Below are positions 1 to 64,000 of a stretch of 64,000 nucleotides of DNA, piece by piece. The stretch spans positions 1,054,001-1,118,000 of the forward strand of contig NZ_CP006587.1 in assembly GCF_000737515.1 (NCBI RefSeq). The letters run 5' to 3'. The notes beneath the pieces were generated by a model. That model was not told the DNA's origin. It saw only the letters and a list, made by a program, of their open reading frames with translations, and ran no database searches. A program made the position numbers and the translations under genes. This DNA is from Hymenobacter sp. APR13. GTDB lineage: Bacteria; Bacteroidota; Bacteroidia; Cytophagales; Hymenobacteraceae. The first letter of the stretch is position 1. The number at the start of each line of letters is the position of its first letter.

Positions 1-519
1 CTCCTTGAAGGCCGTGGGCGTGTGGCGGGGCATCACCACCACGCAGCGCAGGCCGGCCCGGGCGCAGTAGGCGGCCAGGGCCACGCCCGCGTTGCCGGCC
101 GTGGGGATGATGCAGCCGGTTACGCCCAACTCTTTGGCTTTGGAAACCGCCATACTCAGGCCCCGGGCCTTGAACGAACCGGTCGGGTTCTGGCCTTCGT
201 CCTTGAGCAGCAGGCTGCGCAGGCCGTGGCGGGCGGCCAGGCGGGGCAGCGGCAGCAGCGGCGTCCAGCCCTCGCCCAGCGTCACTAGGTTGGCGTCGTC
301 GAGCAGGGGCAGCAAAGCCCGGTAGCGCCACATGGAGTTATCGGCCGGGTTGATGACGTCGGCGGGGGTGAGCGGGGCGGTGAGGTCATAGCGGGCCAGC
401 AGCGGCTGGCCGCAGCAGGCCGATACGCGCTGCAGCGCGAAGGCGTCGTGGGGGGTGTGGCAGGCGGCGCAGTGCAGCACCTGCAAACGGGAGTGGGTGG
501 TGGTCTCGAGGGTGGTCAT
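1..519 (-). CDS. thrC: threonine synthase, 3' part cut off by the window edge
   Basis: PLP-dependent enzyme predicted to convert O-phosphohomoserine to threonine in the cytoplasm. The 173 visible residues are open to the window edge. An N-terminal zinc-ribbon-like region has cysteines 17, 20, 35 and 36, as in the Zn-ribbon type of threonine synthase, followed by LGEGWTPLLPL (about 81-91). The PLP lysine is K117 in NPTGSFKARG, and PTAGNAGVALAAY forms the phosphate-binding region. The start is the first ATG in frame. On the minus strand GAGCTTTGCG (534-543) resembles a Bacteroidota -7 box. Other PLP fold-type II enzymes such as threonine dehydratase are less likely because of the Zn ribbon and the GEGWTPL motif. 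Confidence 0.88.
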   Translation of the reverse strand, partial: MTTLETTTHSRLQVLHCAACHTPHDAFALQRVSACCGQPLLARYDLTAPLTPADVINPADNSMWRYRALLPLLDDANLVTLGEGWTPLLPLPRLAARHGLRSLLLKDEGQNPTGSFKARGLSMAVSKAKELGVTGCIIPTAGNAGVALAAYCARAGLRCVVVMPRHTPTAFKE

Positions 520-611
520 AGCAGGGAGTTGAACGCAAAGCTCCCGCCGCCCTATGCCCAAACCAAACGCCTTCTTGGAATAGCCTATGCCTGTTTGGAA
601 TGACGAACGAC

Positions 612-710
612 GTAGAGACGCAATATTTTGCGTCTCGTCGTTGCTGAGGTTGTTCGATATGCACCTTGCCGCATCGTTCAACGACGAGACGCAAAATATT
701 GCGTCTCTAC
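612..710. repeat. Family A palindromic repeat (REP/BIME), copy 1
   Basis: Two 32-nt arms (612-643 and 679-710) are perfect inverted copies separated by 35 nt. Each arm contains its own small palindrome, AGACGCAA-tatt-TTGCGTCT, so each can fold alone or the two can pair. The inner flanks differ: the left arm continues as gctgaggttgtt (arm type R1) and the right arm as cgttgaacgatgc read outward (arm type R2). It lies between thrC and the lysR-type gene. Related copies are at 7871, 8575, 12852 and 17787. Confidence 0.93.
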
Positions 711-722
711 ACCAGTCAGGCA

Positions 723-762
723 TCAGCACGCGAGATTCCTCGCAGGCTCGGAATGACGTTCT
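723..762. repeat. Half copy of family B palindrome
   Basis: A single arm reading cagcacgcgagattcctcgc and ending gaatgacgttct. It matches the right arm of the complete element at 14250-14295 in its outer part and lacks an inverted partner. It directly abuts the LysR stop codon region, so it may be a decayed remnant. Confidence 0.55.
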
Positions 763-765
763 GGG

Positions 766-1674
766 TTACCGCTGCGCGTTGCCGTAATACAGCCGGGCGA
801 ACTGCACGAAGGTTTTGTAGGGCAGGTTGTTTTCGGTGCCTTTGCGCTGCACGAAATCGAAGTGGCGCACTAGGTTCAGGTCGCGCACGGGCACTTCCAC
901 CAGCTCGCCGGCGGCCAGCTCCTTCATCACCGACTGCCGGGGCAGAAACGCCAGGCACGTATCTACCCGCACGAAGTTCTTGAGGGCTTCGGTGCCGCCC
1001 AGGCGCACTTTCACCGGCAAATCAGTGAGGCGGATGCCGTGGGTTTGCAGGGCCTCTTCCAGCACGGCCAGCGTGCCCGAGCCGGTTTCGCGCAGGGCCA
1101 CGGGCGTGCGGCGCAGGTCCTGGGCTTCCAGCTCGCGGCGGTGCAGCGGGTTGCGGGCCGAGCACACGGCCACCACCTCATCGGTGAGCAGCGGGGTGTA
1201 GGTGACGTGGCTGACTTTGTGGATGCCCTCGATGATGCCCAGGTCGATTTCGTGCTCCAGCAGGGCTTTGAGGATGTTCTCGGAGTTGCGGTTTTTGAGC
1301 GTGAGCTGGGTGTGCGGGTAGCGGCCCAGGTAGGCCGACAGCACCGGCGGAATCACGTAGAGCGAAATAGTGGTGCTGGCCCCGATTATCATCTGCTGGC
1401 GCGGCTGAAACTCGGGACTCAGCTCGGTGAACTCCTGCTCCAGTTCGTGCTGCAGCTGCCGGGCCAGCAGCAGCTTGCGGTACAGCAACTCGCCGGCGGC
1501 CGTGAGCTGCACCGCATTGCCGAGTCGCTCAAACAAACCCGTCTTGTAGTGCTCCTCCAGCGCCCGCACCCGCTTGCTCACCGCCGACTGGCTCAGAAAC
1601 AGCGTCTGCCCCGCCTTGGTGAAGCTCAGCTGCCGGGCAACTTCCAGAAAGACTTCGTGCGCGTGGGAAAGCAT
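766..1674 (-). CDS. LysR-family transcriptional regulator
   Basis: A 302-residue DNA-binding regulator of normal LysR length. Residues 1-60 form the winged helix-turn-helix (FTKAGQTLFLSQSAVSKRV), followed by a linker helix and a LysR substrate-binding domain from about residue 90 (IIGASTTISLYVIPPVL, later LRETGSGTL). The overall look is close to CysL/CbbR-type members, but the effector cannot be deduced. The start is supported by TACCTTCG (minus strand, 1680-1687), a near-consensus Bacteroidota -7 box only 5 nt before the ATG, which would give a leaderless mRNA. Neighbours give no clear target; thrC downstream is in the same orientation but separated by repeats. Confidence 0.9.
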   Translation of the reverse strand: MLSHAHEVFLEVARQLSFTKAGQTLFLSQSAVSKRVRALEEHYKTGLFERLGNAVQLTAAGELLYRKLLLARQLQHELEQEFTELSPEFQPRQQMIIGASTTISLYVIPPVLSAYLGRYPHTQLTLKNRNSENILKALLEHEIDLGIIEGIHKVSHVTYTPLLTDEVVAVCSARNPLHRRELEAQDLRRTPVALRETGSGTLAVLEEALQTHGIRLTDLPVKVRLGGTEALKNFVRVDTCLAFLPRQSVMKELAAGELVEVPVRDLNLVRHFDFVQRKGTENNLPYKTFVQFARLYYGNAQR

Positions 1675-1785
1675 GGTAGCGAAGGTACGCGCCCGGATGG
1701 TTTTTGGGCGGTGTTGGGGCGGGGGTCAGCAAAGGGATAATTGGCACAAGTGTAACGCAGCATGCCTCCGGCTAGTCATTTCAAA

Positions 1786-2217
1786 TCACGCAATACTTCC
1801 CCAAACGGCGTAGTTTGAGTCTCCTGATGAGGCTATAAGCAAAATACCGCCCTCATCTACACTTGTACCATCTGACAATTGCCAAGGCTCATGTTCATGC
1901 TCGGTAGTACCATTAATCCTGAACCATGAACCGTCATCAAAACGCACTTCTAAATCCGCGGTATCGGTACAGAAAGCATCTGCTACTCGCTTCAGATTGA
2001 CGCTATTCATTCCCAGCAGCATACGCTCTGCTTCACTCAACTTATCATCCCGCTGAGGATAGAAAGTAATACCAGAATCGAAGTAAAGCTCTATGTCACC
2101 GTGCTTCCCTCTAAATTGGATGTATGGGCTTTGATGAAGTACACCAAAGCTTTCAACATTGGTATCAACCAAAAGCGTGCTTACTATACGAGTAGCTACG
2201 TCTATATTATTCTTCAT
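1786..2217 (-). CDS. hypothetical protein, AT-rich orphan
   Basis: A 143-residue soluble, acidic protein with no signal peptide or membrane segment. I do not recognise a family. It contains a beta-rich stretch (IQFRGKHGDIELYFDSGITFYP) and a C-terminal acidic stretch with HEHEPW. Its size, acidity and isolation resemble small immunity or orphan proteins, but no toxin gene is adjacent. Codon use is much more A/T-rich than its neighbours, with AAT, TTT, ATA and TTA common, which suggests recent acquisition. A consensus promoter lies upstream at 2259-2266 on the minus strand. Confidence 0.7.
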   Translation of the reverse strand: MKNNIDVATRIVSTLLVDTNVESFGVLHQSPYIQFRGKHGDIELYFDSGITFYPQRDDKLSEAERMLLGMNSVNLKRVADAFCTDTADLEVRFDDGSWFRINGTTEHEHEPWQLSDGTSVDEGGILLIASSGDSNYAVWGSIA

Positions 2218-2258
2218 AATTCATATAAGTTGGCAAAAACCCAATAACTATTCCCATT

Positions 2259-2266
2259 CAAACCTA
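2259..2266 (-). promoter_or_regulatory. Bacteroidota -7 promoter element for the gene at 1786-2217
   Basis: The minus strand reads TAGGTTTG, an exact fit to TAnnTTTG, 41 nt before the start codon. A clear TTTG at -33 is not obvious. Confidence 0.45.
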
Positions 2267-2332
2267 TACAAAACCTAGCAGAAACGCCGTTTTTCTATAC
2301 CTTCCGGCGTCCTTCTAAGCTCCTCCCCTTCC

Positions 2333-5300
2333 ATGCTATCGAAAACACTTTCCCGCCTGCCGCTGCTGGTGTTGCTGGCTTTGCTGTGCGCCTGCTCCAA
2401 GTCCGGCTCCGAGGCCGGCCAGGACCCCAACGGCGAGGAAATTGACCCGTACCAGAACCTCGTGTTTCAGTTTGCCGAGGCCGTGGTGACGCCCGAGCTG
2501 CAGGACCGCTGGGATACGGTGCAGGTGGTGAGCTTCGAGCCGGCCGTGCGCGGCAAGTTCAAGTGGACGTCGGACCGGGAGCTGGTGTTTTCGCCCAGCA
2601 CGCCGTTCAAGCCCAGCACGAACTTCAAGGCCACGCTGCGCAAGGAGGCCCTGCCCGAAGGCAAGCGCAACGCCGAGCTGCCCGAAAACCGCCAGAAATT
2701 CCACACGCCCTACCTGGAGCTACAGGAGCCGCAGGCATTCTGGGGCCGCTCCAGTCGGGCCGCCGGCACCGCCGAGATGCGCGTGGAGCTGCCCTTCAAC
2801 TACGCCGTGAAGCCCGCCGACGTGAAGCCCCTGCTGCGCGTGACCCAGGACGGACAACCCGTGGCCTTTGAGGTGAGCGGAGAGCCGGGCGAGGTGGTGC
2901 GCGTGCGCCTCAACCAGCAGGTGCGCCCCGGCACGCCGCTCACCGTGGCGCTGGCCCAGGGCTTGCACGCCGTGGGCAGCGACCAGCCTAGCACCGCCGA
3001 CTACGAAACCCAGGTAACCGTGCCCGACCCCGAGGCCCTGCAGGTAACCACCATCGAAGGCTCGCTGAAAAACGCCGACCCGATGGTGCTCATCACCACC
3101 AACCAGCCCGTCACGGCCACCGATTTGCAGAGCTACATCACCGTGTCGCCGCAGGTGGCCTACGAGGTGGAGGAAACGGAAAACGGCGTGCGGCTGAAAG
3201 GCGGCTTCGAGGTGGGCCGCACTTACCAGATTGGCGTGAACCAGGGCCTGCGCGGAGCGCTGGGTGGGATGCTGGGTGAGGGTGTGACGCAGTCGGTGAG
3301 CTTCTCCGACGAGCGGCCTACCATCAGCTTCGGCAGCGCTGAGAAGGCCATGTACCTCGACGCTCTGGGCTCCCGCAACCTGGGCGTGCGCATCAACGAG
3401 GTAAACCAAGTGAAGGTGACCATTGCCAAGGTGTACGCCAACAACATTCAGCAGCTGCTGCGCGGCGGCAGCCAGTACGGCTACCCCGAGTACGACGGCG
3501 AGGAAAGCAGCGAGGAAGAAGACGACGGGGGCGAGTACGTGGACCGCTCCTTCCAGTACTACGACGTGGAGAACCTGGGCAACGTCCTCACGGAGCGCAC
3601 CTACACCGTGTCGGGGCTGCCGAAGGCGCAGGGGCTGCGGCTGCTGAACCTGAACCTCAAAGACCTGGAGTTTTCGGGCGGGCTGAAAGGCCTGTACGTG
3701 ATAAAGGTGCAGGACACCGAGCGGCAGTGGCTGCAGGTAAGCAAGCTGGTGGCCGTTTCGGACATCGGGCTGATTGTGAAGCAGGGCAAGGCCGGCAGCA
3801 CGCTGGTGTTTGCCAACTCCATCCGCAACGCCAAGCCGCTTTCCGGCGTGGAGCTGCGCTACATCAGCACCAACAACCAGGTGATGGGCACCGGCCTTTC
3901 CAACGGCGACGGTGTGGCCCGCTTCGACAGCACCGCCGCCAACGGCCGCTTCAAGCTAGGCATGGTGATGGCCCAGCAGGGCAACGACTTCACCTTCCTC
4001 GACCTGAGCCGCAGCCGCGTGGAAACCTCCCGCTTCGAGGTGGGCGGCCTGCAAACCAACGCCGCCCGCTACCAGGCCTTCCTCTACGGCGACCGGGACC
4101 TGTACCGCCCCGGCGACACCATCCAGACCAACACTGTACTGCGCACCGACGCCTGGCAGGCCCCGCCCAAGGGGCTGCCGGTAAAAATCCGGCTGCTGCT
4201 GCCCACTGGCAAGGAGTACGCCAGCCTGCAGAAAACCCTGAACGCGGCCGGCTCCTTCGAGGCCCGCTTCATCCTGCCCCCGGCCGTGATGACCGGCCTC
4301 TACACCCTGGAAGTGTTAACAGGCAACGATGTGCTGCTGACGTCGCGCCAGCTCTCGGTAGAGGAGTTTATTCCAGACCGCATGAAGGTGACGGTGAAGG
4401 CCGACCGCGCCGTGGTGAAGCCCGGGCAGTCGATTTCGGCGCAGATTACGGCCCAGAACCTGTTCGGTCCACCCGCCGCCGACCGCAAGTTTGAAGTGGA
4501 GTTTTCCTTGAAGGAAAAAGCCTTCAACCCCAAAGGCTTCGAGCAGTTCACCTTCGCCATCAACAGCGGGGAGCGGCGGCGCGGCAACTACGGCGACCTG
4601 GAATCGACGCCCATTGCCGACCGTTTCGAGAAGACCACCCGCGAAGGCACCACCGACGCCGCCGGCCGCGGCACCGCCACTTACGAAGTCCCCGACTACA
4701 CCGACCTGGGCACGCTGGAAGGCGCGGCCTTCACCACGGTGTTCGATGAAACCGGCCGCCCGGTAAACCGCCTGGCCACCTTCGAGGTGCAGACCCAACC
4801 GGTGCTGTTCGGCATTCGGAGCGCCGATGATTTGGTGAGCACCGGCCAGCCGCTGGCCGTGCAGCTGGCGGCCCTCACGCCGGCCGGCCAGCCCACCACG
4901 GCCCAGGCCCGGGTGCAGGTGGTGCGCCTGCTCTGGGAGACAGTGATTGAGCGCCAGGGCGGCCGCTACGTGTACAACTCGCAGAAGCGCGAGGAAGTGG
5001 TACTCAACCGCGTGGTGTCGGTGAAAGGCGCGGGCCAAGACGCCGGCCTGAACTTCACGCCCACTTACTCCGGCGAGTACGAAATCCGGGTATCGGGCAC
5101 CGGGGCCGTGACCTACGTGGCCCGGCGCGTGTACGCCTACGGCTACGGCGACACCCAGAGCAACTCGTTCGAAGTGAACAACGAGGGCGAGGTGACCATT
5201 GAGGCCGACAAGCCCAAGTACGAGCCCGGCGACGTGGCCCACCTGCTGCTGAAAACGCCCTTCCCCGGCCGCGTGCTCGTGACCGTGGAGCGGGACCGGG

Positions 5301-7861
5301 TGCTCGACCACTTCTACGTGACCACCGACGAGAAATCGGCCAAGGTGGACGTGCCCATCCGGGGCAACCACGTGCCCAACATCTACGTGACGGCCACCGC
5401 CATCCGCGAAATTAAGGACAACCGCCTGCCACTCACCGTGGCCCGGGGCTTCGTGCCGCTGACGGTGGAGAAGCCCGGCGCGCGCCTGCAAGTCGCCATT
5501 AAGGCACCCGCCCAAAGCCGCTCCCAAACCGCCCAAACCATTGAAGTAACCACCGCCCCCGGCGCGCAGGTGACGCTGGCCATGGTGGACGAGGGCATTC
5601 TGCAGATGAAGGACTACCGTACGCCCGACCCCTACGGCTACTTCTACCAGAAGCGCGCCCTGGAAGTGCAGGCCTACGACGTGTACCCCTTCCTGCTGCC
5701 CGAGCTGGGTTCCAGCAGCACCGGCGGCGACGGTTACGACCTCTCGCGCCGCACCACGCCCGTGCCCAACCGCCGGGTGCGCCTGCTCGCCAAATGGAGC
5801 GGCGTCCTCACCGCCGACGCCAGCGGCAAGGTGCGCTACAAACTGCAAATTCCGCAGTTCAGCGGGGCCATCCGCATCATGGCCGTGGCCTACAAAGGCG
5901 ACGCCTTTGGCTCGGCCGAGCACACCATGAAAGTGGCCGACCCGGTAGTTATTTCAACGGCCCTCCCCCGCTTCCTCAGCCCCGACGACACGGCTTATGT
6001 ACTTGTCACCATGACCAATACGCTAAACCACGGGGTCACTGGCTATGTAGGTATGCAAGCCACAGGTGCTCTGTTCCGCACTAAACCCGGTTCGGCGGGA
6101 CCAAACCTGGTGGGAGAAGAGCTTGTAAGCATCGGCGCCGGCAAAGAAATACAATTAGGCTTCCGTGTCCTTGCGAAGAATGCAATTGGCATAGGTACAT
6201 TGACACCTAACTTTTTTAATTCTAACACCAACGAATCGTTTAAGGAAACTATTGAAATTCCGGTCCGGCCCGCTTCGCCGCTGCAGAAGCGTACGGGGGC
6301 GGGCGTGGTGGCGGGCGGTGCGGCCCAGCAGCTGAACCTGCGCACCGACTTCCTGCCTTCCTCCCTGCGGAGCCAGCTGGTGGTGAGCCGCTCGCCCATG
6401 ACGGAGTTTGCCAAGGACCTACGCTACCTGCTGCAATACCCCTACGGCTGCTTGGAGCAAACCGTGTCGGCCGCCTTCCCGCAGCTGTACTACGGCGACC
6501 TGGCCGCCACCCTGGGCCAGAAGAACGGCCCAGGCACTAAGCACCAGGCACTAAGCACTAAATACAACCCCAACTACCACGTGCAGGAAGCCATCCGAAA
6601 GGTGGAAGCCCAGCAGATGTACAACGGCAGCCTCAGCTACTGGCCCGGCGGCGACTACGACAACTGGTGGGCCACCGCCTACGCCGCCCACTTCCTGCTG
6701 GAAGCCCAGCAAGCCGGCTTCGACGTGAACAAGAACGTGCTGGACCGGGTGCTGCGCTACCTGCAGGCCCGCGTCCGCAAGCGCGAAACCGACACCTACA
6801 ACATCATCCAGACCGGCGGCGTGATTCAGCCCGTGACGCTGGCTAAGAAGGAAATATCCTACTCGCTCTACGTGCTGGCTGTGGCCGGCCGCCCCGATGC
6901 TGTGGGCCTGAACTACTACAAAGCCAACCGCAAGCTGCTGCCCGAGGATTCGCGCTGGGTACTGGCCTGCGCTTTCGCCCTGAGCGGCAACCAGCGCAGC
7001 TACCGGGAGGCCCTGCCCACCCGATTTGGGGTGCAGTCCATAGCCGGCCGCCAGCTCGACGGCGCCTTCTCCTCCCCCATCCGCGACGAGGCCCTGGTGC
7101 TCAACGCCCTGCTCGCCGCCGACCCCGCCAACGCCCAGGTGAACGTGCTGGCCCGCCAACTCAGCCGCCAGGTGAAGCAGGCTGGCTGGCTCAGCACCCA
7201 GGAACGCGCCTTCGCGCTGCTGGCCCTCGGCAAGCTGGCCCGCAAAAACGCCGGCAGCACCGTTACGGCCAGTCTGCTGGCCGACGGCAAGGCCATTGGC
7301 AACTTCTCGGGCAAGGACCTCACGGTAAGCAACGTGGCCAACCGCCAGCTGGCCCTGCGTACCAGCGGCAAGGGTAGCCTCTACTACTTCTGGGAAACCG
7401 AGGGCATCTCGCCCACCGGCCAAATCCGCGAGGAAGACGCCTACCTGCAAGTGCGCCGCCAGTTCCTGAACCGTACCGGCCAGCCCGTGGGCAGCACCAG
7501 CTTCCGCCAGAATGATTTGGTGGTCGTGAAAATCACCATCCAATCAGCTGAGTCGGCCGGAGAGGTGAAGAACGTGGCCATTACCGACCTGCTCCCCGCC
7601 GGCCTGGAAATCGAAAACCCGCGTATCGGGGCCGTGCGCGACATCACCTGGGCCACCGATGCCGCCCAACCGGACTACCTCGACGTGCGCGACGACCGAA
7701 TCAACCTCTTCACCACCGTCACGCCCCAGCCCAAGTCGTTCTACTACCTCTGCCGCGCCGTCTCGAAAGGCACCTTCAAGCTCGGCCCCGTCAGCGCCGA
7801 CGCCATGTACAACGCCGAGTACCACAGCTACGCCGGCAGCGGCGTGGTGCGGGTGCGGTAA
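2333..7861 (+). CDS. alpha-2-macroglobulin family lipoprotein (YfhM-like)
   Basis: A 1842-residue bacterial alpha-2-macroglobulin, thought to trap invading proteases in the periplasm and protect the cell when the wall is damaged. A lipoprotein signal with the lipid-anchored cysteine near residue 21 (LLCACSKS) is followed by serial MG/Big-like domains, an A2M region around IPQFSGAIRIMAVAYKGD, and a thioester domain. The thioester motif YGCLEQT has its cysteine at residue 1373 and glutamine at 1376, so covalent trapping should be possible. The C terminus carries a DUF11-like region (VAITDLLPAGLEIENP). It precedes pbpC as in many bacteria. Two oddities: a segment at about 6000-6255 is visibly AT-richer than the rest, and 6533-6560 reads like an intergenic word repeat inserted in frame. 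Confidence 0.93.
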   Translation: MLSKTLSRLPLLVLLALLCACSKSGSEAGQDPNGEEIDPYQNLVFQFAEAVVTPELQDRWDTVQVVSFEPAVRGKFKWTSDRELVFSPSTPFKPSTNFKATLRKEALPEGKRNAELPENRQKFHTPYLELQEPQAFWGRSSRAAGTAEMRVELPFNYAVKPADVKPLLRVTQDGQPVAFEVSGEPGEVVRVRLNQQVRPGTPLTVALAQGLHAVGSDQPSTADYETQVTVPDPEALQVTTIEGSLKNADPMVLITTNQPVTATDLQSYITVSPQVAYEVEETENGVRLKGGFEVGRTYQIGVNQGLRGALGGMLGEGVTQSVSFSDERPTISFGSAEKAMYLDALGSRNLGVRINEVNQVKVTIAKVYANNIQQLLRGGSQYGYPEYDGEESSEEEDDGGEYVDRSFQYYDVENLGNVLTERTYTVSGLPKAQGLRLLNLNLKDLEFSGGLKGLYVIKVQDTERQWLQVSKLVAVSDIGLIVKQGKAGSTLVFANSIRNAKPLSGVELRYISTNNQVMGTGLSNGDGVARFDSTAANGRFKLGMVMAQQGNDFTFLDLSRSRVETSRFEVGGLQTNAARYQAFLYGDRDLYRPGDTIQTNTVLRTDAWQAPPKGLPVKIRLLLPTGKEYASLQKTLNAAGSFEARFILPPAVMTGLYTLEVLTGNDVLLTSRQLSVEEFIPDRMKVTVKADRAVVKPGQSISAQITAQNLFGPPAADRKFEVEFSLKEKAFNPKGFEQFTFAINSGERRRGNYGDLESTPIADRFEKTTREGTTDAAGRGTATYEVPDYTDLGTLEGAAFTTVFDETGRPVNRLATFEVQTQPVLFGIRSADDLVSTGQPLAVQLAALTPAGQPTTAQARVQVVRLLWETVIERQGGRYVYNSQKREEVVLNRVVSVKGAGQDAGLNFTPTYSGEYEIRVSGTGAVTYVARRVYAYGYGDTQSNSFEVNNEGEVTIEADKPKYEPGDVAHLLLKTPFPGRVLVTVERDRVLDHFYVTTDEKSAKVDVPIRGNHVPNIYVTATAIREIKDNRLPLTVARGFVPLTVEKPGARLQVAIKAPAQSRSQTAQTIEVTTAPGAQVTLAMVDEGILQMKDYRTPDPYGYFYQKRALEVQAYDVYPFLLPELGSSSTGGDGYDLSRRTTPVPNRRVRLLAKWSGVLTADASGKVRYKLQIPQFSGAIRIMAVAYKGDAFGSAEHTMKVADPVVISTALPRFLSPDDTAYVLVTMTNTLNHGVTGYVGMQATGALFRTKPGSAGPNLVGEELVSIGAGKEIQLGFRVLAKNAIGIGTLTPNFFNSNTNESFKETIEIPVRPASPLQKRTGAGVVAGGAAQQLNLRTDFLPSSLRSQLVVSRSPMTEFAKDLRYLLQYPYGCLEQTVSAAFPQLYYGDLAATLGQKNGPGTKHQALSTKYNPNYHVQEAIRKVEAQQMYNGSLSYWPGGDYDNWWATAYAAHFLLEAQQAGFDVNKNVLDRVLRYLQARVRKRETDTYNIIQTGGVIQPVTLAKKEISYSLYVLAVAGRPDAVGLNYYKANRKLLPEDSRWVLACAFALSGNQRSYREALPTRFGVQSIAGRQLDGAFSSPIRDEALVLNALLAADPANAQVNVLARQLSRQVKQAGWLSTQERAFALLALGKLARKNAGSTVTASLLADGKAIGNFSGKDLTVSNVANRQLALRTSGKGSLYYFWETEGISPTGQIREEDAYLQVRRQFLNRTGQPVGSTSFRQNDLVVVKITIQSAESAGEVKNVAITDLLPAGLEIENPRIGAVRDITWATDAAQPDYLDVRDDRINLFTTVTPQPKSFYYLCRAVSKGTFKLGPVSADAMYNAEYHSYAGSGVVRVR

Positions 7862-7870
7862 CAGAACGGT

Positions 7871-7992
7871 GTAGAGACGCAATATTTTGCGTCTCGTCGT
7901 TGCTGATGTTGTTTGGGCAGCGCGGTTCCGGGCCGTTCAACTACGTGCCACCGCATCGTTCAACGACGAGACGCAAAATATTGCGTCTCTAC
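7871..7992. repeat. Family A palindromic repeat, copy 2 (left of the RAYT)
   Basis: Arms at 7871-7902 and 7961-7992 are perfect 32-nt inverted copies. The left arm is type R1 (gctgatgttgtt follows) and the right arm type R2. It begins 9 nt after the alpha-2-macroglobulin stop and ends 28 nt before the transposase start. Confidence 0.95.
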
Positions 7993-8020
7993 ACCGGTAC
8001 AATTGCTTTATGCCTCACCT

Positions 8021-8569
8021 ATGGACTCCGGGCTGTATCAAGATAAATACCGCATTGCTTCAACTCGCTGGCATGGATACGACTACAGCCAGAACGGTGC
8101 GTATTTCGTCACTATCTGCACGCATAGCCGACGCCGGTATTTTGGGGAGATACAAGCTGGACAAGCCATAGGTAAAGCAGCAGTATTGACTCCCACTCCT
8201 CTGGCAGAGCGGGCCTTGACATGTTGGCAGGAAATACCGGACCACTTTGCTTTTGCAGTACCGGACGCTTTTGTCGTGATGCCTGACCATGTACACGGCA
8301 TCATCTTCTTCCACAAACCGGATACGAATACGGAAGCCGCTGCCACGTTCGGCCCACAAAGCCAAAATTTGGCGGCTGTCGTGCGGGGCTTCAAAGTAGG
8401 CGTGAAGGCCTGGGCAACGCGTGCCGGCGTGGAATTTACGTGGCAGCGGAGGTACTTTGACCGGGTGATTCGCAATGAAGTCGAGCTACAGAAAGCACGG
8501 GAATACATTCGCAATAATCCATCCCAATGGTCGGCTGACCACGACAAAGCAGATGGTTTGTTCCGTTGA
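8021..8569 (+). CDS. REP-associated tyrosine transposase (RAYT), Y1/HUH superfamily
   Basis: A 182-residue single-strand transposase of the IS200-like Y1 superfamily, RAYT branch. The HUH motif is H90-V-H92 in VVMPDHVHGI, after the conserved beta strand YFVTICTHSRRRYFG. The likely nucleophile is Y162 in EYIRNNPSQW. RAYTs nick and join REP hairpins and are regarded as domesticated enzymes that spread REP sequences. Here the gene sits between two REP pairs (7871-7992 and 8575-8700), the expected arrangement. The ATG at 8021 is chosen because the extension upstream reads through the repeat arm. The ORF is intact and all catalytic residues are present, so it may be active. It splits the alpha-2-macroglobulin/pbpC pair. 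Confidence 0.93.
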   Translation: MDSGLYQDKYRIASTRWHGYDYSQNGAYFVTICTHSRRRYFGEIQAGQAIGKAAVLTPTPLAERALTCWQEIPDHFAFAVPDAFVVMPDHVHGIIFFHKPDTNTEAAATFGPQSQNLAAVVRGFKVGVKAWATRAGVEFTWQRRYFDRVIRNEVELQKAREYIRNNPSQWSADHDKADGLFR

Positions 8570-8574
8570 ACGAG

Positions 8575-8700
8575 GTAGAGACGCAATATTTTGCGTCTCG
8601 TCATTGAACGATTCAGAATTGCCCGAACGCCGGAAATAGAAAACCTCAGCTACATCTAATAACATCAGCAACGACGAGACGCAAAATATTGCGTCTCTAC
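8575..8700. repeat. Family A palindromic repeat, copy 3 (right of the RAYT)
   Basis: Arms at 8575-8606 and 8669-8700, inverted with one mismatch (tcattg versus tcgttg). Here the left arm is type R2 and the right arm type R1 (aacatcagcaacg), the reverse polarity of copy 2. The pair therefore brackets the transposase symmetrically. It starts 5 nt after the RAYT stop and ends 5 nt before the pbpC start. Confidence 0.95.
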
Positions 8701-8705
8701 ATCCC

Positions 8706-11012
8706 ATGAAACGCCGCCCCCTTTACCGCTTGCTGGCGGGCTTTGGCCTGTTGTTGCTGCTTCTGCTGGGGCTGGATTTTGCCTTTCCGGTGCCGCCGGC
8801 TCCGCAGTACTCGCCCCTGGTGCTGGCCGCCGACGGCTCGGTGCTGCACGCCTACCTCAACCCCACCCAGAAGTGGCGGATGAAAACCGAGCTGCGCGAG
8901 ATTACGCCGGTGCTGCGGGCGGCCATCATCGAGAAAGAGGATCGGTGGTTTCGGTGGCATTTCGGAGTGAACCCCGTGGCGCTGGTGCAGGCGGCCGGGC
9001 GCAACCTGTTCGGCACGGGGCGCACCACCGGGGCCAGCACCATTACGATGCAGGTGGCCCGGCTGCTGGAACCCAAGGAGCGCACGTTGCCCAACAAGCT
9101 GCTGGAAATGGCCCGGGCCGTGCAGCTCGAATCACATTACAGCAAGGACGAAATCCTGCAGCTGTACCTGAACCTGGTGCCCTACGGCGGCAACGTGGAA
9201 GGCGTGAAATCGGCCGCGCTGCTCTACTTCCAGCAAACGCCCGACTACCTCTCTCTGGCCCAGACGGTGACGCTGGCCATCATCCCGAACCGGCCGCGGG
9301 GGCTGGTACTGGGCAAGAACAACGCGGCCGTGCTACGGGAGCGGAACCGGTGGCTACAGCGCTTCGGGGCGGCCGGGCTGTTTCCGGCGCAGGACGTGGC
9401 CGACGCGCTACTAGAGCCGCTGGATGTGCAGCGCCACGCCGCGCCCACCCTGGCCCCGCACCTGTCGCGGCGGCTGGTACGGCAGTTTCCGCACGCGGCC
9501 ATCATCCGCAGCAGTTTGCAGCGCAGCAAGCAAAGCAAGGCCGAAGACCTCACGCTGGGCTACGTGCGCCGCCTGCGCGAGCTGGGCATCACGCAGGCGG
9601 CCGTGCTGGTGGTGAACAACCGCACCCGGCAGGTAGAAGCCTACGTGGGCTCGGCCGATTTCCGCGACTTCGCCAGCCAGGGCCAGAACGACGGCGTGGT
9701 GGCCGTCCGCTCGCCGGGCAGCACGCTCAAGCCGTTTCTGTACGCGCTGGCCATGGACCGGGGCCTCGTCACGCCCAAGCAACTGCTGCCCGACGTCCCC
9801 ACCAACTTCCAGGGCTACCGGCCCGAGAACTTCGACAAGCGCTGCAATGGCGAAGTGACGCTGGAACGCGCCTTGGCCTACTCGCTCAACATCCCGGCCG
9901 TGCGCGTGCTCAACCAACTCGGCGTACCCACTTTCACCGAAAAGCTCCAGCAGGCCGGTTTCCAGAACGTGAAGCGCAACCGCGACCAGTTGGGCCTGAG
10001 CAGCATTCTGGGCGGCTGCGGCGCGAACTTGGAGGAACTAACGGGCTTGTATGTGACACTGGCCGATGCCGGGCAGTACGCGCCGTTGCAGCTGACATCC
10101 TTCACGAAGCCTAAGTCCGCAACATCCCTGATTTCCGAGTCGGCAGCCTTTCTCACCACCGACATCCTCAGCCAACTTACCCGCCCCGACCTCCCGCTGG
10201 GGGCCGCCAGCAGCATGCGGTTACCCAAAGTGGCCTGGAAAACCGGCACCAGCTACGGCCGCCGCGACGCCTGGAGCATCGGCTACAACCGGGAGTACAC
10301 CATTGGCGTGTGGCTGGGCAACTTCAGCGGCCAGGGCAGCCCGGCCCTCACCGGGGCCGACGTGGCCACGCCGCTGCTGTTCGACCTGTTCAACGCCCTG
10401 GCCTACAACTCGCCCAACGACTGGTTTGCGCCCCCGGCGGCGCTGGACTTCCGGCTGGTGTGCACCAAAAGCGGCTTGGTGCCGGGCGAGAACTGCCCCC
10501 ACCAAGTAATCGACTATTTCCTCCCCAGCGTGAGCAGCGGGCAGCGCTGCCAGCACCAGCGGGAGGTGCTGGTGTCAGAAGATGGCGGGTTTGCCTACTG
10601 CCGGGCCTGCGCGCCGGCGGCCGGCTACCGTCGGGAGTTATATCCGAATCTGCTACCGGAGGTAGCGGCTTATAAGGAGGCCCAGGGCATTCCGTACCGC
10701 CGCCTGCCGCCCCACAACCCACAGTGCCAGCTGGTGCGCGGCGGCCCCGAAAAAGCCCCCAACATCACCTCGCCCACCGCCAACACCGAGTACGTGCTCA
10801 ACGCTCACGAGCAGCAACAGCTCCTACTGAGCTGTACCACCGACAACGAGGTACGTCAGGTGCACTGGTACGTGAACGACCAGTTTCTGCGCACGGCCCG
10901 GGCCACCGAGCGGGTCTTTTTCCGCCCGCAGCCCGGCCCGCTCAAAATCTCCTGCGCCGACGACCACGGCCGCAACACCGACGTGCTGGTGACGGTGACG
11001 GAGCTGGAGTAA
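8706..11012 (+). CDS. pbpC: penicillin-binding protein 1C (bifunctional glycosyltransferase/transpeptidase)
   Basis: A 768-residue peptidoglycan polymerase. After one N-terminal membrane helix (about 7-25), the GT51 glycosyltransferase domain shows EKEDRWFRWHFG and GASTITMQVARLL. The transpeptidase domain has the catalytic S339-T-L-K342 in SPGSTLKPF, the SLN triad in LAYSLNIPAV and K512-T-G-T. The C terminus (about 680-768) matches the BiPBP_C domain typical of PBP1C. Length is normal for the family. It is normally co-encoded with the YfhM-type macroglobulin, and the two are thought to cooperate in defending the sacculus. Here a REP pair lies 5 nt ahead of the start, so translation begins at the edge of a hairpin. 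Confidence 0.95.
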   Translation: MKRRPLYRLLAGFGLLLLLLLGLDFAFPVPPAPQYSPLVLAADGSVLHAYLNPTQKWRMKTELREITPVLRAAIIEKEDRWFRWHFGVNPVALVQAAGRNLFGTGRTTGASTITMQVARLLEPKERTLPNKLLEMARAVQLESHYSKDEILQLYLNLVPYGGNVEGVKSAALLYFQQTPDYLSLAQTVTLAIIPNRPRGLVLGKNNAAVLRERNRWLQRFGAAGLFPAQDVADALLEPLDVQRHAAPTLAPHLSRRLVRQFPHAAIIRSSLQRSKQSKAEDLTLGYVRRLRELGITQAAVLVVNNRTRQVEAYVGSADFRDFASQGQNDGVVAVRSPGSTLKPFLYALAMDRGLVTPKQLLPDVPTNFQGYRPENFDKRCNGEVTLERALAYSLNIPAVRVLNQLGVPTFTEKLQQAGFQNVKRNRDQLGLSSILGGCGANLEELTGLYVTLADAGQYAPLQLTSFTKPKSATSLISESAAFLTTDILSQLTRPDLPLGAASSMRLPKVAWKTGTSYGRRDAWSIGYNREYTIGVWLGNFSGQGSPALTGADVATPLLFDLFNALAYNSPNDWFAPPAALDFRLVCTKSGLVPGENCPHQVIDYFLPSVSSGQRCQHQREVLVSEDGGFAYCRACAPAAGYRRELYPNLLPEVAAYKEAQGIPYRRLPPHNPQCQLVRGGPEKAPNITSPTANTEYVLNAHEQQQLLLSCTTDNEVRQVHWYVNDQFLRTARATERVFFRPQPGPLKISCADDHGRNTDVLVTVTELE

Positions 11013-11462
11013 GCCGCCCGCGCAGTAGCGAGAACCATTGAACCCAGGCTGCCGAGCAGCTCTGGTCCGGTGGCTATTGAAGCCGTCGGGCCGGTCTTCG
11101 CGTACTGATGCAGTGGCCGGCAGGTTGTATCCGCCAGGATGCTAGAACGGCGACTGGTCCGACGGCTAAAAAGCTGCCGGACCGGAGCGGCGGTTTACCT
11201 GAAGCTGAACCATGCGCTGGCAGCTTCTTAAAGACTCCTAAAAACCTTCCGGCTACTGGCTAGTTTAACCAGCTTCCGCCCTTTCACCAACCGGAATCCG
11301 GGCCGGCCGTTTTTGGCTGGTCAGGAGGTTCCGGGCCCCGGGACTCGTGCAGCCTCCCCCCGGCTGCCGGTGTCCATCGGGGCATCCGCCCTGCCGCTTC
11401 TATTGGGTCACCCAGCCCTGAACCGCTCAGTTACGTATCGGAGTAACTGCTTTTCCTTTCGT
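11013..11462. other. 450-bp gap without a supported gene
   Basis: No credible coding sequence. The reading frame upstream of the TolC ATG is open but has no family resemblance. An imperfect hairpin (ggtccg...cggacc) lies at 11156-11183. A perfect 7-bp inverted repeat lies just before tolC at 11428-11449. No terminator with a T run was seen after pbpC. Confidence 0.5.
11428..11449. promoter_or_regulatory. candidate operator palindrome upstream of the efflux operon
   Basis: CAGTTAC and GTAACTG arms, 7 bp each and perfect, separated by 8 nt, ending 13 nt before the TolC-like start codon. The geometry suits a dimeric regulator, but no regulator gene is adjacent, so this is only a candidate. Confidence 0.35.
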
Positions 11463-12821
11463 ATGAAACACGTACACCAGGCGCTCCGGCTTCTGCTAGG
11501 TTTGCTGTGGCTTGCTCCCAGCGCGGGACTGGCCCAGACCACTGCCCCCTCCTTACCGCCCAACCAAGAGCTTACCCTCGACCAATGCCTGAATGTGGCG
11601 CTGGCTAATCAGCCGTTGCTGCGGCAGGCCCGCGTTGATCAGGAAATTACCCGCTCCGAAAATCAGATTGCGCTGGCTGGCTGGCTGCCGCAGGTGGGGT
11701 TGCAGGGCACGGCGCAGCATTACTTTCAGCTGCCCTTCACCATCTTCCCCGACCCCGCCACCGGTACGCTTACGCCCCGCCAGATTGGGGTGCGCAACGT
11801 GACCACCGTGGGCCTGAGCGGGACGCAGTCTATTTACAACAACGACGTGCTGCTGGCCGCCCGCAGCAAGCGGTTCAACAACCAGGCCGCCACCCAGAAC
11901 ACGGTGAACGTGAAGATTGCCACGGTTTCGGACGTGAGCAAGGGCTTCTACGACGTGCTGCTGGCCCAGCGCCAGCTGGAGGTGTTCAGCCAGGATATTG
12001 CCCGCCTGCAGCGCAACTACCGCGACGCCCGGGCCCGCTACGAAACCGGCATTGCCGATAAAACCGAGTATCTGCAGGCCGAAATTTCCCTCAACAACTC
12101 CCTGGCCGGCCGCAAACAGTCGCAGGAGGCCATTAAGGCGCGGCTGGCCTACCTCAAGCAGTTGATGGGCGTGCCTCCCGAGCGGCCCCTGGCCCTGCAA
12201 TACGACACCCTGAAGCTGGAATTGGATGCCACCATGGACACGGCCGTGGTCCTGAACATCAGCAACCGCATCGAAATCCAGCAGCTACAGACGCAACGGT
12301 CCTTGCAGGACCTGACGGTGGACTACTACCGATTCGGTTTTCTGCCGTCGTTGTCGGCGTTTGCCAACTACAACTCGGTGTTTCAGAACAACTCGGCCAG
12401 CGACCTGTACCGCACCCGCTTCCCGAACTCCTACGCCGGTTTGCAGCTCGGTCTGCCCATTTTCACCGGCTTCCGGCGGCTGCAGAACGTGCGCCGCGCC
12501 CGCCTGCTCAACACCCGCCTCGACGAGGACGTGAGCAACACCCGCAACCAGATCAACACCGAGTACGCCACGGCGCTGGCCAACTACAAGGGCTACTACA
12601 CGCAGTACCTGCTGGGCAAGCGCAACCTGGAAGCCTCTAAGGAAGTGTACAACGTCATCAACCTGCAGTACCGGGAAGGCATCCGCGCCTACATCGACCT
12701 GATTGTGGCCCAGACCACCCTGCGCACCTCCCAGCTCAACTACTACACCGCCCTGTTCCAGCTCTTGAGCAGCAAAGTAGACCTGCTTCGCGCCCTCGGC
12801 GAGCTGCCGACGGAGTATTAA
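11463..12821 (+). CDS. TolC-family outer-membrane efflux protein
   Basis: A 452-residue outer-membrane factor that forms the exit duct for a tripartite RND pump. A cleavable signal peptide (about residues 1-25, ending APSAGLAQ) is followed by the duplicated OEP domain. ELTLDQCLNVALANQP is the typical first-repeat start, long alpha-hairpins are rich in Q/A/R (LAQRQLEVFSQDI), and GLQLGLPIFTGFRR is the characteristic beta-strand/turn. The ATG at 11463 is chosen over upstream in-frame codons because it puts the signal peptide at the N terminus. It is the first gene of an operon with the adaptor and inner-membrane pump. Confidence 0.93.
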   Translation: MKHVHQALRLLLGLLWLAPSAGLAQTTAPSLPPNQELTLDQCLNVALANQPLLRQARVDQEITRSENQIALAGWLPQVGLQGTAQHYFQLPFTIFPDPATGTLTPRQIGVRNVTTVGLSGTQSIYNNDVLLAARSKRFNNQAATQNTVNVKIATVSDVSKGFYDVLLAQRQLEVFSQDIARLQRNYRDARARYETGIADKTEYLQAEISLNNSLAGRKQSQEAIKARLAYLKQLMGVPPERPLALQYDTLKLELDATMDTAVVLNISNRIEIQQLQTQRSLQDLTVDYYRFGFLPSLSAFANYNSVFQNNSASDLYRTRFPNSYAGLQLGLPIFTGFRRLQNVRRARLLNTRLDEDVSNTRNQINTEYATALANYKGYYTQYLLGKRNLEASKEVYNVINLQYREGIRAYIDLIVAQTTLRTSQLNYYTALFQLLSSKVDLLRALGELPTEY

Positions 12822-12851
12822 GCCTCGTTGGAACCACGCCGTTTAAACGAT

Positions 12852-12951
12852 GTAGAGACGCAATATTTTGCGTCTCGTAATTGAACGGCACCGCCAGACG
12901 ATTGACGTAACAACATCAGCAACGACGAGACGCAAAACATTGCGTCTCTAC
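12852..12951. repeat. Family A palindromic repeat, copy 4
   Basis: Arms at 12852-12883 and 12920-12951. The left arm is type R2 (ttgaacggc) and the right arm type R1 (aacatcagcaacg). A few mismatches occur between the arms (cgtaattg versus cgtcgttg; aaaacatt versus aaaatatt). It sits inside the efflux operon between the TolC and adaptor genes. Confidence 0.93.
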
Positions 12952-13051
12952 ATCGTGTAACACCGCACGCCATAGCCTAGGGTTTCAACCCTGGGCACCC
13001 GCGCCACCCGCCGCCTCAATCACCCTCCTTCCGCCGCTCTTGCTTTCCGAT

Positions 13052-14185
13052 ATGAACCATACCCTCCTCCGTCCCCTCGCCTTTGCCGCCAGCCTGTTGG
13101 CGTTGGCCAGCTGCGGCAAGAAAGAAGACGAAAAAGCTGCCGGGCCGCCGCCGGCTACGCCCGTGACGCTGGTTGCCGCCCGCACCACCGACGCCGTGTA
13201 CTACGACGAGTACCCGGCCACCGTGGTGGCTCTCAACCAGGTGGAGCTGCGCAGCCAGGTGGCCGGGTTCATCACCCGCATCTACTTTAAAGACGGCGAC
13301 GTGGTGCGGAAGGGGCAGCCGCTGTATGAGGTGGACCGCCGCAAGTACCAGGCCGCCTACCAGCAAGCCCTGGCCGGCCTGCGCAGCGCCCAGGCCGTGG
13401 TGCAGAACGCCCAGGTGAACCTGAACCGCTACCAGCGCCTGGCCCAGCAGGACGCCATTGCCAAGCAGATTGTGGACAACGCCGCCACCAGCTACTCCAC
13501 CGCCCAGGCGCAGGTGGCCGAGGCCCAGGCCAACGTGGCCCTGGCCCGCACCGACCTCGACTACTCCGTGATTAACGCGCCGTTTACGGGCCGCATTGGC
13601 ATTTCGCAGGTGCGGCTGGGGGCGCAGGTGAGCCCCGGCACCACGCTGCTCAACACCATCAGCGCCGAGGACCCGATGGGCGTGGACTTCGTGATTCCGG
13701 ACACCGACCTGAGCCGCTTCGCCGACTTGCAGCGCCAGGGCGGCCAGGATTCCACCTTCCGCCTCATGCTGCCTGATGGCACGCGCTACGCCCAGCCCGG
13801 CAAGATGCTGGCCATCGACCGGGGCGTAAACCAGCAAACCGCTACCGTACAGATTCGGGTGCAGTTCTCGAATCCCAAGCGGGAGCTGAAGGACGGCATG
13901 AGCACCGTGCTCAACGTGCTCAACCGGCAGTCGGGACGCCGGCTGGTGGTGCCGTTTAAGGCCGTGGTGGAGCAGATGGGCGAGAACTTCGTGTTCATCG
14001 CCGGCGACAGCAGCAAGGCCGTACAGCGCAAAGTGCAGCTCGGCCCCCGCCTCCGCGACCAGATCGTGATAATGAACGGCATCCAGGACGGCGACAAAGT
14101 GGTAACCGAAGGCCTCAACCGCCTCCGCGACGGCGGCCAGATAACCACCGGCGCGCCCGCTACCGCCCCTACTGCCGCTAAGTAA
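13052..14185 (+). CDS. RND efflux periplasmic adaptor (AcrA/MexA-like lipoprotein)
   Basis: A 377-residue membrane fusion protein linking the inner-membrane pump to the outer-membrane duct. Lipoprotein signal LLALASCGKK with the modified cysteine at residue 21. The lipoyl/barrel-sandwich half-motif VELRSQVAGFITRIYFKDG is followed by an alpha-hairpin rich in Q/A (about 95-165), the second half-motif YSVINAPFTGRIG, and beta-barrel and membrane-proximal domains ending in NRLRDGGQI. The ATG at 13052 is preferred over a TTG 12 nt upstream. The gene is in the usual TolC-AcrA-AcrB order. Confidence 0.94.
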   Translation: MNHTLLRPLAFAASLLALASCGKKEDEKAAGPPPATPVTLVAARTTDAVYYDEYPATVVALNQVELRSQVAGFITRIYFKDGDVVRKGQPLYEVDRRKYQAAYQQALAGLRSAQAVVQNAQVNLNRYQRLAQQDAIAKQIVDNAATSYSTAQAQVAEAQANVALARTDLDYSVINAPFTGRIGISQVRLGAQVSPGTTLLNTISAEDPMGVDFVIPDTDLSRFADLQRQGGQDSTFRLMLPDGTRYAQPGKMLAIDRGVNQQTATVQIRVQFSNPKRELKDGMSTVLNVLNRQSGRRLVVPFKAVVEQMGENFVFIAGDSSKAVQRKVQLGPRLRDQIVIMNGIQDGDKVVTEGLNRLRDGGQITTGAPATAPTAAK

Positions 14186-14190
14186 GCAGC

Positions 14191-14295
14191 AGAACGTCAT
14201 GCAGAGCGCAGCGAAGCATCTCGCGTGCTGACGTCAGAATATTAGTGCAACGTCAGCACGCGAGATGCTTCGGCTTCGCCTCTGCATGACGTTCT
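14191..14295. repeat. Family B palindromic repeat, copy 1
   Basis: Arms agaacgtcatgcagagcg... (14191-14234) and its inverted copy (14250-14295), about 44 bp with a few mismatches in the middle (cagcg versus ttcggcttcg). It starts 5 nt after the adaptor stop. Related elements are at 27452 and 49984, with a half copy at 723. The following stretch, 14296-14330, is a simple word repeat (agcactaagcac) leading to the pump start. Confidence 0.9.
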
Positions 14296-14331
14296 GCTAA
14301 GCACTAAGCACCACGCACTAAGCACTAGCTC

Positions 14332-17300
14332 ATGATTGCAGAAACCTTTATCCGGCGTCCCGTCACGGCCATTGTCACCTCCCTGGTGATTGTGCTGGTG
14401 GGCGTGCTGGCCATCCTGAATTTGCCCGTGGGGCAGTATCCGGAAATTACGCCGCCTACCGTATCGGTGAGCGGTACCTACACCGGCGCCGACGCCCAGA
14501 CCGTGGAGCAGACCGTGGCCACGCCCGTAGAGGTGCAGGTGAACGGTACGCCCGGCATGACTTACCTGCAAAGCAACAGCACCAGCAACGGGCAGATGAG
14601 CATGACGGTGAACTTTGAAGTCGGCACCGACATCAACATCGCCGCCCTCGATGTACAGAACCGGGTGGGCATTGCCCAGCCCACGCTGCCGCAGGAAGTG
14701 CAGCGCCTGGGCCTGGTGGTGCGCAAGCGGAACCCCAGCATTCTGATGCTGGTGGCCATGTACGCGCCCAAAGGCACCCACAACACCACCTTCCTCGACA
14801 ACTACGCCAACGTGTTCGTGAAGGACGCGTTGCTGCGCACCAAGGGCGTGGGCGACATCGTGAGCCGCGCCGACGACTTCTCGATGCGCGTATGGCTCAA
14901 GCCCGATAAGCTCAGCCAGCTCGGCGTGACGGCTCAGGAAGTCACGGCCGCCATTCAGGAGCAGAACGCCCAGATTGCGGCCGGCTCCATCGGCGCGCCC
15001 CCGGCCCAGACGGGCCAGACGTTTGAGTACATCGTGTTCGTGAAGGGCCGCCTGACCAACACCGAGGAGTTCGGCAACGTCATCGTGAAAACCCGCCCCG
15101 ACGATGGCTCGGTAGTGTACCTCAAGGACGTGGCGCGGCTGGAGCTGGGCAAGTTCAACTACGCCAACAACTCCTTCGTGGACGGCAAACGCTCGGCCTA
15201 CCTGCTTGTGTACCAGGCTCCTGGTGCCAACGCCCTCGAAACCTACGAAAACGTGGTGGCGACCATGGACCAGCTCAAAAAGCAGTTCCCCGCCGACCTC
15301 GACTACGTGGTGCCGTTTGAGGCCGCCTCGGTCGTGAAAGTGTCCATCGAGGAAGTGCTGCACACGCTGGTGGAAGCCCTGGTGCTGGTGATTATCGTGG
15401 TGTTCCTGTTCCTGCAGAGCTGGCGCTCCACGCTCATTCCGGTGCTGGCCATTCCGGTGTCCATCATCGGCACGTTCATCATGTTCATCCCGCTGGGTTT
15501 CACCATCAACACGCTCACCATGTTCGGCTTCGTGCTGGCCATTGGTATTGTGGTCGATGACGCCATTGTGGTGGTGGAAGCCGTGGAGCACAACATGAAC
15601 GAGCGGGGCATGAGCCCCCTGGATGCCACGCTGGCCGCCATGCGCGAAATTTCGGCCCCGGTTATTGCCATTGCCCTGATTCTGGCGGCGGTGTTCGTGC
15701 CGGTGGGCTTTATCCCGGGCATCACCGGGCGGCTGTACCAGCAGTTCGCCATCACCATTGCCATTTCCGTGATTATCTCGGCTTTCGTGGCCCTCTCGCT
15801 CACGCCGGCTTTGTGTGTGCTGCTGCTCAAGCCCCACAAGCGCGACGAAAACTCGAAAGGCCTCGACAAGCTCTTCTACAAGTTCAATACCTGGTTCGAT
15901 AAGGTGACCAGCAAGTACGGCCGGGGCGTACAAAGCGGCATCAAGCACAGCCGCTTCGTGGTCGTGATTCTGGTCTGCATCATTGCCGGCACCGGGTTGC
16001 TGTTCGCCAAGAAGCCCGGCGGCTTCATCCCCACCGAGGACGAAGGCCGCATCATCATCACCTTCAACCTGCCCGAGGCCTCCTCTACCGAGCGCACCGT
16101 GAGCACGCTCAAGGGCATTATGAAAGAGCTGAGCGAGGTGAAAGGCATCCGACACTATGCCGGCCTGGGCGGCCTGAACGCCGTCAACTTCTCCTCCAAG
16201 TCGAACAGCGGCACCGTGTTCTGCCAGCTGCAGCCCTGGGAAGAGCGCGAGGACAAGGAGCTACAATTGCAGGGCCTGATTGCCACCATCCAGAAGCGGA
16301 TGAGCCGCTTCAAGGAAGCCAACGTGGTGGTGATTTCGCCTCCGGCCATTCCAGGCCTGGGCAACACCGGCGGCTTCTCCTTCGTGCTCCAGGAGCGCGA
16401 GGCGGGCGGCGACATCAAGAACTTCGACGCGCAGCTGCAGAACTTCCTCGGCGCCCTGCGCAAGCGGCCCGAAATCACCGGCGCCTTCTCGTTTTTCACC
16501 GCCAACACCCCCGGCTACGAGCTGACCATTGACCGCGAGAAAGCCAAGAAGCTGGGCGTGTCCATCTACGACATCGGCACCGCGCTGCGCACCTACCTTG
16601 GCTCGGCCTACGTGAACGACTTCACGGTGTACGGCCGCAACTTCCGCGTGGTAACCCAGGCCGACAGCATGTACCGCGGCGACATCCGCAACCTGGGCCA
16701 GTACTACGTGCGCAACAGCCAGGGCGGCATGGTGCCGCTGAGTACGCTCACCAGCTACAAGCGCAACGAGTCGGCCCCGCTCATCTCGCACTACAACCTG
16801 TTCCGCTCGGCCGAAATCAACGGCAACGCGGCCTCCGGCTACTCCTCCGGCGACGCCATCAAGGCCCTGCAGGAAACGGCGGCCGAGTCGTTGCCGGCCG
16901 GCTACGGCTTCGAGTTTTCGGGCCTGACCCGCGAGGAGCAGCTGGCCGGCGGGCAGACGGTGTACATTTTCGCCCTCTCGCTCACGTTCGTGTTCCTGTT
17001 CTTGGCGGCGCTGTATGAAAGCTGGTCGGTGCCGTTTTCGGTGCTGCTGGCCGTGCCGCTGGGCGCGTTCGGGGCTATCCTGGCCCTGATATTCCTGCCC
17101 AAGCTCACCAACAACATCTACGCCCAGATTGGTCTGATTACGCTGATTGGTTTGTCGGCCAAGAACGCCATTCTGATTATCGAGTTTGCCAAGGAGCGGG
17201 TGGATAAAGGCATGCCGCTGGTCGATGCCACCCTGGAAGCCGTGCGCCTGCGCCTGCGCCCCATCATCATGACTTCGCTGGCCTTCATCCTGGGCGTGCT

Positions 17301-17559
17301 GCCACTGGTATTCGCCTCCGGGGCCGGCGCCCAGAGCCGCCAGACCATCGGCTGGACGGTGCTCGGCGGCATGATTTCGGCCACGCTGCTGGCCATTTTC
17401 ATCGTGCCAGTGCTCTACGTGCTCATCACCCGCTTCGCCTACGGCAAGGAGAAGCTGGCCGAGCTGGAAGCCAACTACAAGCCCGACGAAGAGCACGGCG
17501 GCCCCCAGGAAGCCGGCCCCGGCGAAGGCGACCATTCTGCCGCCCCGCAGCCGGCGTAA
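14332..17559 (+). CDS. RND multidrug efflux permease, HAE1 family (AcrB/MexB-like)
   Basis: A 1075-residue proton-driven pump of the inner membrane, of typical HAE1 length. It begins with IAETFIRRPVTAIVTSLVIV, the usual first transmembrane segment. The proton-relay aspartates are in GIVVDDAIVVVEAV (TM4, about residues 404-417) and the relay lysine in GLSAKNAILIIEF (TM10). Two large porter loops follow TM1 and TM7. The C-terminal tail after the last helix is acidic and Gly/Pro-rich. Substrate cannot be read from sequence; HAE1 pumps usually export lipophilic drugs or bile-type compounds. Last gene of the operon. Confidence 0.95.
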   Translation: MIAETFIRRPVTAIVTSLVIVLVGVLAILNLPVGQYPEITPPTVSVSGTYTGADAQTVEQTVATPVEVQVNGTPGMTYLQSNSTSNGQMSMTVNFEVGTDINIAALDVQNRVGIAQPTLPQEVQRLGLVVRKRNPSILMLVAMYAPKGTHNTTFLDNYANVFVKDALLRTKGVGDIVSRADDFSMRVWLKPDKLSQLGVTAQEVTAAIQEQNAQIAAGSIGAPPAQTGQTFEYIVFVKGRLTNTEEFGNVIVKTRPDDGSVVYLKDVARLELGKFNYANNSFVDGKRSAYLLVYQAPGANALETYENVVATMDQLKKQFPADLDYVVPFEAASVVKVSIEEVLHTLVEALVLVIIVVFLFLQSWRSTLIPVLAIPVSIIGTFIMFIPLGFTINTLTMFGFVLAIGIVVDDAIVVVEAVEHNMNERGMSPLDATLAAMREISAPVIAIALILAAVFVPVGFIPGITGRLYQQFAITIAISVIISAFVALSLTPALCVLLLKPHKRDENSKGLDKLFYKFNTWFDKVTSKYGRGVQSGIKHSRFVVVILVCIIAGTGLLFAKKPGGFIPTEDEGRIIITFNLPEASSTERTVSTLKGIMKELSEVKGIRHYAGLGGLNAVNFSSKSNSGTVFCQLQPWEEREDKELQLQGLIATIQKRMSRFKEANVVVISPPAIPGLGNTGGFSFVLQEREAGGDIKNFDAQLQNFLGALRKRPEITGAFSFFTANTPGYELTIDREKAKKLGVSIYDIGTALRTYLGSAYVNDFTVYGRNFRVVTQADSMYRGDIRNLGQYYVRNSQGGMVPLSTLTSYKRNESAPLISHYNLFRSAEINGNAASGYSSGDAIKALQETAAESLPAGYGFEFSGLTREEQLAGGQTVYIFALSLTFVFLFLAALYESWSVPFSVLLAVPLGAFGAILALIFLPKLTNNIYAQIGLITLIGLSAKNAILIIEFAKERVDKGMPLVDATLEAVRLRLRPIIMTSLAFILGVLPLVFASGAGAQSRQTIGWTVLGGMISATLLAIFIVPVLYVLITRFAYGKEKLAELEANYKPDEEHGGPQEAGPGEGDHSAAPQPA

Positions 17560-17567
17560 CATCTAGG

Positions 17568-17699
17568 CTAGTTCCCCTCCTTGGAAAGGAGGGGCTAGGG
17601 GTGGTTGACCTTGCGTTGGAACGATGCTAGAGTTAGTTCTAAAAACCGTTCAACGGATATCAACCACCCCTAGCCCCTCCTTTCCAAGGAGGGGAACTA
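17568..17699. repeat. Family C inverted repeat, copy 1
   Basis: Outer arms of about 40 bp (17568-17608 and 17659-17699) built from ctagttcccctcc, ttggaaaggagg and ggctaggggtggtt. The match is almost perfect. Each arm contains its own small hairpin (cccctcc...ggagggg). Related elements lie at 31341 and 58792. Confidence 0.92.
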
Positions 17700-17740
17700 G
17701 CTTTTTAGCTCTGGTTCTCAGCTTAGTATTTCAAGCAAGT

Positions 17741-17776
17741 AAAAAGCCCCGACAGCCCCCGCTGTCGGGGCTTTTT
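17741..17776. terminator. intrinsic terminator of the efflux operon
   Basis: A perfect 16-bp stem (AAAAAGCCCCGACAGC and its complement) around a 4-nt loop, with A and T runs on the two sides, so it could act in both directions. Confidence 0.85.
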
Positions 17777-17786
17777 CGTGCCCGGT

Positions 17787-17949
17787 GTAGAGACGCGTAT
17801 TCGCGTCTCGGCGTTGAACGGCCCGGCACCACGCAACCCCAGCAGATTTAGCAAATCCGGCACACATACACGTGCCTTGCTTTTGAGTGACTACAAACGA
17901 TCCATATAAACAACTTCAGCAACGGCAAAACGCGAATACGCGTCTCTAC
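17787..17949. repeat. Family A palindromic repeat, copy 5 (divergent variant)
   Basis: Arms at 17787-17816 and 17920-17949 keep the gtagagacgc edge and the R2/R1 flanks (gcgttgaacgg; acttcagcaacgg). The core palindrome AATATTTT is replaced by GTATTC, giving GACGCGTATTCGCGTC. Both arms carry the change, so the hairpin is preserved. Confidence 0.85.
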
Positions 17950-18095
17950 AGGCATTACAGCCTGCTTCACCACACGTTATACTCAACTAAATTATTTAGC
18001 TATAAACCTCTGAAACATCACACATGTTCTACTAACAAAATTAGTATTTGCCAAAATCATTCGCTTACTTGGCATCATAATCAACTGCCACTGTT

Positions 18096-19445
18096 ATGAC
18101 TGATTTTGCGTATGCTTATGCCCGGCCGTCGGCGCTGGAAACGGGGCCTGAGGGCCAGGCCCTGCTGTTATCGGCCTTTGCAGAAAACGCTGCTGATGCG
18201 GCCGGTACGGCCTGCTTTTTCCGCGGCCGTTTGCGCGACTCCTGGCTGGCGGCGCGGGGCCTGAGCACCCTGGCCAAAGTGGTAGCCGCCCGCTTCGTGC
18301 CCCAGAGCGCCGTGCTGCGCGACCCTATTGTAACGGCCGGGGCCGGGCGGCTGCGGTTCGAGGCATTTTCCTCGTGCAACGGCGTGTACGCCCGCCTCGA
18401 TTTGGGGCCGGAGGCACTGGACGGCGAGTTTCTGTGCAGCGGCACCACCAACGTCGATTTCAACGAGCCCATGGTGAATGCCCTGGCCCGCATTTCGCGC
18501 ACTGAGCCGGTGCTGTTGTCGGTGGGCGAGCAGGAAGTGGTGCTGGAGCGGGCCGCCGGGCGCGTAACCGAGCGCAAAGTGGCGCTGCCGGAGCGCTGGA
18601 TTAAGGGCCTGACCACCGTGCAGGGCTACCTGGCCCAGATGGAGGAAAAGCTGCGCCTCACCCGCCTGCAGGCCGTGCAGCTAGTGCAGAGCCTGCCCGC
18701 CGGCACCGCCCGCACCGATTTTTTCCTAGTAATGCGCGGCCCGCGGCCCAGCTTTGCGGCAGTAGCCAGCCCCGGCGCGGTGCGGGTGGGCGGCGTGCAC
18801 CGGCTACGGCTGCTGGAAGGCCTGCTGCCGCTGTGCGAAGCCCTGCGCGTGTACACCGCGCCCAACGGGCAGGCCGCGGCCTTCGTGCTGGAGCTGGGCG
18901 GCGGGCAGCAGTTTGTACTGGCCTTGTCGGCTGATGCGTGGCGCGGGTTCTCGGGTGAAGGCAACCAACTGGAAGCCCTAGTGGACGAGCTGCCTGCCGA
19001 GTGGGTGGCCGGGGCCAACGCCCTGTTCCGGGGCAACGAAACCTTCAACCCCACCCTGTTTGCTCTGGAGCACGGCCTCGCCCCCAACACCGTGGACCGC
19101 CTCTGCGCCAGCCTCTCGGCCATGGGCCTGCTGGGCTTCGACCTGCTCGAAAATCAGTATTTCTACCGCCGCCTGCCCTTCAAAACCCAGCGCATCCTGA
19201 GCCTCAACCCGCGCCTGAAAAACGCCCGCGCCCTGCTCACGGCCGCCGACGATGTGCAGCTGGTCAGCATCGGCCCTGAGGGTCGCACCGAGGCCCGGGT
19301 ACGTGGCACCGGCGTGTGGTACACCGTGCTGGTGGGCGGCCCCGAGCCGGCCCGCTGCACCTGCCCCTGGTACAGTGGCCACCAGGGCCAGCGCGGCCCC
19401 TGCAAGCACGTACTCGCCGCGCAACTGCGCTTTGTGCAGAGCTAG
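18096..19445 (+). CDS. SWIM zinc-finger protein
   Basis: A 449-residue cytoplasmic protein ending in a SWIM zinc finger: CTCPWYSGHQGQRGPCKHV (about residues 421-439), with the CxC...CxH ligand pattern. The remainder is mixed alpha/beta with no membrane segment and is not a family I can name. SWIM domains bind DNA or proteins. In other bacteria such SWIM proteins are encoded with MoxR AAA+ ATPases and VWA proteins. Here the only partner is the large DUF6493-like protein 57 nt downstream, same strand. An AT-rich upstream region (17950-18095) may hold the promoter, but no clean box was found. Confidence 0.85.
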   Translation: MTDFAYAYARPSALETGPEGQALLLSAFAENAADAAGTACFFRGRLRDSWLAARGLSTLAKVVAARFVPQSAVLRDPIVTAGAGRLRFEAFSSCNGVYARLDLGPEALDGEFLCSGTTNVDFNEPMVNALARISRTEPVLLSVGEQEVVLERAAGRVTERKVALPERWIKGLTTVQGYLAQMEEKLRLTRLQAVQLVQSLPAGTARTDFFLVMRGPRPSFAAVASPGAVRVGGVHRLRLLEGLLPLCEALRVYTAPNGQAAAFVLELGGGQQFVLALSADAWRGFSGEGNQLEALVDELPAEWVAGANALFRGNETFNPTLFALEHGLAPNTVDRLCASLSAMGLLGFDLLENQYFYRRLPFKTQRILSLNPRLKNARALLTAADDVQLVSIGPEGRTEARVRGTGVWYTVLVGGPEPARCTCPWYSGHQGQRGPCKHVLAAQLRFVQS

Positions 19446-19502
19446 CGGCCATTGAGTTCCGCCTTTATCCATTTTCTACCCTTCGTTATTCTTTCCCCGG
19501 CT

Positions 19503-22500
19503 ATGACCACCATCGAAACTTTCGAGCACATTATTCGCCGCCAGAAGCCGGCGCAGCTGGTGCCTTTTCTGCTGCAACTGCCCAAAAATGAAGTGGTAGC
19601 GGTCCGGAAGAAAACCCGGCAGCTGCAGCGGGAGCTGGAGCAATTCCGCGACCTGGGCGGCGGCAGCTGGGGCCGAACCAGCACGCCGGAGCAGTTGCTG
19701 ATGCTCTTACTGGCCGGCCTGCGCACTTACTCCCGCAAGGAGGCCCTAAGTGCCAGCTTCCGCATCTGGGAGCTGCAGCCGAAGGACATGCCCCATTTCT
19801 GGGCCGTGCTGGAGCACACCCGCCCCGATTGGCTGGCCGACTTTTACGCCCTGCGTGCCGACCGCAACAGCTGGGACCGGCCGTCTTACGCGCTGCTGCG
19901 GGAGCTGGAAAACCGGCAGCTGCTAGCCCACCAGCCGCGCCTGTTTGCCCACGCGCTGCCGGGGCTGGTTTCTGAGCTGGGCACGGAGCTGAGCCGCCTC
20001 ACGCCGGTGCCCGCCAACGCTACCGCCGCCATGGCCGCCCGCCTGGCCGCCGACCCCGTGCTGCTGACCCGCGACCTGCCGCTGCTGTTCGACTACGACA
20101 CTTTCGCCGACGGGCAGCAGGGCCACGTGCAGCCGCCCATGACCCCGAGAGACCAGCTAAACGCGCTGGGCCACTACGCCTGGCAGCACTGGGAAACGCG
20201 GCACCCGCGCCAGATTGTAACCTGGCTGGACGTGCTGCTGGAGCTGGAGCGCACCGGCCACCTGCAGCGCGCCGACCTGCTCAGCCGCTGCCTGCTGGCA
20301 CTGCGCCGCGACTTCCGCCGTTCGCTCCTGACGTGGTTTAAATCCCTGTTTCTGGGCTTGCAGCCGACGCTGGCCGAGCGACTGGCCCGCCAGGCCGATT
20401 TGGTGGACCTGCTGGCCCACCCGCTGCCGTTGGTCGTCAACTTCGCGCTTGAGCAGCTCAAGGACCTGTGGGCGCATCCTGATTTCGCCTCGGCCCCACT
20501 GCTGCTCTACGCCGAAAGCCTGCTCACCCGCCACGATGTCAAAACCGGCATCCGGGCCCTGTTTGGCGGGCTGGAGAAGCTGCTGAAGCGCGAGCCCGGC
20601 GTGGCGCCCACGCTGGCGGCCCTGGCTTCCACGGCCCTCGCCCACGCCGATGCCGCCGTGCAGGAGCGCGCCGCCAAGCTCCTGAAAACCCTGCTCAGCG
20701 CCCCCAAGCCGCTACTAACGGCCGCCGAAGCGGCCGATACCATCGCCGGCCTCTGCCTCTACGCCGACCTGCTGGCCCCGGCTGCCCGCGCCCTGCTCCT
20801 GCCCTACCTGCCGCTGGAAGACGATGATCCGTCTTCCAGCGACGCTGTTTCCTACGTGCCGCAAACCGGCTTCGTGGCTGATATTTCTGCCGCCACGGCC
20901 ATAGCGCCGGTGCGCGACTGGCACGAGCTGCTGTTCCTGACCGGGCAGCTGGTGCAGCAGCGCCAGCCGGCGGAGGTGGAGCGCTGGCTGGACGGCCTGC
21001 TGCGCCTGCGCGGCCAGTTTCCGGCCGACTATGCCCGGCAGCTGCACCCGTATCTGGTGCAGGCGCTGCCCTGGGGGCTGCAGGGCAAGTCGGAGGAGGA
21101 GACGCGGGCGGCGCTGCTCACGTTTTCCTTCGGCAACCACAACGGGCAGCAGGAGCTGCTGCTGGCCCTGCTCATGAGCTGGTATTTGGGGTTTCCGCAC
21201 CTGAAAGTGCTGCAGGTGTCCTTGAGCTCCGCCCAGTATCACCACCCCGACCCGCTGCTGCGCGTGGAGCAGCAGCGCCTGGCCTCCGTGGAAGAAGCCC
21301 TGCGGGCCTTTGTCGCGCCGCTGCCGCTGCTCAGCACGCCCACCCACGCGCCGCACTGGGTGGCGCCCTCGGTGCTGGTGCAGAAGCTGCTGGACTATGA
21401 GGCCGCCGGCCAGGAGCCCAACTCCGCCGACTTGTGCCTGGCGCTGGCCCGCACTGCCCTATCTGCCCCCGACGATGCGGCCACGGCCCGCACCCTGCTG
21501 CCCCGCTTCCGCAACGCCGACCTGCGCCAGCTGCTGACGTCGTTTCTGGGGCCTCCCACTCTGGAAGTAGCGCTACCGGCTACCCTGCCGAAGCCGCCGC
21601 AACGCCGGTTTTCGGGCCGGCTGGCCCATCTGATTCCGTTTCTGCGCAACACGGCCGCCCCGGCCGCCAGCCCCGACTGCACCGCCACGCTGCCCTGGCT
21701 GTGGGCAGTAGCGGCCCGCACCCGCCAGCCCCACGCCCTGCTGCCGGCTCTGCAGCACTGCGCCACCTACCCCGGCGTGGATATGCCCTGGCACCCCACC
21801 TGGAAAATCCAGCAGAACTCGCACACCTACAAGCAGACCTGGAACAAAGAGAAGCCCGTAGTGACCGAATACTGGCAGGAGCTGGTGGTAGAGGTGCCGA
21901 CGCCGCAGCACAAGCTGCCTTCCGGCCTGCTGCTGTATTCGCTGCACGCCAGCGTGGCGGCCCGCAACAACTATTCGCTGTGGGCTATGGCCACGGACCT
22001 GCCGTTTCTGCTCACGCTGCTGCCCAACCACCCCGAGCCGCTGTACTGGCACCTGATCCGCATCGGCTGCCGCACCGCTGGCAAAGACACGTCGTCGCAG
22101 GATGCCCTGCGGGTGGTGCTGCACAGCCTGCTGCAGCCGGGGCCGGCCTTCACCGAAGCCGCCACGCTGCTGCTGGCGCTCAGCCTCACGCACGCCGCCC
22201 CCAACTGCCGGGCCGTGGCGCTGGAAGTGCTGCTGGCCGCCGTGGAATACGGCCGACTAGTGCCGGGGGCGCTGGGCACCGTTCTGGGCCAGCTGCTGAC
22301 TACTGGCTTCGCGCCCGTGCAGCGCCTCACCGATGCGCTGGCCCAGGCCCGTGCCATCAGCGCGCTGGTAGATGACGCGCTGCGCCAACTGCTGGATAGC
22401 CTGCTGCCACTGCTGCCGGCCGCGCCGCTACGCAACACCCGCAAGCTGATTGAAGCCTACGCCGACCTGCAGGGCCGCACCCGGCAGGCAGTACCGGAGG

Positions 22501-22577
22501 CCGTGCAGCAGAATTTGCGCGCCTGGAGCAGCTCGGCCACGCTGAAGAAAGCCACGGCCGGCCTGCTCAGCGCCTAA
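19503..22577 (+). CDS. DUF6493-like large repeat protein, partner of the SWIM protein
   Basis: A 1024-residue soluble protein rich in Leu, Ala and Arg with a regular helical pattern throughout, looking like HEAT/ARM-type solenoid repeats (for example LDGLLRLRGQFPADYARQL). I assign it to DUF6493 by memory of its organisation next to SWIM proteins. The ATG at 19503 (MTTIETFEHIIRRQKPAQLV) is preferred over a TTG 51 nt upstream. A central stretch (about residues 760-810) with HPTWKIQQNSHTYKQTWNKE is unlike the rest and may be a functional insert. No enzymatic motif is seen. Probably co-transcribed with the SWIM gene. Confidence 0.75.
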   Translation: MTTIETFEHIIRRQKPAQLVPFLLQLPKNEVVAVRKKTRQLQRELEQFRDLGGGSWGRTSTPEQLLMLLLAGLRTYSRKEALSASFRIWELQPKDMPHFWAVLEHTRPDWLADFYALRADRNSWDRPSYALLRELENRQLLAHQPRLFAHALPGLVSELGTELSRLTPVPANATAAMAARLAADPVLLTRDLPLLFDYDTFADGQQGHVQPPMTPRDQLNALGHYAWQHWETRHPRQIVTWLDVLLELERTGHLQRADLLSRCLLALRRDFRRSLLTWFKSLFLGLQPTLAERLARQADLVDLLAHPLPLVVNFALEQLKDLWAHPDFASAPLLLYAESLLTRHDVKTGIRALFGGLEKLLKREPGVAPTLAALASTALAHADAAVQERAAKLLKTLLSAPKPLLTAAEAADTIAGLCLYADLLAPAARALLLPYLPLEDDDPSSSDAVSYVPQTGFVADISAATAIAPVRDWHELLFLTGQLVQQRQPAEVERWLDGLLRLRGQFPADYARQLHPYLVQALPWGLQGKSEEETRAALLTFSFGNHNGQQELLLALLMSWYLGFPHLKVLQVSLSSAQYHHPDPLLRVEQQRLASVEEALRAFVAPLPLLSTPTHAPHWVAPSVLVQKLLDYEAAGQEPNSADLCLALARTALSAPDDAATARTLLPRFRNADLRQLLTSFLGPPTLEVALPATLPKPPQRRFSGRLAHLIPFLRNTAAPAASPDCTATLPWLWAVAARTRQPHALLPALQHCATYPGVDMPWHPTWKIQQNSHTYKQTWNKEKPVVTEYWQELVVEVPTPQHKLPSGLLLYSLHASVAARNNYSLWAMATDLPFLLTLLPNHPEPLYWHLIRIGCRTAGKDTSSQDALRVVLHSLLQPGPAFTEAATLLLALSLTHAAPNCRAVALEVLLAAVEYGRLVPGALGTVLGQLLTTGFAPVQRLTDALAQARAISALVDDALRQLLDSLLPLLPAAPLRNTRKLIEAYADLQGRTRQAVPEAVQQNLRAWSSSATLKKATAGLLSA

Positions 22578-22634
22578 CTTACGCTGCCGCCGCGCGTATC
22601 TGCCTTCGTCTGGTTTCACCTGCTTTTTGGCTGT

Positions 22635-23555
22635 ATGAAAGCCCTCTGGTTCACCGTTGTTATGGGATGCCTGCCCCTGCTGCTGCACGCGCAAGGCGCG
22701 CCGTTTTCCATCTACTCCAGCACCATCCCGAACTCCAAGCCCAGCAGCCTGCAGGAAAAGACCATCACGCTCGAAAACGGCGGCATTCGGGTGTCCGATG
22801 TGGTGCAGCCGACGCTGCAGGTGTTTCGGCCGGCCCAGGGCAAAGCCAACGGCACGGCCGTTATCATCTGCCCCGGCGGCGGCTACGTGCGGCTTTCCAT
22901 GGACAACGAGGGCTCCGACGTGGCCAAGCGGCTCACCGAAATGGGCATCACGGCTTTCGTGCTCAAATACCGCCTTCCCAACGACCAGCTCCAGCCCGAC
23001 AAAACCACCGCGCCGCTGCAGGATGCCCAGCAGGCCATCCGGCTGGTGCGCCAGCGCGCCGCCGACTACGGCCTCAACCCGGCCCGGATTGGGCTGATGG
23101 GCTTCTCGGCGGGCGGGCACCTGGCTTCCACGGCCGGCACGCACTTCGCGCAGCCCGTGGGCACCACCACCGACGCCACCTCCGTCCGGCCCGATTTCCT
23201 GGTGCTGCTCTACCCCGTCATCAGCTTCACGGGTAGCCTAGCTCATGCCGGCTCGCGCCGCAGCCTGCTCGGCCCCGCCCCCACCCCCGACCAGCTCCGG
23301 CTCTACTCCAACGAGCAGCATGTAACGCCCCAGACGCCGCCCACCTTCCTGGTGCACGCCCAAGACGACCAGACAGTGCCCGTGCTCAACAGCGTGAGGT
23401 TTTACGAAGCCTGTGTGCGCCACAGCGTGCCCGCCGAAATGCACCTCTACCCCAAAGGCGGCCACGGCTTTGGGTTGAACAATAAAACCACCAAAGACAG
23501 CTGGCCCGAACGGCTCCAGAACTGGCTCGACGCTAACGGCTGGCTCGCGCCGTAG
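22635..23555 (+). CDS. secreted alpha/beta hydrolase (acetyl esterase/xylanase-like)
   Basis: A 306-residue exported hydrolase of the BD-FAE/acetylxylan-esterase-like group. Signal peptide about 1-21 (MGCLPLLLHAQG). The oxyanion-hole stretch is CPGGGYVRLS. The catalytic serine is S158 in GFSAGGHLA, the acid probably D244 or D245 in QDDQTVPV, and the histidine H277 in GGHGFG. Likely substrates are esters on plant polysaccharides, by family analogy only. It converges with the next small gene with no gap between the two stop codons. Confidence 0.87.
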   Translation: MKALWFTVVMGCLPLLLHAQGAPFSIYSSTIPNSKPSSLQEKTITLENGGIRVSDVVQPTLQVFRPAQGKANGTAVIICPGGGYVRLSMDNEGSDVAKRLTEMGITAFVLKYRLPNDQLQPDKTTAPLQDAQQAIRLVRQRAADYGLNPARIGLMGFSAGGHLASTAGTHFAQPVGTTTDATSVRPDFLVLLYPVISFTGSLAHAGSRRSLLGPAPTPDQLRLYSNEQHVTPQTPPTFLVHAQDDQTVPVLNSVRFYEACVRHSVPAEMHLYPKGGHGFGLNNKTTKDSWPERLQNWLDANGWLAP

Positions 23556-23855
23556 CTACCAGTCTGCCGGTTCTGCCTCGCCGGTCCACCATACTTCCGT
23601 GCCAGCGGGCACGGGCTGGGCGTCGGGCTCGGTCAGGAGCAGGGTGCGGGTTTCGAGCGTGTCGGAGCCGGCTATTTCTTCTACGCTGGCAATGGTGGCC
23701 GTCTGCCGGCCATCGGGGTGGCGTAGCTGCAGGCGCAGGTGGGTGTACAGGGCTAGCCCGGCCAGGGCAGATGGGGCGGTTTCCGGTAAAAGTAATATCC
23801 CGAGTCCGGGCAGCGAAAAACTTTTTGCCACCCGGAAAAGTAATTTTTCTTGCAT
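23556..23855 (-). CDS. small EF-Tu domain-2-like beta-barrel protein, function unknown
   Basis: A 99-residue soluble protein. The pattern FRVAKSFSLPGLGILLLPE ... TIASVEEI ... PAGTEVWW resembles the second (beta-barrel) domain of translational GTPases, without any GTPase domain; this is my inference from pattern only. The stop codon abuts the stop of the hydrolase on the other strand (TAGCTA at 23553-23558). The sequence is coherent and coding-like, so I consider the gene real. Confidence 0.6.
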   Translation of the reverse strand: MQEKLLFRVAKSFSLPGLGILLLPETAPSALAGLALYTHLRLQLRHPDGRQTATIASVEEIAGSDTLETRTLLLTEPDAQPVPAGTEVWWTGEAEPADW

Positions 23856-24051
23856 AGCGGTTCATACGCGTAAATACGCCTTCCCGCCGATTGAAGCGCC
23901 ATTTTGGGGCTCTGACCGACGCTACGGGGGCGTTGGCGGGCAGCCACGGGGTAGGCCAACCCCGGGCGGGTTCCGTTCGTATTGGCATGGTGCTTGTAAT
24001 TCTTTCCCCGAAACCGGGTCACGAGCCCTTCAACCATTAACCCTCGTAGTC

Positions 24052-24576
24052 ATGAAAAAGGCAAGTTTGCTTCTCGCATTTGTGATGTTCTTCACCACCA
24101 TCCTCAGCGGCTTCGCTCAGGACCGCAAGATCAGCTCCAGCGCTAAAGGCGGTATCATTGGTGGCCTGGGCGGCGCGGCTGCCGGGGCGCTCATCAACAA
24201 GAAAAACCGGGTAGTAGGTGGTGCCGTAGGGGGTGCCGCCGGGGGCGCCATCGGCTACACCATCGGCCGCAACGCCGACAACAAGCGCCGCGCCGAAGCG
24301 GCCCGCGTAGCCGCCGCCCGCCGCGCCGAAGCCAACCGTGCCGCTGCTTACCGTGCCGGCATTGCCAAAGGCAACGCTACGGCCCGCGCCAACAACAACA
24401 ACGCCATGGCCGCTACGGCTGCCGCCGCCGCTGCTCCTTCCATGATGAACAGCCTGGCTCCCGCCGCTTCCAGCCCATCGGCCTTTGCCATGAGCACCGG
24501 CTACCTGCCCAACGAGTCGTACGGCAACCGCAACGCTGCTTACCCTTCGTCGGAAGTGCGCCGGAAGAGCTGGTAG
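24052..24576 (+). CDS. secreted glycine-zipper protein
   Basis: A 174-residue exported protein. Signal peptide about 1-23 (MKKASLLLAFVMFF, cleavage after GFAQ). Two glycine-zipper hairpins follow (GGIIGGLGGAAAGALI and GGAVGGAAGGAIGYTIG), as in YMGG/Rick_17kDa-type proteins that insert in or associate with membranes. An Arg/Ala-rich helix (about 85-120) and an Ala/Ser-rich tail complete it. Function unknown; such proteins are usually linked to outer-membrane integrity. A terminator follows at 24598. Confidence 0.78.
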   Translation: MKKASLLLAFVMFFTTILSGFAQDRKISSSAKGGIIGGLGGAAAGALINKKNRVVGGAVGGAAGGAIGYTIGRNADNKRRAEAARVAAARRAEANRAAAYRAGIAKGNATARANNNNAMAATAAAAAAPSMMNSLAPAASSPSAFAMSTGYLPNESYGNRNAAYPSSEVRRKSW

Positions 24577-24597
24577 ATTTCCAGCCTTGTGCTACCG

Positions 24598-24625
24598 AAA
24601 ACCCAGGTCTTCGGGCCTGGGTTTT
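24598..24625. terminator. intrinsic terminator after the glycine-zipper gene
   Basis: Ten-bp perfect stem AAAACCCAGG/CCTGGGTTTT around an 8-nt loop, 22 nt after the stop codon. Confidence 0.8.
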
Positions 24626-24701
24626 CTGTTAGGCCGCCGCTTAGCTTTCGGTTTTCTTCTTGTTCTGCTCTCTCCCTTTTCTCCAACCAAAACCTGTTCT
24701 C

Positions 24702-25166
24702 ATGAAACCCTTTCTCGGTCTCCTGCTCGGGGGCGCTCTGCTGGCCTCCTGCTCTAAACCCGCTCCTGAAGCTGCTGCCGTCGACGTAAAAACGCTCAAC
24801 CAGCAGTTCGTAGGAGCCTGGAACGCCAAAAACACCCTGCAGATCGACTCGCTGCTGGCCGATGACGTGCAGTACGCCCAAGGCGCCACGCGCTTCAACG
24901 GCAAGTCGGAAGTGGCCGACAAGTGGGTGCGCGCCACCATGGGCACCATCGCCGACCTGAAGCTCTACGGCACCTCCACCGGCTCCGACGCCACCATGGC
25001 CTACGAGGCCGGCACGTTCTCCACGGAAGTGCTGCCCGAAGCCCCCGGCCAGCCCCGCGGCGAAGGAGAAGGCAATTTCATCCTGCTTTGGAAAAAGAAC
25101 GCCAAAAACGCCTGGAAGCTCAGCTACGTGCAGCTTGAAGGCCTGCCCGTGAAAGTGGCCAACTAG
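24702..25166 (+). CDS. NTF2/SnoaL-like lipoprotein
   Basis: A 154-residue lipoprotein. Signal LLGGALLASCSKP gives a lipid-anchored cysteine at about residue 17. The mature part has the NTF2-like/DUF4440 pattern: LNQQFVGAWNAKNTLQIDSL, VQYAQGATRFNGKSEV, AYEAGTFSTEV and a final WKLSYVQLEG strand. Such domains bind small molecules or act as unspecific isomerase-like folds; no catalytic residues can be assigned. Transcribed alone, bounded by terminators at 24598 and 25183. TAGCTTTCG at about 24641-24649 is a weak -7 candidate. Confidence 0.8.
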   Translation: MKPFLGLLLGGALLASCSKPAPEAAAVDVKTLNQQFVGAWNAKNTLQIDSLLADDVQYAQGATRFNGKSEVADKWVRATMGTIADLKLYGTSTGSDATMAYEAGTFSTEVLPEAPGQPRGEGEGNFILLWKKNAKNAWKLSYVQLEGLPVKVAN

Positions 25167-25182
25167 CCTGCCTCATTTCTTT

Positions 25183-25220
25183 CAAAAGCCCGCTATGCTT
25201 CAGTGCATAGCGGGCTTTTG
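25183..25220. terminator. intrinsic terminator
   Basis: Perfect 16-bp stem (CAAAAGCCCGCTATGC and complement) with a 6-nt loop, 16 nt after the NTF2-like stop. Confidence 0.88.
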
Positions 25221-25335
25221 CGTTTAGGGCTGTCAAGGTCTTTGTTTTTGGCACACCTAAAAAGCAATGTTTTATATAAACAATATTATATTTACCTTAT
25301 ACTTACCCGGCATTCCACCTTTCTCTTTCCTCTCT

Positions 25336-27378
<2,043 letters not shown>

Positions 27379-27393
27379 ATGGGGATATTATAA

Positions 27394-27426
27394 AAAAGGC
27401 TCCTGCCGTAATGGCAGGAGCCTTTT
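27394..27426. terminator. intrinsic terminator after the S9 peptidase
   Basis: Fourteen-bp stem AAAAGGCTCCTGCC/GGCAGGAGCCTTTT with a 5-nt loop. Confidence 0.88.
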
Positions 27427-27451
27427 CTGTGCGCTTGGTAGTGGAGAGAGA

Positions 27452-27555
27452 AACGGTCATGCTGAGCGCAGCCGAAGCATCTCTACCGCTGGCTAATCAG
27501 CTAGTACTGCAACGAAGCAGTAGAGATGCTTCGGCTGCGCCCAGCATGACGTTCT
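27452..27555. repeat. Family B palindromic repeat, copy 2
   Basis: Arms aacggtcatgctgagcgcag... and its inverted counterpart ending gcatgacgttct, about 36 bp with few mismatches. It lies between the converging S9 peptidase and DUF779 genes. Confidence 0.9.
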
Positions 27556-27561
27556 AGGTCG

Positions 27562-27972
27562 CTACGCCTGCTGGCTTTCCAGGTATTCTTCGCCTTGCAG
27601 CACCGGCGACATATTCTTCGACTCTTCTTCGGTGAACAGCCGGGACCGAATCAGGAACCGGACGCCGAGCGGAATCTCCAGCGAGAAGCTGGCCCCGCGA
27701 CCTTTTGTGACATCTACGGTGAGTTGGGTGTGCTGCCAGTACTCAAACTGGCTGGTGCTCATGAAAAAGTCGCAGCCGTGGATTTGGCCCAGCCACACGT
27801 CGTTGCCGCCGATGCGGAACTCGCCCTTGGCAAAGCACATCGGCGACGAGCCGTCGCAGCAGCCGCCGCTCTGGTGGAACATCAGCGGGCCGTGCTCGTC
27901 GCGCAGCAAATCGATGGTGGCTTCGGCAGCGGGCGTCACGAGGACGCGGGGAGTTTGGGTCTGGGACGACAT
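27562..27972 (-). CDS. DUF779 family protein
   Basis: A 136-residue soluble protein matching DUF779. Diagnostic features are the cysteine-rich turn SGGCCDGSSPMCF (about 35-47) and the segment IHGCDFFMSTSQFEYWQHTQ. DUF779 genes commonly accompany acetaldehyde or aldehyde dehydrogenases, and here an aldehyde dehydrogenase lies upstream on the same strand with one small exported protein between them. The cysteine cluster may bind metal; the biochemical role is not known. Confidence 0.87.
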   Translation of the reverse strand: MSSQTQTPRVLVTPAAEATIDLLRDEHGPLMFHQSGGCCDGSSPMCFAKGEFRIGGNDVWLGQIHGCDFFMSTSQFEYWQHTQLTVDVTKGRGASFSLEIPLGVRFLIRSRLFTEEESKNMSPVLQGEEYLESQQA

Positions 27973-28024
27973 AGAGCAAACAGAATCGGCCGCGCAAAGC
28001 GGCTGGGGAGAAGAAAAAAACCGT

Positions 28025-28384
28025 CTACTTCAACGGCTTAGGGTGCGCGCCTTTTTTGGGCGCGTACGTGTACACGGTGCCGGTGCGCAAATCCTGGGCC
28101 CGCAACCGGCCTTTTTTCAGGTCGGCCATGTTGTAACGCACGTTGCGGAGCGGATCGTAGTAGATAACCCACTGGCCGCTGCTGTCCTTCACGCCACCGC
28201 GGGCATCGATATTGGGCATGGGCACCGGCTGCGGCTGATCAGATTCAACCACTTCATCCTGGTACAAGCCTTCAGTTTTCAACAGAGTCCAGTCCGGGTT
28301 TTTCTGGCCCGGCAACGGCAGTTTCTGGGCTGAGGCCGCCGTGGCCGCTACCAGCGGCAGCAATGCAAGCAAGGAAACTTTCAT
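28025..28384 (-). CDS. small exported protein, function unknown
   Basis: A 119-residue protein with a clear signal peptide (MKVSLLALLPLVAATAASAQ). The mature part is hydrophilic with a basic end (APKKGAHPKPLK) and a KDSSGQWVIYYDPLRN strand pair. No family recognised. The ATG at 28384 is preferred; ATGs further upstream add residues ahead of the signal peptide. It is in line with the aldehyde dehydrogenase and DUF779 genes and may be co-transcribed. Confidence 0.62.
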   Translation of the reverse strand: MKVSLLALLPLVAATAASAQKLPLPGQKNPDWTLLKTEGLYQDEVVESDQPQPVPMPNIDARGGVKDSSGQWVIYYDPLRNVRYNMADLKKGRLRAQDLRTGTVYTYAPKKGAHPKPLK

Positions 28385-28559
28385 AAGCAGCATAAGGAGT
28401 AGTGCGTTATAGTCCTGAGGGTTATCCACAAGACGCAAACGCACCGCCGAGCGTTGCAGGCGCCTCCCACACAAGCGAATGGTGAGCTGCTGTTCCACCG
28501 GCCTTGGTCAGGCTTACCGAACAGCAACTCACCATTTCACTTACCCAAGATGCGGCGGC

Positions 28560-30089
<1,530 letters not shown>

Positions 30090-30389
30090 TGGCGAGAGTT
30101 TGGTGGGGTTTAGTGGGGTTTAGTGGTAGGCCAAGCTAGGCGTTCTATTACCCGAAAGCAATGCAGTATTCTCGCAGAAAACCCGCCTATTGTCGCAAAC
30201 TTGTAAGTACTCACTCACCCAGCGTGCAACTCTTACGCCGGCAGCTGAGTTTGTTTACGGTGGGCCGGCCGCGGGCGGCGTTGCTTTCCGCCCGAACTGT
30301 CCTTAGCTTTAGCTGTTGCAGAAGCAGCCGGCCGCCGCGCTCCGCACGTATCAACACTGCATTCCGCCTGCTTTTATCTATTCGTTGCT
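30090..30389. promoter_or_regulatory. divergent promoter region between aldehyde dehydrogenase and AraC genes
   Basis: Two back-to-back transcription starts must lie here. For the AraC gene, TTG at 30281-30283, a 20-nt spacer and TAGCTTTA at 30304-30311 fit the Bacteroidota promoter form. A short tandem repeat (gtggggttta twice) lies at 30102-30125. No clear AraC half-sites were identified. Confidence 0.5.
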
Positions 30390-31313
30390 ATGCCGCACCA
30401 CCTGCCCGCTCCCATCGCCCTGCGCCAGCCCGAACAGCTCACCACGCTGGTAGAAAACCGGACGGTGTACTCGTTGGAGGCCTTCGAGCTGAACGTGTTT
30501 GAGACGCACCGCACCGCCCACCAGGTACCGCTGAGCATGGGCCACGTGGTGCTGACCACCATGCTGCAGGGCAAAAAGGTGATGCACCTGGCCGGCCGGC
30601 CGGCCTTCGAGTACCTGCCCGGCGAGTCGGTGATTGTGGGTGAAAACGAAACGATGGTGATTGACTTTCCGGAAGCCGACGAGCAGCGGCCCACGCAGTG
30701 CCTGGCCGTAGCCATTCCCATCGAAACCATCCGCCAGACCGTAGACCTGCTCAACGAAGACCAGCCCCGCGCCGAAGCCCACCTGCCCTGGCAGCTGGAC
30801 ACCACCGAGCACGCCCACTTCCACAACACGCCCGAGCTGACCAGCACCCTGGAGCGCCTCGTGCAGCTTTCCCGCGACACCGGCCGCGTGAAGGATGTGC
30901 TGGCCAACTTCACGATTCAGGAGATGCTGGTGCGCCTGATGCAGACCCAGGCCCGGCAGCTGCTGTTCCACAACTACCAGCAGCACGCCACCTCGCACCG
31001 CTTCGCTGCGGTGGTGCAGTACATCAAGCAGCACCTCACCGAGCAGATTACGGTGGAAAAACTCTCGGAGCTGGCCTGCATGAGCAAGGCCACGTTCTTC
31101 CGGGTGTTCAAGCGCGAGCTGGGCCTCACGCCTGTGGAGTTCATCATTCAGGAGCGCCTTTCCGAAGCCAAGCGCCTGCTGCGCAACCCGCTCAGCACCG
31201 TCGCCGACGTATGTTTCCGGGCGGGCTTCAACAACACGGCCTACTTCCAGAAGCTGTTCAAGCAGTACGAAGGCATCACGCCCGGCGTGTATAAGCGCCA
31301 GTGCGCGGCGTAG
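30390..31313 (+). CDS. AraC-family transcriptional regulator
   Basis: A 307-residue activator-type regulator. Residues about 20-170 match the AraC_N sensor domain found in regulators of aldehyde/alcohol dehydrogenase genes. The C-terminal double helix-turn-helix is clear: ITVEKLSELACMSKATFFRV and the second helix pair with TVADVCFRAGFNNTAYFQKL ending PGVYKRQ. It is divergent from the aldehyde dehydrogenase, its likely target. Followed 27 nt later by a family C hairpin (31341-31371). Confidence 0.92.
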   Translation: MPHHLPAPIALRQPEQLTTLVENRTVYSLEAFELNVFETHRTAHQVPLSMGHVVLTTMLQGKKVMHLAGRPAFEYLPGESVIVGENETMVIDFPEADEQRPTQCLAVAIPIETIRQTVDLLNEDQPRAEAHLPWQLDTTEHAHFHNTPELTSTLERLVQLSRDTGRVKDVLANFTIQEMLVRLMQTQARQLLFHNYQQHATSHRFAAVVQYIKQHLTEQITVEKLSELACMSKATFFRVFKRELGLTPVEFIIQERLSEAKRLLRNPLSTVADVCFRAGFNNTAYFQKLFKQYEGITPGVYKRQCAA

Positions 31314-31340
31314 GTATTACCACTTAATTATAGTTATAGT

Positions 31341-31371
31341 TAGCTCCCCTCCTTTCCAAGGAGGGGAGCTA
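31341..31371. repeat. Family C hairpin, copy 2 (short form)
   Basis: TAGCTCCCCTCC and its exact complement around a 7-nt loop. It resembles one arm hairpin of the longer element at 17568. It lacks a T run, so it is not a classical terminator. Confidence 0.75.
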
Positions 31372-31465
31372 GCCTTAGCACCACTTACCCATAACCTTCC
31401 GCGCCATTTAGCAGTTCTCTGCATTCATCTACGCCACGGCGGCCTGCCGTGGCGCTTTGTGTTTC

Positions 31466-32674
31466 ATGAGAGAATCTGTGCAGGCCGGCGCCATTACTGC
31501 GCCGGCTCCTCCGCCGCTGGCCCCCGGCCTGGTCTGGCTGATGGCGGTTACCTGCGGCCTGGTGGTCGCCAATATCTACTACAACCAGCCGCTGCTGGCC
31601 GAAATCGGGCGCACCTTCGGGCTGCGCGAAAGCCAAGTGAGCTTGGTGGCCACGGTCACGCAGGTGGGCTACACGCTGGGGCTGCTGTTTGTGGTGCCGC
31701 TCGGCGACAAGCGCGAGCGGAAACAACTGATTCTGGGGCTGCTGCTGTGCGCGGCCGTGTGCCTGGCCGCGGCGGCCTACGCGCCTACTTTCGGCTTACT
31801 GGCAGCGGCCAGCCTGTTTATCGGGCTGTTTTCGGCGGTGCCGCAGCTGCTGATTCCAATGGCCGCCTCCCTGGCCTCCGACGCCGACCGGGGTAAGGTG
31901 GTAGGCCGCGTGATGAGCGGGCTGCTGATTGGTATTCTGGTGTCGCGCACGATTAGCGGCTACGTGGGGCTGCACTTCGGGTGGCGCACGATGTTCTGGG
32001 TGGGCGCGGCCATTATGGTGCTGCTCACGGGCATTCTGGCCCGGATGCTGCCGCGCAACCAGCCTACGTTTCAGGGCAGCTACGGCAGTCTGCTCCGCTC
32101 GTTGGGCACGCTGGCCGGCACGCTGCCGGTGCTGCGCCGCTCGGCGCTGGTGGGCGCCTGCATGTTCGGCGGCTTCAGCGCCTTCTGGACCGCGCTGGTG
32201 TTCTTCCTGGAAAGCGACGCCTACCACTACCACAGCGACGTGGCCGGCCTGTTCGGCCTCATCGGGGCCAGCGGCGCGCTGGCAGCGTCCTTCGCCGGCA
32301 AATCAGCCGACACCAAAGGACCGGACTACGCGCTGAACCTCGGGATTCTGCTGTTTCTGGGGGCGTACCTGCTGCTGGGCTTCGGCGGCACCTATCTGGT
32401 GGGGCTGGTGGTGGCCGTCGTTGTTCTGGATGTGGGCCAGCAGATGACGCACATTTCCAACCAGACCCGCATCTTCATGCTGCTGCCCGAAGCCCGCAGC
32501 CGCCTCAACACCGTCTACATGACCGGCTGCTTCATTGGCGCGTCTGCCGGTTCCTTCCTGGGCGGCCTCGCCTGGGACCATTTCCAGTGGCCCGGCGTGT
32601 GCGCCGTGGGGCTGGCGTTTGGCGCGGTAGCGTACCTGACGAATCGGTTTTACGGGCGAGGCGCTACGGCTTAG
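31466..32674 (+). CDS. MFS transporter, DHA-type
   Basis: A 402-residue permease with about 12 hydrophobic helices. Near the N terminus ANIYYNQPLLAEIGRTFG is the signature of a YnfM/NepI-like group of drug or purine-type exporters. The loop 2-3 motif appears as LFVVPLGDKRERKQL, a variant of the GxxxDRxGRR motif. The ATG at 31466 is preferred over a TTG 9 nt upstream. Substrate unknown. It converges with the next gene, overlapping its 3' end by 11 nt. Confidence 0.9.
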   Translation: MRESVQAGAITAPAPPPLAPGLVWLMAVTCGLVVANIYYNQPLLAEIGRTFGLRESQVSLVATVTQVGYTLGLLFVVPLGDKRERKQLILGLLLCAAVCLAAAAYAPTFGLLAAASLFIGLFSAVPQLLIPMAASLASDADRGKVVGRVMSGLLIGILVSRTISGYVGLHFGWRTMFWVGAAIMVLLTGILARMLPRNQPTFQGSYGSLLRSLGTLAGTLPVLRRSALVGACMFGGFSAFWTALVFFLESDAYHYHSDVAGLFGLIGASGALAASFAGKSADTKGPDYALNLGILLFLGAYLLLGFGGTYLVGLVVAVVVLDVGQQMTHISNQTRIFMLLPEARSRLNTVYMTGCFIGASAGSFLGGLAWDHFQWPGVCAVGLAFGAVAYLTNRFYGRGATA

Positions 32675-33296
32675 CAGGTGCGCCGTAATATGCCTGTTCT
32701 GCTTCCGCCTGACTTCGGCCCTGCGCATCAAACAACAGCGTAAGCGTGGTTTCGAACGCCGGAACCATAATATCCGCATACCAGCTCGGGGACACCGCGG
32801 GCACATGCTTATGCAGCTCAGCCAGAATGGTGAGCCAATGCGGCGTTGACTCGGAAAGCGTCAGGCACGCTGCATCCGCCCAGAATAGGTCGAGGTATAT
32901 TTCGTCAGTGGTATAGCAGTCTGTTTTGTAGCCAAAGGCAGCCTCCAGTTCTTTCCAGTGATACTCCCGCGGCGGCATATCCGGGTTTTCCAATAGTGAA
33001 AAACCGCCGTCAAAGAACTGAACCTGCTCCATAGCTTCAGCATCAAGCGCCTCGCGAATCTCCCGGCCCAGCTTGCTGTCCGGGTTCACAAACATGATGC
33101 GCGGCGAAAGCAGTTGGTAGAGGGCAACAGCTCCGCATCCACCGAAGAAGACGACATTAAACCAGAACAACCAGGGCGAATAGCCAGCCCGCGTCCAGAC
33201 AGCCCCCGCTACGAACAGAAAGCTGAAAATCACACTGCGGATCGTCTTTGATTTGCTCTCCCAGATGATGCGCCGGTTGTTGTAGACTTCTCGCAT
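32664..33296 (-). CDS. hypothetical membrane protein with two N-terminal helices
   Basis: A 210-residue protein with two transmembrane segments (about 18-35 and 42-62: SVIFSFLFVAGAVW and LFWFNVVFFGGCGAVALY) and a long hydrophilic domain containing NPDMPPREYHWKELEAAFG and PSWYADIMVP. No family recognised. The layout, a short membrane anchor plus a soluble acidic domain, resembles PH-like or immunity-type proteins, but this is a guess. The start at 33296 is chosen because the upstream extension has shadow-like composition. It overlaps the MFS gene end by 11 nt. Confidence 0.65.
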   Translation of the reverse strand: MREVYNNRRIIWESKSKTIRSVIFSFLFVAGAVWTRAGYSPWLFWFNVVFFGGCGAVALYQLLSPRIMFVNPDSKLGREIREALDAEAMEQVQFFDGGFSLLENPDMPPREYHWKELEAAFGYKTDCYTTDEIYLDLFWADAACLTLSESTPHWLTILAELHKHVPAVSPSWYADIMVPAFETTLTLLFDAQGRSQAEAEQAYYGAPAKP

Positions 33297-33322
33297 AGCC
33301 GTTTTGCCTAGGCGCTTTACTG

Positions 33323-34177
33323 CTACAGCCGCCCCATGCACACCTGCAGACTCTCCCGCCAATGCGGAATAGCCACGCCCAGCGCGGTTTTCACTTTGGT
33401 CTTGTCCATCACGGAGAAGGCGGGGCGGGTGGCTTTGGTGGGATACTCGGTGGTGCGGATGGGCACGGTGCGGGTGGGCAGGCCGCCCAGCTCGAAGATG
33501 GCCACCGCAAAGTCGTACCACGACGTGACGCCCTCGTTGCTGTAGTGGTAGAGGCCGTAGGCGTTGCTGCCGGTCTGGATGATGTGCAGCAGCACGCCGG
33601 CCAAATCGATGGCGTAGGTGGGCGTGCTCAGCTGGTCCCAGATGACGCGCATCTCGTCGCGCTCCTTGCCGAAACGCAGCATGGTTTTCACGAAGTTGTT
33701 GGCGTACTCCGAGTACAGCCAACTGGTGCGCAGGATGAAGTACCGCTCGGTGTGCTCCGGAATCACCTGCTCGCCTTCCAGCTTGGTGAGGCCGTAGACG
33801 CTGATGGGCGCGGTTTCGTCGGTTTCTGTGAGGGGCTGGTTGCCGGTGCCGGCAAATACGAAATCGGTGCTGATGTGCAGCAGCGTGGTGTTGAACTCAC
33901 CACAGAGGCGGGCCAGGTTTTCGGCGCCGTCGCGGTTCACTTTGCGGGCCAGGTCCACTTCGTCTTCGGCCTTATCCACGGCCGTGTAGGCAGCGCAGTT
34001 GATGACGTAAGCCGGCTGGTGCGCGGCAAAAACGGCCCGCAGCGTTTCGGTGTTGAGGATGTTGGCCTGCTCTTCGGGCAGGAAAACGAGGCCGGACAGG
34101 TTGCGCTCCTTGGCAACGTGCTGCAGGCATTGGCCCAGCTGGCCGGCGCCACCGAAAACGAGAGTAGTTGAACCCAT
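33323..34177 (-). CDS. rfbD: dTDP-4-dehydrorhamnose reductase (RmlD-like)
   Basis: A 284-residue NAD(P)-binding SDR enzyme that would catalyse the last step of dTDP-L-rhamnose synthesis for surface polysaccharides. Nucleotide-binding motif FGGAGQLGQCL at the N terminus, INCAAYTAVDKAED and STDFVFAGTG, and the catalytic Y-K pair in SVYGLTKLEGE. The usual rmlA, rmlB and rmlC are not nearby. The start at 34177 places the Rossmann motif about 10 residues in. A family B-like inverted repeat lies just upstream. Confidence 0.93.
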   Translation of the reverse strand: MGSTTLVFGGAGQLGQCLQHVAKERNLSGLVFLPEEQANILNTETLRAVFAAHQPAYVINCAAYTAVDKAEDEVDLARKVNRDGAENLARLCGEFNTTLLHISTDFVFAGTGNQPLTETDETAPISVYGLTKLEGEQVIPEHTERYFILRTSWLYSEYANNFVKTMLRFGKERDEMRVIWDQLSTPTYAIDLAGVLLHIIQTGSNAYGLYHYSNEGVTSWYDFAVAIFELGGLPTRTVPIRTTEYPTKATRPAFSVMDKTKVKTALGVAIPHWRESLQVCMGRL

Positions 34178-34207
34178 AAAATAGACGGAAAGTCGGGGGA
34201 AAAGCAA

Positions 34208-34310
34208 CTGTCATCCTGAGCTTGCGAAGGACCTTATCGCACCAGAACAAATGGAGGTAGCCCCGGGTCGTTTTAGCGTGGTAAGGTCCTTCGCAAGCTC
34301 AGGATGACAG
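34208..34310. repeat. Inverted repeat resembling family B (variant word)
   Basis: Arms ctgtcatcctgagcttgcg... (34208-34238) and its inverted copy (34280-34310), about 31 bp, essentially perfect. The opening gtcatcctgagc is similar to family B's gtcatgctgagc, but the rest differs (gaaggaccttatc). It lies between the rmlD start and the next gene's stop. Confidence 0.9.
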
Positions 34311-34355
34311 CTGAGGCAGAATGAGGCCGCAAATTACGTGTTTCCGGCCGCCCTC

Positions 34356-35303
34356 CTACTCGCCTGCGGCCGGGGCCGCGCCCAGCGCCGGGCCGCCGGG
34401 CTGCACCGGGCGCTTGTTCTGGATGGGCCGGAAGGGCTGCTCGCGGGGCTGCTTTTCGCTGAGGTAGCGCCAGTAGCGTAGCGGCATGTGGCGGCGGTGC
34501 AGCTTCATATTCTTGCGCTCCGGGATGTTCACGTGGTCGAAATACGACTGCCAGAGCAGCTTGAACAGCGGCTCCCGCTCATCCAGCACCGTGGCCGACA
34601 CGCTGGTGCTGCGCTGCGGCGCGGCACTTTCAAACTCCACCACGTCGGTGCGGGTGAGGTCGTAGTAGAGGCCGTAGCGGCGGCGCTTGTCGAAAATCAG
34701 CCAGCGCTGGTCGGCGTAGCGCTTGGTGAAGTGCGGTGCTATCAGCGGCAGCACGTCGAAATCGGGGTCGATGGTGGCGTGAAACAGGCCGTCCTGGGTT
34801 TTCTCGAAGCGCACGAAGGCTTCCATGCGGTGCTTCTCGCGGTACATCTGCTGGGCCAGGCGCTGCACGCGGCGCACGTTGTCGTCGGCGTAGTGCTCGG
34901 AGATGTCGCGGCCGGCGCGCATGGCCAGGTCGGCGTAGCGGAAAACCAGCAGCTCCCGGTCAGGTTGCTCGCTCAGAAACACGTGAAACAGGCGCGTGCG
35001 GGCGTCCTTGTCCATGTAGCGCAGCAGTCCGTCCCAGACGCGGGCGGCGGCCGTTTCGTTGGTGTCCACTTCCACGGGCTGCACGAACAGGCCGCCCTGC
35101 ACCGCCCCCACCAACTGAATGGAATTGGGCGCCGCCTTCCGGTCGTAGATCTGGAATAGCACCGACAGTAAGCCCTCAAACGAGCCGTCGTAGGTGTAGT
35201 CCAGGGCCGGGTTAGTGAGCTGGGGCGCACCCAGGCGGCGGCCGGCAGCCGGGCTGACGGCCGTATTACGCGGCTGGTTGAGAGGCGACAGGGAATGACT
35301 CAT
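34356..35303 (-). CDS. TIGR03915/DUF4130-like DNA-metabolism protein
   Basis: A 315-residue soluble protein resembling the TIGR03915 (DUF4130) family of probable DNA-metabolism proteins. It contains LDYTYDGSFEGLLSVLFQIY near the start, the KTQDGLFHATIDPDFDVLP segment and FDKRRRYGLYYDL, all typical of this group. The C-terminal part (VNIPERKNMKLHRRHMPLRYWRYL) is the DUF4130-like basic tail. Members are almost always encoded with the radical SAM partner found 314 bp upstream on the same strand; some are fused to uracil-DNA glycosylase-like domains. The N-terminal 40 residues before the conserved start may be an extension. Confidence 0.8.
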   Translation of the reverse strand: MSHSLSPLNQPRNTAVSPAAGRRLGAPQLTNPALDYTYDGSFEGLLSVLFQIYDRKAAPNSIQLVGAVQGGLFVQPVEVDTNETAAARVWDGLLRYMDKDARTRLFHVFLSEQPDRELLVFRYADLAMRAGRDISEHYADDNVRRVQRLAQQMYREKHRMEAFVRFEKTQDGLFHATIDPDFDVLPLIAPHFTKRYADQRWLIFDKRRRYGLYYDLTRTDVVEFESAAPQRSTSVSATVLDEREPLFKLLWQSYFDHVNIPERKNMKLHRRHMPLRYWRYLSEKQPREQPFRPIQNKRPVQPGGPALGAAPAAGE

Positions 35304-35345
35304 AGCACTACAGACTGGAACACAAAACCACGCCCGCTCACCGCC

Positions 35346-35522
35346 TTACGCAGCCTCCGACTGCCGGGATTTGGCGGCGGGCCGCACCGAGTCGCGGTGC
35401 AGCTGCTGCACCAGCGGCAACAGGTCGGAAAGCTTGCAGCAGCACGCAATGCGGGCCACTTTCTTAGGCTGGGCCAGTTCGGCGGCGGCCGGCACGTCGG
35501 CGGCCCGATGGGAGATGGTCAT
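35346..35522 (-). CDS. possible small protein between the radical SAM and TIGR03915 genes
   Basis: A 58-residue ORF from an ATG at 35522 (MTISHRAADVPAAAELAQPK ...). It includes the cysteine cluster ACCCKLSDLLPLVQQLH and a basic C terminus. It lies on the same strand between the two partner genes. Further 5' extension runs into an inverted repeat and is unlikely. Composition is plausible for a real peptide, but it could be chance; support is weak. Confidence 0.35.
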   Translation of the reverse strand: MTISHRAADVPAAAELAQPKKVARIACCCKLSDLLPLVQQLHRDSVRPAAKSRQSEAA

Positions 35523-35535
35523 GTTGCTGATGGTT

Positions 35536-35613
35536 GAATTGTGGAATGGCTGAATGGTTGGCTGTTCTGCTGGTCTGCTTCCCGACCAGCCAGTTAACAA
35601 TTCAGCCATTCAG
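35536..35613. repeat. Inverted repeat (family E, gaatggctgaat words)
   Basis: Left arm gaattgtggaatggctgaat... through ctggtc (35536-35574) and right arm gaccagccagttaacaattc...cattcag (35584-35613), inverted with several mismatches. It starts 5 nt after the stop of the radical SAM gene (minus strand). Confidence 0.7.
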
Positions 35614-35617
35614 CCCT

Positions 35618-36886
35618 TTAAGAAGCCTGGGCAAAGAGGTCGAGTTGCTGGGTGACGAGGGCGGAGCGGACCGAGCCGGCCCCGAACAGGATCTGGCGGC
35701 GGATGGTCTGCTCGTCGTAGTCACGGGTGGAAAGGGCCTGGCCGCGGCAGGTCAGGAAGAACTTGGCGCGCTTGAGCACCACGCCGAACTTGTGCAGGTG
35801 GTCGAGGCTGAGCGGGCCGAAGTGCCGGGCGGCCACAATGCGCTTGGCCGAACGTGCGCCCACGCCGGGAATGCGCAGAATCATCTCGAAATCGGCCGAG
35901 TTGATATCCACCGGGAAAACGTGGCGGTTGCGCAAAGCCCAGGCCAGCTTGGGGTCCACCTCCAGGTCGAGGAAGGGGTGCGCCGGGTCCAGGATTTCGT
36001 CGGCCTGGAAGCCGTAGAAGCGCATCAGCCAGTCGGACTGGTAGAGGCGGTGCTCCCGGATGAGGGGGGGCTGCGTCACCTGGGGCAGGCGGGCGTCGTC
36101 CGTCACGGGGATGTAGCCGGAGTAGTACACGCGCTTCAGGCCGTAGCCTTTGTAGAGCGAGTCACTCAGGTTGATGATCTGCAGGTCGTTTTCCTCGGAA
36201 GCGCCCACGATGAGCTGGGTGCTCTGGCCGGCGGTGGCAAACTGCGGCACTTTCTTGAAAAGCGCCTTTTCCTCCTTGTTCTGGGTGATGCCGTCCCGGA
36301 TCTGGGCCATCGGCGTCAGGATTTCCTCGTAGTTTTTCTCGGGCGCCAGGTTCTGCAGGGCCATTTCCGAGGGCAGCTCGATGTTCACGCTCAGGCGGTC
36401 GGCGTACAGGCCGGCCTCCTGGATCAGCTCCTCCGAAGCGCCCGGAATGGCTTTCACGTGGATGTAGCCGTTGAAGCGGTGCTCGGTGCGCAGCTTCTTG
36501 ATGATGCGCACGAGGCGCTCCATGGTGTAGTCGGGCGAGGAGAAGATGCCGCTGCTCAAAAACAGGCCCTCGATGTAGTTGCGGCGGTAGAAGTTCATGG
36601 TCAGGTCCACGACTTCGTCGACGGTGAAAGCGGCGCGCTTCACGTTGTTGCTCTTTCTGGACACGCAGTAGGCGCAGTCGAAGATGCAGTGGTTGGTGAG
36701 CAGAATCTTCAGAAGACTCACGCAGCGGCCGTCTTCGGTGTAGCTGTGGCAGATGCCCATTCCCTCCGCGTTGCCCAGGCCTTTGTCCACGTTTTTGCGC
36801 TTGCCGCCGCTGCTGGAGCACGACACATCATACTTGGCGGCATCTGCCAATATGCTTAGCTTTTCCTGGATACGCTGTTCGTTCAT
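35618..36886 (-). CDS. radical SAM DNA modification/repair protein (TIGR03916-like)
   Basis: A 422-residue iron-sulfur enzyme. The SAM cluster motif is NHCIFDCAYCVSRKSNN (CxxxCxxC, about residues 67-83). An additional N-terminal cysteine-containing stretch and HSYTEDGRCVSLLKI precede it. The C-terminal part has a helix-hairpin-helix: ILRIPGVGARSAKRIVAAR. This combination is the TIGR03916 (UDG-linked radical SAM) pattern, suggesting action on DNA, but the reaction is not established. The start at 36886 is chosen because upstream codons are unlike protein. Partner: the TIGR03915-like gene downstream. Confidence 0.9.
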   Translation of the reverse strand: MNEQRIQEKLSILADAAKYDVSCSSSGGKRKNVDKGLGNAEGMGICHSYTEDGRCVSLLKILLTNHCIFDCAYCVSRKSNNVKRAAFTVDEVVDLTMNFYRRNYIEGLFLSSGIFSSPDYTMERLVRIIKKLRTEHRFNGYIHVKAIPGASEELIQEAGLYADRLSVNIELPSEMALQNLAPEKNYEEILTPMAQIRDGITQNKEEKALFKKVPQFATAGQSTQLIVGASEENDLQIINLSDSLYKGYGLKRVYYSGYIPVTDDARLPQVTQPPLIREHRLYQSDWLMRFYGFQADEILDPAHPFLDLEVDPKLAWALRNRHVFPVDINSADFEMILRIPGVGARSAKRIVAARHFGPLSLDHLHKFGVVLKRAKFFLTCRGQALSTRDYDEQTIRRQILFGAGSVRSALVTQQLDLFAQAS

Positions 36887-37171
36887 CGGGCAGTTTCGAG
36901 GCTTAAAAATAGAATCTTGCGCGCAGATTCGCACTATATACAAAGACTAATTTTATTGGAAATGTTCCGGTAATGTGAAGTATTTGCGCCACGCCGTGGC
37001 CCGAACTTCCCTCTGTAGCCCTACCCGTTGCAGACAGGCCACAACGGCCCCACGCGGCACGCAGCCTTCTGGCTCCGGACTGAAGTCCGGGCCACATTGC
37101 AACTTTCCGAATCCCCCGGGAGGCGCGTATCTTGCACACAGGCGGCCACAGCAGCGCCGCCGGCTGCACGC

Positions 37172-39091
37172 ATGAATAATCGGGAGCTTTTCTGGACATT
37201 ACTCGCGCTGACCTGGCTATGCCTGGCCGGTACGGCCGTGGCCCAGAATACCGCCGTAGCGCCCGTGGACACCACGCGCCGCGCCAACGGCACCCGCCCC
37301 GACTCGCTGCGCCGCCGCTTCGACCAAGAGCGCCTGCTCAACGGCCTGCGGGCCTACACCCGCCGCAAAACCATTGCCGGCAAGGCCGCCGCCGCCCTGT
37401 TCAACTTCACGCCCCGCCGCGAAGAGCAGGCCGGCCTCGACGCCGCTTTGCTCGACCGGCAGCACGACCGGCACAACTACAAAATCGTGCGGCAAATCAA
37501 CATCCGCACGCTCACGGCCTTCGGCTACAGCATCACCGACTCGACGCGGACGCCGCGCAACATTCTGGAGAAGACCGGCAACGCGCTGCATATCAAAACC
37601 TCACGCACGCGGGTGCGGCAGGTGCTGCTGTTTCGGGTGGGCGACGAGCTGGAGCCGCAGGACCTGGCCGAGTCGGAGCGCTTGCTGCGCCAGACGCCGG
37701 AGCTGCTCGATGCGCGGGTGTTCGTAAACGAGCGCACCAGCACCGCCGACAGCGTGGACGTGGAAATCGTGACCAAGGACGTGTTCAGCCTCAGCGGCTC
37801 GTGGGAGGTGCGCGACGTGGGCGCGGGCATCATCGGGCTGCGCGACCTGAACTTTATGGGGCTGGGGCACCAGTTCCGCAACTCCTACCAGTACGGCAGC
37901 CGCTCGCCGCAGCCCTGGAGCTACGAGGGCAGCTACCAGGTGCCGTTCCGCCACTTCGTAACGGGCGAGGCGCGCTACTTCAACGAGTTTGAAAACAAGT
38001 ACGGCGGCTTCACCATCAGCCGGGGCTTCTACTCCATCAACACCAAATACGCGGGGGCCCTGTCGGTGTACGCCTACGACCAGGGCGTGGTGCTGCCCTT
38101 GCCCGACGGCTCGCCCCAGCAGCCGCCCGAAGGCCAGCCGCCCATCTACACGCCCCGCCGCTATACCACCCAGGACGTGTGGCTGGGCCGCTCCCTGCCC
38201 CTGCCCTCCTACGACCTGGGCTACGAAAACCCGGCCCGCCTGATTGTGGCGGCCCGCCTGCAGCGCACCAGCTTCTCGGCCCGTCCCACCCCCGAGTACG
38301 TGGATGCCCGGGCCATGCTGGCCACCGTGGGTTACAGCGTGCGGCGCTACTACAAGGATAAGTACCTGTTCGGCTTCGGCCGCACCGAGGACATTCCGGC
38401 GGGCACGCTGCTGAGCGCTACGGTGGGCTACGAGATGAACAGCCAGCAAAACCGCCATTACTACGGCGTGCGCGCCTCCACAGCCAGCTACAGTCCGCGC
38501 GGCGGCTACCTGTATCTGAGCGGCGAGTTTGGCTCGTTTGTGCGGCGGCCGTCCAACGACTGGCAGCAGGGCCTCGTGAGCACCGAGCTGCTGTATTTCA
38601 CGCGGCTCTACCACCGCGGCAACTTCCAGTGGCGGCATTTTCTGTGGAGCCGCAACGCCATCGGCCTCAACCGCCGCCCCGGCGAGCAGCTGCTGGCCAT
38701 CAACGGCGACCGGGGCCTGCGCGGCTTCTCGCCGGCCACCGACCTGCGCGGCACCAGCCGGGTGGTGCTCAACTACGAAACCACTGTGTTTACGCCCGTC
38801 TCGTTTCTGGGCTTCCGGCTGGCCATGCTGGTGTTTGCCGATGCCGCCTGGCTGAACGTGCGCACGCCCAACCGCACGCTGCCCTTCCACGACAAGCCCT
38901 ACACCGGCTTCGGGGCGGGTTTGCGCTTCCGCAACGAGTACCTGCCGATTCGCACGTTTCAGCTGCTGCTGGGCTTCTACCCGCGCGGGCTGGCCACGCC
39001 CAACGGCTTCAGCATATACGAAAGCTCCCGCTCCTACTACGACTTCAGCGACTTCAGCTTCGGCCAGCCCGGCGTGGTGCGCTACGAGTAG
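37172..39091 (+). CDS. BamA/TamA-like outer-membrane protein with POTRA region
   Basis: A 639-residue outer-membrane protein of the surface antigen/Omp85-like group. Signal peptide about 1-25 (CLAGTAVAQ). POTRA-like motifs occur between residues 95 and 200 (RVRQVLLFRVGDELEPQDL and SADSVDVEIVTKD-like strands). From about 210 a beta-barrel with alternating aromatic strands ends in FGQPGVVRYE. RGLRGFSPATDLRGTSRVV (about 515-535) resembles the L6 VRGF motif of Omp85 proteins, here GLRGF. The cargo is unknown; it may be a TamA-type or Bacteroidota-specific member rather than BamA itself. Near the start, TATCTTGC (37129-37136) resembles a -7 box. Confidence 0.8.
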   Translation: MNNRELFWTLLALTWLCLAGTAVAQNTAVAPVDTTRRANGTRPDSLRRRFDQERLLNGLRAYTRRKTIAGKAAAALFNFTPRREEQAGLDAALLDRQHDRHNYKIVRQINIRTLTAFGYSITDSTRTPRNILEKTGNALHIKTSRTRVRQVLLFRVGDELEPQDLAESERLLRQTPELLDARVFVNERTSTADSVDVEIVTKDVFSLSGSWEVRDVGAGIIGLRDLNFMGLGHQFRNSYQYGSRSPQPWSYEGSYQVPFRHFVTGEARYFNEFENKYGGFTISRGFYSINTKYAGALSVYAYDQGVVLPLPDGSPQQPPEGQPPIYTPRRYTTQDVWLGRSLPLPSYDLGYENPARLIVAARLQRTSFSARPTPEYVDARAMLATVGYSVRRYYKDKYLFGFGRTEDIPAGTLLSATVGYEMNSQQNRHYYGVRASTASYSPRGGYLYLSGEFGSFVRRPSNDWQQGLVSTELLYFTRLYHRGNFQWRHFLWSRNAIGLNRRPGEQLLAINGDRGLRGFSPATDLRGTSRVVLNYETTVFTPVSFLGFRLAMLVFADAAWLNVRTPNRTLPFHDKPYTGFGAGLRFRNEYLPIRTFQLLLGFYPRGLATPNGFSIYESSRSYYDFSDFSFGQPGVVRYE

Positions 39092-39355
39092 CCACAATCG
39101 TAAAGTCCGCGCCGGGTGCCGGCCGAGTGGCGCGGGTAGTGGTTGCGCCGGAATTTCAGGGCTCCACGCGGCAAAATTCCGGAATTTTAAAAGTCCGATT
39201 ACCGGACATTCTTTCCGCGGGGCAAGCACCAGACGTACTGGAAACGCAGTATCCTTACCGTGCTTCTCTGATGTGCTGAGTTTGCTGCTGCCTTGCCAGC
39301 AACTTAGGGCACTGGGGCGGCAAGGTGTTATTGTTGAATCCTTTTCTACTCCGCT

Positions 39356-39907
39356 ATGAAGCCATCATTACTCATTCTCTTTATTGGCATTTTGATTACC
39401 GCCTGCAAGAAGGAGGAAGTAGATGCGCTGCCGGAAGCCACACGTACGGGCCAGAACACAGGCGGCTGCCTCATCGATGGCAAAGCCTTCGTGGCTAAAG
39501 GCTGGCCCAGTGGCGGCCTGCTCGGCCCCAGGGCCATTCCGCCATTAACCGGCGGCTTTGCCTTCGACAGCGTGTACTACGTTGAACTGAATGGGCAGCA
39601 TAACGGTCAGAATGTGAGCATCCTTTTATTTCTTCGCAAGCCCGTTGTGGGAAACCACTTGCTGAACCAAAACACGCAATACTATCCGCAGGGAAGCCCT
39701 CGATATATTCTTGACCACGCAACCTATTCTACCAGCAACAATACAGGCGAAGTGTATGTGACGGACGCGCGGCACACCGGGCAGGTGCAATTGACCTACA
39801 TGAACGAACCTATTTCTGCTGGCACGTTCGAGTTTACGGCAGCCAGCACCTTCGACCGCACCAGGACAGTCACAATCACCAACGGCCGCTTCGACCGTAA
39901 GCAGTAA
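39356..39907 (+). CDS. DUF6252-like small lipoprotein
   Basis: A 183-residue lipoprotein: signal ILITACKKEE with the anchored cysteine near residue 17. The mature part starts LPEATRTGQNTGGCLIDGKAF, a pattern typical of DUF6252-like Bacteroidota lipoproteins, and is predicted all-beta (TFEFTAASTFD). Function unknown. Codon use is slightly AT-richer than neighbours. The following 150 bp holds a promoter-like TAGCTTTGCA (39970) for the next gene. Confidence 0.75.
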   Translation: MKPSLLILFIGILITACKKEEVDALPEATRTGQNTGGCLIDGKAFVAKGWPSGGLLGPRAIPPLTGGFAFDSVYYVELNGQHNGQNVSILLFLRKPVVGNHLLNQNTQYYPQGSPRYILDHATYSTSNNTGEVYVTDARHTGQVQLTYMNEPISAGTFEFTAASTFDRTRTVTITNGRFDRKQ

Positions 39908-39969
39908 CTGCTGTATTGCTGTTTTGCCCCACGCAGTAAGGGCTTTTTCGTGCCCGCCCCGGCTTTGCG

Positions 39970-39979
39970 TAGCTTTGCA
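39970..39979 (+). promoter_or_regulatory. -7 box for the CvfB-like gene
   Basis: TAGCTTTGCA matches TAnnTTTG exactly, 84 nt before the start codon. The -33 box is weak (ttcg). Between it and the gene lies an imperfect inverted repeat, gagtgattgaaaatg (39987-40001) and cattttcaattctc (40023-40036). Confidence 0.5.
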
Positions 39980-40063
39980 CCTACTGGAGTGATTGAAAAT
40001 GGCTGGTGAAGCTACTTCCACTCATTTTCAATTCTCAATTCTTCATTTTTAATTGACCGCCCC

Positions 40064-40903
40064 ATGCTCGCGCTCGGTGATTACAACGACCTGGAAGTGG
40101 CCCGCGCCGTCGACTTCGGCCTCTACCTTTCTTCCGACGACGGCGACCTGCTCATCCCGCGCAAATACGTGCCCGAAGGCACCGAAATTGGCGACGTGCT
40201 GCGCGTGTTCGTCTACCGCGACTCCGAGGACCGGCTGATTGCCACCACGCTGGAGCCGCTGGCCACCGTAGGCCAGTTTGCAGCCCTCACCGTGCGCGAC
40301 GTGACGCCCAACGGCGCTTTCCTGGAATGGGGCCTGGAAAAAGACCTGTTCCTGCCCTACCGCAACCAGCGCCACGACCTGCGCGTCGGCCAGCGCGAAA
40401 CCGTGTTCGTTTACCTCGACGAAACCACCGACCGGATTGTGGCCTCGGCCAAATGGGAGTGGTTCCTCAGCGACCAGCCCTACCCCGGCAAAGTCGGCGA
40501 CACGGCCGAGCTGTTTGTGGCCGCCGAAACCGATATGGGCTTCAAGGTGATTGTGGATGGCACCCACCAGGGCCTGCTTTACCACAACGAGGTGTTCAAG
40601 CCCCTGCGCCTCGGCGACGTGCACACCGGCTACGTGCGCACCATCCGCCCCGATGGCAAGCTCGACCTCAGCCTGCAGCGCCTCGGCTACGACGAAGCCC
40701 TGGCCGCCGCCGACACCCTGCTGGAAGCCCTGCGCAAAGCCCCCGCCGGCCTGCTCCCGCTCGGCGACAAAAGTGAGCCCGACGACATCTACCGCCGCCT
40801 GGGCATGAGCAAGAAAGTATTCAAAAAGGCTCTGGGCACGCTCTACAAGCGCGGCCAAGTGCAGCTCCAGCCCGAAAGCACCCAGCTGCGGCCCGGCAAA
40901 TAG
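40064..40903 (+). CDS. CvfB-like S1 RNA-binding protein
   Basis: A 279-residue cytoplasmic protein. It shows tandem S1-like OB folds: LEVARAVDFGLYLSSDDGDL ... IPRKYVP, then AALTVRDVTPNGAFLEWGLE-DLFLPYRNQ, and a third with GDTAELFVAAETDMGFKV. The C-terminal winged helix (DIYRRLGMSKKVFKKALGTL) is the hallmark of CvfB/YitL proteins, which bind RNA and affect virulence or translation in Firmicutes. Length is normal. No operon partner; a strong terminator-like hairpin follows at 40953. Confidence 0.87.
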   Translation: MLALGDYNDLEVARAVDFGLYLSSDDGDLLIPRKYVPEGTEIGDVLRVFVYRDSEDRLIATTLEPLATVGQFAALTVRDVTPNGAFLEWGLEKDLFLPYRNQRHDLRVGQRETVFVYLDETTDRIVASAKWEWFLSDQPYPGKVGDTAELFVAAETDMGFKVIVDGTHQGLLYHNEVFKPLRLGDVHTGYVRTIRPDGKLDLSLQRLGYDEALAAADTLLEALRKAPAGLLPLGDKSEPDDIYRRLGMSKKVFKKALGTLYKRGQVQLQPESTQLRPGK

Positions 40904-41255
40904 CCCGGGCGTAGCCGCTGACGCTTTTCATCGAAACGGAAATCAGCCCAAGAGGAGGCTGGGAACAGGCAGGCCCCACAGGTACCGCCCGCTCCCGGTC
41001 TCCTTTTTTTGTTTTCAGCTGCCGTGCCGCGCATCCTGCGTCATTTCACGCTGATATAACTATACCAATAAACAATACCCTAATAGCAACTTCCCGGCCT
41101 GGCAGCGGCGCTCCGGTCGAATAGGAATTGCCTGATAACAACCACCGGCCGACAGCTGGCCGCCACTCCCAGACAACCCCTGGCCGCTGGCCGTCGTCTT
41201 ACGTACTGGCGCGGCCCCGGAAGCGGGCCGGCCGGTGTTGCCTTTTCCTCTCCTC
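40904..41255. other. 352-bp intergenic region with a terminator-like hairpin
   Basis: A GC-rich hairpin with a T run lies at 40953-41010. The remainder to the oxidoreductase start shows no coding sequence, riboswitch motif or repeat that I can identify. Confidence 0.5.
40953..41010 (+). terminator. probable intrinsic terminator after the CvfB-like gene
   Basis: Imperfect GC-rich stem pairing ggag...gggaacaggc with gcccgctccc...ctcc, followed directly by seven T residues. Confidence 0.55.
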
Positions 41256-41924
41256 ATGCAGAAAACCGCCCTTATTGCCGGAGCCAGCGGCCTGATCGGC
41301 AGCCAGCTGCTGCCGCTGCTGCTAGCCTCCGACCGCTACGCCAAAGTCATTGCGGTGGGGCGGCGGCCGCTGCCCATCGTGCACCCCAAGCTGGAGCAGC
41401 GCCTCCTCGATTTCGACCACCTGGAAGAGCACCGCTTCGCGTTGATTGCCGACGACGTGTATTGCTGCCTGGGCACCACCATGCGCCAGGCCGGCTCCAA
41501 AAAGGCGTTTTATACCGTCGATTATCTGTATGTGGTGAAGCTGGCGGCCCTCACGGCCGGCAACTTCGCCGCCCAGCTGCTGGTGGTGTCGGCCATGGGC
41601 GCCGATGAGAAGTCGCGGGTGTACTACAACCGCGTGAAGGGCGAAATGGAGCAGGCTGTGCGCCAAACGCCGTTTCGGGCAGTGCACCTGTTCCGCCCCT
41701 CGCTGCTGCTGGGCGAGCGGAGCGAGCAGCGCACCGGCGAGCGGCTGGGGGCCGTGTTGCTGCGCGTGCTGCGGCCGGTGCTGCGCGGCCCGCTCCGCCG
41801 CTACCGGGCCATCGACGCCGCCACCGTGGCCCGCGCCATGCTGCGCGCCGCCGAGCAGAACGGCACCGGCATCCAGGTGCATCCCTCCGACGCCATCGAG
41901 GCGCTGGGCCGGGCCGCCGGGTAG
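41256..41924 (+). CDS. NAD(P)-binding oxidoreductase, atypical SDR (HTATIP2-like)
   Basis: A 222-residue Rossmann-fold protein. The N-terminal motif ALIAGASGLIGSQLLPLLL is a glycine-rich nucleotide-binding loop, followed by VISAMGAD-type strand (LLVVSAMGADEKSRVYYNRV) and KGEMEQAVRQ. Typical of the NmrA/HTATIP2-like atypical SDR group, where the catalytic Tyr is in YYNRVKGEME. Substrate unknown. The ATG at 41256 is preferred over an in-frame start 21 nt upstream. Confidence 0.82.
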   Translation: MQKTALIAGASGLIGSQLLPLLLASDRYAKVIAVGRRPLPIVHPKLEQRLLDFDHLEEHRFALIADDVYCCLGTTMRQAGSKKAFYTVDYLYVVKLAALTAGNFAAQLLVVSAMGADEKSRVYYNRVKGEMEQAVRQTPFRAVHLFRPSLLLGERSEQRTGERLGAVLLRVLRPVLRGPLRRYRAIDAATVARAMLRAAEQNGTGIQVHPSDAIEALGRAAG

Positions 41925-42019
41925 CGTTTCGGGCCCGCCGGTCCGCCGCGGGCGTGGGCCGGGTGGGCAGGCGCTGCCTCCTTTATGCCGATTGTCGTGA
42001 ATGGCGCAGAAATGATTTG

Positions 42020-42028
42020 TACTTTTGC
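42020..42028 (+). promoter_or_regulatory. -7 promoter box upstream of the frameshifted gene
   Basis: TACTTTTGC matches TAnnTTTGC exactly, 36 nt before the start. The nearest TTG upstream (41992) is about 25 nt away, longer than usual. Confidence 0.5.
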
Positions 42029-42064
42029 CGGAAAATCACCTTAGTACATTTTCATTTTTCACGT

Positions 42065-42638
42065 ATGAAGCGTTTGTCTTTTAGTGTGTTGCTGGTGCTG
42101 CTGGCCGGGGTTCTGAACCTGGCGGCGGCGCAAAGCAAGAAGGGTAGCAGTGGCGGCAGCGGCTATAAAAACGGCCTGGGGCTGCGCGCCGGCGGCTATT
42201 CGTCGGGTGGTACGTTCAAGCATTTCATCAGCGGCAAAAACAACGTGGCGCTGGAAGCGCTGCTCACCACCGAGTACCGTGCCAAAGGCGCCCGCCTCAC
42301 GGGTGCTCCTGGAAAAGCACCTGCAGGTGGCCGACCTTAAAGGCCTGCAGTTCTACTACGGCGCCGGCGCCCACGCGGGCTCCTACAAAGGCCGTTATTA
42401 TTACGTGGAGCGCCTTTACTACTACAAGAAAGACAAGTACCGCTCCAACTACGTGGTGTACGTCAACGACGACCGTAACTACGTGGTGTTCGGTGCCGAC
42501 CTGATTCTGGGCCTGGAATACAAAATGCCCGACCTGCCCTTCGTGGTCGGCGTCGATTACAAGCCCTACTTCGAGGTATTCGACGGCTACACCGGCTTCT
42601 ACAACGACGCGGCCGTAAGCCTGCGCTTCACGTTCTAG
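42065..42638 (+). pseudogene. secreted beta-barrel-like protein split by a +1 frameshift
   Basis: The first frame (42065-42340) encodes a signal peptide (LLAGVLNLAAAQ) and a Gly/Ser-rich start continuing to GARLTG. The second frame (from about 42303 to 42638) encodes VLLEKHLQVADLKGL and a beta-rich end (YEVFDGYTGFYNDAAVSLRFTF-like). Removing one G from the GGG at 42301-42303 restores a single 190-residue ORF reading ARLTVLLEKHLQ. It could be a real mutation, a phase-variable run, or a sequencing error. The restored product looks like a small outer-membrane beta-barrel protein (alternating YYY and D-rich strands). Confidence 0.75.
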
Positions 42639-42663
42639 AGAGTTACGCCGATAGCCTGCCCAT

Positions 42664-42703
42664 AAAAAACGCCCGCTCATCATCTGATGAGCGGGCGTTT
42701 TTT
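42664..42703. terminator. bidirectional terminator
   Basis: Nineteen-bp perfect stem with A6 and T6 ends and a tiny loop, between the frameshifted gene and the converging small lipoprotein gene. Confidence 0.9.
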
Positions 42704-42715
42704 ATGGCTAAGCCG

Positions 42716-42988
42716 CTAGTAGCGGATATGGCCGCGGTAAGGCCGGGCGTGGTAGTAACGCGGGGCTGGCCGCACTATCACGGGGCGGGGCCGCACAATT
42801 ACAGGGGCCGGGCGCACCACCACCCGCGCCGGGCGGTAGTAAGGCCGGGGCGCAACCCGGTAATATGAGTCGTAGTAGGGGCGCGGAGGGCCGGCCACCA
42901 CGGCCGGGGCAGAGGCCACGCAGCTGGTAAGCAGGCTGACAGCCATCAGCAGAATCAACAACGCAGGAATTCTCAGAAGCTTTTTCAT
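42716..42988 (-). CDS. small Pro/Arg/Tyr-rich lipoprotein
   Basis: A 90-residue lipoprotein with signal LLTSCVAS (cysteine about residue 23). The mature part is low-complexity with repeated VRPAPVIVRPRPVIVRPAP and YY pairs, followed by HARPYRGHIRY. It is positively charged and probably unstructured. Such proteins may coat or anchor to the outer membrane. An overlapping ORF in another frame is a shadow. Confidence 0.65.
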   Translation of the reverse strand: MKKLLRIPALLILLMAVSLLTSCVASAPAVVAGPPRPYYDSYYRVAPRPYYRPARVVVRPAPVIVRPRPVIVRPAPRYYHARPYRGHIRY

Positions 42989-43155
42989 AAGAGGTCAATA
43001 CCAGCCGTTTAGCGGCGTGGCTTCTCTATAGACGCGAAACCTTGTATCAGGTTTAATTCCGGCTGGCGGAAGGGCAGCAGTGCCAGCCTTTGTGGCCCAA
43101 TGCCAACACCACAAAGGCGTGGGCGTCGGTGGCGGCGTCCCTCAACGTCAGGGTA

Positions 43156-43929
43156 TCAGCGGCCCAGCGCCAGCCCGATGCGCAGGTTGAGCACCAGGCC
43201 GATGTTTATTCCCGGCACCACCTCGCGGCCGCGGTCCGGCGTCAGGGCCATCGGGAGGGCCATGTTGAAATCCACGAAGCCATAACGGCCCAGGCGGCGC
43301 TGCAGGCCATACACGGCCGCAAGACTCAGGCGCACAGCCTGGCCGGAACGGGCGAAATCGTAGAAAGGCGTTTCGTCGGAGTGCCTGCCGAAGCCGCTGC
43401 CCAGAGCCAGCGACAGGTAGTTGGCGGAGAAGTTGCTGGCGCTTTTGCCCTTGCGAATGCGCTTGTTGAGGTTGTAGTAGTAGCGGCCGGCTACCTGCGA
43501 GCGAACGGCGAAGCCATGGCGCAGGGCCCTGGTTTCGGCGTCGCGGTACCGCAGAAAATCGGGGCTCACCTCCCCCAGCACCGACCAGGCCGGGCTCAGC
43601 TTGTGCTCGTAGGCCAGATGCACACCCACGCGGGAAAACAGCAGCGAATCAGCCTTATCGGCGCGGCCAAGATAAGTCGCGCCGAAGTTGTTGAGGCCCA
43701 GCTTCCAGAGGTGCTGCTCCTCAATCTGCAGCCGCGTGAGCTTGCTGTACTGCTGGACGAAGCGGCTGTTTTCGCCGGATGGCAGAGTGGGCAGTGGCGA
43801 CGGAGCTACTGTTTCCTCGCTGTAGCTGATGCGCGAAGAGTCTGGAGCCGTTTGGGCCAGCACGGCAGCAGGTAGCAACGCCAGCAACAACGTGTGGCGC
43901 AAAAACCGGAACATAGAAGTCGGACGCAT
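43156..43929 (-). CDS. outer-membrane protein of the sigma-factor operon, function unknown
   Basis: A 257-residue exported protein (signal peptide ending LLPAAVLAQ). The mature part is rich in beta-strand patterns: GVHLAYEHKLSPAWSVLGEV and VYGLQRRLGRYGFVDFNMAL, as in outer-membrane beta-barrels, ending in LRIGLALGR. An alternative start is the ATG at 43914 (MFRFLRHTLLL). It is the last of four genes on the same strand with gaps of 17 nt or less from the previous gene, following an ECF sigma factor, anti-sigma-like protein and adhesin-like protein. Confidence 0.7.
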   Translation of the reverse strand: MRPTSMFRFLRHTLLLALLPAAVLAQTAPDSSRISYSEETVAPSPLPTLPSGENSRFVQQYSKLTRLQIEEQHLWKLGLNNFGATYLGRADKADSLLFSRVGVHLAYEHKLSPAWSVLGEVSPDFLRYRDAETRALRHGFAVRSQVAGRYYYNLNKRIRKGKSASNFSANYLSLALGSGFGRHSDETPFYDFARSGQAVRLSLAAVYGLQRRLGRYGFVDFNMALPMALTPDRGREVVPGINIGLVLNLRIGLALGR

Positions 43930-43946
43930 ATCTCGGAAGTAAAAAG

Positions 43947-44879
43947 CTAGTGCTTGATGATAAGCGGCACCACGTGCAGGGTGATGGGCGCATACGACGT
44001 GAGTACCCGGATGAGCGGAGCCCGGCCGGGCGTAATCAGGCGCAACGACTGCTGGCCGGGGGTTTTGCGCACGGCTTCGGCATAGGAGGCGGGCACCACC
44101 AGCGTGCTGTGGGCGGTGCTCAGGTTGTAGCTGAATTGCTCGGGCTGCAGCACGTCCAGCTTCACTTCGGTGCGCTGGGCGTCAATGAAGATGCTTTTCA
44201 CGTCGGAGCCGGGCTGCAGCTGTACGCTGCCGTAGCGGTTGCGGATGGTGTAGCTGCCACTGGCCGCCGTGAGCCGCAGCGCCGATTTATCGGCCTCACA
44301 AACGAAGGTTAGGTTGAGGTTGGCGGCGTTCAGGTCGGTGTAGCGGGCGGTGGCCGAAAGGCTGCCGCGCAGGTCCTGCAGCGTAATCTGGCCGAAATCC
44401 TGCTCCAGCGTTTGCTTGCCGGTGAGGCCCGTGAACGAAGTCTGGCCGTAGGCATTGACCACCTGTAGCGGATTGCCGGCCGGCATCTGCACCGTATACT
44501 CGGCCCGCAGGTCGCTGCGCACGGCCGCCGCCCCCGGTGCCTGGGCAAAGTAGTTGACCAAGTCAATGACGCTGCCGCTCTTTTCAATCAGGTAGCGGGC
44601 CACGGGCAGCTCCTGTTCAGCTATTTCCCGTTCGGGGTGCCGTGCTATCAGCCGAAGCACCACCCGCACGGTAGGCTTGTCCCAGCCCTGCACCCTTAGC
44701 GTGGCTTTTTCGGCCCGCACCCGCACTAAGGTGCCTTCGGGGCACGGCAGGGTTTGCTCGAGGGTGCGCGTCACCACCTGCACTTTGGTTTGGGCCGGCG
44801 CGGCCACTGCCCCCAGCATCAGCAGTAGGCTGGTGGCCAGGGTGGGCCAGATACGGAGGTTTTGAGGGGATATATTCAT
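43947..44879 (-). CDS. exported adhesin-like (DUF4097/GIN-type) protein
   Basis: A 310-residue exported protein. Signal peptide about 1-32 (TSLLLMLGAVAAPAQ). The mature part has repeated parallel beta-helix-like strands (GSLSATARYTDLNAANLNLTF, RLTAASGSYTIRNRYGSVQL) like DUF4097/GIN-domain proteins of Bacteroidota. The start at 44879 overlaps the stop of the upstream gene in an ATGA, typical of translational coupling. Function unknown; the operon context suggests a role in envelope sensing. Confidence 0.75.
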   Translation of the reverse strand: MNISPQNLRIWPTLATSLLLMLGAVAAPAQTKVQVVTRTLEQTLPCPEGTLVRVRAEKATLRVQGWDKPTVRVVLRLIARHPEREIAEQELPVARYLIEKSGSVIDLVNYFAQAPGAAAVRSDLRAEYTVQMPAGNPLQVVNAYGQTSFTGLTGKQTLEQDFGQITLQDLRGSLSATARYTDLNAANLNLTFVCEADKSALRLTAASGSYTIRNRYGSVQLQPGSDVKSIFIDAQRTEVKLDVLQPEQFSYNLSTAHSTLVVPASYAEAVRKTPGQQSLRLITPGRAPLIRVLTSYAPITLHVVPLIIKH

Positions 44880-45556
44880 GAGATAAGCAGTTGAACCAGC
44901 TCCCGCGTGACAGTGGCTTTGAGCGTGGTAATCTGAACCTGGTGCTGCAGCAGCTCCGGCGTGGCCCCAAACCGCCGCACGTCGCGCTGGAGGCCCTGTT
45001 CCTGGGTTTCCAGCTCCGAGAGCTGCGTACGCAACTGCCGGAACTCGTCGGACTGACACACGGTGGGCAGTGAAGTACAATGCGCATCAATAAAGCTGAC
45101 GCCCTGCTCGCCCAGCGGATCGAAGGCAGCCGGCGCGGCGGGGCTGGCCGCCGGAGCCGGCACCACTTCCTCGCTATAGGCAATGGTTTCGCGCGGGGCG
45201 GAAGTGGCGGCAGGCTGGGTGGCCGTTTGGGCGACACGTGGGGCCAGGGGCTGGGCGGACCGCTGCCACCACACGCCCACCAGTACCAGCACGGCGGCAG
45301 CTACTCCGGCCACCAGCCGCCACGTAGCGGCCGGCCAGAGGCGGCGCACTGGCACAGCCTGCGGTACGGGTTGCAAAACGGCGTCAGAGGAATTGGTTTC
45401 GACAGGTTCATCCAGGCGGCTGGCAATGGCCTGCCACAGGTCGTCGTCGGGCTCGTGGGTGGGGAGCCGGGGCAGGGCGCGGGCCACAGCGTCGGCGGCG
45501 GTTAGCTGGGCTCGCAGGCGGGCCCAGGTGTCGGGCGCGGGCTCGTGGGTGGGCAA
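44876..45556 (-). CDS. anti-sigma-like single-pass membrane protein, start uncertain
   Basis: A 226-residue protein counted from a TTG at 45556. A single transmembrane segment (about 76-95, LVAGVAAAVLVLVGVWW) separates an N-terminal cytoplasmic region from a long periplasmic Ala/Pro-rich and coiled-coil tail (LSELETQEQGLQRDV). The pattern PTHEPAPDTWARL is common at the N terminus of Bacteroidota anti-sigma proteins. No ATG lies in frame. An ATG at 45618 overlaps the sigma stop in the ideal ATGA position but in another frame; one missing C in CCCGGG near 45590 would join it, giving MSQTPETPNPGRQHLRRAL. Possibly a sequencing error. Confidence 0.75.
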   Translation of the reverse strand: MPTHEPAPDTWARLRAQLTAADAVARALPRLPTHEPDDDLWQAIASRLDEPVETNSSDAVLQPVPQAVPVRRLWPAATWRLVAGVAAAVLVLVGVWWQRSAQPLAPRVAQTATQPAATSAPRETIAYSEEVVPAPAASPAAPAAFDPLGEQGVSFIDAHCTSLPTVCQSDEFRQLRTQLSELETQEQGLQRDVRRFGATPELLQHQVQITTLKATVTRELVQLLIS

Positions 45557-45614
45557 CTGGTGCAGGGCCCGCCGCAGATGCTGCCGCCCGGGTTCGGGGT
45601 TTCGGGGGTCTGGC

Positions 45615-46169
45615 TCATGCGTGGTATAAATGATGCAGTTTCACTTGCAGCAGCTTCTTGGCGTGGTAGAGCTGCGACTTGCTGGTTCCTTCCGTGACGC
45701 CCAGTAACTCGGCAACTTCGCGGTGCTGGTAGCCTTCCACTTCCACCAAGCAAAACACAGCCCGGTAGCCGGCCGGCAGCTCGCTAATGGCCTTGTCCAA
45801 GGCCTCGCCGGTGAGGCCGTCGTGCCAGCCCACCATCGGCTCGGGGTGGCGCTGGTCGTCGTAGATTTCCATGCGCTGCTCCCGGCGCAGCACTCGCAGC
45901 GCCCGGCGCACCATGATGGCCTTGATCCAGGCGCCCAGCGTCGACTGCTGCCGGAAGGTGCCCAGGTGCCGGAACACGTCCACGAAGCCTTCCTGCAACG
46001 CGTCCTGGGCCATTTCCCGGTCGTTGCCGAGGATGCGCATCGCGCACGAGAACATAGCCGACTTGTAGCGCTGGTAGAGCTGGTGCTGGGCCGTGCGGTC
46101 CTGGGCCAGGCAGCCGGCCAGCAGCAAGGTTTCGTCAGAAGGGTCGGGAGAGAGAGGCAGCGCAGTCAC
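45615..46169 (-). CDS. ECF-type RNA polymerase sigma factor
   Basis: A 184-residue sigma-70 family factor of ECF type. Region 2 includes HQLYQRYKSAMFSCAMRILG and the -10-contacting AQDALQEGFVDVFRHLGTF. Region 4 helix-turn-helix is GYQHREVAELLGVTEGTSKS. It leads a four-gene operon (sigma, anti-sigma-like, adhesin-like, outer-membrane protein). Such factors respond to envelope stress or surface signals. The target promoter is unknown. Confidence 0.93.
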   Translation of the reverse strand: MTALPLSPDPSDETLLLAGCLAQDRTAQHQLYQRYKSAMFSCAMRILGNDREMAQDALQEGFVDVFRHLGTFRQQSTLGAWIKAIMVRRALRVLRREQRMEIYDDQRHPEPMVGWHDGLTGEALDKAISELPAGYRAVFCLVEVEGYQHREVAELLGVTEGTSKSQLYHAKKLLQVKLHHLYHA

Positions 46170-46277
46170 TGTCGTCGCAGAAGGTGGAGTTGGCAGAAAG
46201 GGCCGGCTGCCTCCGCAATAGTTGGTTGATGGCTAAAAGAATTATGCGGCAGCGGCATACCAGGTGCTGCGGCATAC

Positions 46278-46311
46278 AAAAGCGCCTGCCCTTCCAATGG
46301 AAAGGCAGGCG
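46278..46311 (-). terminator. intrinsic terminator of the OmpH-like gene
   Basis: Read on the minus strand, a 14-bp nearly perfect stem (GCGCCTGCC...GGCAGGCGC) with a CTTTTGT run after it, 24 nt past the OmpH-like stop codon. Confidence 0.7.
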
Positions 46312-46335
46312 CAGACCGGCAGCCGGGAGGGCAGG

Positions 46336-46983
46336 CTATTTCTTAGCCGTATACTCCTGGTTGAGGTATTTGAGCACCGGCTGGGTGATGTCGAGGTCTT
46401 TGCGGCCGTAGGCCAGCGAGCCGCTCAGGATCAGGCGGTAGCCGTTGGCTTTGCCGTATTTTTCAATCTGCTTATTGACGCGCTCCAGCACGGCCTGGGT
46501 CATCTTGGCTTCTTCTTCCTGCGCCTGCTGCTGCAGCTTCTGCTGGCTAAGGCCAACCTGCTGCTGCTGGGCGCCCAGCTTCTGCTCGGTGGCGGCGCGC
46601 TGCTCCGGGGTCATGCTCTCGCCCTGCTTCTGGTATTGCTGCACCGCCGCCTGAAAGCTCTGCACCATGGTCTGGTTCTGAGCTTCCCAGCGCTTGGCTT
46701 TGGCCTCGAAGGCTTTGCGGGCATCCTGCATGCCTTTGTAGCCGTCGAGCAGCTTGCCCGATTCTACGTAGGCCACTTTGTTGGTGTCGGCGAGGGCCAC
46801 GGCGGGGTCCTCGGCAGCCACGGTGGTTTCGGTGGTTGCGCCCGTCGAATCGGTCGTCTGCACCACTACGGGCGCTTTGCGGACTGCCGTGGCAGACGGC
46901 TTATCGGAGAAATGCAGGTAGAACAGCACCGCCACTGCAATAACCAGGACGGCATTGATGGCTAGTTGAAGAGAGTTTTTCAT
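46336..46983 (-). CDS. OmpH/Skp-like periplasmic chaperone
   Basis: A 215-residue protein with an uncleaved-looking N-terminal helix (AINAVLVIAVAVLFYLHF) and a long, Gln/Ala/Lys-rich coiled coil (about 85-175, QQQQVGLSQQKLQQQAQEEE). This is the OmpH (Skp) family, periplasmic holdases for outer-membrane proteins. The C-terminal part ITQPVLKYLNQEY is typical. The start at 46983 is chosen for the membrane anchor; the long upstream extension is a shadow. Confidence 0.85.
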   Translation of the reverse strand: MKNSLQLAINAVLVIAVAVLFYLHFSDKPSATAVRKAPVVVQTTDSTGATTETTVAAEDPAVALADTNKVAYVESGKLLDGYKGMQDARKAFEAKAKRWEAQNQTMVQSFQAAVQQYQKQGESMTPEQRAATEQKLGAQQQQVGLSQQKLQQQAQEEEAKMTQAVLERVNKQIEKYGKANGYRLILSGSLAYGRKDLDITQPVLKYLNQEYTAKK

Positions 46984-47222
46984 TCGAACAATAAGGAGGG
47001 AAGTCGACAGCCGCCCGGCACGGGCAATCTGCGTCCCAAAGAAACGAAGGTCTGCCGATACTATTGATGCCCGGCCCTTCCGGCGGCCCGCACTTCCGCC
47101 CGCAGGCAGCCGGCAGAGCGGTTGGCGCACCTAACGCACCGCCTTTACACCACTAAAAATCAGCAGCTCGCATAGCTAACCGAGGCCGTACAGGGTGACG
47201 AACCGAAGTCCGGGCCACGACT

Positions 47223-48293
47223 TTACGGGGCTTCGGGCTCGTCGTCATCGTGGTCTTCGGGCTCGTGTTCGAGGGGCTTCATGGGCTTTTCCTCGTAGGG
47301 CGGGGCCAGGTCGATGCGGCTGGGGGCGGCATCGAGGCGGCCGACGTGCACCAGCGCATCACCCTGGTTGACAACGGGCATGTGGTTGAGGCCGATGATG
47401 TAGCCCGCCACCGGCGCCTCCAGGCGCACGGCATGCTCGCCGTAGGGGTCGGCCACGGAGCCGTAAATCTGGCCTTTCTCGATGTAGTCGCCATTGCGGA
47501 CGTGGCTGCGGAACAGGCCCGCGAACTTGGCCCGCAGCCACGTATGGCGCAAGCACACGATGGCCGGGTGCTCGGGCCGCGAGGCATCAGCCACCATGCC
47601 CAGATAGTGCAGCACCCGAAACGTGCCCGCAATGGCCAAGTCAATGCCCGGCTCGTCGAGGCGCAAGGATTCGCCGGTTTCGTACACAATGATGCGCTTG
47701 CCCAACTGCATGGCCGTTTCGCGCAGCGAGCCGGCCCGCAGCGCCGAGTGCAGCGTGAAGGGCGCGGCAAAGGCGGCGGCAATGGCGTCTGTTTCGGGGT
47801 CTTCGTGCAGCAGGCACCGGATCTGGGGCATGTTGGAGCGCGCCGCACCGCCCGTGTGAAAATCGATGCCGTAATCAATCAGAGGCATGATTTCGCGCAT
47901 GAAGCGGTGCGCCACGCGGCTGGCCAGCGAGCCGCGCGGGTTGCCAGGGAAACTGCGGTTCACGTCCTTGCCATCAGGCACATCGCGCGAGAAATTTAGA
48001 AACCCGTAGATGTTGAGGATGGGAATGGCAATGATGGTACCCCGCAACGGCCGCAGCAAGTCGCGCCGGATCAGGCGTCGGATGATTTCAATGCCGTTCA
48101 CCTCGTCGCCGTGCATGCCAGCCATCAGCAGCACCGTGGGGCCGGGCACCGTCGAGCGAAACACGTGCACCGGAATGTCGATGACCGTGCCCGAGGGCAG
48201 CCGCGAAATCACCAGCCGTGTCAGGACCCGCTCACCGGGCAGAATGGTGAGGCCGTTGAGGCAGATGGCAGCAGGATTGGGGGCTGGGGTCAA
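47223..48293 (-). CDS. succinylglutamate desuccinylase/aspartoacylase-family protein (RimK-associated)
   Basis: A 356-residue zinc carboxypeptidase-like amidohydrolase. Zinc ligands H61 and E64 in AGMHGDEVNGIEI, a later histidine in GIDFHTGGAA, and a C-terminal hydrolase/beta domain with LEAPVAGYIIGLNHMPVV. This subfamily is repeatedly encoded with RimK-type ligases. A plausible role is removal or recycling of amino-acid tags, but that is inference. C-terminal tail is acidic (EDHDDDEPEAP). Confidence 0.88.
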   Translation of the reverse strand: MTPAPNPAAICLNGLTILPGERVLTRLVISRLPSGTVIDIPVHVFRSTVPGPTVLLMAGMHGDEVNGIEIIRRLIRRDLLRPLRGTIIAIPILNIYGFLNFSRDVPDGKDVNRSFPGNPRGSLASRVAHRFMREIMPLIDYGIDFHTGGAARSNMPQIRCLLHEDPETDAIAAAFAAPFTLHSALRAGSLRETAMQLGKRIIVYETGESLRLDEPGIDLAIAGTFRVLHYLGMVADASRPEHPAIVCLRHTWLRAKFAGLFRSHVRNGDYIEKGQIYGSVADPYGEHAVRLEAPVAGYIIGLNHMPVVNQGDALVHVGRLDAAPSRIDLAPPYEEKPMKPLEHEPEDHDDDEPEAP

Positions 48294-48477
48294 GGCAGGT
48301 CAGAAACAGAAATACAGGCGCACTGCCTGCGCCAGACGCCACCCCGGCTTCAGCCACAACCCGGCCGGAGCGCCAATCAGGTATGGCGAAGGAAGATAAG
48401 AAACTGCCCGCTTATTCCGTCTCAACGTGGGAACAAACCAGCCCAGACAAGCAGCGGCTACAGCATTGGCTGGCGAG

Positions 48478-49422
48478 CTACTGCGGCATATCGGGCTGGG
48501 TATCGGGCTGGGCTACGGCCGCTTTGGGAGCAGCTTTGGCTTTCTTCTTCTGCGCTATTTCCGCGGTGTATTCAATGATTTTGCCGGCAATATCGAGGCC
48601 AGTGGCTTTCTCAATGCCCTCCAGGCCCGGCGACGAATTCACTTCCAGCACCAAAGGACCACGCTTGCTTTGCAGCATGTCTACGCCCGCAATGCCCAGG
48701 CCCAGCGACTTGGCCGCCAGCAGGGCGGCGGCTTTTTCGGCGCGGCTCAGCTTCACGAGCGTGCCCGAGCCGCCCCGGTGCAGGTTGGAACGGAACTCGC
48801 CGTCTTTGCCCTGGCGCTTCATGGCGCCCACCACCTCGCCGTTCACCACAAAGGCCCGCAGGTCGGCGCCCTTGCTTTCGGCAATGAACTCCTGCACGAT
48901 GATGCGGGCCTTGAGGTTGTGGAAGGCCTCAATCACCGACTGCGCGGCCTTAGCCGACTCGGCCAGCACCACGCCCAGGCCCTGGGTGCCTTCCAGCAGC
49001 TTGATGATGACCGGCGCGCCGCCTACCTGCTCAATCATGGCCGGCACCTCGTCGGAATAGTTGGTGAAGGCGGTTTTGGGCATGCCCACGCCGGCGCGGG
49101 CCAGAATCTGCATAGAGCGGAGCTTGTCGCGGCTGCGCACAATGGCCTGGCTTTCCACGGCCGTGCGCACTTTCATCATCTCAAACTGCCGCACCACGGC
49201 GCAGCCATAAAACGTGACCGAAGCCCCAATGCGCGGAATGATGGCGTCGATGCCTTCCAGCTTCTGGCCATGATAGATGATACCAGGCTTGCCCTTTTCA
49301 AGTACCAGGTTGCAGTGCAGATGGTCGAGCACCACAGCTTCGTGGCCCCGCGCAACGGCGGCCTCCACGAGACGTGTGGTAGAATATAGCTTCGGCTCAC
49401 GCGACAGAATCGCCAGTTTCAT
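48478..49422 (-). CDS. rimK: RimK-family ATP-grasp ligase (ribosomal protein S6 glutamate ligase-like)
   Basis: A 314-residue ATP-grasp enzyme of RimK type, which adds glutamates to ribosomal protein S6 or other C termini. Preatp-grasp region [20 protein letters not shown]-binding HDxx-like [28 protein letters not shown] and the metal-binding [14 protein letters not shown]. The C-terminal 20 residues ([17 protein letters not shown]) are an Ala/Lys/Pro extension beyond typical RimK. On the minus strand, TATTTTTG lies only 4 nt before the ATG, suggesting leaderless transcription. It lies downstream of the RimB-like gene. Confidence 0.93.
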
Positions 49423-49480
49423 CAGTCAAAAATATAGGGTGGATTGAGCAGAAGCTTCAGGAGAGGAGGCGCCGCACAGC

Positions 49481-49957
49481 TCAGGACGGCGACGATTGCG
49501 CGGCCTGCTGGGCGCGGTAGGATACATTGCGCCGCGTCACATCGACCACAAAGCGGCCGTGGCGTAGCAGCAAACGGCCCAACAGCACGGGATACTTCAT
49601 ATCGGACCGGTCGGACAACGAGAATTCGGTGTCGAAATCCTCGCCAAATATCCGCATAACTGCCCGGATAACGTAGCGTTCCTGCACGTCGCCGTTGGAG
49701 CTTTTGATGTCGCGCAGACTGAAGTCGGTGAATTCCATGGGCGTACCGTCGAAATTCGGGTGCGACGGATCCAGCAATTGCACGTGCAGGCACTGGCGGC
49801 CGTCGGGCCGGGTAGCCAGATGAATGTTGGAACAGTGGATGGCGCTGGTGTAGGCGCCGGTGTCCACCTTGGCCTCCACGCCCCACAACTGAAACTGCGG
49901 AAAATCCACCAGCTCGCGCCGGCCCACTACCCGCTTTGGTACACGCAGCTTTTTCAT
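49481..49957 (-). CDS. RimB-like ATP-dependent zinc protease/retropepsin-like protein
   Basis: A 158-residue protein of the family named putative ATP-dependent zinc protease (RimB). The motif AKVDTGAYTSAIHC has D32-T-G, recalling retropepsin-like aspartic proteases. Other conserved pieces are RYVIRAVMRIFG and DMKYPVLLGRLLLRHGRFVVDV. In pseudomonads RimB acts with RimK in controlling ribosomal protein S6 glutamylation. Here it is immediately upstream of rimK. The start at 49957 is chosen; upstream in-frame codons lie in a family B repeat. TACATTTA near 49964 (minus) resembles a -7 box. Confidence 0.85.
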   Translation of the reverse strand: MKKLRVPKRVVGRRELVDFPQFQLWGVEAKVDTGAYTSAIHCSNIHLATRPDGRQCLHVQLLDPSHPNFDGTPMEFTDFSLRDIKSSNGDVQERYVIRAVMRIFGEDFDTEFSLSDRSDMKYPVLLGRLLLRHGRFVVDVTRRNVSYRAQQAAQSSPS

Positions 49958-49983
49958 GGCTTTAAATGTACTACCAACATTCA

Positions 49984-50083
49984 ATAGCCCGTCATGCAGA
50001 GCGGAGCGAAGCATCTCGCCAGCGCAGTAATTCTACCACACTGGCGAGATGCTTCGCTCCGCTCTGCATGACGGACGGGCTAT
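49984..50083. repeat. Family B palindromic repeat, copy 3
   Basis: Arms tagcccgtcatgcagagcg... (49984-50021) and its inverted copy (50038-50083), with a 4-nt difference at the outer end (gacggacgggcta). It sits between the start of the RimB-like gene and the stop of the sorbosone dehydrogenase-like gene. Confidence 0.92.
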
Positions 50084-50088
50084 TATAA

Positions 50089-51222
50089 TCACCCTTTGTA
50101 GCTGATGCGGTACACGGCGTCGTTCTGGTCGTCGCTGACGAGCAGGGAGCCGTCGGGCAGCACCAGCAAACACACGGGGCGGCCCCAGGCTTTCTGGCCC
50201 TGCAGCCAGCCTTCGGCGAAGGTTTCGTAGCCGGTGGCCTGCTTGCCGCTGGCGTCCAGCTTCACCATCGTGATGCGGTAGCCGAGCTTGCTGGTGCGGT
50301 TCCAGGAGCCGTGCTCCGGAATCAGAATCTGGTTGCGGTACTGTGTCGGGAACTGCTTGCCGGTGTAGAACTTCATGCCCAGCGCCGCCACGTGCGGCCC
50401 CAGCTTGCGGGCCGGCTTCTGGTAGGTGTCGGCGGAGCGGCCTTTGCTGAGCTGCGGGTCGGGCACGTCGCCGGCGAAGAAGTAGGGGAAGCCGAAGTGC
50501 AGGCCGGCGCTGGCGGCGCGGTTCAGCTCGTCGGCGGGCAGGTTGTCGCCGAGCATGTCGCGGCCGTTATCTGTAAACCAGAGGGCTTTGTCCTGGGGGC
50601 TCCAGTCGAACCCGACCGTGTTGCGCACGCCCTGGGCAAACACTTCCAAGCCGCTGCCGTCGGGGTTGAGGCGGTTGATGGTGCCGTAGATGGGCTCCTC
50701 GGGCAGGCAGGAATTGCAGGGCGCGCCCACCGGCACGTACAGCTTGCCATCGGGACCGAAGGCAATGTAGCGGTAGCCGTGCCAGTCTTTGTTGGGCAGC
50801 TGGCCATACACCACGGCTGGCTTGGGCTTCTGCCGGAGCGTGCCCGCAATGTTGTCGTAGCGCAGAATCCGGTTGATTTCGGCCACGTAGAGGGCGCCGT
50901 TGCGCACGGCCACGCCGTTGGGGGCGTTCAGGCCGGTGGCAATGGTCACTACCTCATCGGCGCGGCCGTCTTTGTTGCGGTCGGGCAGTGCGTACACCTT
51001 GTCGTCCTTGGTGCCCACGTACACGGTGCCATCGGGGCCCACGGCCAGCTCCCGGGCGCTTTTCACGCCCTGGGCAAAATAGCTGATGGTGAAGCCGGCC
51101 GGGAGCTTGATCTTGTTCAGGTTGGCATCGGCGGCGGCCGGGGCTACGGGGCGGCCGGGCGCGGAAGCCGCCAGCACCAGCGGGGCGAGCAGCAGCAAAG
51201 AAAGGAAGGGGCGCGTTGTCAT
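50089..51222 (-). CDS. sorbosone dehydrogenase-family (PQQ-type beta-propeller) protein, exported
   Basis: A 377-residue exported beta-propeller protein. Signal peptide about 1-20 (LAPLVLAASAPGRP). Six-bladed propeller motifs include AVGPDGTVYVGTKDDKVYAL, YRYIAFGPDGKLYVPVGAPC and LLIPEHGSWNRTSKLGYRI, characteristic of L-sorbosone dehydrogenase/soluble glucose dehydrogenase-type proteins using PQQ. The substrate is unknown. Length normal. Next to a family B repeat downstream and a family D repeat upstream. Confidence 0.88.
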   Translation of the reverse strand: MTTRPFLSLLLLAPLVLAASAPGRPVAPAAADANLNKIKLPAGFTISYFAQGVKSARELAVGPDGTVYVGTKDDKVYALPDRNKDGRADEVVTIATGLNAPNGVAVRNGALYVAEINRILRYDNIAGTLRQKPKPAVVYGQLPNKDWHGYRYIAFGPDGKLYVPVGAPCNSCLPEEPIYGTINRLNPDGSGLEVFAQGVRNTVGFDWSPQDKALWFTDNGRDMLGDNLPADELNRAASAGLHFGFPYFFAGDVPDPQLSKGRSADTYQKPARKLGPHVAALGMKFYTGKQFPTQYRNQILIPEHGSWNRTSKLGYRITMVKLDASGKQATGYETFAEGWLQGQKAWGRPVCLLVLPDGSLLVSDDQNDAVYRISYKG

Positions 51223-51264
51223 ATACTGCCTACAACCCCCAGGCCGCCGCGAAGGTTGCCTAGC

Positions 51265-51343
51265 AGAGTAGCTGAGTAGCTGAGTAATTGAGCAACTGAG
51301 TATGTGTGCACTCAGCGTGTCTACTCAGTTACTCAGCTACTCT
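51265..51343. repeat. Inverted repeat (family D, gagtagctgag words)
   Basis: Left arm agagtagctgagtagctgag (starting 51265) and right arm ctactcagttactcagctac (starting 51321), 23 bp with two mismatches. It supplies the TAG stop codon of the 2TM gene at its right edge. Confidence 0.8.
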
Positions 51344-51632
51344 ACAACCGTCCTTCCTGCTGCCGGCGCACCAGCTTCTGGTACTCGCGTTCCGAGAGCT
51401 GCGACTTGCCGAAGCCGCCGTACACGCCCAGGCCGTTCATGAACACGCCAAACCCCCAGAACACGGTGGGCCACACCGGCCATGGAATCCCGCGGTGGTC
51501 GTGGTGCTCGGTTACGGCCCAGATAACCCAGAGCAGCAGGTTCACCACCACGTAAGTGAGTAGGTGCGACTTGAATTTGGCGCGGTCTTTTGCAATGCGC
51601 CACAGTTGGGGGTCACGGTCGGTGGTTTCCAT
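51342..51632 (-). CDS. 2TM-domain small membrane protein
   Basis: A 96-residue protein of the 2TM domain family: two predicted membrane helices (HLLTYVVVNLLLWVIWAV and VFWGFGVFMNGLGVYGGFG) with a polar loop EHHDHRGIPWPVWPT and an N-terminal LWRIAKDRAKFKSHL, ending in a basic helix. The family is found in sensor kinases and alone; function of the stand-alone form is unknown. Its stop codon lies in the family D repeat. Confidence 0.87.
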   Translation of the reverse strand: METTDRDPQLWRIAKDRAKFKSHLLTYVVVNLLLWVIWAVTEHHDHRGIPWPVWPTVFWGFGVFMNGLGVYGGFGKSQLSEREYQKLVRRQQEGRL

Positions 51633-51663
51633 GGGGAAAGTATTTTTTTGGCTGGATGATGCT

Positions 51664-51671
51664 CAAACGTA
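51664..51671 (-). promoter_or_regulatory. -7 promoter box for the 2TM gene
   Basis: On the minus strand TACGTTTG matches TAnnTTTG, 31 nt before the ATG. Confidence 0.5.
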
Positions 51672-51798
51672 CCGGTTCCCTTCAATATACTAAATCGAAT
51701 ATTGCCCAGACGGTATAAGCGGCAGCTGAAGCGTCGGAAACCGGCCCTGAGTTGTAGCTTGCCACGCAGCCATACCGGCCGCACCTGCCTACCATACC

Positions 51799-52380
51799 AT
51801 GCCCGCCTCCTCCCCTGCCGCCGACTGGCGCGCCACCGCCCACCGCTTCGGCCGCCTCCTGCTCTACCGCGGCGACATCACCCGGCTCGACACCGCGGCC
51901 ATCGTGAATGCCGCCAACTCCAGCCTGCTTGGCGGCGGCGGTGTCGATGGGGCTATTCATCGTGCCGCCGGCCGCGCCCTGCTGGACGCTTGCCGGCAGC
52001 TGCGGGCCGGCCATTACGGCAAAGGCCTAGCCACCGGCGAGGCGGTAATCACCACGGGTGGCCGGCTGCCGGCGCCGTATGTCATCCACACGGTGGGGCC
52101 TGTCTGGAACGGTGGCCACAAGCAGCAGCCACAGCTGCTGGCCAACTGCTACCGCAACAGCCTGCAACTGGCCGCTGACCGGCAGCTGGCCAGCGTGGCG
52201 TTTCCGGGTATCAGCACGGGCATCTACGCCTACCCCAAGCCGGCAGCGGCGGCCATTGCCGTGCGGGAAGCGCGGGAGTTTCTGGCGCAGCACGCGTGGC
52301 CGCGGGAAGTGGTGTTCGTGGTGTTCGACCAGGAAAGCGAGCAGCTCTATCAGCAGGCGCTTCAACTACCTGCCAGCTAG
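51799..52380 (+). CDS. macro-domain O-acetyl-ADP-ribose deacetylase
   Basis: A 193-residue macro domain. ADP-ribose-binding motif [24 protein letters not shown], then [21 protein letters not shown] and the phosphate loop [11 protein letters not shown]. These are diagnostic of MacroD-type O-acetyl-ADP-ribose deacetylases, which also remove mono-ADP-ribose from proteins. No sirtuin is adjacent. Confidence 0.93.
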
Positions 52381-52480
52381 GCGCTAACCGGTGTTTTTGC
52401 TGGCTGGAATTGTGTATCTTGAAAGCAGGCACACGCCATGCCGTGCGCCGGTTCTGCGCCACTTTCTGCCCCATCCCGCC

Positions 52481-52930
52481 ATGCAACTCAGCCCCCAATA
52501 TCCCGCCGCTCCACGCCCGGCCCGCACCAGTGCCGGCAACCCCGTCTGGCTGGATGCGCTCCGCGTGCTACTGGGCGTGTTCCTGCTCATCAAAGGGCTA
52601 TCGTTTCTGGACCACAGCACCGATGTGTACTACCTGCTCAGCCAGCAGCAGCCCTGGGCCGGCCTCAAGAAGGCTTCGCTGTTCGTGAGCTTTTTCCACA
52701 TCGTGGGCGGGCTGATGATTGCCACCGGCACCCTCACCCGCCTCGCCCTCATGTGCCAGCTCCCGATTCTGCTGGGCGCCGTACTGCTGGTGAACTCCCA
52801 GAACGGCTTCAATCTGGCCAACACCGAGCTGTGGACTTCATTGCTGGTGCTGCTGCTGTGCCTCATGTTCATGATTGTGGGCCCAGGCCGGTACTCCGTC
52901 GACAACAAAGTATTCCGCCAGGCCAAGTAG
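52481..52930 (+). CDS. DoxX-family membrane protein
   Basis: A 149-residue integral membrane protein with four predicted helices (ALRVLLGVFLLIKGLSF; FFHIVGGLMIATG; LPILLGAVLLVN; SLLVLLLCLMFMIVG). DoxX-like arrangement and length. Often linked to redox or thiosulfate metabolism, but no such gene is nearby. The start ATG 52481 is chosen over a GTG-led extension from 52391 that would add an unlikely basic leader. A weak promoter TTTTTG/TATCTTGA lies at 52394-52422. Confidence 0.82.
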   Translation: MQLSPQYPAAPRPARTSAGNPVWLDALRVLLGVFLLIKGLSFLDHSTDVYYLLSQQQPWAGLKKASLFVSFFHIVGGLMIATGTLTRLALMCQLPILLGAVLLVNSQNGFNLANTELWTSLLVLLLCLMFMIVGPGRYSVDNKVFRQAK

Positions 52931-52945
52931 CAACCTGCTGCTGCT

Positions 52946-53737
52946 TTAAAGCCGCACATCAGGGTGCTGGTGCAGATAGGTGGCTAAGTACGCCAGCAGC
53001 CCGCCGTGGCCGGCCTCCAGCACTACCGTGCGCGCCGACTGCAACGAGCCGATAAACCGCGCCAGGCCCGCCTGCGGAATCACCAGGTCGTGGCGGCCCA
53101 GGAAGAACGTAACGGGCGTCGGGCGCCGGTTCAGCACCTGCGCCAGCTGGCGCAGGTTGAACGTGAGGCGCCGGAAACCCACCCAACTCCGGTACACCCG
53201 CAGCCGCTTTTCGCGGCTGTCAAGCTGCCACTTAGCGAAGTGCACCAGGTTGGGCGGCACCACCCGGCGCTGCCCCAGCGCCCCCAGAAAGCGCAGCAGC
53301 CGCTCCGGCTTCAGTACGGCCCGCCCCAGCACCCCGCGCATCCACGGCGGATAGGTGGCCAGCGCGTACCAGAACTGCCGCTGCAGGCCGTCGGGCGCTA
53401 CCAGCCAGATGCTTTCCACCCGCTGCGGCAGCCGTTCGGCCAGGGTTAGGGCAAACTTGGCGCCCATGCTGAATGCCAGCAGCTGAAAGGTGTCGATACC
53501 GTTTTCCTGCAGAAACTCTTCCAGCAGTTCGCCGAGGCGCTGCTTGCTCAGGGGTGCATCGTCCTTCAACAGCTGGCTGCGGCCGTGGTAGAACAGGTCG
53601 AAGGCATACACCGTCAAATCTGGGCCCAGCACTGGGGCCAGCGTGCGCCAGTGCCCACTGCTTTGCCCGTAGCCATGAAACGCCAGCACCACCCGCGGGC
53701 CGGAGCCGAATTTTTGAAAGTGCAGGCGGGTGGGCAT
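52946..53737 (-). CDS. alpha/beta hydrolase
   Basis: A 263-residue cytoplasmic alpha/beta hydrolase. The nucleophile serine is in LLAFSMGAKFALTLAERLP (about 92-96, FSMGA), the N-terminal oxyanion region is ALAFHGYGQSSGHW-like, and the C-terminal histidine is in EAGHGGLLAY. Similar to lipase/esterase-type folds; substrate unknown. Converges with the DoxX gene. Confidence 0.85.
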   Translation of the reverse strand: MPTRLHFQKFGSGPRVVLAFHGYGQSSGHWRTLAPVLGPDLTVYAFDLFYHGRSQLLKDDAPLSKQRLGELLEEFLQENGIDTFQLLAFSMGAKFALTLAERLPQRVESIWLVAPDGLQRQFWYALATYPPWMRGVLGRAVLKPERLLRFLGALGQRRVVPPNLVHFAKWQLDSREKRLRVYRSWVGFRRLTFNLRQLAQVLNRRPTPVTFFLGRHDLVIPQAGLARFIGSLQSARTVVLEAGHGGLLAYLATYLHQHPDVRL

Positions 53738-53803
53738 AGGCAGTAGCTAGATGGCGCTAGGCTGTACGGCATCCGGACAAGCCCCGTTCCCCAAGCCTCT
53801 TGT

Positions 53804-54358
53804 CTACCCCAGCCGCGACACGCCGCCGGACACGATGAACTTCATGGCGTCGGAGCTGGGCAGGTCCAGGTGCGTGACGCTGGCCTGCGGCACCAGCACC
53901 AGCTCGCCGGAGAAGTTGTAGGAGTGCGGAAAGTACACGGCCACCAGATCGGGGCGGTGCAGCGCGGCCAGGTCGTCCTGGGTGACGAAGCCCATCTTGA
54001 ACACGTTGTCCTGGGCGTTGAGGCGCACCAGCACGGGGCAGTTGAACTTCTGGTTGTCGCCGACGAAGGCGTCGAACAGGTCTTTGAGGCTGGAGTAGAT
54101 AATGCTCACCAACGGCGTGCGGTGCAGAATTCGCTCGGCAATCACCAGAAACGGCCGCACCATAAACGACTTCGCCACGAAGCCCACGGCCGTTATCAGC
54201 AGCACCGCCACCACCAGTCCCAGCCCCGGCACGTCGAAGCTCAGCCCCGCAAACAGGTCATTGAGCCAGCGCAGCAGCGAGTAGAGAATGTACATCGTGA
54301 GGCCGATGGGCGCCACGATGAGAAAGCCGTTGAGGAAGTAGTTGATCAGTCTGCGCAT
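53804..54358 (-). CDS. DUF502-family membrane protein
   Basis: A 184-residue protein with two membrane helices near the N terminus (NGFLIVAPIGLTMYILY and VPGLGLVVAVLLITAVGFV) followed by a soluble beta-rich domain (VLVPQASVTHLDLPSSDAM). The pattern LLRWLNDLF and HRTPLVSIIYSSLKDL is characteristic of DUF502. Function unknown. Confidence 0.87.
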   Translation of the reverse strand: MRRLINYFLNGFLIVAPIGLTMYILYSLLRWLNDLFAGLSFDVPGLGLVVAVLLITAVGFVAKSFMVRPFLVIAERILHRTPLVSIIYSSLKDLFDAFVGDNQKFNCPVLVRLNAQDNVFKMGFVTQDDLAALHRPDLVAVYFPHSYNFSGELVLVPQASVTHLDLPSSDAMKFIVSGGVSRLG

Positions 54359-54451
54359 GCCGCAAATGTAGCATAGGCTTCATCCTGTGCCGTCAGACGC
54401 TTGCCGTTGCGAGTAATGCAGCTTATTCCTCCTCCCGATGCTGAAAACGCC

Positions 54452-54496
54452 AAGCCCTCCGGCAGCAGGTTTGGAACCTGACGCCGGAGGGCTTTT
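54452..54496. terminator. intrinsic terminator
   Basis: Twelve-bp stem AAGCCCTCCGGC/GCCGGAGGGCTT with an inner aggt-acct extension and T run, between the DUF502 and ispH genes. Confidence 0.75.
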
Positions 54497-54592
54497 CTGG
54501 TAGGGTGGGTGTTTCGCCTACGAACAAGGAGTAGCGGCGCGCAACGGCCACTGCCGCGAGACGGCACAGGCTGAAGCCTATGCTACATGGGC

Positions 54593-55477
54593 CTACGCTA
54601 CGCTGGCGGCCACTTCCTCAATCCGGTCTTTCACGCGCTCCATCAGCCACATGGGCGTGCTGGTGGCGCCGCAGATGCCTACGGATTCGGCATCCTGGAA
54701 CCACTCGTCGAGCAGCTCCTGCTCGTTTTCCACGAAGTAGCTGCGCGGGTTGGTTTTGTTGACCACCGAAAACAGGGCCTTGCCGTTGGAGCTTTTGCGG
54801 CCGCTCACGAAGATGATGACGTCGTGCAGCACCGCAAACTTGGCCAGGGCCGGCTCGCGGTTGCTTACCTGCCGGCAGATGCTGTCGTTGGCATCAAACG
54901 ACTCCAGCGAGCCGCCGGCCGCCCGGATGCGCTCTTCCATCACGGCTTTCATGTGGTAGAAGCCGGCGGTGCTTTTGGTGGTCTGGCTGAAGAGCGTGAC
55001 GGGGCGCGAAAAGTCCACCTGATCGAGGTCGGCTTCGGTCATGACGATGATGGCGCGGTTGCCGGTCTGGCCGGTTAGGCCGGCCACTTCGGCGTGGCCG
55101 GGCTGGCCATAGATGACAATCTGGCCATTCTGGCGCTGGCTGGCGTCGAAGGCGTGCTTCACGCGGTTCTGCAGCTTCAGCACCACCGGGCAGGAGGCGT
55201 CAATCAGTTCGATGTTGTTGCGCAGGGCCAGCTGGTAGGTTTCCGGCGGCTCGCCGTGGGCCCGGATCAGCACCTTGCAGTCGTGCAGCTGCTCCAGCTG
55301 CTCCCGGTCGATGATGCGCAGGCCCTTCTCGTGCAGGCGCTCCACCTCCATGCGGTTGTGCACGATGTCGCCCAGGCAATACAGGGTTTCGTCGTGGGCC
55401 AGCTCATCCTCCGCCATCTGAATGGCGAATTCGACGCCAAAGCAATAGCCGGAATTTTTATCTATGGTGACGTTCAT
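54593..55477 (-). CDS. ispH: 4-hydroxy-3-methylbut-2-enyl diphosphate reductase
   Basis: A 294-residue 4Fe-4S enzyme for the last step of the MEP isoprenoid pathway, producing IPP and DMAPP. The three cluster cysteines are C12 (SGYCFGV), C96 (DASCPVV) and C201 (DSICRQV). Substrate-binding histidines lie at H40, H74 (IRAHGEPPE) and H128 (GQPGHAEV). Full length for the family. The next gene upstream on the strand is cmk, possibly in the same transcript, separated by a family F inverted repeat. Confidence 0.95.
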   Translation of the reverse strand: MNVTIDKNSGYCFGVEFAIQMAEDELAHDETLYCLGDIVHNRMEVERLHEKGLRIIDREQLEQLHDCKVLIRAHGEPPETYQLALRNNIELIDASCPVVLKLQNRVKHAFDASQRQNGQIVIYGQPGHAEVAGLTGQTGNRAIIVMTEADLDQVDFSRPVTLFSQTTKSTAGFYHMKAVMEERIRAAGGSLESFDANDSICRQVSNREPALAKFAVLHDVIIFVSGRKSSNGKALFSVVNKTNPRSYFVENEQELLDEWFQDAESVGICGATSTPMWLMERVKDRIEEVAASVA

Positions 55478-55490
55478 GTTTTTAGGGCTT

Positions 55491-55619
55491 AGGGCCTGGG
55501 GCTCAGGAAGTGGGTTTCAGAAGCTGGGAAGCACGATGTGCAGAAGCTGCTCTGGCAGGAACTACCACCCGGCTCTGCAATTCCAGTGCCTAAGCACTAT
55601 TTCCTGATTCCCAGGCCCT
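55491..55619. repeat. Inverted repeat (family F, agggcctggg words)
   Basis: Left arm agggcctggggctcagg (55491-55507) and right arm cctgattcccaggccct (55603-55619), 17 bp with two mismatches. Lies between cmk and ispH. Confidence 0.75.
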
Positions 55620-55624
55620 ATTCA

Positions 55625-56353
55625 CTATACAACCACTTCATTGCCATTCCGTTCGGGGCCGGCCCCGACAGCCAGCGCAAACAGTGTAGCCGACACCCGC
55701 TCCAGCACGAAATCCACCTGCTCGTCGATCATCATGTGGGTGGTATCGAGCAGCACGGCGTCGGGGGCGCGGCGCAGGGGGCTTTCGGTGCGGGTGGAGT
55801 CGAGGTGGTCGCGCTTGCGCAGGTTTTCCACGATTTCCTCCACCGCCACCTGCTCGCCCTTGGCGGCCAGCTCTTCCTGGCGGCGCTCGGCGCGGGTCAG
55901 CACCTCGGCGGTCATAAACACCTTCACCTCGGCATCCGGAAACACGGTAGTGCCGATGTCGCGGCCGTCCATCACCACGCCGCGCTTGCGGGCCATGCGC
56001 TGCTGCTGGGCCACCATGGCGTGGCGCACCGCCGGAATGCCCGACACCTCGCTCACGAGGTTGGAAATGCGCATCTGCCGGATTTCATCCTCGCGGATGG
56101 CGCCATCGAGGCACAGCTCGTTACGGCCGGTTTTGCGGTTGCGCTTGAAGGTGATGTGCAGCTCGTGCAGGGCCTGCTCCACGCGCGGCAGGTCGTCGAA
56201 GGCAATGCCCTGCTCCAGCAGGTAGAGCGTAACGGCCCGGTACATGGCGCCGGTATCGATGTAGGCGTAGCCCAGCTCGGCGGCCACGGCTTTGGCCGTC
56301 GTGCTTTTGCCGCACGAAGAGTAGCCGTCGATGGCAATGACGATTTTTCTCAT
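55625..56353 (-). CDS. cmk: cytidylate kinase
   Basis: A 242-residue kinase phosphorylating CMP and dCMP. P-loop GYSSCGKSTTAKAVA, CMP-binding DTGAMYRAVTLYLL, and the LID/DGRDIGTTVFPDAEVKVFM region. Length is slightly long because of a C-terminal tail. The start at 56353 is the first Met before the P-loop; a 14-residue extension upstream is unlikely. Confidence 0.93.
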   Translation of the reverse strand: MRKIVIAIDGYSSCGKSTTAKAVAAELGYAYIDTGAMYRAVTLYLLEQGIAFDDLPRVEQALHELHITFKRNRKTGRNELCLDGAIREDEIRQMRISNLVSEVSGIPAVRHAMVAQQQRMARKRGVVMDGRDIGTTVFPDAEVKVFMTAEVLTRAERRQEELAAKGEQVAVEEIVENLRKRDHLDSTRTESPLRRAPDAVLLDTTHMMIDEQVDFVLERVSATLFALAVGAGPERNGNEVVV

Positions 56354-56391
56354 GGCTGATTCTCTCGGCACGGGTTGGGGGCTGGCTGCAC

Positions 56392-56793
56392 TCACGAAAT
56401 CCAGTTTTTACGACGGGGCGCGGAGGCCAGCCGTTCGGGTATGCCCGCAAAAAACGCCGCCACCGACTCGGGCAGGCCCTTGTCTAGTTGCTGCGAAATG
56501 CGGTAGAAGGGGTTGAAAAAGCTGTGTTGCCGGATGCCGATGCCGGTGGTGCCATCGGGGCCCATGGCCCAGGTGCCGCCAAACGTCTCCACCAAGCATT
56601 GCCCCAGAAAGCAGCCCAGCGCCGTTACCACGCCCTCGCGGGTGGCAGCCGTGAGGCTGGGGCGCTGCTGCTCGATGAACTCGGCCAGGCGCTGCACGGC
56701 GTCGGCGTCGTAGGCAGGCGCCTGCAGCTGGCGGCGCACGGCCTCGGCGGCAGCGGTGAGGGAAGCAAGTGGGTTAGGCGTAGGTTCGGGCAT
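56392..56793 (-). CDS. hypothetical soluble protein
   Basis: A 133-residue protein beginning with a helical region (LASLTAAAEAVRRQLQAP) and containing GCFLGQCLVETFGGTWAMGP and IRQHSFFNPFYRISQQLDKG. No family recognised. Located 38 nt upstream of cmk on the same strand, so probably co-transcribed. The coherent GC-rich codon use supports a real gene. Confidence 0.62.
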   Translation of the reverse strand: MPEPTPNPLASLTAAAEAVRRQLQAPAYDADAVQRLAEFIEQQRPSLTAATREGVVTALGCFLGQCLVETFGGTWAMGPDGTTGIGIRQHSFFNPFYRISQQLDKGLPESVAAFFAGIPERLASAPRRKNWIS

Positions 56794-56881
56794 AAAGGTG
56801 AGTAACCGTGGACAGAAGCAAAGGACACGCGAATACCTGCTATCCGCTCAGCAGCAGACAGCAGGCGTAGGTACCGTTGGG

Positions 56882-57040
56882 TTAGTGGCTGTCACAGGGG
56901 CAAGGCACTTTGCCAAACTTGGCTTTGCGCTTGAAGGCGGAGGTCTTTTTTTGCTGCGGGGTGCGGCTCGCGCAGCCCGTGGCAGCAAGGCCCGAACCCA
57001 GCACGAGGGTGGCCATCAGCAAAGTCACAATCTTTCTCAC
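56882..57040 (-). CDS. small lipoprotein with CxC end
   Basis: A 52-residue lipoprotein starting at a GTG (MRKIVTLLMATLVLG...). Lipobox GLAATGC gives a cysteine anchor at about residue 23. The mature 30 residues are basic and end KFGKVPCPCDSH, with a CPC motif that may bind metal. The GTG start is chosen because the sequence further upstream is unlike a signal peptide. Confidence 0.55.
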   Translation of the reverse strand: MRKIVTLLMATLVLGSGLAATGCASRTPQQKKTSAFKRKAKFGKVPCPCDSH

Positions 57041-57125
57041 CGGCGCAGATTTTGGGCAAATATACGGTTCTTTACCCGTTCGCCTTGGCTTACCTGCAAC
57101 TTTCCCCACGTTTCGATTCTGCCCC

Positions 57126-58793
57126 ATGCCCGCCGATTTTCAGCTCACGGCCAACGTCATCGACCTGTTTGCCAACACCATAGCCCCGGCCACCCTGCAC
57201 ATTGCCGACGGCCGCATCCGGTCCATCATCCCCACCGGCGCCCCGGCCCCCGACCCTACCCTGCCCTACGCCCTGCCCGGCTTCGTGGATGCCCACGTGC
57301 ACGTAGAAAGCTCCCTGCTGATTCCGGCCGAGTTTGCCCGGCTGGCCGTGGTGCACGGTACCGTGGCCACCGTCTCCGACCCGCACGAAATCGGGAACGT
57401 GCTGGGCGTGGCGGGCGTGGAGTTTATGCTGGAAAGCGGCCGGCAGGTGCCGTTCAAGTTCTGCTTCGGGGCGCCTTCGTGCGTGCCGGCCACGCCGTTT
57501 GAAACGGCCGGCGCCGAAATCACGGCCCAGGATATCGAGCAGCTGTTTCAGAACCCCGAAATCGGCTACCTGGCCGAAATGATGAACTGGCCCGGCGTGC
57601 TCAACCGCGACGCCGGCGTGATGGAGAAAATCCAGCTGGCCCAGCGCTACAACCGCCCCGTGGATGGGCACGCGCCCGGTTTGCGCGGCGCCGACGCCGC
57701 CCAGTACGCCTCGGCCGGCATCAGCACCGACCACGAGTGCTTCACGGCCGCAGAAGCGCTGGACAAGCTGGCCGTGGGCATGAAGATTCTGATTCGGGAA
57801 GGCTCGGCGGCCCGCAACTTCGACGCCCTGATTGAGCTGCTGCCCGAGCACTACGAGCACCTGATGTTCTGCTCCGACGACAAGCACCCCGACACGCTGG
57901 TGCTGGGCCACATCAACCAGCTGGTGCAGCGGTCCGTGGCCCTGGGCCACGACGTGCTGAAGGTGCTGCGCGTGGCCTGCCGGAATCCCGTGGAGCACTA
58001 CCGCCTGCCCGTGGGCTTGCTGCGCGAAGGCGACCCCGCCGACTTCATCGTGGTGGACGACCTGACGGACTTTCAGGTGCGCCAGACCTACCTCAACGGC
58101 GAGCTGGTGGCCGAAAACGGCCAGACCCGCATTGCCTCGGTGCCCGGCCGCGAAGTCAACAACTTCCACGCCCGCGAGGTATCGGCCGCCGAGTTCCAGC
58201 TCCCCGCCCCGAACCACGAACAACCAGAAACGAAAAACGAAATAAGAGTTATCGAGTGCTTCGACGGCCAGCTCATCACGGCCCGCCACGACGTGCCCGC
58301 CCGCGTGGAAAACGGCCTGGTAGTGCCCGACGTGGCGCATGATATCCTGAAGCTGACTGTGGTGAACCGCTACCACGCCGCGCCGCCGGCCGTGGCCTTC
58401 ATCCAGGGCTTCGGGCTGAGGCGCGGCGCCCTGGCCAGCAGCGTCGGCCACGACTCGCACAACATCACGGCCGTGGGCTGCGACGACGAGAGCATTGCCC
58501 GGGCCGTGAACCTGGTGATGGAAGCCAAAGGCGGCTTGGCCGCCGTGGGCGCCAACGGCGAGGAATTGCTGCTGCCGCTGCCCGTGGCCGGCCTCATGTC
58601 CAGCCAGGACGGCTACCGCGTGGCCGCCGACTATGCCGCCATCGACGCGCTGTCGCGGGAGCTGGGCTCGCCGTTGGGGGCGCCGTTCATGACGCTGTCG
58701 TTTATGGCGCTGCTGGTGATTCCCAGCCTCAAGCTCTCCGACAAAGGCCTGTTCGACGGCGAGGCGTTCCGGTTTGTGGAAGCCGTGGTGTGA
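57126..58793 (+). CDS. ade: adenine deaminase
   Basis: A 555-residue amidohydrolase converting adenine to hypoxanthine. Metal-binding H57 and H59 in PGFVDAHVHVESS, then VSDPHEIGNVLGV, EFMLESGRQVPFKFCFGAPS, GHAPGLRG and the C-terminal adenine deaminase domain with SHDSHNITAVGCDDE. Normal length for Ade. A linker at about residues 362-373 (HEQPETKNEIR) is encoded by a word-like stretch (58226-58250, gaacaaccagaaacg) and may be an in-frame insertion. Its TGA stop lies in the left arm of the family C repeat at 58792. Confidence 0.93.
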   Translation: MPADFQLTANVIDLFANTIAPATLHIADGRIRSIIPTGAPAPDPTLPYALPGFVDAHVHVESSLLIPAEFARLAVVHGTVATVSDPHEIGNVLGVAGVEFMLESGRQVPFKFCFGAPSCVPATPFETAGAEITAQDIEQLFQNPEIGYLAEMMNWPGVLNRDAGVMEKIQLAQRYNRPVDGHAPGLRGADAAQYASAGISTDHECFTAAEALDKLAVGMKILIREGSAARNFDALIELLPEHYEHLMFCSDDKHPDTLVLGHINQLVQRSVALGHDVLKVLRVACRNPVEHYRLPVGLLREGDPADFIVVDDLTDFQVRQTYLNGELVAENGQTRIASVPGREVNNFHAREVSAAEFQLPAPNHEQPETKNEIRVIECFDGQLITARHDVPARVENGLVVPDVAHDILKLTVVNRYHAAPPAVAFIQGFGLRRGALASSVGHDSHNITAVGCDDESIARAVNLVMEAKGGLAAVGANGEELLLPLPVAGLMSSQDGYRVAADYAAIDALSRELGSPLGAPFMTLSFMALLVIPSLKLSDKGLFDGEAFRFVEAVV

Positions 58794-58946
58794 CCTCACC
58801 CCCTAGCCCCCTCTCCAAAAGAGAGGGGGAACCAACTCTAAAAATCTAGCCTAAAAAAAGTCCACCGGACATTCCGGTGGGCTTTTCTGTTTTTTACTAA
58901 GTCTAGTTCCCCCTCTCTTTTGGAGAGGGGGCTAGGGGGTGAGGTC
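58792..58946. repeat. Family C long inverted repeat, copy 3, spanning two stop codons
   Basis: Arms 58792-58832 and 58906-58946 are a perfect 41-bp inverted repeat. Each arm starts with tGACCTCACCCCC, so the TGA stop codons of ade (58791-58793) and the response regulator (58945-58947) overlap its ends. The 73-nt centre contains a terminator. Confidence 0.95.
58857..58885. terminator. intrinsic terminator nested inside the family C repeat
   Basis: Stem AAAGTCCACCGG/CCGGTGGGCTTT with a 5-nt loop and one G-T pair, with A and T runs either side, usable from both converging genes. Confidence 0.8.
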
Positions 58947-59355
58947 AAAACCGCTTTTTTAGCAGCTTTTCCATCTTTTCTTCCGTCAGGGGCTTCGAGA
59001 GGTACTCGATGTTGGGGTACTGGGCCACACGGGCGGTGTCGGCGGCGTGCATGGAGGTGGTCAGCACGGTGAGGACGGTTTGCTGGCGCACAGGTTCGGG
59101 CAGCTCGTTGAAGCGCTGCAGAAACTCGAAGCCGTCCATGCCGGGCATCTTCAGATCCACAAACACCAGATCAGGGGCGCCGTGGGCAGGAGCACCGGCC
59201 GTTTCCGTCCCCCAGAGGGCATCAAACGCCTGTTCGGCGCGGGAAAACGTCAGGACGTTGTCGGCCACTTCCAGCCGGGTCAGCAGGCGGTTGTTCAGGA
59301 AAATGGTGGTTTCGTTGTCGTCAATCAACACCACACTACGCAGCTTCTTTGGCAT
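58945..59355 (-). CDS. single-domain response regulator (CheY-like)
   Basis: A 136-residue receiver domain without an output domain. Acidic pocket D12/D13, phosphoacceptor D67 in VFVDLKMPGMDGFEFL, threonine about T100 and lysine K121 in YLSKPLT. Probably transfers a signal from a sensor kinase elsewhere; no kinase is adjacent. The stop codon is supplied by the family C repeat. Confidence 0.9.
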   Translation of the reverse strand: MPKKLRSVVLIDDNETTIFLNNRLLTRLEVADNVLTFSRAEQAFDALWGTETAGAPAHGAPDLVFVDLKMPGMDGFEFLQRFNELPEPVRQQTVLTVLTTSMHAADTARVAQYPNIEYLSKPLTEEKMEKLLKKRF

Positions 59356-59400
59356 GGCCGGAAATCAGGAAAGTGAACTAACAAAACAGGCCACGCAGCC

Positions 59401-60378
59401 TTACAGCCAGCCTTGGGCACGCATCCAGTCGTCGTTGTAGATTTTGCCGAGGTAGCGCGTGCCGTGGTCGGGCAACACAATCACCATCGTGTCGCCTTCC
59501 TGCAGATGCTCGCGGGCGTATTCGAGAGCACCGTGCACAGCCGAGCCGCAGCTCCAGCCCACAAACAGGCCTTCTTCCTTGGCCAGGCGGCGCGTCATGA
59601 GGGCAGCATCCTGGTCGGTAACCTTGATGAAGAGGTCAATCAGGTCGAAGTCTACGTTTTTCGGCAGGATGTCCTCGCCGATACCTTCCGTCTTGTACGG
59701 GTAGATTTCGTTTTCGTCGAAGATGCCGGTTTCCTTGTATTTCTTGAACACCGAGCCGTAGGTATCCAAGCCGATGGTCACTACGGCCGGGTTCTGCTCC
59801 TTCAGGTACTTGGCCGTGCCGCAGATGGTGCCGCCCGTGCCCACGCCGCAGGCCAGGTGCGTGATGGTGCCTTCGGTCTGCTTCCACAGCTCCGGGCCGG
59901 TGCTCTCGTAGTGCGCCGCCGAGTTCGACATGTTGTCGTACTGATTGGGGTAGAACGAGTTGGGCGTTTCTTCGCTCAGGCGCTTGGCCACCGAGTAGTA
60001 GGAGCGCGGATCTTCGGGGGCCACGTCTACGGGGCACACCACCACCTGCGCGCCCACGGCCCGCAGAATGTCCTGCTTCTCCTTGCTTTGCTTGTCGCTC
60101 ATCACGAAGATGCAGCTGTAGCCTTTGGCAATGGCGGCCAGGGCCAAACCCATGCCGGTGTTGCCGCTGGTGCCTTCGATGATGGTGCCGCCGGGCTTCA
60201 GCAGGCCAGCTTTTTCGGCGTCTTCCACCATTTTCACGGCCATGCGGTCTTTCACCGAGTTGCCGGGGTTGAAATATTCCACCTTGGCCAGGACAGTGCC
60301 TTTGATGCCGTCGGCGACGCGGTTGAGCTTCACCAGCGGCGTGTTGCCGATGGCCTCAACGATGTTATTCAGGTACAT
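59401..60378 (-). CDS. cysteine synthase/cystathionine beta-synthase-type PLP enzyme
   Basis: A 325-residue fold-type II PLP enzyme. The PLP lysine is K43 in NPGNSVKDRMAVKM, the substrate loop EGTSGNTGMGLAL and the phosphate loop GVGTGGTICG. It could be O-acetylserine sulfhydrylase or a CBS without the C-terminal CBS pair; the GYSCIFVMSDKQSKEKQ stretch is closer to CBS-like members. A good promoter lies upstream at 60424-60432. The start is the ATG at 60378. Confidence 0.9.
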   Translation of the reverse strand: MYLNNIVEAIGNTPLVKLNRVADGIKGTVLAKVEYFNPGNSVKDRMAVKMVEDAEKAGLLKPGGTIIEGTSGNTGMGLALAAIAKGYSCIFVMSDKQSKEKQDILRAVGAQVVVCPVDVAPEDPRSYYSVAKRLSEETPNSFYPNQYDNMSNSAAHYESTGPELWKQTEGTITHLACGVGTGGTICGTAKYLKEQNPAVVTIGLDTYGSVFKKYKETGIFDENEIYPYKTEGIGEDILPKNVDFDLIDLFIKVTDQDAALMTRRLAKEEGLFVGWSCGSAVHGALEYAREHLQEGDTMVIVLPDHGTRYLGKIYNDDWMRAQGWL

Positions 60379-60423
60379 GGGTGAGCGTGAGAGGTGAGAG
60401 GGGAATTTTGGAGAGAGCGGAGG

Positions 60424-60432
60424 GCAAAGGTA
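60424..60432 (-). promoter_or_regulatory. -7 box of the cysteine synthase gene
   Basis: On the minus strand TACCTTTGC matches TAnnTTTGC, 45 nt before the ATG. A TTG lies 16 nt further upstream. Confidence 0.55.
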
Positions 60433-60645
60433 CGGATTTCGGGCGGGGCAAGATGGTGGAGTAGTAGAGCAGTGGGTTGGTGGGTTGGCAAGGACTGGAG
60501 TGGTGCCACGTTTTTTTTGTCGTAGTGTCTCTATGGTTGTTGCTGCTAGTGCGTCCCGTTCCACGATAATGGTGCCACGAGGCCTTCGGCAACTCGTAGC
60601 ACCACTCCAGCGCCCGCCACTCCACCAAAACACCCGTCCACCACC

Positions 60646-60676
60646 TTGCCCCGGCCTTAAAAAAGGCTACTTTTGC
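60646..60676 (+). promoter_or_regulatory. sucD promoter
   Basis: TTG at 60646-60648, a 19-nt spacer and TACTTTTGC at 60668-60676, a full match to the Bacteroidota housekeeping form, 70 nt before the start. Confidence 0.65.
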
Positions 60677-60746
60677 ACACCGGTTGCCTTATGGGCCACC
60701 CAATACCCCACCCTCAACCGAATAGCTCCTCTAACTCCCTCTACTA

Positions 60747-61628
60747 ATGAGTGTTCTGGTAAACAAGGATTCTAAAGTGATTGTGCAGGGCTTTACCGGC
60801 TCTGAAGGCTCGTTCCACGCGCAGCAGATGATTGAGTACGGCACCAATGTGGTAGGCGGCGTAACGCCCGGCAAAGGCGGCACCATGCACCTCGATCGTC
60901 CCGTGTTCAACACCGTGGCCGAAGCCGTAGAGCAGGCCGGCGCCGACACCAGCATCATCTTCGTGCCCCCGGCTTTCGCCGCCGACGCTATTATGGAAGC
61001 GGCCGACGCGGGCATTAAAGTGATTGTCACCATCACCGAAGGCATTCCGACCAAGGACATGATTGCGGTGAAGGAGTACCTGAAAGGCCGCGAAGGTCTG
61101 CGCATGATCGGGCCGAACTGCCCCGGCGTCATGACCGCCGGTGAGTGCAAAGTGGGCATCATGCCCGGCTTCATCTTCACGAAAGGCAAAATCGGCATCG
61201 TTTCCAAGTCGGGTACCCTGACCTACGAAGCCGTTGACCAGCTCACCAAAGCCGGCCTGGGCCAGACCACGGCCATCGGTATCGGCGGCGACCCAATCAT
61301 CGGCACCACCACCAAAGAAGCGGTGGAAATGCTGATGAACGACCCCGAAACCGAAGGCATCGTGATGATCGGTGAAATCGGCGGCGGCATGGAAGCCGAA
61401 GCTGCTCGCTGGATCAAGGAAACCGGCAACAAGAAGCCCGTTGTAGGCTTCATTGCCGGCCAGACTGCGCCTCCCGGCCGCCGCATGGGCCACGCCGGTG
61501 CCATCGTAGGCGGTGCCGACGACACGGCGGCTGCTAAAATGGCCATCATGCGCGAGTGCGGCATCCACGTAGTGGATTCGCCCGCCGAAATCGGCGACAC
61601 CATGCTGCGCGTACTGGGCGGCAAGTAG
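60747..61628 (+). CDS. sucD: succinyl-CoA ligase, alpha subunit
   Basis: A 293-residue subunit for the ATP- or GTP-forming step of the TCA cycle. CoA-binding region [35 protein letters not shown], and the phospho-histidine in [14 protein letters not shown] (about residue 248). Length typical. The beta subunit gene sucC is not in the window. Confidence 0.96.
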
Positions 61629-61652
61629 TCGATTACCAACACCTGATTTTAT

Positions 61653-61688
61653 AAAAAAGAGCCTTGGCACAAGCCAGGGCTCTTTTTT
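61653..61688. terminator. intrinsic terminator after sucD
   Basis: Stem AAAAAAGAGCCTTGGC with its near complement around ACAA, followed by a T run. Confidence 0.85.
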
Positions 61689-61739
61689 TGATGGTTTATT
61701 TCTTTAATTTGGCAGATTGTATACCCCTTAAACTTCACT

Positions 61740-62870
61740 ATGCGCATCACTATTGAGAAAGTCTTGTCAGCTATCAGCCTGCTGACAACCGTTGCCTGCA
61801 CCAAAGAAGTCGAGAGGGTTGTCGTGCAGGAAAAAGCATACAGCTGGGCGGAGGTGAAGCAGCTTGCCGGTAGTCAGAAGAACATCGTTCAGATAACTCA
61901 GGATGAAGCCTCGCTGTATCTGCAGCAGTTAGGGTACCTGGGGCGGCTCATGCCCCTACCCGGCGCAACGCAGCCCAACCGGCCGGGCTATTACTCGGCG
62001 GTCAGGCAGCCCCTCCAGCCGCTACCGTACGACCTCACTAACCGCATTCCAATGAATGGGCGGTTCTACCTGAAGCCGGTTGGCGAGGACAACATGACTC
62101 TGCGGGCCTTCCCGACTACCCACATCCCACCCGACAACCTGCCCGCCGACATCAGCCTGCGCCGCCTCGATCCGACGGCAGTAAGGTTCGTCAACAATCG
62201 GGCGAGCCCCTATTTTGCGCTGGGCGCAATTACCACGAACAACATTTCGCTGGTCGGCTACTCGGTAGCGCCCAGCGACCAGGCCCTGCACTTTGTGCTG
62301 AGCCGCCTAAGCCTGGAGTCGGGCGTACCAACGGGCCCCGTGACCGTCAGCTCACGCACTCTGACCATACCTCTCCCGCAGGCCCTGCCTTATACCATCG
62401 TGGCCGTTGACGACTACTTTCTGGTCAACGTCATTTCGTATGGCTTGTATAAAATCAGCGAAAGCGGCCAGGTCCAGCAGGTTCTGACGTTGCCAAACAC
62501 GGCCATTACTTCCTTCTACAAGCACAAAGGCGTGCTATACGCCATCAACAATTCCGGACAGAGAGGGGTGTTCACCTCGTCGGATGACGCACAAACCTGG
62601 CAGCTACGCACTGGTATCCCCGATTACTTCGTGCTCAGCACCTTTCACGCAGTCGGCGACAGTATCGTGGGTATCACGCACGGCATTGATAACAACAGCT
62701 TGTACACGCTTCGCTGGCAGGGCAACACGCCGCGCGTACGGGAGCTGAAGAACGACGGCCTGAACCAGGCGGATTTCACGGACCTGGCTCAACTCGGCGA
62801 CACTGTGTACCTGAGTACAACGAGCGGCTTGTTCAAGCGGCCTCTGAGTGCATTCTTCGAAAACCGCTAG
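61740..62870 (+). CDS. beta-propeller-like lipoprotein, function unknown
   Basis: A 376-residue lipoprotein: signal LLTTVACTKEV (cysteine about residue 20). The mature region is rich in beta-strands with repeated blade-like segments (VLYAINNSGQRGVFTSSDD, TVYLSTTSGLFKRP), reminiscent of Kelch or WD-type propellers and some sialidase-like repeats (SSDDAQTW resembles an Asp-box). No enzymatic residues can be assigned. Terminated region upstream at 61653. Confidence 0.72.
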   Translation: MRITIEKVLSAISLLTTVACTKEVERVVVQEKAYSWAEVKQLAGSQKNIVQITQDEASLYLQQLGYLGRLMPLPGATQPNRPGYYSAVRQPLQPLPYDLTNRIPMNGRFYLKPVGEDNMTLRAFPTTHIPPDNLPADISLRRLDPTAVRFVNNRASPYFALGAITTNNISLVGYSVAPSDQALHFVLSRLSLESGVPTGPVTVSSRTLTIPLPQALPYTIVAVDDYFLVNVISYGLYKISESGQVQQVLTLPNTAITSFYKHKGVLYAINNSGQRGVFTSSDDAQTWQLRTGIPDYFVLSTFHAVGDSIVGITHGIDNNSLYTLRWQGNTPRVRELKNDGLNQADFTDLAQLGDTVYLSTTSGLFKRPLSAFFENR

Positions 62871-62897
62871 CCAGCCGTTTGAGTCTTTGCGGCCCAC

Positions 62898-63662
62898 TCA
62901 TTTCCCCCCTTTTTGCCCGCCCACGTTCACCACAATGCCTAGCTGGAACACGGAGTTGGCGGCCTTCACGTATTTGCGGGGGATGAGGCCGAAGTTGCTG
63001 CCGCTGATGAGCTGCAGCTGCAGCGGGCCCAGCACCTCGATGCGGGTGTAGGTGATGGGCTCGAAGAAGATGTTGTACTCGGGGGCCCGGGCCACGCCGT
63101 TGAGGCGGAAATCGGTGATTTGCACGTAGCTGGCGCGCATAGCCGTGCCGTAGTTGAAGGGCCAGTCGCGGCCGAGGGCGCGGAAGCTTTTCTTTTCCTT
63201 GGACGTGTAGTTGGCCTGCAGGAAGTACTTGTGGAGCGTGCCCTCGCGGCGCTCGGTGGGCTGGTTGGTTTCGCGGCTGTACTCGGTGTACTTGGTAGCC
63301 CCGATGCCCACGCCGCCGTAGATTTCCAGCACCCGGCGGTCCTGGCGCAGACGGGTGTAGTAGCCCAGGCCGGCTTCCACGAAGTCGTGGTCTTCGGTCT
63401 GGCGGTTGTTTTTGCTGCCGAAGAAGCTCTGCTTCTTATCAGCGTGCAGGAAGGACGCGGAGGCCATCACGCCCAGGTGGTCCGTGACGGCGTAGGCGCC
63501 CTGCACGGCCGTGTTCTGGCTGAAGTTGGTGTGCAGGCCGGCGCTCCACTCGCCCTTCTGGGTGAGTAGCGGCACCTGCGGCGGCGGCGGAAAATACAGC
63601 GATGAGCAGCCGGCCAGAAATGGCAGCAGCAGAATCAAAAACGCGCGAAGCAAAGCAGGCAT
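62898..63662 (-). CDS. outer-membrane beta-barrel lipoprotein, function unknown
   Basis: A 254-residue lipoprotein: signal LLPFLAGCSSLYF with the cysteine near residue 19. Barrel-like strands include QGAYAVTDHLGVMASASFLH and LGYYTRLRQDRRVLEIYGG, ending VFQLGIVVNVGG. A typical Bacteroidota hypothetical of the OMP_b-brl type. Converges with the propeller-like gene. Confidence 0.72.
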   Translation of the reverse strand: MPALLRAFLILLLPFLAGCSSLYFPPPPQVPLLTQKGEWSAGLHTNFSQNTAVQGAYAVTDHLGVMASASFLHADKKQSFFGSKNNRQTEDHDFVEAGLGYYTRLRQDRRVLEIYGGVGIGATKYTEYSRETNQPTERREGTLHKYFLQANYTSKEKKSFRALGRDWPFNYGTAMRASYVQITDFRLNGVARAPEYNIFFEPITYTRIEVLGPLQLQLISGSNFGLIPRKYVKAANSVFQLGIVVNVGGQKGGK

Positions 63663-63802
63663 AAAACCGAAGGCAGTGAAAAAACCGGTGACAAAACGCC
63701 CGGAGCAGAGTTTCGTTGTGTAGCCGCAAGCAGGTCAGTTGCGTAGAGCGTACACCGCTTTCCTCATCTCCGGGGTTGCCCCTCCTTCAAACTTCGTGCT
63801 TT

Positions 63803-64000
63803 ATGCCCAATACTTCCTACGATGCACTCATAATTGGCTCCGGACAGGCCGGTAATCCACTGGCTACGGCTCTGGCTAATGCCGGCCAGAAGGTGGTGCT
63901 GGTAGAGGAAAACAAGCTCGGTGGCTCCTGCATCAACTACGGCTGCTCGCCGGTGAAGGCCATGCTGGCCTCGGCCGAGCGCGCCCACCAGCTGCGCACC
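63803..64000 (+). CDS. FAD-dependent pyridine nucleotide-disulfide oxidoreductase, 3' part beyond the window
   Basis: 66 residues visible. DALIIGSGQAGNPLATALA is the FAD-binding dinucleotide motif and GGSCINYGCSPVKAM is the redox-active disulfide (CxxxxC) as in mercuric reductase-like or dihydrolipoamide dehydrogenase-like proteins. The ATG at 63803 fits both. The substrate cannot be judged from the N terminus. Confidence 0.85.
   Translation, partial: MPNTSYDALIIGSGQAGNPLATALANAGQKVVLVEENKLGGSCINYGCSPVKAMLASAERAHQLRT

Follow-up and report, generated by a model that had tools for sequence, protein, structure and literature searches.

RAYT genes have been described as always lying between two inverted repetitive extragenic palindromic (REP) elements, with RAYT presence correlating with REP numbers (Nunvar 2010, PMC2817692). 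The combination of a RAYT with its REPs has been named the REPtron, and REP heterodimers have been described (Di Nocera 2013, PMC3733652), including GTAG-3 of the Enterobacteriaceae, a family known from heterodimers only (PMC3733652). PMC3686654 describes orthologous RAYT places that differ in REP class, RAYTs in new locations, and, as a fairly common situation in Pseudomonas and Stenotrophomonas, REPs whose RAYT is missing. The mobile entity has been argued to be the REPIN, with the RAYT not mobilizing itself (PMC3116915); RAYTs are presented as single-copy, vertically inherited genes in PMC8049555, and cleavage by TnpA_REP has been studied in other species (PMC8266576). For Bacteroidetes, RAYTs belonging to different subclasses have already been reported, and subclass 2.7 of TnpA_Y1, with the motifs [ND]HVH, WQ, and YI[LR][NQ]NP and long GT[AG]G REPs, is assigned to Cyanobacteria and a few other phyla (PMC6006769). 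The layout of a RAYT between REPs is already known from other bacteria, and Hymenobacter is a further host genus; the literature searched yielded no report of RAYTs or repetitive extragenic palindromic elements for Hymenobacter.

The REP-RAYT unit and the dispersed REPs of Hymenobacter sp. APR13

The genome of Hymenobacter sp. APR13 (G000) comprises 5.01 Mb in 4 contigs. In the window, the whole stretch of 64,000 nucleotides that was analyzed, a RAYT gene with an REP pair on either side is located between the genes A2M and pbpC (Table 1). The initial annotation had placed an intact RAYT between inverted REP pairs, and its coordinates, from the first base of the left pair to the last base of the right pair, as well as its HUH and tyrosine residues, proved to be exact. 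Both pairs consist of two 25-nt hairpins of the form GTAGAGACGC-AATATTTT-GCGTCTC (family A) that face one another, each with an unpaired foot. Tail R1 reads GTCGTTGCTGATGTT at the outer left hairpin and is also present at the outer right, whereas R2 reads GTCGTTGAACG at the inner left and GTCATTGAACG at the inner right. Each pair is predicted to fold as one long hairpin, with DNA fold energies of -48.4 (left) and -35.7 (right).

Table 1. Features of the REP-RAYT unit and its surroundings, in positions of the window
Feature	Position	Strand	Basis or remark
A2M (bacterial alpha-2-macroglobulin) gene	2333..7861	+	left neighbor of the REP-RAYT unit
Outer left REP hairpin, tail R1, GTAG foot outward	7871..7895	+	DNA fold -10 kcal/mol, z -6.9
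Inner left REP hairpin, tail R2	7968..7992	-	sequence read and DNA fold
Left REP pair (REPIN/BIME), R1-R2, 122 nt	7871..7992	.	fold z -12.3
RAYT (TnpA_REP) gene, 182 aa, HUH H90/H92, Y162	8021..8569	+	
Inner right REP hairpin, tail R2	8575..8599	+	sequence read
Outer right REP hairpin, tail R1	8676..8700	-	sequence read
Right REP pair, R2-R1, 126 nt	8575..8700	.	fold z -9.5
pbpC (penicillin-binding protein 1C) gene, right neighbor	8706..11012	+	TIGR02073, above cut-off
Dispersed same-family REP pair, R1-R2, 99 nt	612..710	.	sequence read and fold
Dispersed same-family REP pair, R2-R1, 100 nt	12852..12951	.	sequence read

The RAYT frame starts from an ATG, and a longer TTG-started frame spans 7913-8569. 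The catalytic residues in Table 1 are counted from the ATG and correspond to 93, 95, and 165 in the alignment, which is counted from position 8012. The HUH motif and the single catalytic tyrosine of the Y1 family are invariant across 34 aligned sequences, the motifs DHVH, WQ, and YIRNNP are present, and the predicted fold is that of E. coli TnpA_REP. The protein scores 23 bits with the Pfam model Y1_Tnp, exactly at the cut-off of 23, and misses the curated cut-off of NF047646 (61.6 bits versus 80). The latter cut-off is exceeded in 62 of 120 Hymenobacter genomes, and none of the places listed over it is one of the 40 RAYTs studied below. This miss lowers the case for an equivalog of NF047646 and leaves the RAYT-type fold and the anatomy. 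The gene is present as a single copy, with one protein match at E 0.01 or better in its own genome; the nearest named loci are those of H. duratus and H. perfusus (91% RAYT identity).

The pattern GTAGAGACGCN{0,20}GCGTCTC has 144 matches in the APR13 genome versus 0 for the reversed pattern, and the exact 25-mer REP occurs in 62 copies. Reading each of the 62 exact copies in its sequence context gave 99 hairpins across loop types; the wider-pattern places read were the first-listed of the 144 matches, so that loop types other than that of the 25-mer are under-sampled. These hairpins form 30 same-family pairs with a median outer length of 98 nt (range 91-149, with 98-100 nt in 20 of the 30), most of which are exceeded in length by the two pairs adjoining the RAYT. 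All 23 pairs whose tails were classed by rule are R1/R2 heterodimers, in orientations numbering 13 and 10, and the other seven look like R1/R2 when judged by eye. The dispersed unit is likely to be such a heterodimer, about 98 nt long. Many of these pairs carry, beyond the GTAG foot, AACGRT on their left side and the complementary sequence on their right, in one case with about 10 bp of complementarity; this may perhaps be a palindromic target or an element end that extends further out.

Copies with the GACACTTC loop are also present in this genome, without a RAYT of the GACACTTC clade. At the place of the 12852-12951 pair, G000 and G051 have AATATTTT-like loops and G012 and G022 have a pair with AACACTTT/GACACTTC loops, which points either to a loop type exchanged in place or to separate insertions. 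The orthologous place is empty of the pair in G063 and G069; we discarded it as a clean empty site because these junctions fail base-level alignment.

Further elements were noticed in the same genome. A RAYT-like gene, apparently broken, lies between inverted GTAGCGCGAACTTTGTAGTTCGCGC GTAG hairpins (C1:851931-852256, L324) and makes up a second REPtron, whose REP family is a different one; in G084 and G014, a hairpin start similar to GTAGCGCGAACTTTGTAGTTCGCGC comes after the A2M stop. A Y1 transposase gene at C1:1796263-1796568 (L323) is bordered on both sides by inverted repeats 15 nt or more in length and is TIRtron-like, with no GTRG hairpin in the stretch read beside it. In G063, G041, G084, and G053, a TGTCATCCTGAGC/GTCATGCTGAGC hairpin repeat fills the spacers of the A2M, pbpC, and TolC-like genes.

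Association of RAYTs with their REPs across Hymenobacter

Protein searches against 120 Hymenobacter genomes gave matches at 1e-5 in 48 of them. The studied set comprised 40 RAYT matches of at least 44% identity from 34 genomes, all of which were inspected; 16 weaker matches (42% identity or less) were left out. G005x, G065, and G115, which have 34-36% identity and carry different repeats or none, were dropped before the second tree was built and the counts were made, and G017a was dropped from the REP-type count. Six of the 34 genomes hold two of these RAYTs, placed apart on the RAYT tree.

With up to 2 mismatches allowed, GTAGAGAC hairpins flank 39 of the 40 RAYTs on both sides, compared with 1 of 78 equally long control stretches taken further out at 39 loci. 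Exact hairpins flank 36 of 40 on both sides and 39 of 40 on at least one, versus 0 of 78 controls. The loop type tracks the RAYT tree, with 5 changes for 6 types compared to a shuffled mean of 23.2, the types having been assigned by hand from the loops with the tree already seen. Loops resembling AATATTTT characterize the clade of the APR13 RAYT and GACACTTC a clade of ten, and other clades have GACCCTTC, short ATACTT-like, ATCCTT, or ACAT..TTGT loops. Could the REPs be only transcription terminators or protein-binding sites, close to RAYTs by accident? The occurrence of REP pairs in genomes without an APR13-clade RAYT would agree with this, but neither the flanking frequency relative to controls nor the match between hairpin and RAYT clade would be expected. 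Moreover, family A hairpins are absent from the 2.3-3 kb stretches read around the three other Y1 genes of the APR13 genome, one of which has a different GTAG family, and we regard an accidental association as scarcely credible.

The abundance of the REPs points in the same direction as their placement. The exact 25-mer was found in 47 of the 120 genomes: in 11 of 11 with an APR13-clade RAYT (median 13 copies) and in 36 of 109 without one (median 0; p 1.1e-7, uncorrected for kinship). For the wider pattern, the median was 16.5 in the 34 genomes that carry at least one of the 40 RAYTs versus 1.5 in the 86 others (p 2.7e-8, likewise uncorrected for kinship). The initial annotation had linked the RAYT to family A, and had named equal abundance of the family in relatives lacking this RAYT as evidence against the link. 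Copy number does go with RAYT presence, although 7 of the 109 genomes without an APR13-clade RAYT hold many exact copies (G012 39, G091 33, G063 23, G013 22, G008 21, G006 18, and G039 16), so that this objection holds in part. RAYTs of other clades are present in G008 and G012, and all seven genomes have some NF047646 match. In G063 and G012, which are close relatives, the RAYT place is taken by a Uma2-type gene, which fits RAYT loss with surviving REPs, loss and a RAYT never gained both being possible. Taken together, flanking hairpins, loop types, and copy numbers make the pairing of the APR13 RAYT with its own REP family well supported at the level of sequence comparison.

The symmetric arrangement with R1 outside and R2 inside, also proposed initially, is real in the APR13 unit. 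If two R1/R2 pairs were oriented at random, half of all units would be mirrored and a quarter would have R1 outside, which makes one symmetric unit weak evidence when taken alone. Since at least one end is unclassed in 31 of the 40 units, four classed ends were available for nine. Five of these have R1 outside (G000, G022, G051, G021, and G016), and the others are R2-R2/R2-R2 (two units) or R2-R2/R2-R1 (two units). The mirror was accordingly dropped as a conserved rule. Its weaker remainder is a trend among tails, with R2 43 : R1 5 at inner and R2 31 : R1 24 at outer positions (Fisher p 1.8e-4, on related rows and uncorrected).

Beyond the genus, GTAGAGACG occurs within 350 bp of 19 of 76 RAYT loci. 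One of them, L065, comes from a contig assigned to a Bacteroidales bin; its RAYT has 48% identity and is followed by the same 25-mer REP as in Hymenobacter, reflecting either transfer or wrong binning. Sharing of GTAGAGACG across phyla was set aside as evidence because bin contamination may be involved.

The A2M-pbpC junction and the mobility of the RAYT

The pbpC gene is present in 118 of the 120 genomes, and upstream DNA was read in 112 (6 of the 118 loci were left out), for 30 of these over 1.5 kb only. In 15 genomes, a RAYT is located at the A2M-pbpC junction, about 73-171 bp past the A2M end, and it stays near A2M even where it is 1.1-4.6 kb from pbpC (G017, G054, G007, G030, G098, and G061). 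The RAYT is inverted at the junction in G008 and G099 but not in G007, which belongs to the same RAYT clade (99/99).

The initial annotation suggested that the unit could be a self-mobile cassette, that is, one RAYT-carrying composite transposon with the two REP pairs as its ends. The inverted REP ends, the six genomes with two RAYTs apart on the tree, and G067a, where an APR13-clade RAYT and its REP pairs are sited away from A2M-pbpC, are in keeping with such an element. Against it, the APR13 genome has one match, and the place common to 15 genomes is clustered on the RAYT tree (2 changes of the junction label versus 12.4 shuffled, or 3 when three long rows are included). Empty sites in related genomes, a comparison put forward with the cassette, were sought as well. 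None of the RAYT-less junctions examined is a clean empty site for the unit; they contain a single pair, as in G069 and G019, or other DNA. The several sites or clean empty sites of an autonomous IS200/IS605 element were thus not found for this single-copy gene. Self-mobility is not supported, and we consider it quite improbable, G067a leaving room for a rare relocation of the RAYT.

The 15 junction RAYTs span three RAYT clades and are set off, together with G067a, from the other RAYTs by one branch, whose support of 75/73 is weak and hinges on omission of the three long rows. On the host tree, built from A2M by a quick method with 69 rows, RAYT presence is patchy (13 changes versus a shuffled mean of 13.7). 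Grouping the RAYTs of one host clade as one clade gave p-AU values of 0.027 with G067a and 0.0007 without it, and 2e-56 for G005+G105a; the 15 junction RAYTs without G067a were rejected as one clade (p-AU 1e-4). Strict vertical descent was rejected on the basis of this scatter and these conflicts, so that exchange or relocation must be added to simple descent. The junction is shared, yet RAYT lineages turn over there and were probably exchanged.

The ends of A2M bear on how the RAYTs arrived. These were analyzed at 71 of the 112 pbpC loci, the other 41 having no A2M match in the stretch, and 64 were read. In 11 of the 64, the A2M stop codon TAG coincides with the last three bases of the REP foot GTAG, indicating that the position where the gene ends is set by an inserted REP. 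These are 9 of 13 RAYT-bearing ends (G005 with a decayed REP) and the RAYT-less G069 and G019. The APR13 A2M stops with TAA, with the REP a few bases on, and the REP is likewise offset in G051, G098, and G061; G064 has a similar A2M end, with GTAGAGGCGC. Under one account, the junction is a hot spot that RAYTs entered in several independent events, with the GTAG of the A2M stop codon perhaps attracting them. The presence of three RAYT clades there, the disagreement between host and RAYT trees, the two orientations, and the sequence CGGTAG at several RAYT-less A2M ends agree with it. Conversely, the single branch, for all its low support, and the left REP start shared across three clades favor one old insertion followed by exchange, although targeted insertion would fit the shared start too. 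On balance, repeated landing appears unlikely.

The RAYT-less junctions differ in content. G069 and G019 have one REP pair, which aligns more closely with the right than with the left pair of G000/G105 (alignment scores 70 versus 38.5, and 89.5 versus 69.5), whereas G063 and G012 contain the Uma2-type ORF (Pfam Uma2 for G063, by eye for G012) and G026 and G033 other short repeats. An in-frame stop interrupts the junction RAYT of G105 and is also found in the RAYTs of G017a and G061. Single pairs and broken RAYTs would reflect decay and deletion, most simply through recombination between same-facing hairpins, with gain of a RAYT into a single pair as the alternative.

We consider it highly probable that the APR13 unit is a REPtron, in which a domesticated, single-copy RAYT/TnpA_REP with cognate GTAG-REPs around it would act in trans on the R1/R2 pair and the gene mostly stays in place. 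Inverted GT[AG]G REPs lie on both sides of the gene and are also dispersed, with a single gene copy per REP type. The RAYT protein would bind the REP as a folded single strand, with the GTAG foot and the loop as its guides, and Y162 would nick it, upon which the R1/R2 pair, as a REPIN about 98 nt long, may be moved or copied in trans. The gene itself mostly stays unmoved and persists at A2M-pbpC, where it has been flipped, appears to have been lost, and seems to have been swapped for other RAYT lineages, most simply by homologous recombination between flanking REP pairs or flanking genes. Weighing against the REPtron are the patchy host tree, the p-AU rejections, the seven REP-rich genomes, the offset of the APR13 REP from the A2M stop, and the NF047646 miss. 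As a more tentative proposal, with perhaps a slightly better chance than repeated landing, A2M-pbpC may be a long-lived RAYT address where lineages are exchanged, flipped, and deleted by REP-pair recombination, leaving single pairs like solo LTRs. If so, RAYTs would pass from one Hymenobacter species to another through recombination mediated by REPs at this single site, and not by transposition.

Comparison with known systems

These results extend the REPtron to Hymenobacter, with related RAYTs in 34 genomes, several REP subtypes, and 15 genomes sharing a home locus. Two questions thereby become testable: why a domesticated transposase stays where it is, and whether the replicating entity is the REP pair rather than the RAYT gene.

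The closest likeness is to the REPtrons of E. coli (yafM), Stenotrophomonas, and Pseudomonas, which share the single-copy RAYT between inverted GTAG-REPs, the dispersed cognate REPs, and, as described in PMC2817692, PMC3733652, and PMC3686654, REPs without their RAYT and differing REP classes at orthologous RAYT places. The Hymenobacter unit differs from them in its host, in the GTAGAGACGC-loop-GCGTCTC hairpin with two tail types, and in the A2M-pbpC home with its inverted-gene and single-pair footprints. Like REPINs/BIMEs, the Hymenobacter REPs form inverted pairs of similar length that fold into one long hairpin, but the APR13 pairs classed by rule are all heterodimers. The APR13 RAYT has the motifs and the long GTAG REPs of TnpA_Y1 subclass 2.7, an assignment made by motif and not by profile; subclass 2.4 fits the tyrosine motif but not DHVH. 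In contrast to IS200/IS605 elements such as IS608 and ISDra2, the APR13 unit was found without a second copy, has a GTAG foot, and is accompanied by REPs dispersed as pairs.
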